Shown piece after piece: positions 1-34,619 of a DNA stretch of 34,619 nucleotides. The first letter of the stretch is position 1; every line of letters starts with the position of its first letter. The stretch covers positions 1 to 34,619 of the forward strand of contig JAGVLJ010000037.1 in the NCBI GenBank assembly GCA_020049855.1, written 5' to 3'. The translations under genes and the position numbers were made by a program. Origin of the DNA: Bacteroidia bacterium. Lineage in GTDB: Bacteria > Bacteroidota > Bacteroidia > UKL13-3. The notes beneath the pieces were generated by a model, which searched no databases, had not been told where the DNA came from, and saw nothing but the letters and a program-made list of their open reading frames with translations.

Positions 1-2069
1 TTGCCTGTTGGATCTACTCCGTACAATCCTATCCCCAAGCGCACCATGTCTAATTGCGCTTCAGGGAAACGGGCAATACCACCCGAGTTGAGAATATGGC
101 GCAATATAGGGTAGTCAAAACCGTTTAAAATATATTCGCTCATTTGCATAAACCGATTGATTTGTTCACGCGTAAAATCATCGTGTACCTTTTCATCGCT
201 GGCAGCCAGATGGGCAAACACCGAGCGTACGATAATGTTCGGATATTTTTTCAGTTCGGCAATGAGTGTACTCAGTTCTTTTTCATCAAAGCCCAACCTA
301 CGCATGCCGGTGTCAATTTCAATGTGGATGCCAATTTCGACACCTTCAATGTGTTCAATCAAATCGCGCAGGATAAAAAAATTGTAAATCTCCGGTTCCA
401 GTTGGTGTTCGGCAATGTTAAAAAAACTTCCCGGCTCGGGGTTCATCACCATAATGGGAAGTTTGATGCCTGCATTTCGCAGGGCAATACCTTCATCGGC
501 ATACGCCACACTTAAATAGTTTACGCGGTGATATTCGAGGGCTTTAGCAATTTCGTGGGTGCCGCTGCCATACGAAAAAGCTTTCACCATAGCCATAAGT
601 TTGGTTGTTGGTTTTAGCAGCTTGCGATAAACGTTTAGGTTATGTACAAGGGCGTTTAAGTTTATCTCCATTACCGTAGCGTGGATTTTACTTTCCAGCA
701 GGCGGCTTATTTTCTCAAACTCAAAAGTACGTGCCCCTTTAATTAAAATAATTTCATCCTGAAAACCGAAGCTGCTGAAATTTTCCATGAGGTGAGCCGT
801 GTTGAAGAAAAATTTCTTCGTCATGGAGAATTTCTGGTACTGCTGGCAGATATCTTTCCCTACGCCAATAATTTGTTGAATACCGCCCTCGCGCACCATT
901 GCAGCTACCTGAGTGTACAATTCATCTTTACCAATTCCGCTCTCCAGAATGTCGGAAAGGATAATGGTTTTGCGCTCGTGCTGGGTTTGCTGGTTTAAAA
1001 AGTCGAGGGCAATTTTTAACGATTGTAAATCGGAGTTATATGTGTCGTTGATAATGGTACAATTATGAATGCCCTCTCGCATTTGTAAGCGCATTTCTAC
1101 AGGGTGCAACTGTTCAAAACGTTTCAGCATTTCGGGGCTTAACCGTTCAATGGCCAGCAGGTAACACACACAGGTGAGGGCATTTTGAACAGATGCCTCA
1201 TCGGTGAAAGGAATCGTAAATGAAAAATCGGTTGCCCTGTAGGTAAATTTAATTTCGGTGCGATGTGTCGTGCGAAGAATTTCTTTGGCAAAAATGGTAG
1301 CTGTTTCTTTTACCGACCAACTGATGCCCTTAGTGAGCGGATATCGCTCAAACAATTCGTGTGCCTTATGTTTTACCTCCGGCTGGTCTTTGCAATAAAT
1401 CACCACATCGCAATCGGCAAATAGCTTAAATTTTTCGCTAAGTTTTTGTTCCTTGTTTTCAAAACCTTCATCGTGGGCTGAACCCAGATTGGTAAAAATG
1501 CCGATAGTAGGTTTTATCACTTTCGCAAGCCGTTCCATTTCGTTAGGTTTTGAAATGCCTGCTTCAAACAGGGCAAGTGTATTCTCGCTGCGCAGTTGCC
1601 AAACCGAAAGAGGAACTCCTATTTGTGAATTGTAACTTTTAGGACTGCGAACCAACGTAAACTCGTCTTTGAGCAGTTGATACAGCCATTCTTTTACTAT
1701 GGTTTTTCCATTACTTCCGGTGATGGCCGTAACAGGCAGCGAAAACTGCTGGCGGTGAAATGCAGCAAGTGCTTGCAACGCAACGAGGGTGTCCTGTACA
1801 ACCAGAACCGAGCAACCCGTAAACTGAATCGGGAAACTGTAGTCGGATCCAATAACAAAATTGCGAACCCCGGCCTGATACAATTGGTCAATATACTTGT
1901 GTCCGTCATTACGTTCGCTGCTTAATGCAAAAAACAACGTGCTTTCTGCCTGCGTAAGCCTGCGGCTATCGGTGAGCAGGTGGCTAATCAGGTGATCACT
2001 GTCGGCTGCCAATATGCGTGCGTGCAGTATAGTGGCTATGCGATGGGCGGTGTAATGCGGAAATGTCAT
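1..2069 (-). CDS. murF-alr: MurF-alanine racemase fusion (3' end outside window)
   Basis: Two-domain cell-wall enzyme. The N-terminal part is UDP-N-acetylmuramoyl-tripeptide:D-Ala-D-Ala ligase (cytoplasmic step of peptidoglycan synthesis) and the C-terminal part is alanine racemase, which supplies the D-Ala. I read it by translating the minus strand from ATG 2069; the frame stays open to the left edge (about 689 residues seen). The MurF ATP loop ITGSNGKT lies near residues 115-122 and INDTYNSD matches the usual INDxYN(A/S) motif. The racemase starts near residue 465 with INLNALVHNL, the PLP lysine is in MVKAFSYGSG (about K496), and the visible part ends in RLGIGLYGVDPTG. About 130 C-terminal residues are missing beyond the edge. 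This fusion is common in Bacteroidota. A -7 promoter box lies 14 nt before the ATG, so it seems transcribed separately from the MFS gene upstream. Confidence 0.95.
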   Translation of the reverse strand, partial: MTFPHYTAHRIATILHARILAADSDHLISHLLTDSRRLTQAESTLFFALSSERNDGHKYIDQLYQAGVRNFVIGSDYSFPIQFTGCSVLVVQDTLVALQALAAFHRQQFSLPVTAITGSNGKTIVKEWLYQLLKDEFTLVRSPKSYNSQIGVPLSVWQLRSENTLALFEAGISKPNEMERLAKVIKPTIGIFTNLGSAHDEGFENKEQKLSEKFKLFADCDVVIYCKDQPEVKHKAHELFERYPLTKGISWSVKETATIFAKEILRTTHRTEIKFTYRATDFSFTIPFTDEASVQNALTCVCYLLAIERLSPEMLKRFEQLHPVEMRLQMREGIHNCTIINDTYNSDLQSLKIALDFLNQQTQHERKTIILSDILESGIGKDELYTQVAAMVREGGIQQIIGVGKDICQQYQKFSMTKKFFFNTAHLMENFSSFGFQDEIILIKGARTFEFEKISRLLESKIHATVMEINLNALVHNLNVYRKLLKPTTKLMAMVKAFSYGSGTHEIAKALEYHRVNYLSVAYADEGIALRNAGIKLPIMVMNPEPGSFFNIAEHQLEPEIYNFFILRDLIEHIEGVEIGIHIEIDTGMRRLGFDEKELSTLIAELKKYPNIIVRSVFAHLAASDEKVHDDFTREQINRFMQMSEYILNGFDYPILRHILNSGGIARFPEAQLDMVRLGIGLYGVDPTG

Positions 2070-2083
2070 GTTATTATCAGGTA

Positions 2084-2091
2084 CAAAACTA
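2084..2091 (-). promoter_or_regulatory. -7 box of murF-alr
   Basis: The minus strand reads TAGTTTTG, a perfect match to the Bacteroidota -7 consensus TAnnTTTG, 14 nt before the murF-alr ATG and inside the 50-nt gap after the MFS stop codon. No good -33 TTTG is seen at the usual spacing. Confidence 0.5.
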
Positions 2092-2119
2092 CGTGAATTG
2101 CCTTAATAAACATGACCTG

Positions 2120-3391
2120 TTATGCACCATTCAATTCTGGCTTGTGTTCCTTATTCAACAGCAGCACTAAACCCGACACCAGCGCAAAGGTGGCCAGTAT
2201 GGTATAGGCATACGTCATATTGGAGTCTTGCTGAAAAAAAGCTAACGAGAAAATAAAAATAAACACGGAGCGGGTAGCTACATTTGCCAGATTGAACATG
2301 CTGTTTACGCGCCCGATCAATTCATTGGGCACATGATTAAAAATATAGGTGAGTCGCAATACCCTGATGCCTGCATTGGTAAAACCCAGAATCACGGATA
2401 CGGTGTATAAAATTAAAATCGACCGACTGTCAGCACACCAGTAAAAAATAGCAGCGGTAATAAACGTAAGTACAATTACACCGGTGCGTGTTTGTTTTAC
2501 TTTAAATAATTTTGCTACAAACAAACCTGCCAGCACGGCACCTGCTGCATAAATAGTATCGGCAATGGCAAATACACTTCCTTTTTCGTGCAGGTGTTTG
2601 CCCACATAGCCCGGTAATACGGCATGTATTTCAACAATAAGCATGGCAAATACCGAGTACGAAAAAAGACCGAATAACAACACATGCACGTGGTTTTTGA
2701 GAAAAGCAAAACCCGAAGTGATGCGTTTAATTACCGAACCATATTCAATCAATGGCTCTTTGAGCGGTTCATATTTCATAAAAACAATAAGCAGACAGGC
2801 TATAAAATAAGTTGCCGCATCTATGGCAAATATTTTTTCAATGGGCCACTGTTCTATGCTAAAAGGAATAACAAAGTGCAGGCCGCCTAAGTAAAAATCA
2901 AGGTTGGTGGTTATGCCTTCCAGCAGCAGGGCGGCTAATCCCCCCGAAAGGATGGAAACCGTTTGCCCTACTACTTCAATATTGGAATTTACTTTTTGGT
3001 AATTATTTTTTTCGCTCAGTTGCTGGCTCATGGCATACAATGCCGGGTAATGAATATTGTAATTGAGCATGGTAACGGCAAATACCAGCACAATGCTGAG
3101 GTTATTGACACCGCTGGTATATCCCTGCCACGATGACCAGCCTACCAATAGGCCGCAAACTACATTCAGTAACAGAAAAACATATTTGCGGTTAAAGCGG
3201 TCAATTAACGCACCGGCATACAGCCCCCAGAAAAGCGTAATGATAGTAATTACCCCATACGAGAAATTAAAAAAACCACTTTGTTGGGTGCGGGTAAAAT
3301 ACCACGGAATAGCCAACATGCTGATGCCCTGCGAAAATCCCGAAACGGCATTGGCAGTGAGTAATAAACGCAACGAGTGGCGATTTTGCAT
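2120..3391 (-). CDS. MFS transporter, exporter-like
   Basis: Major facilitator superfamily membrane transporter of 423 residues with about 12 hydrophobic segments, resembling the EntS/MFS_3-type exporter group. The loop between helices 2 and 3 carries a motif-A-like stretch, GALIDRFNRKYV. The substrate cannot be told from sequence. I start at ATG 3391 (MQNRHSL); a longer reading from a TTG at 3403 would begin inside the promoter box TACTTTTG at 3401-3408, so it is unlikely. The gene is divergent from recX with 60 nt between starts. It ends in a short cytoplasmic tail (LLNKEHKPELNGA). The next gene on the strand, murF-alr, has its own promoter box, so this may be a single-gene unit. Confidence 0.85.
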   Translation of the reverse strand: MQNRHSLRLLLTANAVSGFSQGISMLAIPWYFTRTQQSGFFNFSYGVITIITLFWGLYAGALIDRFNRKYVFLLLNVVCGLLVGWSSWQGYTSGVNNLSIVLVFAVTMLNYNIHYPALYAMSQQLSEKNNYQKVNSNIEVVGQTVSILSGGLAALLLEGITTNLDFYLGGLHFVIPFSIEQWPIEKIFAIDAATYFIACLLIVFMKYEPLKEPLIEYGSVIKRITSGFAFLKNHVHVLLFGLFSYSVFAMLIVEIHAVLPGYVGKHLHEKGSVFAIADTIYAAGAVLAGLFVAKLFKVKQTRTGVIVLTFITAAIFYWCADSRSILILYTVSVILGFTNAGIRVLRLTYIFNHVPNELIGRVNSMFNLANVATRSVFIFIFSLAFFQQDSNMTYAYTILATFALVSGLVLLLNKEHKPELNGA

Positions 3392-3400
3392 AAAGGCGTG

Positions 3401-3408
3401 CAAAAGTA
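3401..3408 (-). promoter_or_regulatory. -7 box of MFS gene
   Basis: The minus strand reads TACTTTTG, a perfect TAnnTTTG box, 9 nt before ATG 3391. It decides the start, since the longer ORF's TTG lies within the box. It implies a very short or absent leader. Confidence 0.55.
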
Positions 3409-3451
3409 CTGTTTCCTTTCGCGTTTATAAAATGAGTATTTTGCAAAGGCA

Positions 3452-3928
3452 ATGAAGCAACAAGGCAAAGTGTACACCGTTTCTCAGGCAAAAGATAAGG
3501 CACGTAACTATTGTGCCTATCAGGAGCGGTGTCATCAGGAATTACGGGATAAATTATATGAGTGGGAATTACACACAGGAGAAGTGGAAGAGGTAATAAC
3601 GGCCATGATAGAAGAGGGCTATTTAAATGAGGAACGTTTTGCCAAAATGTTTGCCGGAGGAAAATTCAGGGTGAAACACTGGGGTCGAAATAAAATAAAG
3701 GCTGAATTGAAAGCTCGCAAAATTTCCGATTACTGTATAAAAATAGGGCTGGCCGAAATAGAGGAGGAGGCATATGAACAGATGATGATGAAAGAATTTG
3801 AAAAAAAAATGAAAATGTTGAAGGATCAGAATCAGTTGGTAAAAAACCTTAAGGTGTCTCGCTACCTGATGGCCAAAGGCTTTGAGGCCGAAATGGTTTG
3901 GGAGTATCTTCGTAAAACCTATACTTAA
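3452..3928 (+). CDS. recX: Regulatory protein RecX
   Basis: RecX family protein of 158 residues, expected to bind RecA filaments and limit recombinase activity in the cytoplasm. The RecX three-helix repeats are visible: ARNYCAYQERCHQELRDKL near residues 13-31, the signature MIEEGYLNEERFAKMFAGGK near 50-69, then HWGRNKIKAELKARKIS and a last repeat ending in AKGFEAEMVWEYLRKTY. Length is typical. It is not next to recA here. A degenerate -7 box, TATTTTG, lies 8 nt before the ATG. The ORF ends in Thr-TAA, with 100 nt of AT-rich sequence before the next gene. Confidence 0.88.
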   Translation: MKQQGKVYTVSQAKDKARNYCAYQERCHQELRDKLYEWELHTGEVEEVITAMIEEGYLNEERFAKMFAGGKFRVKHWGRNKIKAELKARKISDYCIKIGLAEIEEEAYEQMMMKEFEKKMKMLKDQNQLVKNLKVSRYLMAKGFEAEMVWEYLRKTYT

Positions 3929-3990
3929 AATAAATTTTCTAAAAGTGGAAAGATTTACATTTTGTATCATCAATTATTTTGCTTTTTGGC

Positions 3991-3998
3991 TAATTTTG
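3991..3998 (+). promoter_or_regulatory. -7 box of fasciclin lipoprotein gene
   Basis: TAATTTTG, a perfect TAnnTTTG match, 30 nt before the ATG at 4029. TTTG copies lie upstream at 3961-3964 and 3978-3981 but at non-ideal spacing for a -33 element. Confidence 0.45.
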
Positions 3999-4028
3999 CT
4001 GCCAATTAAAAAATAAAAGTAAATTATC

Positions 4029-4694
4029 ATGAGAAAAATCGTTTATCCCTTATTCGTAGCCGGAGCATTATTTCTGGCTGCCTGCGGTGGAGAGAAAAAA
4101 GCCGAAGCTACTGCCGAAGCTACCGACTCAACCGTTACTGCATCAACAGAAGAAACCGCACCTGCCCCTGAAGCTTCTGCAGTAGAAGCGGCTCCTGCTG
4201 CCGAGGCTTCTGCACCGGCTACCTCAAGTTCAACCCCGGCTGCTTCTAAAGCAAAGAAATCAGCCCCGGCAGCTGCTCCTACTAAAAAAATCATTGGCAC
4301 CGCAACCGATTTAGGTCGTTTCAGCGAATTAGCTAATGCTATGACCGCAACTGGATTAGGTCAGATTTTAGGTGAAGATGGTCCGTTTGTAATTTTTGCT
4401 CCAAACGATGAAGCATTTGCTAAAATTGACCCTGCTCAAAAAGCTATTTTCTTTAAACCTGAGAACAAACAAAAGCTTATCAACGTAATGAAACTACATG
4501 TTACTAAAGGCCGCAGCACCATCGAAAGCCTGGAAGGAACTAAAGTGGTTACATTTAATGGTAAATTGCTACCAATTAAGAAAACAGCCTCCGGATTTAC
4601 CGTAGGTAAAGCCAATGTAGTAAAAGCTAATATTGCTGCTACCAATGGTATGATTCACGAAATTGATGCAGTATTACTTCCTGCTGACTATTAG
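4029..4694 (+). CDS. Fasciclin (FAS1) domain lipoprotein
   Basis: Probable outer-envelope lipoprotein of 221 residues. The signal peptide ends in a lipobox, ALFLAAC, with the lipidated Cys at 19. Residues about 25-90 form a low-complexity Ala/Glu/Pro/Ser/Lys linker that would hold the domain away from the membrane. Residues about 95-221 are a single FAS1 (beta-Ig-H3/fasciclin) domain, with FSELANAMTATGLGQIL, the H1-type motif FVIFAPNDEAFAKI, LHVTKG and a C-terminal NIAATNGMIHEIDAVLLP matching the H2-type NG.IH.ID.VL. FAS1 domains serve in adhesion or protein interaction; the partner is unknown. It stands alone, with its own promoter box and a strong terminator at 4715-4746. Confidence 0.9.
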   Translation: MRKIVYPLFVAGALFLAACGGEKKAEATAEATDSTVTASTEETAPAPEASAVEAAPAAEASAPATSSSTPAASKAKKSAPAAAPTKKIIGTATDLGRFSELANAMTATGLGQILGEDGPFVIFAPNDEAFAKIDPAQKAIFFKPENKQKLINVMKLHVTKGRSTIESLEGTKVVTFNGKLLPIKKTASGFTVGKANVVKANIAATNGMIHEIDAVLLPADY

Positions 4695-4714
4695 TCGTTA
4701 ATCCCTAAATAAAT

Positions 4715-4746
4715 AAAAAAAGCGCAACTTATACTGCGCTTTTTTT
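4715..4746 (+). terminator. Rho-independent terminator after fasciclin gene
   Basis: An A-rich flank plus AGCGCA, an 8-nt loop, then TGCGCT followed by a run of T. The pairing extends through the A and T runs to about 12 bp, so it could act on both strands. It starts about 20 nt after the stop codon. Confidence 0.85.
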
Positions 4747-4777
4747 ATGGAATAAACTTTTTGCGTCAGGTTTCATT

Positions 4778-4785
4778 TACCTTTG
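4778..4785 (+). promoter_or_regulatory. -7 box of nfu gene
   Basis: TACCTTTG, a perfect TAnnTTTG match, 22 nt before the ATG at 4808. A TTTG at 4760-4763 is closer than usual for a -33 element, so only the -7 part is well supported. Confidence 0.5.
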
Positions 4786-4807
4786 TAGAACCATTCTAAA
4801 TAGAAAT

Positions 4808-5380
4808 ATGAGCGAATTGCAACAAATACTTACAATTTATACCGAGGCTACCCCTAACCCCGAAACCATGAAATACGTGGTCAGCAAAATGATTTTGCCG
4901 GGCGAGAGTGCCGATTTTCCAACCCGCGAAAGTGCACAAACTTCTCCCTTGGCCAAAAAACTGTTTGAATTCAGTTTTGTAGAAGGGGTGTTCATCATGA
5001 ACAATTTTGTAACGGTAACCAAAAACAAAACTGTCGACTGGTTTGATATCAACCCAATGTTGAAGGAATTCATTAAAAGTTTTGTGGAATCAGATGAACA
5101 GGCCGTACTAAAGCCCGACACACAGGATATGTATGACGAAAATGATCCGGAAGTCGTGCAAAAGATAAAAGAGTTGCTGGAGACACACGTAAAGCCTGCC
5201 GTTGAAATGGATGGTGGTGCCATATCATTTAAATCATATGATCAGGGTAAAGTAACCGTAACCCTCAAAGGCTCTTGCAGCGGTTGCCCCTCATCAACCA
5301 TTACACTCAAAGCCGGTATTGAAGGATTGCTTAAGCGCATGATACCCGAAGTAACCGAAGTGGTTGCCGAGGCGATGTAA
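4808..5380 (+). CDS. Nfu-type Fe-S cluster scaffold/carrier
   Basis: NifU-like protein of 190 residues that would carry Fe-S clusters to apoproteins in the cytoplasm. Residues about 9-95 form an Nfu N-terminal domain (TEATPNPETMKYV and FEFSFVEGVFIMNNFVTVTK). Residues about 113-190 form the NifU C-terminal domain, with PAVEMDGGAISF and the cluster-binding CxxC in GSCSGCPSS (C157 and C160). This two-domain arrangement is that of mitochondrial NFU1 and its bacterial counterparts. It is monocistronic, with a promoter box upstream and a strong hairpin downstream. No suf or isc genes are in the window. Confidence 0.92.
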   Translation: MSELQQILTIYTEATPNPETMKYVVSKMILPGESADFPTRESAQTSPLAKKLFEFSFVEGVFIMNNFVTVTKNKTVDWFDINPMLKEFIKSFVESDEQAVLKPDTQDMYDENDPEVVQKIKELLETHVKPAVEMDGGAISFKSYDQGKVTVTLKGSCSGCPSSTITLKAGIEGLLKRMIPEVTEVVAEAM

Positions 5381-5398
5381 TAAATTATAGCTAAACGG

Positions 5399-5440
5399 AT
5401 ACAGAAAAGGGGGGGCTGATGAGGCTCCCCTTTTCTGTAT
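5399..5440. terminator. Hairpin terminator after nfu gene
   Basis: A perfect 14-bp inverted repeat pairs 5399-5412 with 5427-5440 around a 14-nt loop; the arms are rich in A4G4/C4T4. It starts 18 nt after the nfu stop codon. The T run lies within the stem arm, so it may work on both strands. Confidence 0.75.
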
Positions 5441-5460
5441 AATTGGAGACTGTCTTTTCC

Positions 5461-5481
5461 TAAACCGAGATTATGCAATAG
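5461..5481 (+). repeat. Left terminal inverted repeat of IS1380 remnant
   Basis: Shares the core AGATTATGCA with the reverse complement of the right end; 18 of 21 positions are identical without gaps. Confidence 0.75.
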
Positions 5482-5534
5482 CCTAAATTTGAAATCAGGA
5501 AATTAAAGATACACATGAAACAAACACAACCAAA

Positions 5535-6218
5535 ATGGTGAAAAAAATACAAGTAGCATTTATGTATCGATAAAAAAGTAGGCTTGGTAAGAGCTGATAG
5601 TGGATTTTTTGCCAATGATTTTTTGAATTAGTTAGAAACAGAAAACAAAAAAAATTACATCATCGCTGTAAAAATGTATCCAACCATGAAGAGAGAATTG
5701 CAATCACAAAAAACATGGTGGACGGTAAAGGACGGAATGGAGATATGCGAATTTTAATTTCAATCACCCGAATGGAATAAGAAACGAAGAATAATCGCAG
5801 TGCGAAAATATCGTTAAAGCATTTATGTCACCAATCTTGATTTACCTGCCCAACAAATATGGCTCTCAGCTACAAAGACAGATACGATGCAGAAAACCGC
5901 ATCAAAGAACTAAAATATGATTTTGGTTTAGAAAGTTTTTGCATGGAAAAATTTTGGGCAACCGAGGCAGCATTTCGCAGCATAATGATAGCCTACAACC
6001 TGATGAGTTTGTTTAGACAGGGAGTTTTGAAAAGCAAGTCCCAAGCCACTTTGAGCACACTTCGGTTCAAATGCTTTGCAGCAGGAAGTTGGATAAGTAA
6101 ACACGCAGGAAAAACAACTCTTAACATATCGGCAATAGGTGAAAAACGAAAATGGCTGGATGGATTATTTGACATAGTCAAACAAAATCACAAATCATTC
6201 TACTTTTCTAATGCATAA
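5535..6218 (+). pseudogene. IS1380-family transposase, broken
   Basis: A degraded transposase. From 5578 one frame reads GLVRADSGFFANDFLN, stop, LETENKKNYIIAVKMYP and so on to WWTVKDGMEICEF, stop, FQSPEWNKKRRIIAVRKYR, stop, then IYVTNLDLPAQQIW. The three in-frame stops are TAG 5629, TAA 5755 and TAA 5815. A frameshift at about 5863-5870 moves to the frame that reads SYKDRYDAENRIKELKYDFG, and from there it is open to 6218. The phrases RADSGFF, NYIIAVKMYP and DAENRIKELKYDFG are typical of the catalytic core and C-terminus of IS1380 transposases. A possible N-terminal scrap, MVKKIQVAF, starts at 5535, suggesting an internal deletion between it and 5578. The longest open piece is 5859-6218. Confidence 0.85.
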
Positions 6219-6228
6219 TCTGGGTTAA
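6208..6228 (-). repeat. Right terminal inverted repeat of IS1380 remnant
   Basis: Reverse complement of the left end with 3 mismatches in 21. It overlaps the transposase stop codon (TAA 6216-6218), which is a common layout for compact IS ends. Confidence 0.75.
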
Positions 6229-6713
6229 ATATTTGCGGGGTATTATTATAAGGAAAAACACAGCGGTCAAGATTTGCTTCAATATAAAAGTCAGCAGGGT
6301 TTACATTCGTAATAAAAAAAATTCAGCCAGCCAGCAATAATTGCTATACAGTCCTTCGGCTCAAAGCTTATTTACTACTGCTATACCTTCAAAGCGGTTT
6401 TCTTCTATGCCAAAAGGAAACCTCCCACCTTGACATACATTTTTTTGTGATTTACAGGTAAAACTTACAGGGCGAACCAACGTGCGCGAAAGGGTTAAAT
6501 CTCTGGCCAGACTGGCTTGGGTTTCGGCAGGATAAATATGTACGTTTTCGGAGAGAGAAATTGAAATTCCATTACAATCACGGTAAATCCCTAGTATTAT
6601 TTTAAAACTGTCCTTGCTCAGCGTTTTGATTTTTATATAACTGCCGGCCATGTGCTAGCCGAAAATGATATGAACAAGAGAAGGTAGAGAGCTATACGCT
6701 TTAGTGTTTTCAT
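6229..6713 (-). pseudogene. Remnant of a secreted Bacteroidota surface protein
   Basis: N-terminal debris of a large secreted protein. From ATG 6713 the minus strand encodes a signal peptide (MKTLKRIALYLLLFISFSAS). A frameshift near 6650 then leads into the frame reading MAGSYIKIKTLSKDSFKIIL, followed by GIYRDCNGI. After an in-frame TGA (6361-6363) it goes on as AEGLYSNYCWLAEFF. A second frameshift at an A8 run (6314-6321, + strand) gives FITNVNPADFYIEANLDRC and then NNTPQIFNP, and the IS1380 end cuts it off. The pattern YRDCNG, later ITN-NP-x-x-FYIEA and NN-P-x-F-NP, is what I recall from the N-terminal region of long gliding-motility/PKD-type secreted proteins of Bacteroidota. The remaining coding region is absent on the other side of the IS. 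The family assignment is from memory of motifs. Confidence 0.65.
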
Positions 6714-6816
6714 GCTGGGCTTATTAATTGGTAGTTAGAGCGAAAGGGCAAATTACTGTTTTATACCAGCAATATTCTACCGTAGATTGGTTAACTGAAA
6801 ACGGTTGCAGAAAAAA

Positions 6817-7890
6817 TTATGCCCTTGCGGCAGCCTTCAAATGGTGAACATGCGAACGCACAGCTGCCATAAAGGTTGGATATTCATTGTAAGTAATGCC
6901 AAATTCTTTACAGGTTTCGCGTACAAACCGGCTGATGGCCGGATAATGCACATGGCTTATTTTTGGAAACAGGTGATGCTCCACCTGAAAGTTAAGTCCA
7001 CCGGTGAACCAGCGCAAAAAAGCGCTTTTAGTTGAAAAATTCACTGTTGTTTTAACCTGGTGCACGGCCCACTCTTCTTCAATTTTATTGTTTGCTGGAT
7101 TTGGTTCAGGAAATTCAGCCGATTCAACCACATGTGCCAGTTGAAACACCACACTAATGGTTAGTCCGCATACAAAAATAATAATGGCGTATCCGGTAAG
7201 TGTTGCACCCACACCGGCAGCCATCATAGGTACTACCAGTGCAATGAAAATGTAAAATAATTTGGTAGCCCAAAATCCAATATGCTCTTTTATCTCCATT
7301 TTACGCACAGGTACAGTTCCTATTTTGCGACTGAAATATTTTTGAAAATCCATCCAAAATACCCAGAAGAAATACGTAGTGCCGTAAAGAATTACCCAGT
7401 ACACATGCTGGAATTTATGAAACCAGTATTTGGGTTGTTGATCACTTACACGGAAAAAGGGCTTAATGTCAATATCGTCATCCATTCCATCAATATTAGT
7501 GTATGAGTGATGTAGAATATTGTGTTTAATCTTCCACATATAGCTGCTGCCACCCATAAAATTTAAACTGATGGCCATTAGCTCGTTTACTACTTTGTTT
7601 TTTGAATAACTTCCGTGTGCGCCATCGTGCATAATATTAAAACCCATGGCAGCCATGGTGAATCCAAGTGTCACACAAAGAACAGCAGCCAGCCATGCCT
7701 GAGGGGTAAAAAACACGAGTGTAATATAAAGGGTAAGAGCCATCACAGCAAGGGTAATGGTTTTGCTGTACAGACTAAAATTACCGGTAGGTTCTATTTT
7801 GTTGGAGGTAAAATAATTTTCTACTTTCGCTTTAAGCGAATCGAAAAATGGACTGTATTTGTTGTTGAACGTAATGCGTTGTGCGGCCAT
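6817..7890 (-). CDS. Membrane fatty acid (acyl-CoA) desaturase
   Basis: Integral-membrane di-iron desaturase of 357 residues that would insert a double bond into acyl chains of membrane lipids. All three histidine boxes are seen: HDGAH, HNILHH and QVEHH. The Q in the third box marks the front-end/linoleoyl-CoA desaturase-like group. Hydrophobic segments pair up between the boxes as expected. I start at ATG 7890 (MAAQRITFNNKYSPFFDSL); the longer reading from a TTG at 7977 adds 29 residues not typical of the family. The C-terminus, PTFMAAVRSHVHHLKAAARA, matches the tail usual in Bacteroidota homologues. No ferredoxin or cytochrome b5 domain is fused, and the gene stands alone. Confidence 0.9.
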   Translation of the reverse strand: MAAQRITFNNKYSPFFDSLKAKVENYFTSNKIEPTGNFSLYSKTITLAVMALTLYITLVFFTPQAWLAAVLCVTLGFTMAAMGFNIMHDGAHGSYSKNKVVNELMAISLNFMGGSSYMWKIKHNILHHSYTNIDGMDDDIDIKPFFRVSDQQPKYWFHKFQHVYWVILYGTTYFFWVFWMDFQKYFSRKIGTVPVRKMEIKEHIGFWATKLFYIFIALVVPMMAAGVGATLTGYAIIIFVCGLTISVVFQLAHVVESAEFPEPNPANNKIEEEWAVHQVKTTVNFSTKSAFLRWFTGGLNFQVEHHLFPKISHVHYPAISRFVRETCKEFGITYNEYPTFMAAVRSHVHHLKAAARA

Positions 7891-8003
7891 GAAGAAAATT
7901 GATATAAAAATTACGGCTGCAATATCCCGATTTATTTCAAGGAAATCAATGACAATTGTTACACAGGGTTGTGGCAAACATTTTTGAAAACCTTTGTGTT
8001 ACG

Positions 8004-9059
8004 TTAATTCATTTGTGCTTCTGGGTGTTTTTTATTCGCTAACTGGCCGCAGGCCGCGTCAATATCTTTGCCTCTGCTTCTCCGTACTTTGGTAATTACA
8101 CCGTTTCGTTCAAGGTATGCACAAAAACGATTGATTTTATCAGTTTCGGCTTTTTGAAATTCATCGGCATCAATGGGATTGTATTCAATAATATTTACTT
8201 TGCTTGGCACTTTTTTGCAAAACGCCAGTAACTCTTTTGCATCGTCCATGCTGTCGTTAAAATCGCGGAAGGCAATGTATTCAAAGGTTATCCTGTTGCG
8301 TGTTTTGTTGTAGAAGTATTGCAAGGCTTCGGTAAGCGTTTCTAGGTTATTGCTTTCGTTAATGGGCATAATGCGGTTTCGTTTCACATCGTTGGCCGCA
8401 TGCAGCGAAAGAGCCAGGTTAAATTTTACTTCATCATCGCCCAGTTTTTTAATCATTTTTGCAATGCCTGCGGTTGAAACCGTAATGCGGTCGGGCGATA
8501 TATGCAATCCTTCTTCTCCGCAAATTTTTTCAATAGCAAGCAATACATTGTTGTAGTTAAGTAATGGCTCGCCCATTCCCATAAACACAATATTGGTTAA
8601 TGGCCTTTCGTAGTGTTTGGTCGCTTGTTCTCTAATCAAAACTACTTCATCATATATTTCATCCGGATTAAGGTTGCGTTTGCGTTCCATTTTTCCTGTG
8701 GCGCAAAAAGTACATGTTAAGCTGCAACCTACCTGTGAGGATACACAGGCGGTCATTCGTTTATCGGTAGGAATTAAAACTCCTTCCACCTGTTCTCCGT
8801 CAAATAGCTTAAATGTACTTTTAATGGTGCGGTCGCTGCTTATTTGTTTTTCCTCTACGGCAATAGCATTTATCACGTAGGTCGCTTTCAGCCAGTCGCG
8901 GTTGGCTTTTGAGAGGTTGCTCATTTCGTCAAAAGATATGCATGACTTTTTCCAGAGCCATTCATAAACCTGTGCCCCGCGAAAAGGTTTTTCGCCAGTG
9001 GTTGTGAAGGCATTTTTTAGCTCTTCTTTCGAAAGTGTTCGTATATCAATAAGGGGCAT
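8004..9059 (-). CDS. rlmN: 23S rRNA A2503/tRNA A37 C2-methyltransferase RlmN
   Basis: Radical-SAM methyltransferase of 351 residues. It methylates C2 of adenosine 2503 in 23S rRNA, and in several bacteria also A37 in tRNAs. The radical SAM motif CSLTCTFC is present. A Cys before it (ACVSSQVGC) and a late Cys (AACGQLA) match the two cysteines that form the protein-RNA intermediate and its resolving disulfide in this family. GMGEPLLNYNNV and LSLHAANDVKRNRIMPIN are characteristic. ATG 9059 is preferred to an upstream GTG at 9065 because a perfect -7 box ends only 10 nt before it. Confidence 0.95.
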   Translation of the reverse strand: MPLIDIRTLSKEELKNAFTTTGEKPFRGAQVYEWLWKKSCISFDEMSNLSKANRDWLKATYVINAIAVEEKQISSDRTIKSTFKLFDGEQVEGVLIPTDKRMTACVSSQVGCSLTCTFCATGKMERKRNLNPDEIYDEVVLIREQATKHYERPLTNIVFMGMGEPLLNYNNVLLAIEKICGEEGLHISPDRITVSTAGIAKMIKKLGDDEVKFNLALSLHAANDVKRNRIMPINESNNLETLTEALQYFYNKTRNRITFEYIAFRDFNDSMDDAKELLAFCKKVPSKVNIIEYNPIDADEFQKAETDKINRFCAYLERNGVITKVRRSRGKDIDAACGQLANKKHPEAQMN

Positions 9060-9069
9060 ATTCACGAAG

Positions 9070-9077
9070 CAAAGATA
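9070..9077 (-). promoter_or_regulatory. -7 box of rlmN
   Basis: The minus strand reads TATCTTTG, a perfect TAnnTTTG, 10 nt before ATG 9059. An imperfect inverted repeat (AACCC, then GGGTT about 10 nt on) abuts it on the upstream side; whether that is an operator is unknown. Confidence 0.55.
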
Positions 9078-9170
9078 ACCCGATTCACGGGGTTTTTCAG
9101 GTAATGGTTTTGTTCCTTTAGTTAAATATGTTAAAAGCTACCGAATACAACAGGCTAAGATTTCCGGTAT

Positions 9171-10331
9171 TTAATAACTAAATTTTCCGTGTGTTGTTTG
9201 TATAGTGAGTTGTTTTTTATCACTAGCCTCCACATGTCCTACAATTTGAGCCGCTACTCCAAATCCGGTGCTCACACAAATCAGTTCATCAGCTATTTTT
9301 TCGGGTACGTATAATTCCATGCGATGCCCCATATTAAACGTGCGGTACATCTCTTTCCAGTCGGTACCTGATTGGGCTTGTATCAAATCGAACAATGGAG
9401 GAACGGGGAAGAGGTTATCTTTTATCACATGTACCTTATCGGTAAAGTGCAGCACTTTTGTTTGTCCGCCACCACTGCAATGCACCATGCCATGAATTTG
9501 GGAACGGTAGTGTTCCAGCATGCGTTTTATAACGGGGGCGTAGGTACGGGTAGGTGCTAAAATGAGTTGCCCAACATTTGCAGCCGCATCTTTCCAGGTA
9601 TCGGTTAGTTTCATCTTTCCGGAGTACACCAAATTTTCGGGAACAGCAGGGTCAAAGCTCTCGGGATATTTTTGTGCATATAGTTTGGCCAGCACATCGT
9701 GGCGTGCGCTGGTGAGCCCATTGCTGCCCATGCCTCCATTATAACTTTCTTCGTACTGGGTCTTGCCATAAGAAGCCAACCCTATAATAACATCGCCTGC
9801 CTGAATACGGTGGTTGCTTATCACATCCCTGCGTTTCATACGGGCAGTTACCGTGCTGTCAACAATGATGGTTCTAACCAAATCGCCCACATCAGCGGTT
9901 TCTCCCCCGGTTGAGTATATTTCGATTCCATAGCTACGCATTTGTTCCAGAAATGCTTCGGTTCCATTTATAATTTCAGCAATTACTTCCCCTGGAATAA
10001 GGTTTTTATTTCGGCCAATGGTTGATGACAGCAACATGGGTCCGGTGCAACCCACACACAATAGATCATCGGTATTCATTACAATCGCGTCTTGGGCAAT
10101 ACCTTTCCACACGCTCAGGTCATTGGTTTCTTTCCAGTATAAATAAGCCAGCGATGATTTGGTTCCTGCGCCATCGGCATGCATCACCACGCAATAGTTT
10201 TCGTCACCGCTCAAGGTATCAGGAACTATTTTGCAAAAGGCTTTTGGGAAAAGCCCTTTGTCCAAATGCTTGATGGCGTTGTGAACGTCTTCTTTCTGTG
10301 AGGAAACCCCTCTTTTGGCATAACGATCCAT
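9171..10331 (-). CDS. purM: Phosphoribosylformylglycinamidine cyclo-ligase (AIR synthetase)
   Basis: ATP-dependent cyclisation of FGAM to aminoimidazole ribotide, the fifth step of purine synthesis in the cytoplasm. The protein has 386 residues, longer than the about 345-residue proteobacterial form but as I recall the usual size in Bacteroidota. Features of the PurM/AIRS fold are seen: MHADGAGTKSSLAYLYWKET, AQDAIVMNTDDLLCVGCTGP, STGGETADVGDLVRT, GLASYGKTQYEESYNGGMGSNGLT and HCSGGGQTKVLHF near the C-terminal ATP region. No other pur gene is in the window. The promoter box is only 7 nt before the ATG. Confidence 0.93.
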   Translation of the reverse strand: MDRYAKRGVSSQKEDVHNAIKHLDKGLFPKAFCKIVPDTLSGDENYCVVMHADGAGTKSSLAYLYWKETNDLSVWKGIAQDAIVMNTDDLLCVGCTGPMLLSSTIGRNKNLIPGEVIAEIINGTEAFLEQMRSYGIEIYSTGGETADVGDLVRTIIVDSTVTARMKRRDVISNHRIQAGDVIIGLASYGKTQYEESYNGGMGSNGLTSARHDVLAKLYAQKYPESFDPAVPENLVYSGKMKLTDTWKDAAANVGQLILAPTRTYAPVIKRMLEHYRSQIHGMVHCSGGGQTKVLHFTDKVHVIKDNLFPVPPLFDLIQAQSGTDWKEMYRTFNMGHRMELYVPEKIADELICVSTGFGVAAQIVGHVEASDKKQLTIQTTHGKFSY

Positions 10332-10338
10332 GTAGGGG

Positions 10339-10346
10339 CAAAAGTA
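10339..10346 (-). promoter_or_regulatory. -7 box of purM
   Basis: The minus strand reads TACTTTTG, a perfect TAnnTTTG, ending 7 nt before ATG 10331. This predicts a leaderless or near-leaderless mRNA. I see no purine riboswitch-like structure in the short upstream gap. Confidence 0.5.
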
Positions 10347-10397
10347 AGTAAAAGTGTGTAGGGATAAAAACCCGAAGTGTTTATGTACCTGTACAAT

Positions 10398-10760
10398 TTA
10401 CATATATCGGGTGTAGATAAAGTAAGCCGCCACAGCGATAAGTACAATATAGGCAAACTTAAAAATTTTATCTACAAACCAGGCCAGCACAAACAACCCC
10501 CCCACAAAGAAGGAACCTGTTGCCGTAAAAAGTAGAAAATTATTGTAGTCTTTTAGTACTGCACTAATTCCGCCTTCAATTTGAGCATCGGCTTTGACCA
10601 TCCATTTTTCTACGTTGCCAAAGGAATGACGGGGGGCTTTGTGGAGTTGGGTAATTTCAACATACTCGCGTGTGGCCAAAAAACATACATAGGCGGCTCC
10701 AAGAAAAATCAGCGTACTGATGATTTTGTTGGTAATCGGGTTTACAACTTTATTTCCCAT
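10398..10760 (-). CDS. Small membrane protein, unknown function
   Basis: A 120-residue protein I do not recognise. It has three hydrophobic segments: residues about 15-28 (STLIFLGAAYVCFL), about 74-94 (FLLFTATGSFFVGGLFVLAWF) and about 98-115 (FKFAYIVLIAVAAYFIYT). A soluble loop between the first two contains the aromatic and basic stretch ITQLHKAPRHSFGNVEKWM. ATG 10760 follows a perfect -7 box by 22 nt. It sits between purM and a MORN-repeat gene on the same strand, and nothing in the context fixes its role. Reality as a gene is supported by the clean promoter, the hydrophobic pattern and the lack of any competing ORF. Confidence 0.65.
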   Translation of the reverse strand: MGNKVVNPITNKIISTLIFLGAAYVCFLATREYVEITQLHKAPRHSFGNVEKWMVKADAQIEGGISAVLKDYNNFLLFTATGSFFVGGLFVLAWFVDKIFKFAYIVLIAVAAYFIYTRYM

Positions 10761-10782
10761 AAAAAGGTTGGTTTGGTTTAAG

Positions 10783-10790
10783 CAAATCTA
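10783..10790 (-). promoter_or_regulatory. -7 box of small membrane protein gene
   Basis: The minus strand reads TAGATTTG (perfect TAnnTTTG), 22 nt before ATG 10760 and about 30 nt after the stop of the MORN gene. Confidence 0.45.
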
Positions 10791-10819
10791 AAAAAAAGAT
10801 GGGATTAAAGAACAAAAAA

Positions 10820-11467
10820 TTACTTCACAAATTTGTCGTTTTTCCAAATTCCGTCCTGTAGCAGTTTACCCTTGTAATTGTATAGTTTCCCGTTGCCATG
10901 ACGTTTGGCTTCATCAAACATACCTATATAATAATCTCCGTTTTCCCAGGTATATTTTCCTTTCCCGTTAAATCGGTCGTTTTTCCATTGCCCTTCATAT
11001 TTTTCACCGGTTTTGGTTATCGCAGTACCGTATCCCGTTCGTTGGTTATCTTTAAAGTTTCCTTCGTATTTATTGCCATTTTCGTAAAGGGCTTTCCCTT
11101 TTCCGTTTGCTTTTCCGGCTACAATGTCGCCATTATAGGTAAACCAAAAACCCTGAACAGATTGCAGCCGAAGCGTACCTTTTTCTTTTACTGTTTTTTG
11201 ATCTGCAGATATTGTTTTTCCGTTAGCATTTTTAGTTTCGGTGACGGTTGTGTACTTAGTGTGAATATTGGTGGGCAAGGTATCAGTTACTTCGACAGTT
11301 GAATTTTGCGGGTATCGAGTTGAATCTACCACAGGGAGAATAGTACCAGACTTCATGGGTAACTCATTCAGGTAGTAAAACAAGCAGGTTCCGGTCAGCA
11401 GCAGCAGGATTATCAATATTACTGCGTTCCATCTGCGTTTATGTTCTATGGATGGCTCTGCTACCAC
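10820..11467 (-). CDS. Membrane-anchored MORN-repeat protein
   Basis: Protein of 215 residues with an N-terminal membrane anchor (hydrophobic from about residue 14 to 32, preceded by KRR). A Ser/Thr-rich stretch follows, then about five MORN repeats from residue about 105: YNGDIVAGKANGKGKA, YEGNFKDNQRTGYGT, YEGQWKNDRFNGKGKYT, YYIGMFDEAKRHGNGKL and a final GIWKNDKF. MORN repeats usually mediate protein or lipid contacts; no enzyme domain is attached. The start is GTG 11467, since no ATG precedes the anchor. It lies 6 nt after the stop of the PorE-like gene, in the same frame, so the two are almost surely co-transcribed and the product may work in the envelope with it. Confidence 0.75.
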   Translation of the reverse strand: MVAEPSIEHKRRWNAVILIILLLLTGTCLFYYLNELPMKSGTILPVVDSTRYPQNSTVEVTDTLPTNIHTKYTTVTETKNANGKTISADQKTVKEKGTLRLQSVQGFWFTYNGDIVAGKANGKGKALYENGNKYEGNFKDNQRTGYGTAITKTGEKYEGQWKNDRFNGKGKYTWENGDYYIGMFDEAKRHGNGKLYNYKGKLLQDGIWKNDKFVK

Positions 11468-11473
11468 AGGGTA

Positions 11474-13423
11474 TTATTTATTAAAATCGGTTGTCAATAC
11501 TCTAAAAGTTGTCCGTCTGTTTTGTTGGTGTTGTTCTTCGGAGCAATCTACTCCATCAACACAGTCGTTCTCAGGTCGTGTTTCGCCATAGCCCACTGCA
11601 GTCATTCGTTTTTTGTCAATACCTTTTTGAGTCAGGTAATCAACACATGCTTGTGCCCGTTTTTGCGAAAGCGATAGGTTGTATTTAGCATCGGCCCGGC
11701 TATCGGTGTGGGAGGCAATTTCAATGGTAATGCCCGGGTTAAGGTTCATAATTTTGATAAGCGAGTCAAGAACCGTTTTTGCCTCTGGCCTTAAGTCATA
11801 TTTATCTACATCATAGTAAATTCCTTTCAGCGTAATTTCCTGTTCGGGTGCTGGAAGGGGTTCAAGCATAATAGTGAACTCTAAAGTACTATCGTTTTTC
11901 ATATTAGTGGTACTTATACTGTACTCGGTGCTGCTGAAATAATTTTCAAAGGATGCAACTAAGCTGAACTGGTTGTTGTATGGCAATTCTTGGATAAACT
12001 CTCCTTTGTCATTTGTTTTAAGTGTGGCAAGTGGTTTTTTGTTACCTGCTATTATGGTTACTTTTGCCATAGGCAAAGGTATTTTCATTTCCTTATCCAT
12101 CACTTTTCCTTTCACCATAAAAATATAAGGTTTTATACTGATGGAATAAATATCATCATCGCCTATTCCGTTTTGTCTGTTAGAGCAGAAATAAGCTATT
12201 ATTCCACCAGGGGTAATATTTTTATATTCTGGAATAAAGGTTATTCCAAAGTCGTCTCCTCCCGAGTTCACCGGTGATTTCATATTTTCGGCTTTGCTCC
12301 ATTTTCCATTTACTTCTGTTGAGGTAAAAATATCTAGTCCGCCCATTCCCAAGTGTCCTTTTGACGAAAAATAAAGCACACCATCAGCTCCCATGGCCGG
12401 AAACATATCATCATCAAACGTATTAATGTTTGGTCCCAGGTTTTGTGGTTTCCCCCATTGATCGGTACTTCTGTTGTAATTCACCGCATAAATATCTTTC
12501 TCACCTAACCCACCTTTCATGTCTGAGGAAAAATAAAGAGTTTTACCATCGGGCGAAAATGCCGGATGGCCGCACGAAAATGAATCGCTACAGAAGGGAA
12601 GGGGCTGCGGGTTGACCCATGCTCCGTTTACCAGCGAACTGGAATAAATTTTACAGGTAACATCTTTTCCTGATACACCGTTGCATTGGGTGTACAGCAT
12701 CTGTGTTCCGGTCGAGTCTACCCAAATTGTCCCTTCGTTTTCCGGAGTATTAATTGTTCCCTTTAAAATCACAGGTTTTTGAAAACCCGCACTATTCATT
12801 GTTGCTTCAAATAAATCTGAGCATTTTTGTCCGGTCCATTCAAAAATTTGATTGCCTGTTGCCTCGGGTCTTGACGAACTGAAATATATTTTAGTTCCTG
12901 AAAAATATGGACTGTAGTCTGAATTGGTGGAATTAATTGCTGTTGCGTTGGTTACGGCATATCGGGTGGGATTGGCTTTCCATTTTTTTGCTTCGTTACA
13001 TGATTGTTGTGCCAGTTTCCCTTTAAGGTCTTTAGGCTTTTCAAATGTGTAATCATAAAATCTACGAGCAGCATCGTCATATTGTTCAAAGTACTTTAAG
13101 CACTCGCCATACAAGTATAAAATATCGGGGTTAGGGTATTGGGTATTCACTAATTGCTCAAACCACTTAATTGCTTGTTTCAGGTTGTTGGCTTTGATAT
13201 AGCTAAGGCCTGCCATATAGGCCATATCGTTTTGCTTTTCGGGGTCTTTTATTTTTTCGAATAATTTTTTGTAAAGCATGGCAGCCGTATTGTATCGTTT
13301 GGCATCAAATGTTTCCTGCGCTCGTTGAATTTCATAATCAAGCGGAGTTACGGGTGCCGATTGGGCGCACGTTGGTTGGATACAACAACAACCTATTAAG
13401 ATTAAAAATAGAGTTTTTTTCAT
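11474..13423 (-). CDS. PorE-like OmpA-family envelope protein, paralogue 2
   Basis: Envelope protein of 649 residues. After a signal sequence (MKKTLFLILIGCCCIQPTCA) comes a TPR region (about residues 25-135). A beta-propeller with PD40-type strands follows (PAFSPDGKTLYFSSDMKGGL, FPAMGADGVLYFSSKGHLGM), then a carboxypeptidase-regulatory-like beta-sandwich (VKGKVMDKEMKIPLPMAKVT), and a C-terminal OmpA peptidoglycan-binding domain (IEIASHTDSRADAKYNLSLS; VGYGETRPENDC). This order matches PorE, the T9SS periplasmic protein of Porphyromonas that binds peptidoglycan; orthology is inferred. ATG 13423 is chosen over an upstream TTG at 13489 because it begins the signal sequence and the TTG lies in a promoter box. 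Whether it is lipidated (LIGC) or cleaved after CAQ is unclear. It is 35-40% identical by eye to the next gene. Confidence 0.82.
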   Translation of the reverse strand: MKKTLFLILIGCCCIQPTCAQSAPVTPLDYEIQRAQETFDAKRYNTAAMLYKKLFEKIKDPEKQNDMAYMAGLSYIKANNLKQAIKWFEQLVNTQYPNPDILYLYGECLKYFEQYDDAARRFYDYTFEKPKDLKGKLAQQSCNEAKKWKANPTRYAVTNATAINSTNSDYSPYFSGTKIYFSSSRPEATGNQIFEWTGQKCSDLFEATMNSAGFQKPVILKGTINTPENEGTIWVDSTGTQMLYTQCNGVSGKDVTCKIYSSSLVNGAWVNPQPLPFCSDSFSCGHPAFSPDGKTLYFSSDMKGGLGEKDIYAVNYNRSTDQWGKPQNLGPNINTFDDDMFPAMGADGVLYFSSKGHLGMGGLDIFTSTEVNGKWSKAENMKSPVNSGGDDFGITFIPEYKNITPGGIIAYFCSNRQNGIGDDDIYSISIKPYIFMVKGKVMDKEMKIPLPMAKVTIIAGNKKPLATLKTNDKGEFIQELPYNNQFSLVASFENYFSSTEYSISTTNMKNDSTLEFTIMLEPLPAPEQEITLKGIYYDVDKYDLRPEAKTVLDSLIKIMNLNPGITIEIASHTDSRADAKYNLSLSQKRAQACVDYLTQKGIDKKRMTAVGYGETRPENDCVDGVDCSEEQHQQNRRTTFRVLTTDFNK

Positions 13424-13486
13424 GAACCTCACTTGCTTTAAACGAGATATTGGTGTCAAAAATTTTATCATCATGGTTTGATGATT

Positions 13487-13494
13487 CAAAGATA
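13487..13494 (-). promoter_or_regulatory. -7 box of PorE-like paralogue 2
   Basis: The minus strand reads TATCTTTG (perfect TAnnTTTG), 63 nt before ATG 13423 and 20 nt after the long hairpin. It indicates that this gene has its own promoter despite lying behind its paralogue. Confidence 0.5.
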
Positions 13495-13513
13495 ATTGAA
13501 ATATATGTGTGGA

Positions 13514-13569
13514 AATAATAACAATAAAAAACCCTCATGAGTTGCATGAGGGTTTTTTATTGTTATTAT
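13514..13569. terminator. Long perfect hairpin terminator between PorE-like paralogues
   Basis: The arms 13514-13539 and 13544-13569 are perfectly complementary over 26 bp around a 4-nt loop. The core CCCTCATG/CATGAGGG is flanked by A6 and T6, so it reads as a rho-independent terminator on either strand. The outermost base of the right arm (13569) is the last base of the upstream gene's TAA, so the stem begins immediately at the stop codon. Confidence 0.88.
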
Positions 13570-15590
13570 TATCGTCCACCTGGTGGACGGGAGTTGTTTT
13601 TGTTTTTGGGTGAAGGAGCAGGAGGCGGTTCAGGGGGTGTGTTGCGGCTCCTAAACTTGGTGCTTAGAATACGCACCGTGGTGCGCCTATTTAACTGGTG
13701 TTCTTCTTCCGAACATATTTTATTGCCTGGGTCGGACTTGTCGCATTTACATTTTTCAACGGCCAACATATTTTCACCATAACCTTTTGCTACCAAACGC
13801 TCAGGATCTACTCCTTTCATTACAAGGTATGCTACCGCAGAGTCGGAACGTGCTTGCGACAGACGTATATTATAAGCCGAGTCAGCACGACAATCGGTAT
13901 GTGACCCTAACTCAATAACTAAACGAGGATATTTATTCAGTGTCATTACCAATGAATCAAGAATAAGTGCTGCATCTGGTCTAATACGTGCCTGATCAAG
14001 GTCGTAATATATACCTTCTACTTTAATAAACTCATAGGTGAATTGTTTCAGAGTGAAGTCTTGAATCAAATCGGTAGATACTTCAAGCCCCTTGGTTGTT
14101 TGGGATTCCAAACGCGAGTCGTAATAATCCTCTTTGCTGGCAATCAATTCGTAATCGGTATTGGCTCTTAGGGTAAATTTATAGTAACCATTAGCATCGG
14201 TAATGGCAATCATTCGGGTCGTATCGTAACTATTGGTCATAACTACTTTGGAACCCGGTAAAATTTCTTTGGTTGAATCGTCACGTACCACACCGCTTAT
14301 GGTGAATACTAGCGGAGTCATAGAAAATCTCCAAATATCGTCTTGCCCGCGTCCACCCTCGCGGTTGGATGAAAAGAATCCGTTTTCTTTGGTATTATCG
14401 CAAATAAAAGCAAAGTCGTCAGCGCCTGAGTTTAATGGGGAGCGCATGTTTTTTGGAGTGCTCCAGTTGGTTCCTTGTCCTTTGGTAACAAAAATATCTA
14501 AACCTCCTAAACCCACATGGCCATTCGAAGCAAAGTACAAAGTACCGTCAGGATGGATAAATGGAAACATTTCGTCAGCTTCAGTATTAACAGAGTCGCC
14601 CAAGTTAATAGGGTCACCCCATGTTTTACTTTTCTTAACAAAGTTTGAAAAATAAAGGTCTTTTCCACCTAAACCTCCCGGCTTATCGCTGGTGAAATAA
14701 AGAATATTTCCGTCTTCTGAAAGGGAGGGATGCCCATAAGTAAACGTATCGTTAGGGTTAGCACAGAAAGGCATTAATTGAGGCTCCTCCCATTCCTTTC
14801 CTTTAAGGGTAGTGAACCAAATTTTACAACCTCTGCCATCGCCCTTTCGTCCATTACACTGGGTGTAATACATGGTGGTTCCTTTTTTGTCAAAGCAACA
14901 CACTCCATCATTGAAAGGGCTATTTACTAAGCCTTCCAGAAATATAGGAGCACTTAATTTTTTTTTCTTTAACTCAGAATACCATAAATCAACATGTTTG
15001 TTTCCTGTCCACATGTAATCATCTTTACTTTTGCCGGCTTCTCGGTCGGTGGTAATGTAAAGGGCATTGTTCTTATAATAAGCAGGAGCGAAATCCGAGA
15101 ATTTGGTATTTAGCTCTTTTACGTTTTCAACCAGGTAACGAGTTTTTTGATTTTTCCATTTTAGTGCATCTTCGCAACCTGTTATCATGCGGTCGGCACG
15201 CGGGTCGTTTGAAACGAGTTTTTTGTATTCTTTCATTTCAATAATTGCCTGAGCGTAATTCTGATTATTTTTCAGGGCTTCGGCATATCGGTATTGACAA
15301 GTCGGGTCTTTGAATCCAGCTTTTAGTGCCTTTTTGTACCAGGTCTCCGCATTTTTAAAATCGCTTTTCATGCGATAGCATTCGGCAATTCTAAAAGCAG
15401 CTTCTTTTTTGTCTTCTTTGCTAACTTCTTTATCTCCATACACATTTTTATAGGCATCGAGGGCAGCCGCAAATTCTTTTTTGTTAAAGTTCTCATTTGC
15501 CGACTTCATGTCTCCTTTATTGGGACAACCATAAAACACAGAAAGCATAGCCACAATGGCGAGTTGCAAAAACGTATTCCTCAATTTCAT
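13569..15590 (-). CDS. PorE-like OmpA-family lipoprotein, paralogue 1
   Basis: Periplasmic lipoprotein of 673 residues; the signal ends in SVFYGC with the lipid Cys at 22. Order of domains: TPR region about 25-140 (NFNKKEFAAALDAYKNVYGD, FKNAETWYKKALKAGFKDP), beta-propeller with PD40 strands (HPSLSEDGNILYFTSDKPGG, FPFIHPDGTLYFASNGHVGL), CRD-like beta-sandwich (ISGVVRDDSTKEILPGSKVV), OmpA domain (VIELGSHTDCRADSAYNIRL, VAKGYGENML), then a proline-rich tail (TPPEPPPAPSPKNKNN and more). This is the layout of the T9SS protein PorE; the tail is not part of the usual OmpA domain. The product probably ties outer-membrane machinery to peptidoglycan. The 3' end meets a strong hairpin, so transcription likely stops before paralogue 2. 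Confidence 0.85.
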   Translation of the reverse strand: MKLRNTFLQLAIVAMLSVFYGCPNKGDMKSANENFNKKEFAAALDAYKNVYGDKEVSKEDKKEAAFRIAECYRMKSDFKNAETWYKKALKAGFKDPTCQYRYAEALKNNQNYAQAIIEMKEYKKLVSNDPRADRMITGCEDALKWKNQKTRYLVENVKELNTKFSDFAPAYYKNNALYITTDREAGKSKDDYMWTGNKHVDLWYSELKKKKLSAPIFLEGLVNSPFNDGVCCFDKKGTTMYYTQCNGRKGDGRGCKIWFTTLKGKEWEEPQLMPFCANPNDTFTYGHPSLSEDGNILYFTSDKPGGLGGKDLYFSNFVKKSKTWGDPINLGDSVNTEADEMFPFIHPDGTLYFASNGHVGLGGLDIFVTKGQGTNWSTPKNMRSPLNSGADDFAFICDNTKENGFFSSNREGGRGQDDIWRFSMTPLVFTISGVVRDDSTKEILPGSKVVMTNSYDTTRMIAITDANGYYKFTLRANTDYELIASKEDYYDSRLESQTTKGLEVSTDLIQDFTLKQFTYEFIKVEGIYYDLDQARIRPDAALILDSLVMTLNKYPRLVIELGSHTDCRADSAYNIRLSQARSDSAVAYLVMKGVDPERLVAKGYGENMLAVEKCKCDKSDPGNKICSEEEHQLNRRTTVRILSTKFRSRNTPPEPPPAPSPKNKNNSRPPGGR

Positions 15591-15686
15591 GTATAAATTA
15601 CCTGGGTTTAACGATTAAATATTTTCAAAGATGATGAAAATATTAAAAAAAACAATATTCGGCTGGGATTGTTATCATATTCCACT

Positions 15687-15724
15687 AAAAAAAAGAGACG
15701 CATCTTTTTTGATGAGCCTCTCTA
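15687..15724 (-). terminator. Terminator after glutamine synthetase
   Basis: On the minus strand an AGAGAGGCTCATC arm and a GATGCGTCTCT arm pair imperfectly around A6 and run into eight T residues. It begins about 18 nt after the stop of the glutamine synthetase gene. Confidence 0.7.
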
Positions 15725-15742
15725 TCTCTATAATTCAGTATG

Positions 15743-17932
15743 TTACTTCACAAATAGCATTTCACGATATTTTGGTAACTGCCATAATTCATCTTCTACA
15801 ATCAACTCCAGTTTGTCACTGTGATAGCGGATAGTATCAAAATGGGGCTTTACCTTATTGCAATAGGCTAGAGCGGTTTTATGGGTATCACCCAAATTGT
15901 TGGCTTTTTTACGTTCTTCAACCATGGCTTCTACTTTTTCCATAATAATGGAAACGTGCTCCCCAATTTCAGTTATTAGATTTAATTGAGTCTGATACGT
16001 TTTTTTGCTCATACCTAATGACTTCAGGTTAACTACATTGTCACTTAATTTTTTCTGGTAATTTAAGGCAGCAGGTACTATGTGTGAGTGGGCCAGTTCG
16101 CCCATAACACGTGATTCAATCTGAATTTTTTTCACGTATTGTTCCAACATAATTTCGTGACGTGCTTCCAGTTCTATATCCGAGAAAATACCGTTTTTTA
16201 TAAACAGATCCTGTGTTTTTTTACTTACATAAGCATCAAGTGCCAGTGGAGTGGTTTTAATATTGTTTAAACCTCTTTTTGCAGCTTCTTTCACCCATTC
16301 ATCGCTATAACCGTTTCCTTCAAAACAAATCTTTTTTGACGTTTTCAAGTATTGGCGCAGTACCTCGGCAATAGCTACTTCTACTTTTTTGCCTTTTTTG
16401 ATTAATGCGTCAGTCTCTGTTTTAAATTTCTTTAATTGGTCGGCTACAATAGTGTTTAATACAATAAGTGCTGATGAGGAGTTGGCCGATGACCCTACGG
16501 CACGGAATTCAAATTTATTTCCGGTAAACGCAAAAGGAGATGTACGGTTACGATCGGTATTATCCAATAAAATTTCCGGAATTTTTTTAATGTTAATGCT
16601 TCCAACACTGTGGCTGTCTTTGCCCGGTTTTGCCGAATTATTTTCAAAATCACGCAACACATCCGACAATTGAGACCCAATGAATATTGACATAATTGCG
16701 GGAGGAGCTTCATTGGCTCCTAAGCGATGATCGTTGGCTGCAGTAGCAATACTGGCACGCAGTAAATCGGCATGTTCATATACTGCTTTGATAACATTGA
16801 TAAAAAAGGTGAGGAACTGTAGATTATTCATTGGAGTGCTGCCTGGAGATAATAAATTAACTCCGGTATTGGTAATCATTGACCAATTGTTGTGTTTACC
16901 CGATCCATTGATCCCAGCAAAGGGTTTTTCGTGGAAAAGAACTTCGAAGTTGTGTTTTTTTGCCACTTTCTCCATTACATCCATTAGCAGTTGGTTGTGG
17001 TCAACCGCAAGATTGGCTTCTTCAAACATAGGTGCACACTCAAACTGGGAAGGAGCCACTTCGTTGTGCCGAGTTTTTAACGGAATTCCTAGTTTGAGGG
17101 CTTCAATTTCTGATTCGAGCATATATTGATACACGCGTTCAGGAATTGAACCAAAATAATGATCTTCAAGCTGCTGTCCTTTGGCCGTTTGATGACCCAC
17201 CAGCGTACGACCGGTAAGAATTAAATCGGGTCGAGCCCAAAAAAAGGCCGAATCAATAAGAAAATATTCCTGCTCAATACCCAATGAAGCATGGGACTTG
17301 GTTACTTTTTTATCGAAATAAGATGAGCAAACATCAACTACTGCGGTTTCAAGCAAATGAAGTGCTTTGAGTAAAGGAGCTTTATAGTCAAGAGCTTCCC
17401 CTGTATATGACACAAAAATAGTTGGAATGCAAAGTGTTTTGCCTGAAGTATTCTCCATAATGAAAGCTGGAGATGAGGGATCCCAGGCGGTGTACCCGCG
17501 AGCCTCAAACGTATTACGTATGCCTCCACTTGGAAAACTCGAAGCATCGGGTTCCTGTTGAACCAATGCCCCACCCGAAAATTTCTCTATCGGCTGTCCG
17601 TTCTCGGCAGGCTCAAAAAAAGAATCATGCTTTTCAGCAGTGGTACCTGTAAGTGGTTGAAACCAATGTGTATAATGGCTCGCTCCTTTGCTAAGTGCCC
17701 AGTGTTTCATCCCATTTGCCACTTGATCTGCCAGTTTTCGATCAATAGTATCGCCCGACTGAATGGCTTTTACTACGGCTTCGTAGGCATCTTTGGTAAG
17801 GTAATTACGCATAATCTGCGTGCTGAATACATTGATGCCGTAAAAGTTGGAAGTCTTTTCAGATGGAACTTGAACCGGAATTGGTTTACGTTGACCAATG
17901 ATTTCGATGGCTTTGAAACGTAAAATTGACAT
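15743..17932 (-). CDS. glnN: Glutamine synthetase type III
   Basis: ATP-dependent synthesis of glutamine from glutamate and ammonia, in the cytoplasm. The length, 729 residues, is that of the GSIII family (GSI about 450, GSII about 350). Family stretches include NVFSTQIMRNYLTKDAYEAV near the start, KGASHYTHWFQPLTG, SFPSGGIRNTFEARGYTAWD, GIEQEYFLID, FEVLFHEKPFAGINGSGKHN (the NGSGKHNNWS catalytic segment) and FRAVGSSANSSSALIVLNT. The C-terminal GSIII extension ends in LPKYREMLFVK. It is monocistronic, with a terminator downstream and 553 nt of noncoding sequence upstream. No PII or ammonium transporter gene lies alongside. Confidence 0.95.
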   Translation of the reverse strand: MSILRFKAIEIIGQRKPIPVQVPSEKTSNFYGINVFSTQIMRNYLTKDAYEAVVKAIQSGDTIDRKLADQVANGMKHWALSKGASHYTHWFQPLTGTTAEKHDSFFEPAENGQPIEKFSGGALVQQEPDASSFPSGGIRNTFEARGYTAWDPSSPAFIMENTSGKTLCIPTIFVSYTGEALDYKAPLLKALHLLETAVVDVCSSYFDKKVTKSHASLGIEQEYFLIDSAFFWARPDLILTGRTLVGHQTAKGQQLEDHYFGSIPERVYQYMLESEIEALKLGIPLKTRHNEVAPSQFECAPMFEEANLAVDHNQLLMDVMEKVAKKHNFEVLFHEKPFAGINGSGKHNNWSMITNTGVNLLSPGSTPMNNLQFLTFFINVIKAVYEHADLLRASIATAANDHRLGANEAPPAIMSIFIGSQLSDVLRDFENNSAKPGKDSHSVGSINIKKIPEILLDNTDRNRTSPFAFTGNKFEFRAVGSSANSSSALIVLNTIVADQLKKFKTETDALIKKGKKVEVAIAEVLRQYLKTSKKICFEGNGYSDEWVKEAAKRGLNNIKTTPLALDAYVSKKTQDLFIKNGIFSDIELEARHEIMLEQYVKKIQIESRVMGELAHSHIVPAALNYQKKLSDNVVNLKSLGMSKKTYQTQLNLITEIGEHVSIIMEKVEAMVEERKKANNLGDTHKTALAYCNKVKPHFDTIRYHSDKLELIVEDELWQLPKYREMLFVK

Positions 17933-18485
17933 AATTATCAGGCGTTTATTTAAAAGTTATTATTTTTATTTCAAGGGGTGAAAATACTAAAACCATTCAT
18001 ACAATTTATTAACAAATTCAAATAAATTAACACATCGCTGGGAGGTTATTCTGTGAGGAGAAAAGCAGAACCTTGCAAGGAGACACTGCATGCCTTTGCA
18101 AATATACATGCCAGTTTCCCGGCAGAATATGCTTTTTATGGAGCAGACTTCTAGCCCCTTGAATCGTATATGATAGGCAGTTCTTGGTGACTAATGTGCG
18201 CCACAGCTCGTATAATTCTTAAGAAAAATGGAGTACTTAATTGCTTTCTCTAATTGGTTTATCAACCATATACGTGTTTGGGTTCGCTAAAAACTACTAC
18301 TCAGTTTATTTTGGGTATGCGTTAATGAACTAATTAGCCTGCCTATAAACTGCCTAAAAGGCGCTTATATCTTGAAATTACAACAAAAGGCAGGGAAATA
18401 CATAGAGTCTCAAACAGGTTTCACACAGCAAATTCAACTGGAGAATTGACTTTTTAATAGGCAATCCGTTGCTTTACTTTGCGGC
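17933..18485. other. Noncoding gap upstream of glnN and suhB-like gene
   Basis: A 553-nt divergent intergenic stretch. I see no ORF over about 40 codons, no transposase motif and no tRNA-like fold by eye. Six-frame reading around 18050-18300 gives only short pieces broken by stops. The right end holds a promoter-like TTTACTTTGC (18473-18482) only 4 nt before the ATG at 18486. The gap may hold glnN control sites or an unrecognised RNA; nothing specific can be named. Confidence 0.5.
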
Positions 18486-19280
18486 ATGGATTTAAAGTAT
18501 GTCAGCCTTGGTTTAAATGCAGCGGTTAAAGAGGTAGGAGTTTTTATTTTATCGCAGCGTAAAGGATTTAAGGAAGAATCGGTTTCGTCAAAAAGTTTTA
18601 ACCAGTTGGTTTCGTATGTTGACAAGGAAGCCGAACAAATGCTGGTAGATGTGTTGCAGCAACTAGTACCTGAAGCAGGTTTTTTAACGGAGGAAAAAAC
18701 CCGGACCGACCAAACCGAAGGATTAATATGGATTATAGATCCGCTTGACGGTACTACCAATTTTATACATGGACTTCCGGTTTATAGCGTAAGTGTGGCA
18801 CTGGCCAACGGAACTGATTTACTTTGTGCGGCAGTATATGAAATTAATCACGATGAATTATTCTATGCGGTTAAAAACAGGGGTGCTTTTTTAAATGGTG
18901 AACCGATTAGAGTAAAGCAAACCTCTGTTTTAAATGATACGTTGATGGCCACAGGTTTTCCATACTATGATTTTGCCGATTTGTCCCGGTATATATCCGT
19001 ACTAACTTACTTAATGCGCAACACACGAGGGCTAAGAAGAATGGGGTCGGCTGCTGTTGATTTGGCATATGTGGCTTGCGGAAGGTTTGATGGTTTTTTT
19101 GAGTTGGGTTTAAGCGCGTGGGATGTGGCTGCCGGTGCTTTGCTTGTGGCCGAAGCAGGTGGGAAAGTAACCGATTTTACAGGGAGAGAAAATTTTATTC
19201 ATGGCCGAAGCATTGTTGCTGCTTCATCTGCCATTCACGCTCAACTTGGTTCATTAATTAAACAGGAGTTTGGTGATTGA
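18486..19280 (+). CDS. Inositol monophosphatase family protein
   Basis: Mg-dependent sugar or inositol phosphate phosphatase of the SuhB/IMPase fold, 264 residues. The metal-site motifs are present: TEEKT (E69/E70), WIIDPLDGTTNFIHG (D85, D88) and AWDVAAGALLVAEAGG (D213). LVSYVDKEAE matches the N-terminal VT.aD..aE pattern. The substrate may be inositol-1-phosphate, another sugar phosphate or 3'-phosphoadenylate; the sequence does not decide. The last 40 nt overlap the 3' end of the convergent 568-residue gene. Downstream of an unusually close promoter-like TACTTTG, the mRNA may be leaderless. Confidence 0.9.
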   Translation: MDLKYVSLGLNAAVKEVGVFILSQRKGFKEESVSSKSFNQLVSYVDKEAEQMLVDVLQQLVPEAGFLTEEKTRTDQTEGLIWIIDPLDGTTNFIHGLPVYSVSVALANGTDLLCAAVYEINHDELFYAVKNRGAFLNGEPIRVKQTSVLNDTLMATGFPYYDFADLSRYISVLTYLMRNTRGLRRMGSAAVDLAYVACGRFDGFFELGLSAWDVAAGALLVAEAGGKVTDFTGRENFIHGRSIVAASSAIHAQLGSLIKQEFGD

Positions 19281-20947
19281 TGCATTAACTGATGAAGATG
19301 TTGCTGCAATATGGTGCATTTTTGCCAGCGTGCTAAAAATTTCCGTTCCTGTTTCCCTGCTTTGGCTTTTACCAGATTAATCAATTGGTTCTTTATTTTT
19401 GATTTTTCTTTTATTATTCCGGTCATTTGAGTGAAAAGCAAACTCAGTTCACCAAACCAAAACCGTTCGGGCAGGCTCCATTTCTTATATGATTCAGTTG
19501 ATACACCCAACCATTGGCGCATTTTTTTTGATGCATGCTGAAGGGCATTTATTCTATTGCCGTCAAAACAGGCATCAATATAATCTGATACTAGCCTTGT
19601 TAATTCTTCAGCCATAAAAGGCGATTGCATTTCGTGGGGTTTAAGTGGAATAACCTTAAGCAGTATGTGCGAAGTTGTTAGTTTTTTTAGCAAATTCACG
19701 GGTGTGCGGTAACCTTGTGCAGCACTAATTTTTTGATATTCTACTTCGGCAATATGGGCAATCCTTTCATCCGTTGAACGAAATCCCATGCGGTAATAAA
19801 ACCAAAATGCGCCTGATTGCAATCCTTCTTTATTCCCATACCCTATCTGATACGGCTCAACCATGAATTGGTTTACTTTATATATTTGCTGATATACCCG
19901 CATTAGCTGAGTAAAAAGATAAACCGACTCTCCACCTCGGAAAGGTTCGTAGATATTTAGCCCGATGCGTGCAATGCGCTGAAATGGCCATGCTCCTCCA
20001 TAGGCTACGGGCACTCCATTTTTAAATGCCATATACCCTATATAGGTTTCAAATGGTAATCTTCGTTCCGGAATCAATCCAAACAGCGCAATCTGAATTC
20101 CACGTTCCAATTCAAAAAAAAGTACTTCGTTTTCGTTGGTGTATGTTACCGTATCTGTTTCGCGGTTTAATAAGAAAAGGGATGCTCTGGCCGAACGGAG
20201 AATTAATTGTTTTTCCGTTTCTGAAAGTTTTTTTGATTGGGGTAGTGGTTTTTTTATTTCTTTCACTGCATCTACGCGTTTCACTAATTCTTTTTTGTGA
20301 AAATAAACCCTGACCGGAGGAAGTGCATTAAATGTGCGGGAAGGAAAATCGGGAGTGAGGGAAACAGCTACAAAAACCTGCAATGCTTCCCAAATATGTT
20401 CTTTTATACGTGGTGAAGCTTCCATATTATCGATGAGTTGAAGCAATATTTCCATTCTTTTTTCTTCGGCAATATGTTCAGTAAGCCATTCATCAATGCT
20501 ATTGGTTATACCCTCACTATCGGTTTTAGGCAACACCAGTTTCAGCAGTTCTGTAGCCCATTCGGAGTCTCCCTCCAACGAAAAAAGTTTAATTTTTCCG
20601 GGGTATGTTTTTACCAGCCATTTGCATAATGTGAAACTGAAATTCGCCCGTGTTTCGGAATGCGAAATTCCACTACGCACCAACTTTTCCTTTTTAGGTT
20701 CGCTTAACAGATTTACGGATTCGTCCAGCTTTTTCAATTCCTGCTCAGTAAAACGAAGTAATATGCGGTTTTCGGGATACGCTTTCAAAAAAAGTAATAC
20801 TTCATGGTAAGCATTTATTACTTTTACATCAACTGCCTTCATTTGGGTTAATTGAGCGAGCAGTTTCTCCTTTTGCCCGGTAAAAGGTGCGCCAAAACGG
20901 GTGCTGAGGTATTTTAATTGTTCAATATGGGCAAGGTTTATATCCAT
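19241..20947 (-). CDS. Uncharacterised protein with GNAT-like domain
   Basis: A 568-residue soluble protein whose family I do not know by name. Residues about 1-240 are mainly helical and charged. Residues about 301-391 look like a GNAT acetyltransferase fold: strand GYMAFKNGVPVAYGGAW, then ARIGLNIYEPFRGGESVYLF resembling the acetyl-CoA motif A (R-G-G in the pyrophosphate loop), then YGNKEGLQSGAFWFYYRMGF resembling motif B (N-x(5)-GA-x-FYY-x-x-GF). The C-terminal about 170 residues are helical and basic (KEKSKIKNQLINLVKAKAGK). No signal peptide or membrane segment is seen. Its 3' end overlaps the inositol-phosphatase gene by 40 nt tail to tail; its 5' end overlaps a small membrane-protein ORF. 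Acetyltransferase activity is an inference. Confidence 0.8.
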   Translation of the reverse strand: MDINLAHIEQLKYLSTRFGAPFTGQKEKLLAQLTQMKAVDVKVINAYHEVLLFLKAYPENRILLRFTEQELKKLDESVNLLSEPKKEKLVRSGISHSETRANFSFTLCKWLVKTYPGKIKLFSLEGDSEWATELLKLVLPKTDSEGITNSIDEWLTEHIAEEKRMEILLQLIDNMEASPRIKEHIWEALQVFVAVSLTPDFPSRTFNALPPVRVYFHKKELVKRVDAVKEIKKPLPQSKKLSETEKQLILRSARASLFLLNRETDTVTYTNENEVLFFELERGIQIALFGLIPERRLPFETYIGYMAFKNGVPVAYGGAWPFQRIARIGLNIYEPFRGGESVYLFTQLMRVYQQIYKVNQFMVEPYQIGYGNKEGLQSGAFWFYYRMGFRSTDERIAHIAEVEYQKISAAQGYRTPVNLLKKLTTSHILLKVIPLKPHEMQSPFMAEELTRLVSDYIDACFDGNRINALQHASKKMRQWLGVSTESYKKWSLPERFWFGELSLLFTQMTGIIKEKSKIKNQLINLVKAKAGKQERKFLARWQKCTILQQHLHQLMHQSPNSCLINEPS

Positions 20948-21173
20948 ATAATGCGGGTACTAGTTTGCCGAAGGTAACAAGTTTATGGTAAAATATAAAT
21001 TCAGCTTTTTTTAAAGGTCTTTGTTGTTTTGCCCGTGCTTTACCTTGTAGTACGGCATGTTTTTTCTTTTTTAATGCCAGTAAGATGAGTAGCGATATAA
21101 TAGTGACTAAAATTCCAATTAAAATCACCATCGGCTCGTGCATCCCTTGTGCAAGCCAATGCCGCATTAGCAT
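20922..21173 (-). CDS. Small membrane protein, possible
   Basis: An 83-residue ORF from ATG 21173 (a TTG at 21227 would add 18 residues). It has one strong membrane segment (PMVILIGILVTIISLLILLA) followed directly by KKKK and a basic tail, predicting an inside C-terminus. The ORF overlaps the start of the GNAT-like gene by 26 nt on the same strand, as in a translationally coupled pair. I do not recognise the family. The hydrophobic helix and overlap favour a real gene; shortness and the neighbouring gene debris make it uncertain. Confidence 0.42.
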   Translation of the reverse strand: MLMRHWLAQGMHEPMVILIGILVTIISLLILLALKKKKHAVLQGKARAKQQRPLKKAEFIFYHKLVTFGKLVPALYGYKPCPY

Positions 21174-21227
21174 TGCCCCGTACAAAAAACCGATTACTTT
21201 GATGAAATAAAAACCATTTACGGGCAA

Positions 21228-21563
21228 TACACCTACGGTGTATTAGTTGGGAAATTCATAACTTTGAGTAATCAATTTAAGGATGTGTTTGTGTTAAGCG
21301 AATGGCATATATACGGAAGTTCAAGGCTCGGCATCCAGAAACCTGTTGCCCTTGACAGCTATGCACAGCTCACCTCTACCACTGCCGGAACAGGGCGTGA
21401 ACTGGTGAGGGTTGAGTTTAGCGAAAGCTGGAGTGGGTATGAGGTTAATTACGTTGACACGCATTATACCACGGTTACCACTTACCAAATGAGTTGTGAG
21501 TATTACTCACTCCCAATGCAGCACCTCGCGAAGTTGGTGGTAGCCGGATTCTTAATTAATTAG
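21228..21563 (+). pseudogene. Possible fragment of an RHS-repeat protein
   Basis: An open stretch without a convincing start (a TTG at 21264) encodes KDVFVLSEWHIYGSSRLGIQ. The phrase EWHIYGSSRLG is what I know from the RHS repeat-associated core region of Bacteroidota proteins. After it the reading continues for about 70 residues (SESWSGYEVNYVDTHYTTVT) without the usual SNHLGNV follow-on, and ends overlapping the citrate synthase stop. RHS proteins are normally over 1000 residues, so this would be a small relic or an orphan tip. The identification rests on one motif. Confidence 0.45.
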
Positions 21564-22875
21564 ACGGAGTAGCAGCGGAGATTTTCTTTTTAAGCCAGTC
21601 AATAGTTACGGATTTAGGACGTTCAATGGGTAAACCCAGTGCACGATCCCACAGCAGGGAAGCCATAACACCCAGTGCGCGTGATACACCAAACATCACA
21701 GTATAGTAATCAGACTCGGTGAGGCCGAAATGTACCAACAGCGCACCCGAGTGGGCATCAACATTTGGCCATGGGTTTTTAATTTTACCCGTTCCTTCTA
21801 AAATAGGCGGAGCCACTTCATATACGCGCCATACAATATTCACCAGTTCGTCATTGGGCATATAGGTTTTGGCAAAATCCTGTTGTGCTGTAAAACGCGG
21901 GTCAGTTTTGCGCAACACGGCATGTCCGTATCCCGGAACTACCTGACCCGCTGCGAGTGTTTTTTTGATAAATTCAGCAATCTGTTCTTTACTTGGTAAT
22001 CCTCCACCCAATTCTTCACGCATGTGTTGCACCCACCGTATTACTTCCTGATTGGCTAAACCGTGCAAGGGTCCGGCAAGTCCGTTCATGGCTGCGGCAA
22101 AACACAGGTAAGGGTCGCTCAGAGCCGAGCCTACCAAGTGGGTAGTATGAGCCGATACGTTTCCACCTTCGTGGTCGCTGTGAATAGTGAGGTACAAGCG
22201 CATCAGTTTGTAAAAAATAAGGTTGTCAAAACCCAGCATATGTGCATAATTGGCTGCCCAGTCTAATTTCGGATCTGGTTCAATATGCTCGTTGTTTTTG
22301 TATGTTCTGCGATAAATGTAGGCTGCTACCCGTGGCAGACGCGCAATCATATTCATAACATCTTCGTACATTGGATCCCAATAATCCTTTTTATTAATAC
22401 CATTTCGATAAGCTTGTGCAAAAACCGATTCGGTTTGCAGTGCCATTATAGCAGTGGTAAACTGGGTCATTGGGTGCGTATTCTTAGGCAAGGCATCCAG
22501 TACGTCAAACACGTGTTTCGGCACAATACTTCTGCGTGCCCAGTTGTTGGAAATATTGTGTGCATCTTCATACGTTGGAATTTCTCCAATCAGCATCAGG
22601 TAAAAAATACCTTCAGGCATGGGCTCAGTTCCACCGGGAACTTTTGGTAATAATTGCCGCAACTCTGGAATAGAATATCCTCTGAAACGAATACCCTCTT
22701 CGGCATCAAGTAAAGAGGTTTCGGTAATGAGTCCTATCATTCCTTTCATTCCGGCATATACCGATTCAAGGGTGTACGACCCCAATTGCATATTTCCGTG
22801 ATCCTTGATGAGTTGTTTCAGTTCAGTTCCTGCGGGTAAGGCCTTCTCTGCGAATTTATTTTTTAAACTATCCAT
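21556..22875 (-). CDS. gltA: Citrate synthase, mitochondrial-like type I
   Basis: Condenses acetyl-CoA and oxaloacetate to citrate, the entry step of the TCA cycle. The 439-residue protein is strikingly like the animal mitochondrial enzyme: FRGYSIPELRQLLPK, EPMPEGIFYLMLIGEIPT, HSDHEGGNVSAHTTHLVGSA, LAGPLHGLANQEVIRW, VVPGYGHAVLRKTDPRFT, KNPWPNVDAHSGALL and YYTVMFGVSRALGVMASLLW. The catalytic residues match those of the pig enzyme: H271 (pig His274), H318 (His320) and D373 (Asp375). There is no N-terminal extension that looks like a targeting peptide. It lacks the hexameric proteobacterial GltA features. It is monocistronic; the upstream 114-nt gap holds a short inverted repeat. Many Bacteroidota instead carry a prokaryotic-type enzyme. 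Confidence 0.95.
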   Translation of the reverse strand: MDSLKNKFAEKALPAGTELKQLIKDHGNMQLGSYTLESVYAGMKGMIGLITETSLLDAEEGIRFRGYSIPELRQLLPKVPGGTEPMPEGIFYLMLIGEIPTYEDAHNISNNWARRSIVPKHVFDVLDALPKNTHPMTQFTTAIMALQTESVFAQAYRNGINKKDYWDPMYEDVMNMIARLPRVAAYIYRRTYKNNEHIEPDPKLDWAANYAHMLGFDNLIFYKLMRLYLTIHSDHEGGNVSAHTTHLVGSALSDPYLCFAAAMNGLAGPLHGLANQEVIRWVQHMREELGGGLPSKEQIAEFIKKTLAAGQVVPGYGHAVLRKTDPRFTAQQDFAKTYMPNDELVNIVWRVYEVAPPILEGTGKIKNPWPNVDAHSGALLVHFGLTESDYYTVMFGVSRALGVMASLLWDRALGLPIERPKSVTIDWLKKKISAATPSN

Positions 22876-22934
22876 GCTACTAGTGAACGATTATTAGAGA
22901 TTTTCTGTTAAAAACAGGTCGAAATTAATATTGT

Positions 22935-22950
22935 TTGCCTGAATAGGCAA
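22935..22950. repeat. Short inverted repeat upstream of gltA
   Basis: TTGCCT-N4-AGGCAA, a perfect 6-bp dyad about 60 nt before the citrate synthase ATG. It could be an operator half-site pair, but such a short dyad may be chance. Confidence 0.25.
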
Positions 22951-22989
22951 TTTAAAACGAACGAAAGTTTTGATAAATGTGTAATTAGT

Positions 22990-23358
22990 TTACGAAGGCT
23001 GCTCAAGACTCACTTTTTTCTGCAACAGAAGGATAAAAAACCAACCGATAAGGCCAGTGCCACCTAAAAACAGGGTTAGGGAATACCAAAAGTAGGGCAG
23101 TTCAAAAAATTCGCCCAGCATCCAGGTCGAGTTCGCTGATATCCAGAAGGCCACAGCAAGGTTTGGTAGAAAAAGATTTTTATTTTTTCGGGTTCTCCAG
23201 GCAATAATAAGTGCCACGATTACTGTTGGGGCTATTAGGCACGTGCCTAATAGTTTTAACTTCAGCATCCAGCATGTGTCCTTAAACAACCATAGGGGTA
23301 TATGTACGTTCTCAAGATGTCGTATCTTTTTGTATGGACACGGTTCGTTGCTTTGCAT
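22990..23358 (-). CDS. Small membrane protein, unknown function
   Basis: A 122-residue protein with three predicted membrane helices (about residues 31-54, 65-82 and 88-113), starting at ATG 23358 with MQSNEPCPYKKIRHLENVHI. The Trp- and aromatic-rich loops (PLWLFKDTCWMLKLKLLG, FWISANSTWMLGEFFELPYF) look conserved-type rather than random, and I recall similar uncharacterised proteins in Bacteroidota, but no function. The C-terminus (LLLQKKVSLEQPS) is cytoplasmic by the positive-inside rule. It is on the same strand as gltA, 114 nt upstream of its start; co-transcription is possible. Confidence 0.65.
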   Translation of the reverse strand: MQSNEPCPYKKIRHLENVHIPLWLFKDTCWMLKLKLLGTCLIAPTVIVALIIAWRTRKNKNLFLPNLAVAFWISANSTWMLGEFFELPYFWYSLTLFLGGTGLIGWFFILLLQKKVSLEQPS

Positions 23359-23464
23359 GTGTCGGCAAAATAAAGTAAAATTCGTTTACAGTTGATAGTT
23401 CGCAAACTATTGACTGTTGTCCATGACCCACACTCTCTCCCCCGGCCAAACTATATTTGGATTT

Positions 23465-23508
23465 CCCCCCCCCATTGGAAGATGAATTTGTTTTTCATAC
23501 TACTTTCG
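23465..23508 (+). promoter_or_regulatory. C9 tract and promoter-like elements before TonB receptor gene
   Basis: A run of nine C (23465-23473), one base, then TTG (23475-23477), 23 nt, then TACTTTCG (23501-23508, one mismatch to TAnnTTTG); the ATG is 31 nt further. A second possible -7 box, TATATTTG, lies at 23452-23459, which would put the C tract in the leader instead. Confidence 0.4.
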
Positions 23509-23539
23509 GCTATGTTGTACTGATTTTTTTAACACTCTT

Positions 23540-25846
23540 ATGCGATTTATAGCAATCATTCTGTTTTTTACCACCGCATTTGCAGCGCATGCCCAGCAAG
23601 GTGTGGTACATGGCATCCTTAATGATGCGGCAACCCAACAGCCCGCCCCTTATGTGTACATTAAAAATGGTAAGCAAGTAATTGCTGTTACCGATTCATT
23701 GGGGAGGTTCAGGTTTAATTTACCTTATGGCAAATATTCTCTCAGTTTTGAAGGTATAGGTTACAAAACACTTATGCGAACAGTTACCGTAAGCCAGCCC
23801 GACATGGAAATAAATCCGGATATTGAACCCTATACCAATGTGTTAACACAGGTAGTGGTTTCGGCCAGTCGCCACGAGAAAAAAATTTCGCAGGAAGTAG
23901 TTTCACTAAATATCATTAAACCTGATTTGATTATGAATACCAACTCGGTTGATTTGGCCGATGTGGTAAACAGAGTGCCTGGAGTAAATGTGGTAGACGG
24001 TCAACCTACCATTAGGGGAGGAGTAGGGTTTTCTTACAATACCGGGAGCCGAGTAATGGTATTGCTAGATGATATGCCATTGATGGGGCCTGAAGTGGGC
24101 GATGTGCAATGGAGGTTTTTGCCAATTGAAGCAGCCGATCAGATTGAAGTAGTGAAGGGTACCAACTCTGTACTTTATGGTTCATCGGCATTAAACGGGT
24201 CAATAAATGTGCGCACCGGATGGCCCACTAAAAAACCTGAAACTAAAGTAACTTTTTTTCAGGGAGTTTATCAAAACCCTAAGCGGTTGCAGCAGGTATG
24301 GTGGAAAACGGGCTCTCAACCCAACCAGTCGGGAACTTTCTTTTCCCATAAACAACAATTCGGGAATTTTGATTTAGTATGGACGGGTAATATCTACACT
24401 CAAAACAGCTACCTGCAGCAGGCCGATAACAATAGGGCACGTATGTATATAAAAACCCGCTACCGAGATCAAAAAATTAAGGGATTGAGTTACGGAGTAA
24501 ACATCAATATGCTGATGGAAAAGACAGGTCGCTTTTACTTGTGGCAGGACGGGGATACTAATATTTTTAAACCCTATGGTGGCGAGGCAGACCAGTTTCC
24601 TTTTTTTATGCTCAGTATTGACCCCCATATTACCTACGAAAAAAAAAATGGAACGCGTCATGCGTTAAAAATGCGGTACTATGATTTGGTTCGATACCCC
24701 GATAAAATAAGATTCCCTATAGGACGAGGAGCCAATGCTCAGATTCTGGCCATTGATTACAGTTTTAAGAAAATATTTTTTAAAAATTTTATCAGTACCA
24801 CCGGAACCTACCTTACCTTCTGGGGAGCCCACAGCAATAATTATCCGGGCAAATTTAAAGGACTATCAGGAGCTGCTTATTCCCAATTGGAATATCTTAA
24901 AAGCAGGTGGTCGGCAGTGGCGGGATTTCGGTATGAAATAAATGCACTGGGAGTGCTTAAAAAAACTCCACGACCCTTATTCCGCTCCGGAATAAATTAT
25001 AAGGTTGCTAAAAAAACACACCTGCGTTTATCTTATGGCGAAGGATATCGTTTTCCTACCATTGCCGAACGATATGTACAGGATCTGGCAAGCGATTTAC
25101 CCATCTATCCTAACTCCGATTTAAAAAGCGAATTCGGATGGTCGGGCGAGTTTGGCGTCAATCAGGGGTTTACCGTTGGTGGGTTTAACGGGTACATTGA
25201 CTATGCAGCCTATTGGATGGAATATACCGATATGATTGAATATACATTTAAGCAATGGTATCCGCCTCAGCAGCCAGGTGATCCGCTGGGACTTGGGTTT
25301 AAACCAATTAATATTGGCCGTGCCCGCGTGGCCGGCATGGAGGCCTCCATTAGCGGTGAAGGAAAAATAGGAAATGTATTGGTACGCACACTGGGTGGGT
25401 TTACGTATAGTTATCCAATTAATCTGGTTTATGATACGGCCGCACGCACTCCTTCAAACTATGTTAAAAAGTTTTTTTCAAACACCAAAAAAGCAGATAG
25501 TGCCGATGTAATTAATATGCTACCATACAGAAACCGCAGTTTGTTAAAATGGGACATTGATGCCACCTATAAACGATTCACCATTGGGTATAGCATTTTC
25601 TTTTACGGGGTAAACGAAAACATTGATTTGTTTTTACTGTATCTGGTTCCGGGTTTAAAAAGGTTTCAGGAGCGTGTGGGCCCGGGTGACTGGATTCATA
25701 ATATACGTTTTCAGTGGAAGGCCAGTAATGTTATTACAGCCGGTTTTATGGTAAATAACTTGCTTAATCACGAGTATGCCATACGCCCGGCAAAACCTGA
25801 TGCTCCACGAAATTTTCTGGTGCAGGTAAGGTACGAAATACGCTAA
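23540..25846 (+). CDS. TonB-dependent outer-membrane receptor
   Basis: Outer-membrane active importer of 768 residues. The signal peptide is residues 1-18 (ending AAHAQ). A carboxypeptidase-regulatory-like domain (about 21-100) contains VHGILNDAATQQPAPYVYIK and SFEGIGYKTL. A plug domain (about 115-225) carries LADVVNRVPGVNVVDGQPTI, RGGVGFSYN, and GTNSVLYGSSALNGSINVRT. The barrel runs to the C-terminus and includes RLSYGEGYRFPTIAERYVQD and NLLNHEYAIRPAKPDAPRNF. No susD neighbour is present, so a siderophore, vitamin or other small substrate is likelier than glycan uptake; the substrate is unknown. It converges on a T9SS-cargo gene with 4 nt between stops. Confidence 0.92.
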   Translation: MRFIAIILFFTTAFAAHAQQGVVHGILNDAATQQPAPYVYIKNGKQVIAVTDSLGRFRFNLPYGKYSLSFEGIGYKTLMRTVTVSQPDMEINPDIEPYTNVLTQVVVSASRHEKKISQEVVSLNIIKPDLIMNTNSVDLADVVNRVPGVNVVDGQPTIRGGVGFSYNTGSRVMVLLDDMPLMGPEVGDVQWRFLPIEAADQIEVVKGTNSVLYGSSALNGSINVRTGWPTKKPETKVTFFQGVYQNPKRLQQVWWKTGSQPNQSGTFFSHKQQFGNFDLVWTGNIYTQNSYLQQADNNRARMYIKTRYRDQKIKGLSYGVNINMLMEKTGRFYLWQDGDTNIFKPYGGEADQFPFFMLSIDPHITYEKKNGTRHALKMRYYDLVRYPDKIRFPIGRGANAQILAIDYSFKKIFFKNFISTTGTYLTFWGAHSNNYPGKFKGLSGAAYSQLEYLKSRWSAVAGFRYEINALGVLKKTPRPLFRSGINYKVAKKTHLRLSYGEGYRFPTIAERYVQDLASDLPIYPNSDLKSEFGWSGEFGVNQGFTVGGFNGYIDYAAYWMEYTDMIEYTFKQWYPPQQPGDPLGLGFKPINIGRARVAGMEASISGEGKIGNVLVRTLGGFTYSYPINLVYDTAARTPSNYVKKFFSNTKKADSADVINMLPYRNRSLLKWDIDATYKRFTIGYSIFFYGVNENIDLFLLYLVPGLKRFQERVGPGDWIHNIRFQWKASNVITAGFMVNNLLNHEYAIRPAKPDAPRNFLVQVRYEIR

Positions 25847-25850
25847 TAAA

Positions 25851-26585
25851 TTAGTGCTTAATCAATAGTCTCTGAGCAGCCAATTGCCCATCGCACTCCA
25901 TTTCCACCAAATAAAGCCCGTCAGTAAGGGTAGAGGTATTAACGGATAGTTCATAGGTTGAGTTGGTGGGGGTAATTTCATGCGAAGTAACTACGGAACC
26001 AACCATATTGATTAGTTTAATAGTTGCGCTTTTATTTATCTGCGAAAGTTTAATGGTTACCTCGTTGGCGGCAGGATTTGGGTAGGCACTGAATAAATTA
26101 TTGCGCGAGGGGCTGTTACCAACAGAAGTTGGCCATTGCAATACTTTAAAATCATACACCCCTGAGTCGTACCGGGCAATATTGTAAAAGCCTAATACCA
26201 GCGTATTGGTTTTAATCATAATTTTAATTGCATAATCGCCTACCTCAGCCAGTGCGGGAGTGCCCGATATGGTTGCACAACCATAGGTTCCTCCCTGAAA
26301 AGTACAGGTTGAAATATTACATGCATACGATAGACTTGCCGGTTTTCCGGTCATGCTTTCAATGCGTGCATCTACTACTTTTACGCTAATCAAATTACCA
26401 TTATACTCCAACATGGTATCTTTAGGTATTTTAAAGTACACCACCTGGCTGTATGGCGCACCTACTACGGCATTTTCCAATATTTCCGGTTCAATATAAC
26501 TGGTCATACTTGTTTTAGGCGTACATTGGCTGTATCCGTAAAATCCTGTTATCAGGAGGCTGAGGAGGGTAATGACTTTTTTCAT
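25851..26585 (-). CDS. Secreted protein with T9SS C-terminal sorting domain
   Basis: Exported protein of 244 residues. The signal peptide is about 1-19 (MKKVITLLSLLITGFYGYSQ). Residues about 25-150 are a beta-rich region with several Cys (SYACNISTCTFQGGTYGCAT), likely disulfide-bonded; it resembles an Ig-like or putative-binding domain (AEVGDYAIKIMIKTNT) but I cannot name it. Residues about 165-244 are a type A T9SS sorting domain: FSAYPNPAANEVTIKLSQ, IKLINMVGSVV, LTDGLYLVEMECDGQLAAQR and LLIKH at the end. It should cross the outer membrane through T9SS and be cell-surface bound or released. It has the best-formed promoter seen on this strand. Confidence 0.85.
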   Translation of the reverse strand: MKKVITLLSLLITGFYGYSQCTPKTSMTSYIEPEILENAVVGAPYSQVVYFKIPKDTMLEYNGNLISVKVVDARIESMTGKPASLSYACNISTCTFQGGTYGCATISGTPALAEVGDYAIKIMIKTNTLVLGFYNIARYDSGVYDFKVLQWPTSVGNSPSRNNLFSAYPNPAANEVTIKLSQINKSATIKLINMVGSVVTSHEITPTNSTYELSVNTSTLTDGLYLVEMECDGQLAAQRLLIKH

Positions 26586-26602
26586 ATGATGCTCTTTACG
26601 TT

Positions 26603-26644
26603 CAAAGATAGGATAATTTATGAAATGGTTGCAAAGGGGGGGGG
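26603..26644 (-). promoter_or_regulatory. Promoter with C9 tract before T9SS-cargo gene
   Basis: On the minus strand: nine C (26644-26636), then TTTG (26635-26632), 21 nt, then TATCTTTG (26610-26603), and the ATG 17 nt later. Both -33 and -7 elements match the Bacteroidota consensus with normal spacing. The C tract touches the -33 box. Confidence 0.65.
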
Positions 26645-26661
26645 ATTGATCAAAAAACAGC

Positions 26662-26686
26662 CTTTTTGGGACATAAAACCCAAAAG
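26662..26686 (-). terminator. Possible terminator after small lipoprotein gene
   Basis: On the minus strand CTTTTGGG, a 9-nt loop and CCCAAAAAG form a stem, followed after four bases by T6. It lies about 60 nt past the stop of the gene ending at 26748. The stem is AT-rich and weak. Confidence 0.35.
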
Positions 26687-26747
26687 ATCACGCATTTCTT
26701 TTACCTTTCGGTTGGATATTTCTTGCGGTCTTTGCTAAGATGCTATA

Positions 26748-27185
26748 TTACTTTGCTTCATCATAATCGGCCTGAGTGATGGAGTAATAATTCATATAAT
26801 TCCGTTCAGATTGCTTAATAGTTGTGTAACGAAAACTATTAAATAGACTCACTGTATCCTTTGAACAATCCTTAACAACCGATTCAACAGCTTTATCACT
26901 ACAGTTATAATCAATTTTTTCTTTACCATCAAAAAAGGTTACAATAATTGAATCTGAATCATCAAAATCAAGATGTGGACCATCACTACTTTCTTGTCTG
27001 TATACGTATGATTTGCCTGCCGGAATTTTAAAAGTAGTCAACGACCAATAAAGCTTAATATTTACTTCCTGATTAAATGAATTTATAATGGTAATATCAT
27101 TTCTCCAAGCATGATCAACAGTCTTTGTGCAGGTGGTAAACAAAGGTAACATACACATACCAAAACAAATTTTCCAGATGCTCAT
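26748..27185 (-). CDS. Small lipoprotein, unknown function
   Basis: A 145-residue exported protein I cannot assign. The signal sequence ends in LPLFTTC (lipid Cys at 19). The mature part is beta-strand rich (DITIINSFNQEVNIKLYWSL, SDSIIVTFFDGKEKIDYNCS) and recalls small beta-sandwich lipoproteins of Bacteroidota that open with an I-T-I-x-N-x-F/S-x(3)-V pattern. Two later Cys (in YNCSDK and KDCSKD) could pair. The ATG overlaps the stop of the upstream lipoprotein gene as ATGA, so the two are translationally coupled. The pair is AT-richer than its neighbours. Confidence 0.7.
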   Translation of the reverse strand: MSIWKICFGMCMLPLFTTCTKTVDHAWRNDITIINSFNQEVNIKLYWSLTTFKIPAGKSYVYRQESSDGPHLDFDDSDSIIVTFFDGKEKIDYNCSDKAVESVVKDCSKDTVSLFNSFRYTTIKQSERNYMNYYSITQADYDEAK

Positions 27186-27385
27186 ATATTATTGTAATAT
27201 GAAAATAGGTTATTTAAATCAGTACTTGAAGTTTTATTCAATTGGTCTAATTTTGCTTTCATATCGTTTAATGATTGGCAATCCGGCAAGGCATCTTCTA
27301 CTTCAACATCTTTGTGGCAAGAAAAAACAAAAGCGAAAATAATTAAACAGAGGCTAACTTTAATGATTGAATTTCTGATTTTCAT
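27182..27385 (-). CDS. Very small lipoprotein, unknown function
   Basis: A 67-residue protein with a clear lipoprotein signal (LIIFAFVFSC, lipid Cys at 23) and a 44-residue acidic to neutral mature part (DVEVEDALPDCQSLNDMKAK...) that looks like a short amphipathic helix. It is the first gene of a two-gene unit; its TGA overlaps the ATG of the next gene. Nothing further can be said about function. The region 27386-27612 upstream and toward cinA holds no ORF that I can support. Confidence 0.65.
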   Translation of the reverse strand: MKIRNSIIKVSLCLIIFAFVFSCHKDVEVEDALPDCQSLNDMKAKLDQLNKTSSTDLNNLFSYYNNI

Positions 27386-27612
27386 ATTCGATTAGTTTAG
27401 ATATTATTTCATAAGTAAATAAATTGTTGCATGTAACAAATTTATTTTTGCACGGGTTTAGAACCGGGCATGTTTTAATTATACTTTACAGAGGGTATTT
27501 TACGAAAAGGAGGATATAGATTTTTTGGCGGTCAAATGTTTTTATTTATTCCTCCATATCTGCTAATGAAGCAGGCGGTTTTTTAAGGTAAAGGGGATGG
27601 CATGACAATGTG

Positions 27613-28863
27613 CTATATAACGGGTAGTTTCAAAATAATGCGTCTCAGCAAATCCAGAGCAGTTAAGGTGGTGCGTTGTATGGTGCGCTCGCGATTATCA
27701 CCCATATGATATATTTTGGTAATGGTTTCTGAGGGGGTAGCCAATGCAATCCATACAGTACCCACCGGTTTTTCAGTGGTGCCGCCATCGGGGCCTGCAA
27801 TCCCCGAGGTAGCCAGGGCATAATCTGTTTTTAGTTTTTTACGAATGCCTTCGGCCATTTGTTTCACACAGGCTTCACTCACCGCTCCATGGGTTTCAAT
27901 CGTTTTTTTGGCGACACCCAATTCCTGTGTTTTTACAAAATTGGCATAGGCAAGCACCGAGCCCTGATAATAAGCCGAACTTCCGGGTACAGAGGTAATC
28001 AAATGTGCCAGATAGCCCCCGGTGCAGCTTTCGGCAGTGGCCAGAGTTTGTTTGTTTTGGGTAAGCAGTTTACCAATGGCTTCGGGCAAGCTCACTTCAC
28101 CCTCGGCATAAATATATTCACCCACCAGTTGGTACAAGGCATCAATATGTTCTTGTATTTCCCCGGCAGATTGTTTTTCATTGGTTCCATAGGCGCTTAA
28201 ACGGAGACGCACTGCCCCCACGGCAGGAAGGTAGGCCAGCTTTATGTAATCGGGCAGGGCATCTTCCCAAGCCTCCATTTTTTTCGCTAAAAATGATTCC
28301 CCAATACCGATGGTTTGCAAGGTGCGGTGAATGATAACAGGCAAAACAAAACGGGCTTTTAGTTTAGGTATTACCTGTTCATGAAAAATGGTTTTCATTT
28401 CAAATGGAACTCCGGGCATTGAAACATAAACCACTCCTGCTTCGTCAAACCACATTCCGGGGGCCGTGCCGCTGCGGTTAAAAAGCACCTCGCAATTGGC
28501 AGGGACTAATGCCTGTTTTCGGTTTTCTTCCAGCATGGGCAACTGACGTTTGGTAAAAATTTCAGTTACCCATTGCAGCACCTCTTTATTTTCAATTAGG
28601 TTGCTGTTAAAATATTCGGCCAGCGTGTGTTTGGTTACATCGTCTTTCGTGGGGCCAAGGCCTCCGGTTAGTATCACTAATGAGGCTCGCTGGGCTGCAT
28701 CCAGCAGGGCTTTTTGGATATGGTCTTTTTGGTCGCTTACTGAGGCACGGTGTATCACGCGAATACCCAGTTGGCTCAACTGCTGACCCAGCCAGCCCGA
28801 ATTGGTATCGGTAATCTGACCAATTAAAATTTCATCTCCTATCGTTATAATTTCTGCCAGCAT
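27613..28863 (-). CDS. cinA: CinA-family protein (nicotinamide-nucleotide amidohydrolase)
   Basis: Protein of 416 residues. Residues about 1-170 are the COG1058/molybdopterin-binding-like domain (AEIITIGDEILIGQITDTNS, LVILTGGLGPTKDDVTKHTL, GMWFDEAGVVYVSMPGVPFE), linked in characterised homologues to ADP-ribose or NADH-derivative pyrophosphatase activity. Residues about 255-416 are the PncC domain (LATAESCTGGYLAHLITSVP, ATSGIAGPDGGTTEKPVGTV), which deamidates NMN to recycle pyridine nucleotides. Full-length two-domain form. It is divergent from the DUF4197 gene. No competence genes are nearby. Activity is inferred from the family. Confidence 0.92.
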   Translation of the reverse strand: MLAEIITIGDEILIGQITDTNSGWLGQQLSQLGIRVIHRASVSDQKDHIQKALLDAAQRASLVILTGGLGPTKDDVTKHTLAEYFNSNLIENKEVLQWVTEIFTKRQLPMLEENRKQALVPANCEVLFNRSGTAPGMWFDEAGVVYVSMPGVPFEMKTIFHEQVIPKLKARFVLPVIIHRTLQTIGIGESFLAKKMEAWEDALPDYIKLAYLPAVGAVRLRLSAYGTNEKQSAGEIQEHIDALYQLVGEYIYAEGEVSLPEAIGKLLTQNKQTLATAESCTGGYLAHLITSVPGSSAYYQGSVLAYANFVKTQELGVAKKTIETHGAVSEACVKQMAEGIRKKLKTDYALATSGIAGPDGGTTEKPVGTVWIALATPSETITKIYHMGDNRERTIQRTTLTALDLLRRIILKLPVI

Positions 28864-28894
28864 TATTTGCAGATTTTTTTAGTTGGGTTTACAC

Positions 28895-28902
28895 TACTTT
28901 TG
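28895..28902 (+). promoter_or_regulatory. -7 box of DUF4197 gene
   Basis: TACTTTTG, a perfect TAnnTTTG, 85 nt before the ATG at 28988; a TTTG at 28866-28869 is 25 nt upstream, slightly far for a -33 element. Confidence 0.4.
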
Positions 28903-28987
28903 TTTGCGGATTCAAACTTAACTAAATCTTAACAGATTGTTTGGCACGATTGTTTGAAGAACCAACCGGTTTTAATTTAATTATAAT

Positions 28988-29671
28988 ATGAAACAAATTC
29001 GATTTACGTCAGCCCTTGGTGCTTTTCTGTTACTAAGTGCCTTTGTTTTCGCCCCAACCCAAAATGACAAAATGGTGGCCGGTATAAAAGATGCCCTGAA
29101 TGTAGGTACCAAAAATGCGGTAGCATCGGGGTCAAAATTGAATGGTTACTATGGCAACCCTAAAATAAAAATCCCTTTTCCAAGTGAAGTGCAGCATGTG
29201 GAGAAAGAACTTCGCAAAGTGGGCATGGGAAAAAAGGTAGATGAATTTGTGGTAAGCATGAACCGTGCAGCTGAAGGTGCTGCCAAAGAAGCTACCCCGG
29301 TTTTTGTGGATGCGATAAAAAAAATGAGTGTAACCGATGCCGTAGGTTTAGTGAAGGGAGGGGATAATTCCATTACCAACTACTTTAAGAAAAAATCGGA
29401 CGTTGAACTGGTACAAAAATTCACTCCTGCCGTTAGCAAATCGCTTACCAGTGTAAGTGCCGTAAAATCATGGAACGAACTGGCTGCCGTGTACAATAAA
29501 ATTCCGTTTGTAAAGAAAACCAACTTTGATGTAACCACCTACACTACACGAAAAGCAGTAGATGGGCTGTACACGCTCATTGCCGATGAAGAATCGAAAA
29601 TCAGAAAAGATCCGGCAGCGCGGGTAACTTCAACACTCAAAGATATTTTCGGGAAAGTAGTAGGACCATAA
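28988..29671 (+). CDS. DUF4197 domain protein, exported
   Basis: Exported protein of 227 residues with a signal peptide (about 1-23, ending VFAPTQ). The mature part is the DUF4197 family: IKDALNVGTKNAVASGSKLN, then YYGNPKIKIPFPSEVQHVEK, MNRAAEGAAKEATPVFVDAI, MSVTDAVGLVKGGDNSITNY and the C-terminal KAVDGLYTLIADEESKIRKD. The domain is helical, probably periplasmic, and has no established function. It lies in front of prfB, which has its own promoter, and behind its own -7 box. Length is normal for the family. Confidence 0.85.
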   Translation: MKQIRFTSALGAFLLLSAFVFAPTQNDKMVAGIKDALNVGTKNAVASGSKLNGYYGNPKIKIPFPSEVQHVEKELRKVGMGKKVDEFVVSMNRAAEGAAKEATPVFVDAIKKMSVTDAVGLVKGGDNSITNYFKKKSDVELVQKFTPAVSKSLTSVSAVKSWNELAAVYNKIPFVKKTNFDVTTYTTRKAVDGLYTLIADEESKIRKDPAARVTSTLKDIFGKVVGP

Positions 29672-29707
29672 ATTACCACTCATCACTTCAAAAGCTCTCA
29701 AATTCTC

Positions 29708-29739
29708 TTTGAAAAAGTTCTTGTAGTTGATTACTTTTG
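29708..29739 (+). promoter_or_regulatory. Promoter of prfB
   Basis: TTTG at 29708-29711, exactly 20 nt, then TACTTTTG at 29732-29739: a full match to the Bacteroidota -33/-7 consensus. The ATG follows the -7 box after only 7 nt, so the mRNA is probably leaderless or nearly so. Confidence 0.65.
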
Positions 29740-29746
29740 CGCCCTT

Positions 29747-30821
29747 ATGAACGCAGACCAATTAAAAGATGTAAGGGGCCGTGTAGAGGCTTTGAGGAGG
29801 TATCTTTGACATCAATGCCAAGCTTGAATTTATAAAAGAAGAAGAAGCCAAATCCCTGGCTCCGGGTTTTTGGGATAATCCCAAACAGGCCGAACAAATT
29901 CTAAAAGGAGTTAAAGTCAAAAAAATATGGACCGATGTGTTTGCTGCGTTGCAGGCACAATTTGATGATTTGGTCGTGCTATGGGAATTGGAGGCCGGTG
30001 AACAGGAAATAGAAGCCCAGTACCAAAAGTTACTCAAAGAAACCGAGGAACTTGAATTTAAAAATATGCTGAGTGGCGAAGAAGACCAACTCAGTGCCAT
30101 TATCAATATCAATTCTGGAGCAGGCGGAACCGAAAGCCAGGATTGGGCCAGCATGCTCATGCGCATGTACCTGATGTGGGCCGAAAAGCACGGATACAAA
30201 GTAAGTGAGCTCGATTACCAGGAAGGTGACGGGGCCGGTATTAAATCCTGCTCACTCGAAATTACCGGTGATTTTGCCTATGGGTATTTGAAGGGAGAAA
30301 ATGGGGTTCACCGATTGGTACGTATCTCTCCGTTCGACAGCAATGCGCGCAGGCATACCAGTTTTGCATCGGTGTATTGTTACCCGGTGGTGGATGAAAG
30401 CATTGAGATTGAAATTAAGGATGCCGATATCGAAATTCAAACCTCCCGCTCGGGTGGTGCAGGCGGGCAAAACGTAAACAAGGTAGAAACCAAAGTGCAG
30501 CTCACCCACAAACCTACGGGCATTGTCATTGTGTGTCAGGTGGAGCGTTCGCAAAGTGCCAATAAAGACAGGGCGATGAAAATGCTCAAATCGCAGTTGT
30601 ACGAAATGGAAATACGCAAGCGAAACGATGCCAAAGCACAGATAGAAGCAGGGAAGAAAAAAATTGAGTGGGGCTCACAAATACGCAACTATGTAATGCA
30701 CCCGTATAAACTGATTAAAGACCTTAGAACGGATTTAGAAACCAGCGATGTGCAACGGGTAATGGATGGCGATCTGGATGAATTTATCAAAGCCTACCTG
30801 ATGGAATTTTCGAAGCATTGA
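29747..30821 (+). CDS. prfB: Peptide chain release factor 2 (programmed +1 frameshift)
   Basis: RF2, 357 residues, reads UGA and UAA stop codons. Translation starts at ATG 29747 ([20 protein letters not shown]), meets an in-frame TGA at 29807-29809 and must shift +1 to continue as [20 protein letters not shown]; that frame is open to 30821. The domains are those of RF2: N-terminal helical domain, the stop-recognition tripeptide SPF in [15 protein letters not shown], and the GGQ catalytic loop in [15 protein letters not shown]. The shift site is annotated separately. A gene caller that ignores it will place the start far inside, for example at 29937, and lose the N-domain. Confidence 0.96.
29795..29810 (+). 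promoter_or_regulatory. RF2 autoregulatory +1 frameshift site
   Basis: AGGAGG, a 3-nt spacer (TAT), then CTT TGA C. This is the canonical RF2 arrangement: a Shine-Dalgarno-like element three bases before the slippery CUU, an in-frame UGA and a following C. Low RF2 lets the ribosome pause at UGA and slip +1, making more RF2. Confidence 0.95.
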
Positions 30822-30841
30822 GTTAGGTTCTTTTCCTGATT

Positions 30842-32056
30842 TCAGTTTGTCCTGATTATGCTGAATTTATTTATACTCAAACTTTGATCCTGATGAATTG
30901 TTTTCAGATAATACATTCCGGTATTAAGGTCGAGAGACAATTGTTCGGTGAGACTCAACTCAACTCCCTTTTTTCTAGCAACACATTTTCCACTTAGGTC
31001 ATAGATTTCATAAGCTTCTACATCAATGGGTAGAGAGAGGGTAAAAACTCCACTATTTGGATTTGGGTAAAGAATGGCTGAAGTAGCAAAGGCGGTTGGA
31101 TTAACAGCCGTATTGAGGCTATATTCATAAAAGTTTTTTTGCCATTCGAGGTTACTATTTAATCCTGTGCCAACATAGCCGCGATTTCCTATACTAAAGC
31201 CAACACCAGCGAAACTGGTAAACCCATCTGCATTGCATGGAACTATTTGGGTCCATATGTTTGTGACAGGATCATATTCCCACCAATCATTTGACATCCC
31301 TGTGCCATTCACGAATCCCATTCCTACATATCCTTTGTTTCCTATACTAAAACCAACTGAGGCATTTCGAGCACTAAAACCTAAACTCATCACTTGTGTC
31401 CATCTGTCAGAATCAGGGTCATATTCCCAAAATTCATTGGTGATCTGTTGCGTGAGGTAATTTTCGCCAGTTCCTACATACCCTTTGTTCCCTATGCTAA
31501 ATGCTACCACAGTTGAGGTAAAGTCGCTAGGGAAATCAGCTTTCCTAACCCATTTATTACTATCCGGATTATATTGCCAAAAGTCATGTAGTAATTGCTC
31601 ATTGGTATCAGTTCCTAATCCTACATACCCGAAATTACCTATGGAGAATCCAAGTGGTTTGCCATATCGTATTGCCCCCGGTATATCAGCCAACCTACTC
31701 CAACTATTGGTTGTAGGATTATATTTCCAGAAGTCCCTGTTTAAGCTTGCGCTTCCGCTATAGCCAACATTTCCGATACTAAAACCAACCCCCGCACTTC
31801 GGTATGCAGGGGAGTTTGACTTCCGGATCCATTTATCTGTTGTAGGATTGTATTCCCAAAAATCGTTAAGAAGTGAAATTCCATCATATCCTGTTCCAAC
31901 ATACCCCTTGCCCAATAAACTGAAACTGAAAGCCCAATCACGGCCATTACCACCAAAATCGGCTTTGCGCTGACATCCGTCAGTTTGTGCCATAGCTGGC
32001 ACTTCCAAACCACCGATCCAAAACAAAATAACAATCAAAGTTTTTGAATGTTTCAT
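30842..32056 (-). CDS. Kelch-like beta-propeller protein with T9SS sorting domain
   Basis: Secreted protein of 404 residues. The start is ATG 32056, which opens a signal peptide (MKHSKTLIVILFWIGGLEVP, cut after AMA); a longer ORF from 32170 has no signal. Residues about 30-320 hold about six kelch-type repeats, each with FSIGNKGYVGTG-like and FWEYNPTTDKW-like phrases, so a six-bladed propeller is likely. Residues about 330-404 are a T9SS sorting domain: ATSAILYPNPNSGVFTLSLP, YEIYDLSGKCVARKKG, LNTGMYYLKTIHQDQSLSIN. It is probably delivered to the cell surface; ligand unknown. The repeats are also visible as near-repeats in DNA. It converges on prfB with 20 nt between stops. Confidence 0.85.
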   Translation of the reverse strand: MKHSKTLIVILFWIGGLEVPAMAQTDGCQRKADFGGNGRDWAFSFSLLGKGYVGTGYDGISLLNDFWEYNPTTDKWIRKSNSPAYRSAGVGFSIGNVGYSGSASLNRDFWKYNPTTNSWSRLADIPGAIRYGKPLGFSIGNFGYVGLGTDTNEQLLHDFWQYNPDSNKWVRKADFPSDFTSTVVAFSIGNKGYVGTGENYLTQQITNEFWEYDPDSDRWTQVMSLGFSARNASVGFSIGNKGYVGMGFVNGTGMSNDWWEYDPVTNIWTQIVPCNADGFTSFAGVGFSIGNRGYVGTGLNSNLEWQKNFYEYSLNTAVNPTAFATSAILYPNPNSGVFTLSLPIDVEAYEIYDLSGKCVARKKGVELSLTEQLSLDLNTGMYYLKTIHQDQSLSINKFSIIRTN

Positions 32057-32169
32057 GATCTTGTTTATTAAATAATAACGTGTTGTGCTATTAATAATTG
32101 TTGATAAGTATCTGAAATAAAAAATGTTGTGATTTTGTTTAAGTAAGTGACAAAACAAGCAAAAACGCA

Positions 32170-32436
32170 ATGCACAACATCAAAACAAACTTCGAAAAAA
32201 TTCTTCAAATCACCAAATCCCTTTTCAAATCAGATGTTGACAGTCATAGCAACTTTCAGTTTTATCCCTTTAGACCTAAAATGAACGATTTGGAGATCGT
32301 TTCATTGTCCTGCTGTATGGAAGCGCTTAGTATTGATTCCGAAAATCTGTTATGGAGCAAATTAAAGAAGGAATATTCATCCGATTTTCCGAACCTCATT
32401 GATCGTTCCAGATTTAATCGGAGAAGCGTGATGTGA
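32170..32436 (+). pseudogene. IS982-family transposase, N-terminal fragment
   Basis: The 88 residues match the N-terminus of IS982-type transposases of Bacteroidota: NDLEIVSLSCCMEALSIDSE then NLLWSKLKKEY and FPNLIDRSRFNRR. Full-length members are about 250-300 residues with the DDE core further on, so over two thirds are missing. The reading stops at TGA 32434-32436. The 3' side runs straight into the end of the broken lipase-like gene. No inverted repeats were found by eye. Confidence 0.7.
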
Positions 32437-32482
32437 GGTATTGAGGAATTGGCCCACCATAAAAACCTTCAAAATAAGCAGC

Positions 32483-34497
32483 CTACTTGGCATAAGGTAC
32501 TTGTAGGGCGCTAATGGTGGGAATAAAACAATATTTTACAAAAGGCCTTATTAATTTAGGGGAGCCCTTTAGGTAAGCAGCCAAGGTATAACTTATAACA
32601 CCCGTGCCTACATCGCCATTTCCACCCGGTGCACAATCCAAAGCGTTGCATTGATTGGCAGCTGCGTAATAACTACTGAATTTGTTGCTGAACCATACGT
32701 TTACCCCATCAAATGTAATCCCTCCCTTTTCGTGGTAGCCTTTATACACCAACCGGTTTCCAGCTGAATTTGCGGGCACTGCCCACACATGGTATCCTGA
32801 GTTTTGGTAATCCCAAAATTAAGCATATTGGCTCCGGGATACATCGCAACACCTAAATTTTGAGGTTTTTTCCATTGTCCATACCAACCTCCATTATCTA
32901 AACCTTTTCCTGACCCATTGCTGATGGCAATGGTGCGGCATCCAATATTTCCTTCCTGCCCGTTGTTGTAACTTACATCGCGCAGTTCATCATAAAAATC
33001 GGTGTGCAGGCTGCGGTTGTTCCAATACACATGGTTTATCAGCATTTGTTTGGCGGCAGGGCTGGTTATAGATTTATAGTCCCAATAAATTTCTTCCCAC
33101 TCTATACCCGGTATCGAACCTTGGCTATATAGCCGATATAAATCAACTACCATAGCCTGCAAACCCAAGGGTGCATTGGCACCCCAATGGGGCGAATCGA
33201 ATGAGAAAAACAGTTTGGTATCGTGGTTGGGATTGGCTGAGTTAGCAATATGTTGCTGGTACATATGTGCCAGAGCATACCTACCTACAATGCCCCCCAT
33301 GCTCACCCCCAGTAACACATTTTTATGGGTAGAGCCATACACCCATTTTTCCTCATTTATGAGTTCAATCATTTCCTCTACCGCAGCCGCATTGGTTTGT
33401 ATGGCGGCACTGCCATCCTTATAGCTCACAAAAACTAAATCATAACCTTGTTTGAATAGGTTTAAATATGCAGTTTCATTTTTGTCAAAAAACATCCCCC
33501 AAAAAGCCCTTCCATTATGATATTTATTTAGCGCTGCACTTAGTGCACTCAACTTAGGGTCACCATACCCATCCAACACAATAAAGGGTTTTAAAATTGC
33601 CCCGCTACTGTTGCCGCAGCCAAAGCGTACACTCACCACTAATTGGTCACTTATCCCCTCGTGTGCCAATGCCCAGTTGGTTATATCGGGTAAGTTGTTA
33701 TAAGGACTAAGTTCTGGTGGAGACTCTTTACTTGCTTCCATTGTAAAATGGCTTGACAGGGAACTTTCATCGGTAAAAAACAACTCTAAGTTGATGCCTT
33801 CGGTGTAGGTAGAATCAAACACAATGGTTATGGTATCGCCCCATGCCAGTATATGATCGGTTCCGTTGCCAAAATCTACTTCCAAATGATCTACGGTGCG
33901 GGTATCGTTGCTTATGTAAAAGTCTTCCTTAAAAACAAAGCTTACCGTATTTTCATCGGTAGCGGATATGGCTGAAGCAGCCATAAAACAGGTATTGGTT
34001 TCATACGGACTTTGGGTGCGCCCGGGTATATCGTGCAATTGCAATCCGGTTAAATAAAACAAACTATCATCAAGTGCCGATGGTTTAATGCTGTTGTATT
34101 GGTAATTCAGAATGCTCACGGGCACTAAGCCCGAATCGACATACACCTGCATAGCGGTTACCAGTGTACCAAGGGTATCAAAAGCAGCTGTGCTGTCAAT
34201 AAACGAGCGAAGCAAAGTGCCATAGGCCTTGCGCCAACTGTAAGTTTGTGCATAGTTGCTGTCGTTTAGTGTGCCGTCAAAGGCTTTTACATCAATGGTA
34301 GGATAGCCATGCTCTAACAATAATCCCGTTGGTACTAAATCCAAATCCACATGCTCAAAACAGGAATCTACCATGTGCTGAAAGGGCATTTCAATAAGTA
34401 CCGTATCGGTAAACAGGGTGTCCATTTGGGCAAGACTATTTTTTGCATACATGCAAAAAAGAAAACTTACTAAAATAAAACGGATGGTTGTTTTCAT
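32483..34497 (-). pseudogene. Secreted lipase/PGAP1-like hydrolase, frameshifted
   Basis: Exported alpha/beta-hydrolase. From ATG 34497 a signal peptide (MKTTIRFILVSFLFCMYAKN) leads into a beta-rich N-region, then a hydrolase core with VLLGVSMGGIVGRYALAHMY (nucleophile S399 in GVSMGG) and FFSFDSPHWGANAPLGLQAM, as in PGAP1/DUF676-type lipases. At about 32795-32803 the frame breaks: the first frame (to 32701) turns into QIQLETGWCIKATTKREGL, while the other frame goes on sensibly as GYHVWAVPANSAGNRLVYKG to the stop at 32483. Joined, the product is about 671 residues. The end, CFIPTISALQVPYAK, stops where homologues I know continue, and there is no T9SS domain, so the C-terminus was probably lost next to the IS982 fragment. 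A sequencing error could explain the frameshift but not the lost end. Confidence 0.75.
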
Positions 34498-34535
34498 AAA
34501 AGTTAGATTTAAAAATTGGTTGTAAAAATAAAAAA

Positions 34536-34619
34536 CTATGGCGCATATTTTAAGTCGAAACGGCCATTGCTTACATGCATACTGGCCGTACCACTTGAAT
34601 TGAACAAGGTAAAATCAAA
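34536..34619 (-). CDS. C-terminal end of a gene entering from the right edge
   Basis: Only the last 27 codons are in the window: FDFTLFNSSGTASMHVSNGR then FDLKYAP and TAG (34536-34538). It is on the same strand as the lipase-like gene, with 38 nt between its stop and that gene's ATG, so the two may form an operon. The fragment is too short to identify; the alternation suggests beta-strands as in an exported protein. Confidence 0.5.
   Translation of the reverse strand, partial: FDFTLFNSSGTASMHVSNGRFDLKYAP

What the first reader, a model, noticed from the sequence alone, without database searches (positions are those of the whole stretch)
23465..26644. Matching C9 tracts next to the -33 boxes of two convergent surface-protein genes
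Both the TonB receptor gene (+) and the T9SS-cargo gene (-) that face each other have nine consecutive C on their coding strand, then one base, then TTG, then 21-23 nt to a TAnnTT(T/C)G box. The tracts are 23465-23473 (+) and 26636-26644 (-). The same placement twice, flanking one receptor/secreted-protein pair, suggests a slippage-prone control (phase variation) or a shared regulator site. In the cargo gene the tract touches a textbook -33 element. An alternative -7 box at 23452-23459 weakens the case for the receptor gene.
Basis: partly seen in the sequence, partly recalled or inferred. Interest (0 to 1): 0.55.

Follow-up and report, generated by a model that had tools for sequence, protein, structure and literature searches.

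The report
Two poly-C tracts near surface genes
Two runs of nine C lie upstream of a facing pair of surface-protein genes; only one touches a conserved promoter, nothing shows that they work together, and clearer candidates for poly-C on/off switches in this bacterial group lie elsewhere, in the export signals of secreted proteins.

Summary
"The same placement twice" holds only for the cargo gene: its tract abuts TTTG-N21-TATCTTTG, unchanged in sister genome G002, whose tract is an interrupted C7. A better -7 box, TATGTTGT (23511-23518), fits the alternative-sigma motif TAnnTTGY and puts C9 13 nt above its TTTG. G002 lacks the receptor tract, and eight further relatives with the pair have no C6+ run in the upstream DNA read. 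One pair of C9 tracts this close is expected by chance about one time in three.

I reject a paired switch and a shared regulator site. The cargo tract may be a slippage-prone promoter tuner, like the T tract of H. pylori sabA; variation among cells was not testable.

Poly-C switching looks more convincing elsewhere: 5 of the genome's 20 C9+ runs sit in signal-peptide codons of secreted proteins, 3 of them out of frame. In two surveys 26 of 49 examined start-proximal tracts are signal-peptide-like, and 19 of those 26 are out of frame.

The parts
23465..23473 (+). C9 tract upstream of the TonB receptor gene; 13 nt above the preferred -33 element; probably incidental
   Evidence: absent in G002 and G001
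26636..26644 (-). C9 tract upstream of the T9SS-cargo gene, abutting the -33 element (about -38 to -46 of the inferred start)
   Evidence: TCA-C7 at this place in G002
26632..26635 (-). TTTG, -33 element of the cargo promoter
   Evidence: identical in G002; sequence match only, start not mapped
26603..26610 (-). TATCTTTG, -7 box of the cargo promoter (sigma-A type TAnnTTTG), 17 nt before the ATG
   Evidence: kept in G002 and, as TATCTTTG, in G001; motif
23487..23490 (+). TTTG, preferred -33 element of the receptor promoter
   Evidence: kept in G002
23511..23518 (+). TATGTTGT, preferred -7 box of the receptor promoter (fits TAnnTTGY), 21 nt before the ATG
   Evidence: kept in G002; TATATTGT in L142 and L145; motif SM5; start not mapped
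23501..23508 (+).
   Evidence: ATCTTTCA in G002
23452..23459 (+).
   Evidence: not kept in G002
23540..25846 (+). TonB-dependent receptor gene, 768 aa
25851..26585 (-). T9SS cargo gene, 244 aa, with C-terminal sorting domain

Best explanation
The two tracts are independent and are not a paired switch. The cargo tract is a fast-changing C homopolymer fused to the upstream edge of a conserved sigma-A-type promoter. Most likely, slippage by one or two C shifts and rotates the upstream DNA against the unchanged -33/-7 core and so mildly tunes cargo transcription, rather than switching it off, as the T tract beside the -35 element of H. pylori sabA does. The receptor tract is a feature of this genome alone among those compared, lies 13 nt above a different kind of promoter (TAnnTTGY), and is probably incidental. 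Shown: the tracts, the conserved cargo core, the absence of the receptor tract in the sister genome, the difference between the two cargo tracts. Inferred: slippage, the receptor promoter, and any effect on transcription.
For: Cargo core TTTG-N21-TATCTTTG identical in G002 while the tract differs and the 657 columns above it hold 5 substitutions and 1 indel. TAnnTTTG is concentrated just before starts in this lineage: 17 hits within 30 nt against 2 for the reversed word, 60 upstream regions. Receptor tract missing in G002 and G001; no C6+ upstream in seven more pairs. A tract in the same position, next to the -35, tunes sabA.
Against: The sister tract is interrupted (TCA-C7), so an unbroken slippage-prone tract is not required for this promoter. 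The difference rests on two changes in one place. 2 of 20 C9+ tracts upstream of starts is within chance. No reads, no transcript starts, no expression data. TAnnTTCG-like words near the start in L140, L141 and L143 leave the receptor promoter uncertain.
Confidence: 0.45

Rival explanations
1. Both tracts are incidental homopolymers without regulatory effect.
For: Numbers and closeness are within chance; neither unbroken tract is conserved; other C8-C9+ runs lie inside genes that read open across the tract, such as those in L001, L007, L016 and L017.
Against: The cargo tract abuts the -33 element of a conserved promoter, and the sister genome keeps a C7 in the same place.
Confidence: 0.38
2. 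Coordinated phase variation of receptor and cargo by slippage in matching tracts.
For: The only two C9NTTG words in the genome flank this one convergent pair; promoter poly-C varies a TonB receptor, FetA, in N. meningitidis.
Against: Placement differs, promoter types differ, receptor tract absent in G002 and G001, no tracts in seven more pairs.
Confidence: 0.07
3. The C9 words are two copies of one regulator's binding site.
For: Same word, same strand relative to each gene, one pair.
Against: No conservation of the receptor word; no matching flanks beyond the C run; the word with a -33/-7 promoter is found nowhere else in 64 genomes.
Confidence: 0.03
4. The receptor uses TATATTTG at 23452-23459, so that C9 lies at about +2 to +10 of the transcript and acts by slippage of RNA polymerase at initiation.
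For: The box is a perfect TAnnTTTG and the inferred start, 23464, is next to the tract (start rule).
Against: Box and tract are both missing in G002, and I saw no TTG at 19-21 nt above the box.
Confidence: 0.04
5. The tract lengths are assembly or sequencing errors.
For: The genome is an 84-contig draft; homopolymers are error-prone in some sequencing methods (recalled).
Against: G002 shows a C7 at the cargo site, and several C9 runs lie inside genes that read open across them, so lengths are not generally corrupted.
Confidence: 0.03

Closest known systems
Helicobacter pylori sabA promoter T tract (PMC4081817; abstract and passages seen)
   Same: A homopolymer directly beside the upstream core-promoter element of a surface-protein gene.
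   Different: T instead of C; a different sigma factor; there length variation and a graded effect on transcription were measured, here neither. sabA also has a frame-switching tract in its coding start; the window's cargo gene has none.
Neisseria meningitidis fetA promoter poly-C tract (PMC13293289; abstract and passages seen)
   Same: Poly-C in the promoter region of a TonB-dependent receptor gene.
   Different: In fetA the tract is in the core promoter and varies among isolates (6C to 14C in the passages seen); here the receptor tract lies 13 nt above the -33 element and is missing in the sister genome.
Sigma-A (TAnnTTTG) and SM5 (TAnnTTGY) promoters of Flavobacterium psychrophilum (PMC9723704; passages and part 1 of section 15 seen)
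   Same: The cargo -7 box fits TAnnTTTG; the preferred receptor -7 box fits TAnnTTGY.
   Different: No transcription start is mapped here, and the organism is only distantly related; the paper's motifs have no poly-C element in the text I saw.

Membership tests
Homopolymer-mediated transcriptional phase variation (cargo gene) | Homopolymer in or directly beside the core promoter | tested here: met
   C9 abuts TTTG of TTTG-N21-TATCTTTG
Homopolymer-mediated transcriptional phase variation (cargo gene) | Tract length varies among strains or cells | tested here: inconclusive
   Only one sister genome compares: TCA-C7 against C9; no reads available
Homopolymer-mediated transcriptional phase variation (cargo gene) | Expression depends on tract length, reversibly | not testable with these tools
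   needs reporter or RNA data
Homopolymer-mediated transcriptional phase variation (receptor gene) | Homopolymer in or directly beside the core promoter | tested here: not met
   On the preferred promoter (TTTG 23487, TATGTTGT 23511) the tract is 13 nt above the -33 element; depends on that promoter being right
Homopolymer-mediated transcriptional phase variation (receptor gene) | Tract kept, with varying length, in relatives | tested here: not met
   Absent in G002, G001 and seven more pairs
Translational poly-C frame switch in signal-peptide codons | Poly-C tract just after the start codon | tested here: not met
   The window's C7+ runs start at 5409, 10497, 23465 and 26636, none in the first codons of either gene
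Bacteroidota sigma-A promoter (cargo gene) | TAnnTTTG -7 box a short way before the start | tested here: met
   TATCTTTG 17 nt before the ATG, kept in G002; TATCTTTG also in G001
SM5-type promoter (receptor gene) | TAnnTTGY at -12 to -5 of a mapped start | tested here: inconclusive
   TATGTTGT present and kept in G002; TATATTGT in L142, L145; other words in L140, L141, L143, L146, L055; no start mapped

The most novel reading that the evidence does not exclude
Uncultured Bacteroidia carry a dispersed contingency system in which poly-C tracts in the signal-peptide codons of large T9SS-secreted proteins set the reading frame at random, and the tract at this cargo promoter is a transcriptional member of the same strategy, so that each cell shows its own mix of secreted surface proteins.
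Probability: 0.25. Interest if true: 0.65.

Novelty: new member of a known kind. Interest (0 to 1): 0.35.

Why it matters
If the cargo tract tunes its promoter, it would be a sabA-like promoter homopolymer in Bacteroidota, where phase variation is best known through DNA inversion (recalled; the review passages seen mention only inversion or invertases for Bacteroides, apart from a temperature-dependent shift). The signal-peptide poly-C tracts met on the way would matter more: they predict stochastic on/off export of T9SS proteins in environmental Bacteroidia, which existing metagenomic reads could test. Eight searches of the paper library on this theme listed no paper whose title or abstract start reports such a system. 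That is a weak negative: two of them listed only 20 of 63 and 15 of 99 papers, most listed papers were not opened, and the library lacks most subscription journals.

Tried and rejected
Paired phase variation and a shared regulator site: rejected on conservation, placement and promoter type.

A mobile cassette bounded by the inverted C9 words: considered because the words face each other around the pair. Rejected because the convergent pair exists without tracts in relatives and, to the eye, the two tracts share no flanking sequence beyond the C run; the repeat search was run on each upstream region separately, not between them.

Markov expectation of C9+ runs: the values for G000 ranged from 2.5 to 68 with model order and training sequence, so I did not use them.

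-33 spacing learned from this lineage: too few hits to be informative.

Raw counts of start-proximal tracts: in the family search 28 forward or reverse windows stand against 20 reversed-pattern windows in 64 genomes, so the bare number of such sites is not significant outside G000 (10 windows against 0). The argument rests on the frame structure, and the hydrophobicity cut-off of 2.0 used there was set after seeing the values.

Full report
WHAT IS THERE. The genes are a TonB-dependent receptor (768 aa; Pfam plug, barrel and carboxypeptidase-regulatory-like domains) and a 244-aa protein with a T9SS C-terminal sorting domain. They converge and nearly touch. Genome G000 has 2,912,739 bases in 84 contigs. 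The contig of sister genome G002 matches in length a record titled MAG: Bacteroidia bacterium isolate SSF48.

HOW RARE. C9NTTG occurs twice in G000, both here. There are 20 distinct C9+ runs. Window totals give C7 52, C8 20, C9 17 and C10 3 runs (derived). Chance expectations: 0.42 pairs of C9+ runs within 3.18 kb (P of at least one 0.34); 0.67 of 20 within 80 nt upstream of a start on the same strand (2 seen, P 0.15, about 2,440 genes extrapolated from the window); 0.45 of 20 followed by NTTG (2 seen, P 0.07). That both belong to one convergent pair is rarer, but the coincidence was noticed after the fact.

CARGO PROMOTER. C9 abuts TTTG (26632-26635), then 21 nt, then TATCTTTG (26603-26610), 17 nt before the ATG. 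TAnnTTTG is the -7 box of the main sigma factor in F. psychrophilum (PMC9723704), and in this lineage it is concentrated just before starts: 17 hits within 30 nt against 2 for the reversed word in 60 upstream regions. That TTG or TTTG serves as the -33 element is recalled. In G002 everything from TTTG to the -7 box is identical, but the tract reads TCA-C7. The 657 aligned columns above the tract hold 5 substitutions and one T indel. The tract thus changes faster than its surroundings, as slippage would predict, though two changes in one place are thin evidence. G001 has TATCTTTG and no tract. If the start lies 5 nt below the box (box position), the tract spans about -38 to -46.

RECEPTOR PROMOTER. 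What G002 keeps is TTTG (23487-23490), 20 nt and TATGTTGT (23511-23518), 21 nt before the window's ATG. L142 and L145 carry TATATTGT at about the same distance. These words fit TAnnTTGY, motif SM5 of F. psychrophilum, most likely read by an alternative sigma factor according to that paper. Against this, L140, L141 and L143 show TAnnTTCG-like words 10-11 nt from the start, L146 TATATTCA and G001 a plain TATTTTTG, so the assignment is likely but not certain. On this reading C9 lies 13 nt above the -33 element, and in G002 the place reads CAGCCCCGGGATAAGG.

CONSERVATION OF THE PAIR. Both sister genomes have the convergent pair: receptor 93% and 65% identical, cargo 73% and 45%. Of 27 cargo-homolog loci from further genera and families (L027-L053), seven show a receptor homolog in convergent position at 43-47% identity, and two (L042, L052) a weaker one upstream instead; several loci end at contig ends, so absence means little. 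In G001 and those seven, neither gene has a C6+ or G6+ run in the 300 nt upstream (93 nt for the cargo gene of L142). The pair is old and the tracts are not part of what is conserved. In 64 genomes of the family, C7-N0-2-TTG-N19-23-TAnnTTTG is found once in G000 and once in G002, both at this cargo promoter; the reversed-pattern control gave 1.

POLY-C TRACTS ELSEWHERE. Of the 20 C9+ runs of G000, 5 begin 16-26 nt from the start of an ATG, just before the hydrophobic core of a signal peptide. By position 0.34 would be expected, but the leaders form two related groups and are not independent. Two are in frame and three out of frame. Three of the five genes carry a T9SS sorting domain, one of them a subtilase domain as well; two matched no family. 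In the family search (64 genomes) all 19 sites were examined: 12 have a signal-peptide-like start with one tract phase opening the gene (5 in frame, 7 out of frame), 7 do not (L122 and L125 have near-identical leaders and may be one event). In the class search (395 genomes, 49 with a match) the 30 loci returned were examined, not the remaining listed sites: 14 are of this kind (2 in frame, 12 out of frame), 3 have a long frame without a hydrophobic segment, 13 have none. Together 19 of 26 are out of frame, close to the two thirds expected if length drifts freely against the frame. Homopolymer errors in drafts could give the same picture, so reads are needed. Of 8 such genes scanned whole or nearly so, 6 carry the sorting domain.

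MECHANISM AND VERDICT. The best reading is two independent tracts: a slippage-prone homopolymer at the edge of the cargo promoter, which may tune transcription as the T tract beside the -35 of H. pylori sabA does, and an incidental receptor tract. FetA of N. meningitidis shows that a promoter poly-C can vary a TonB receptor, but there the tract is in the core promoter. Neither slippage nor an effect on transcription is shown here. That both tracts are merely incidental is nearly as likely.

PAPERS. PMC4081817, PMC13293289 and PMC11868660: passages only. PMC9723704: passages and part 1 of section 15. All others: search listings only.

Noticed in passing
G000 loci L002, L003, L004, L012, L021 (genes in L147-L150, L152); relatives L087, L122, L125, L130, L131, L136, L138; class loci L163-L192: Poly-C tracts of 8-14 C just before the signal-peptide core of secreted, often T9SS-sorted proteins, more often out of frame than in frame: candidates for a dispersed translational phase-variation system.
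   Followed up: partly
window about 26600-27500: A block of nearly 1 kb, from the cargo promoter through the neighbouring 145-aa lipoprotein-like gene, is 98-100% identical to G002 while most of the compared backbone is about 80-90%: probably a recent exchange between the two lineages.
   Followed up: partly
window 27303-27304: G002 has about 1.48 kb more here, most of a 560-aa gene with an HEMAH motif; the window keeps only the two ends of that gene.
   Followed up: no
window 23388-23417: Imperfect inverted repeat with 13-nt arms and a 4-nt loop between the divergent 122-aa gene and the receptor gene; G002 has a 21-nt tandem repeat (three copies) in the corresponding intergenic region.
   Followed up: no
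window 25851-26585: The cargo protein diverges much faster than its partner: 73% against 93% identity to G002.
   Followed up: no
whole genomes G000, G002, G001: C9+ runs are very unequal in one genus: 20 in G000, 11 in G002, 1 in G001 (84% complete).
   Followed up: no
L018 (G000:C76:28812-28821): A C10/G10 tract lies where a gene with a signal-peptide-like start breaks into two overlapping frames; possibly another out-of-frame tract.
   Followed up: no
L196 (G000:C18:7991-8144): Two C8 runs in opposite orientation, 146 nt apart, near the start of a gene with a signal-peptide-like beginning.
   Followed up: no
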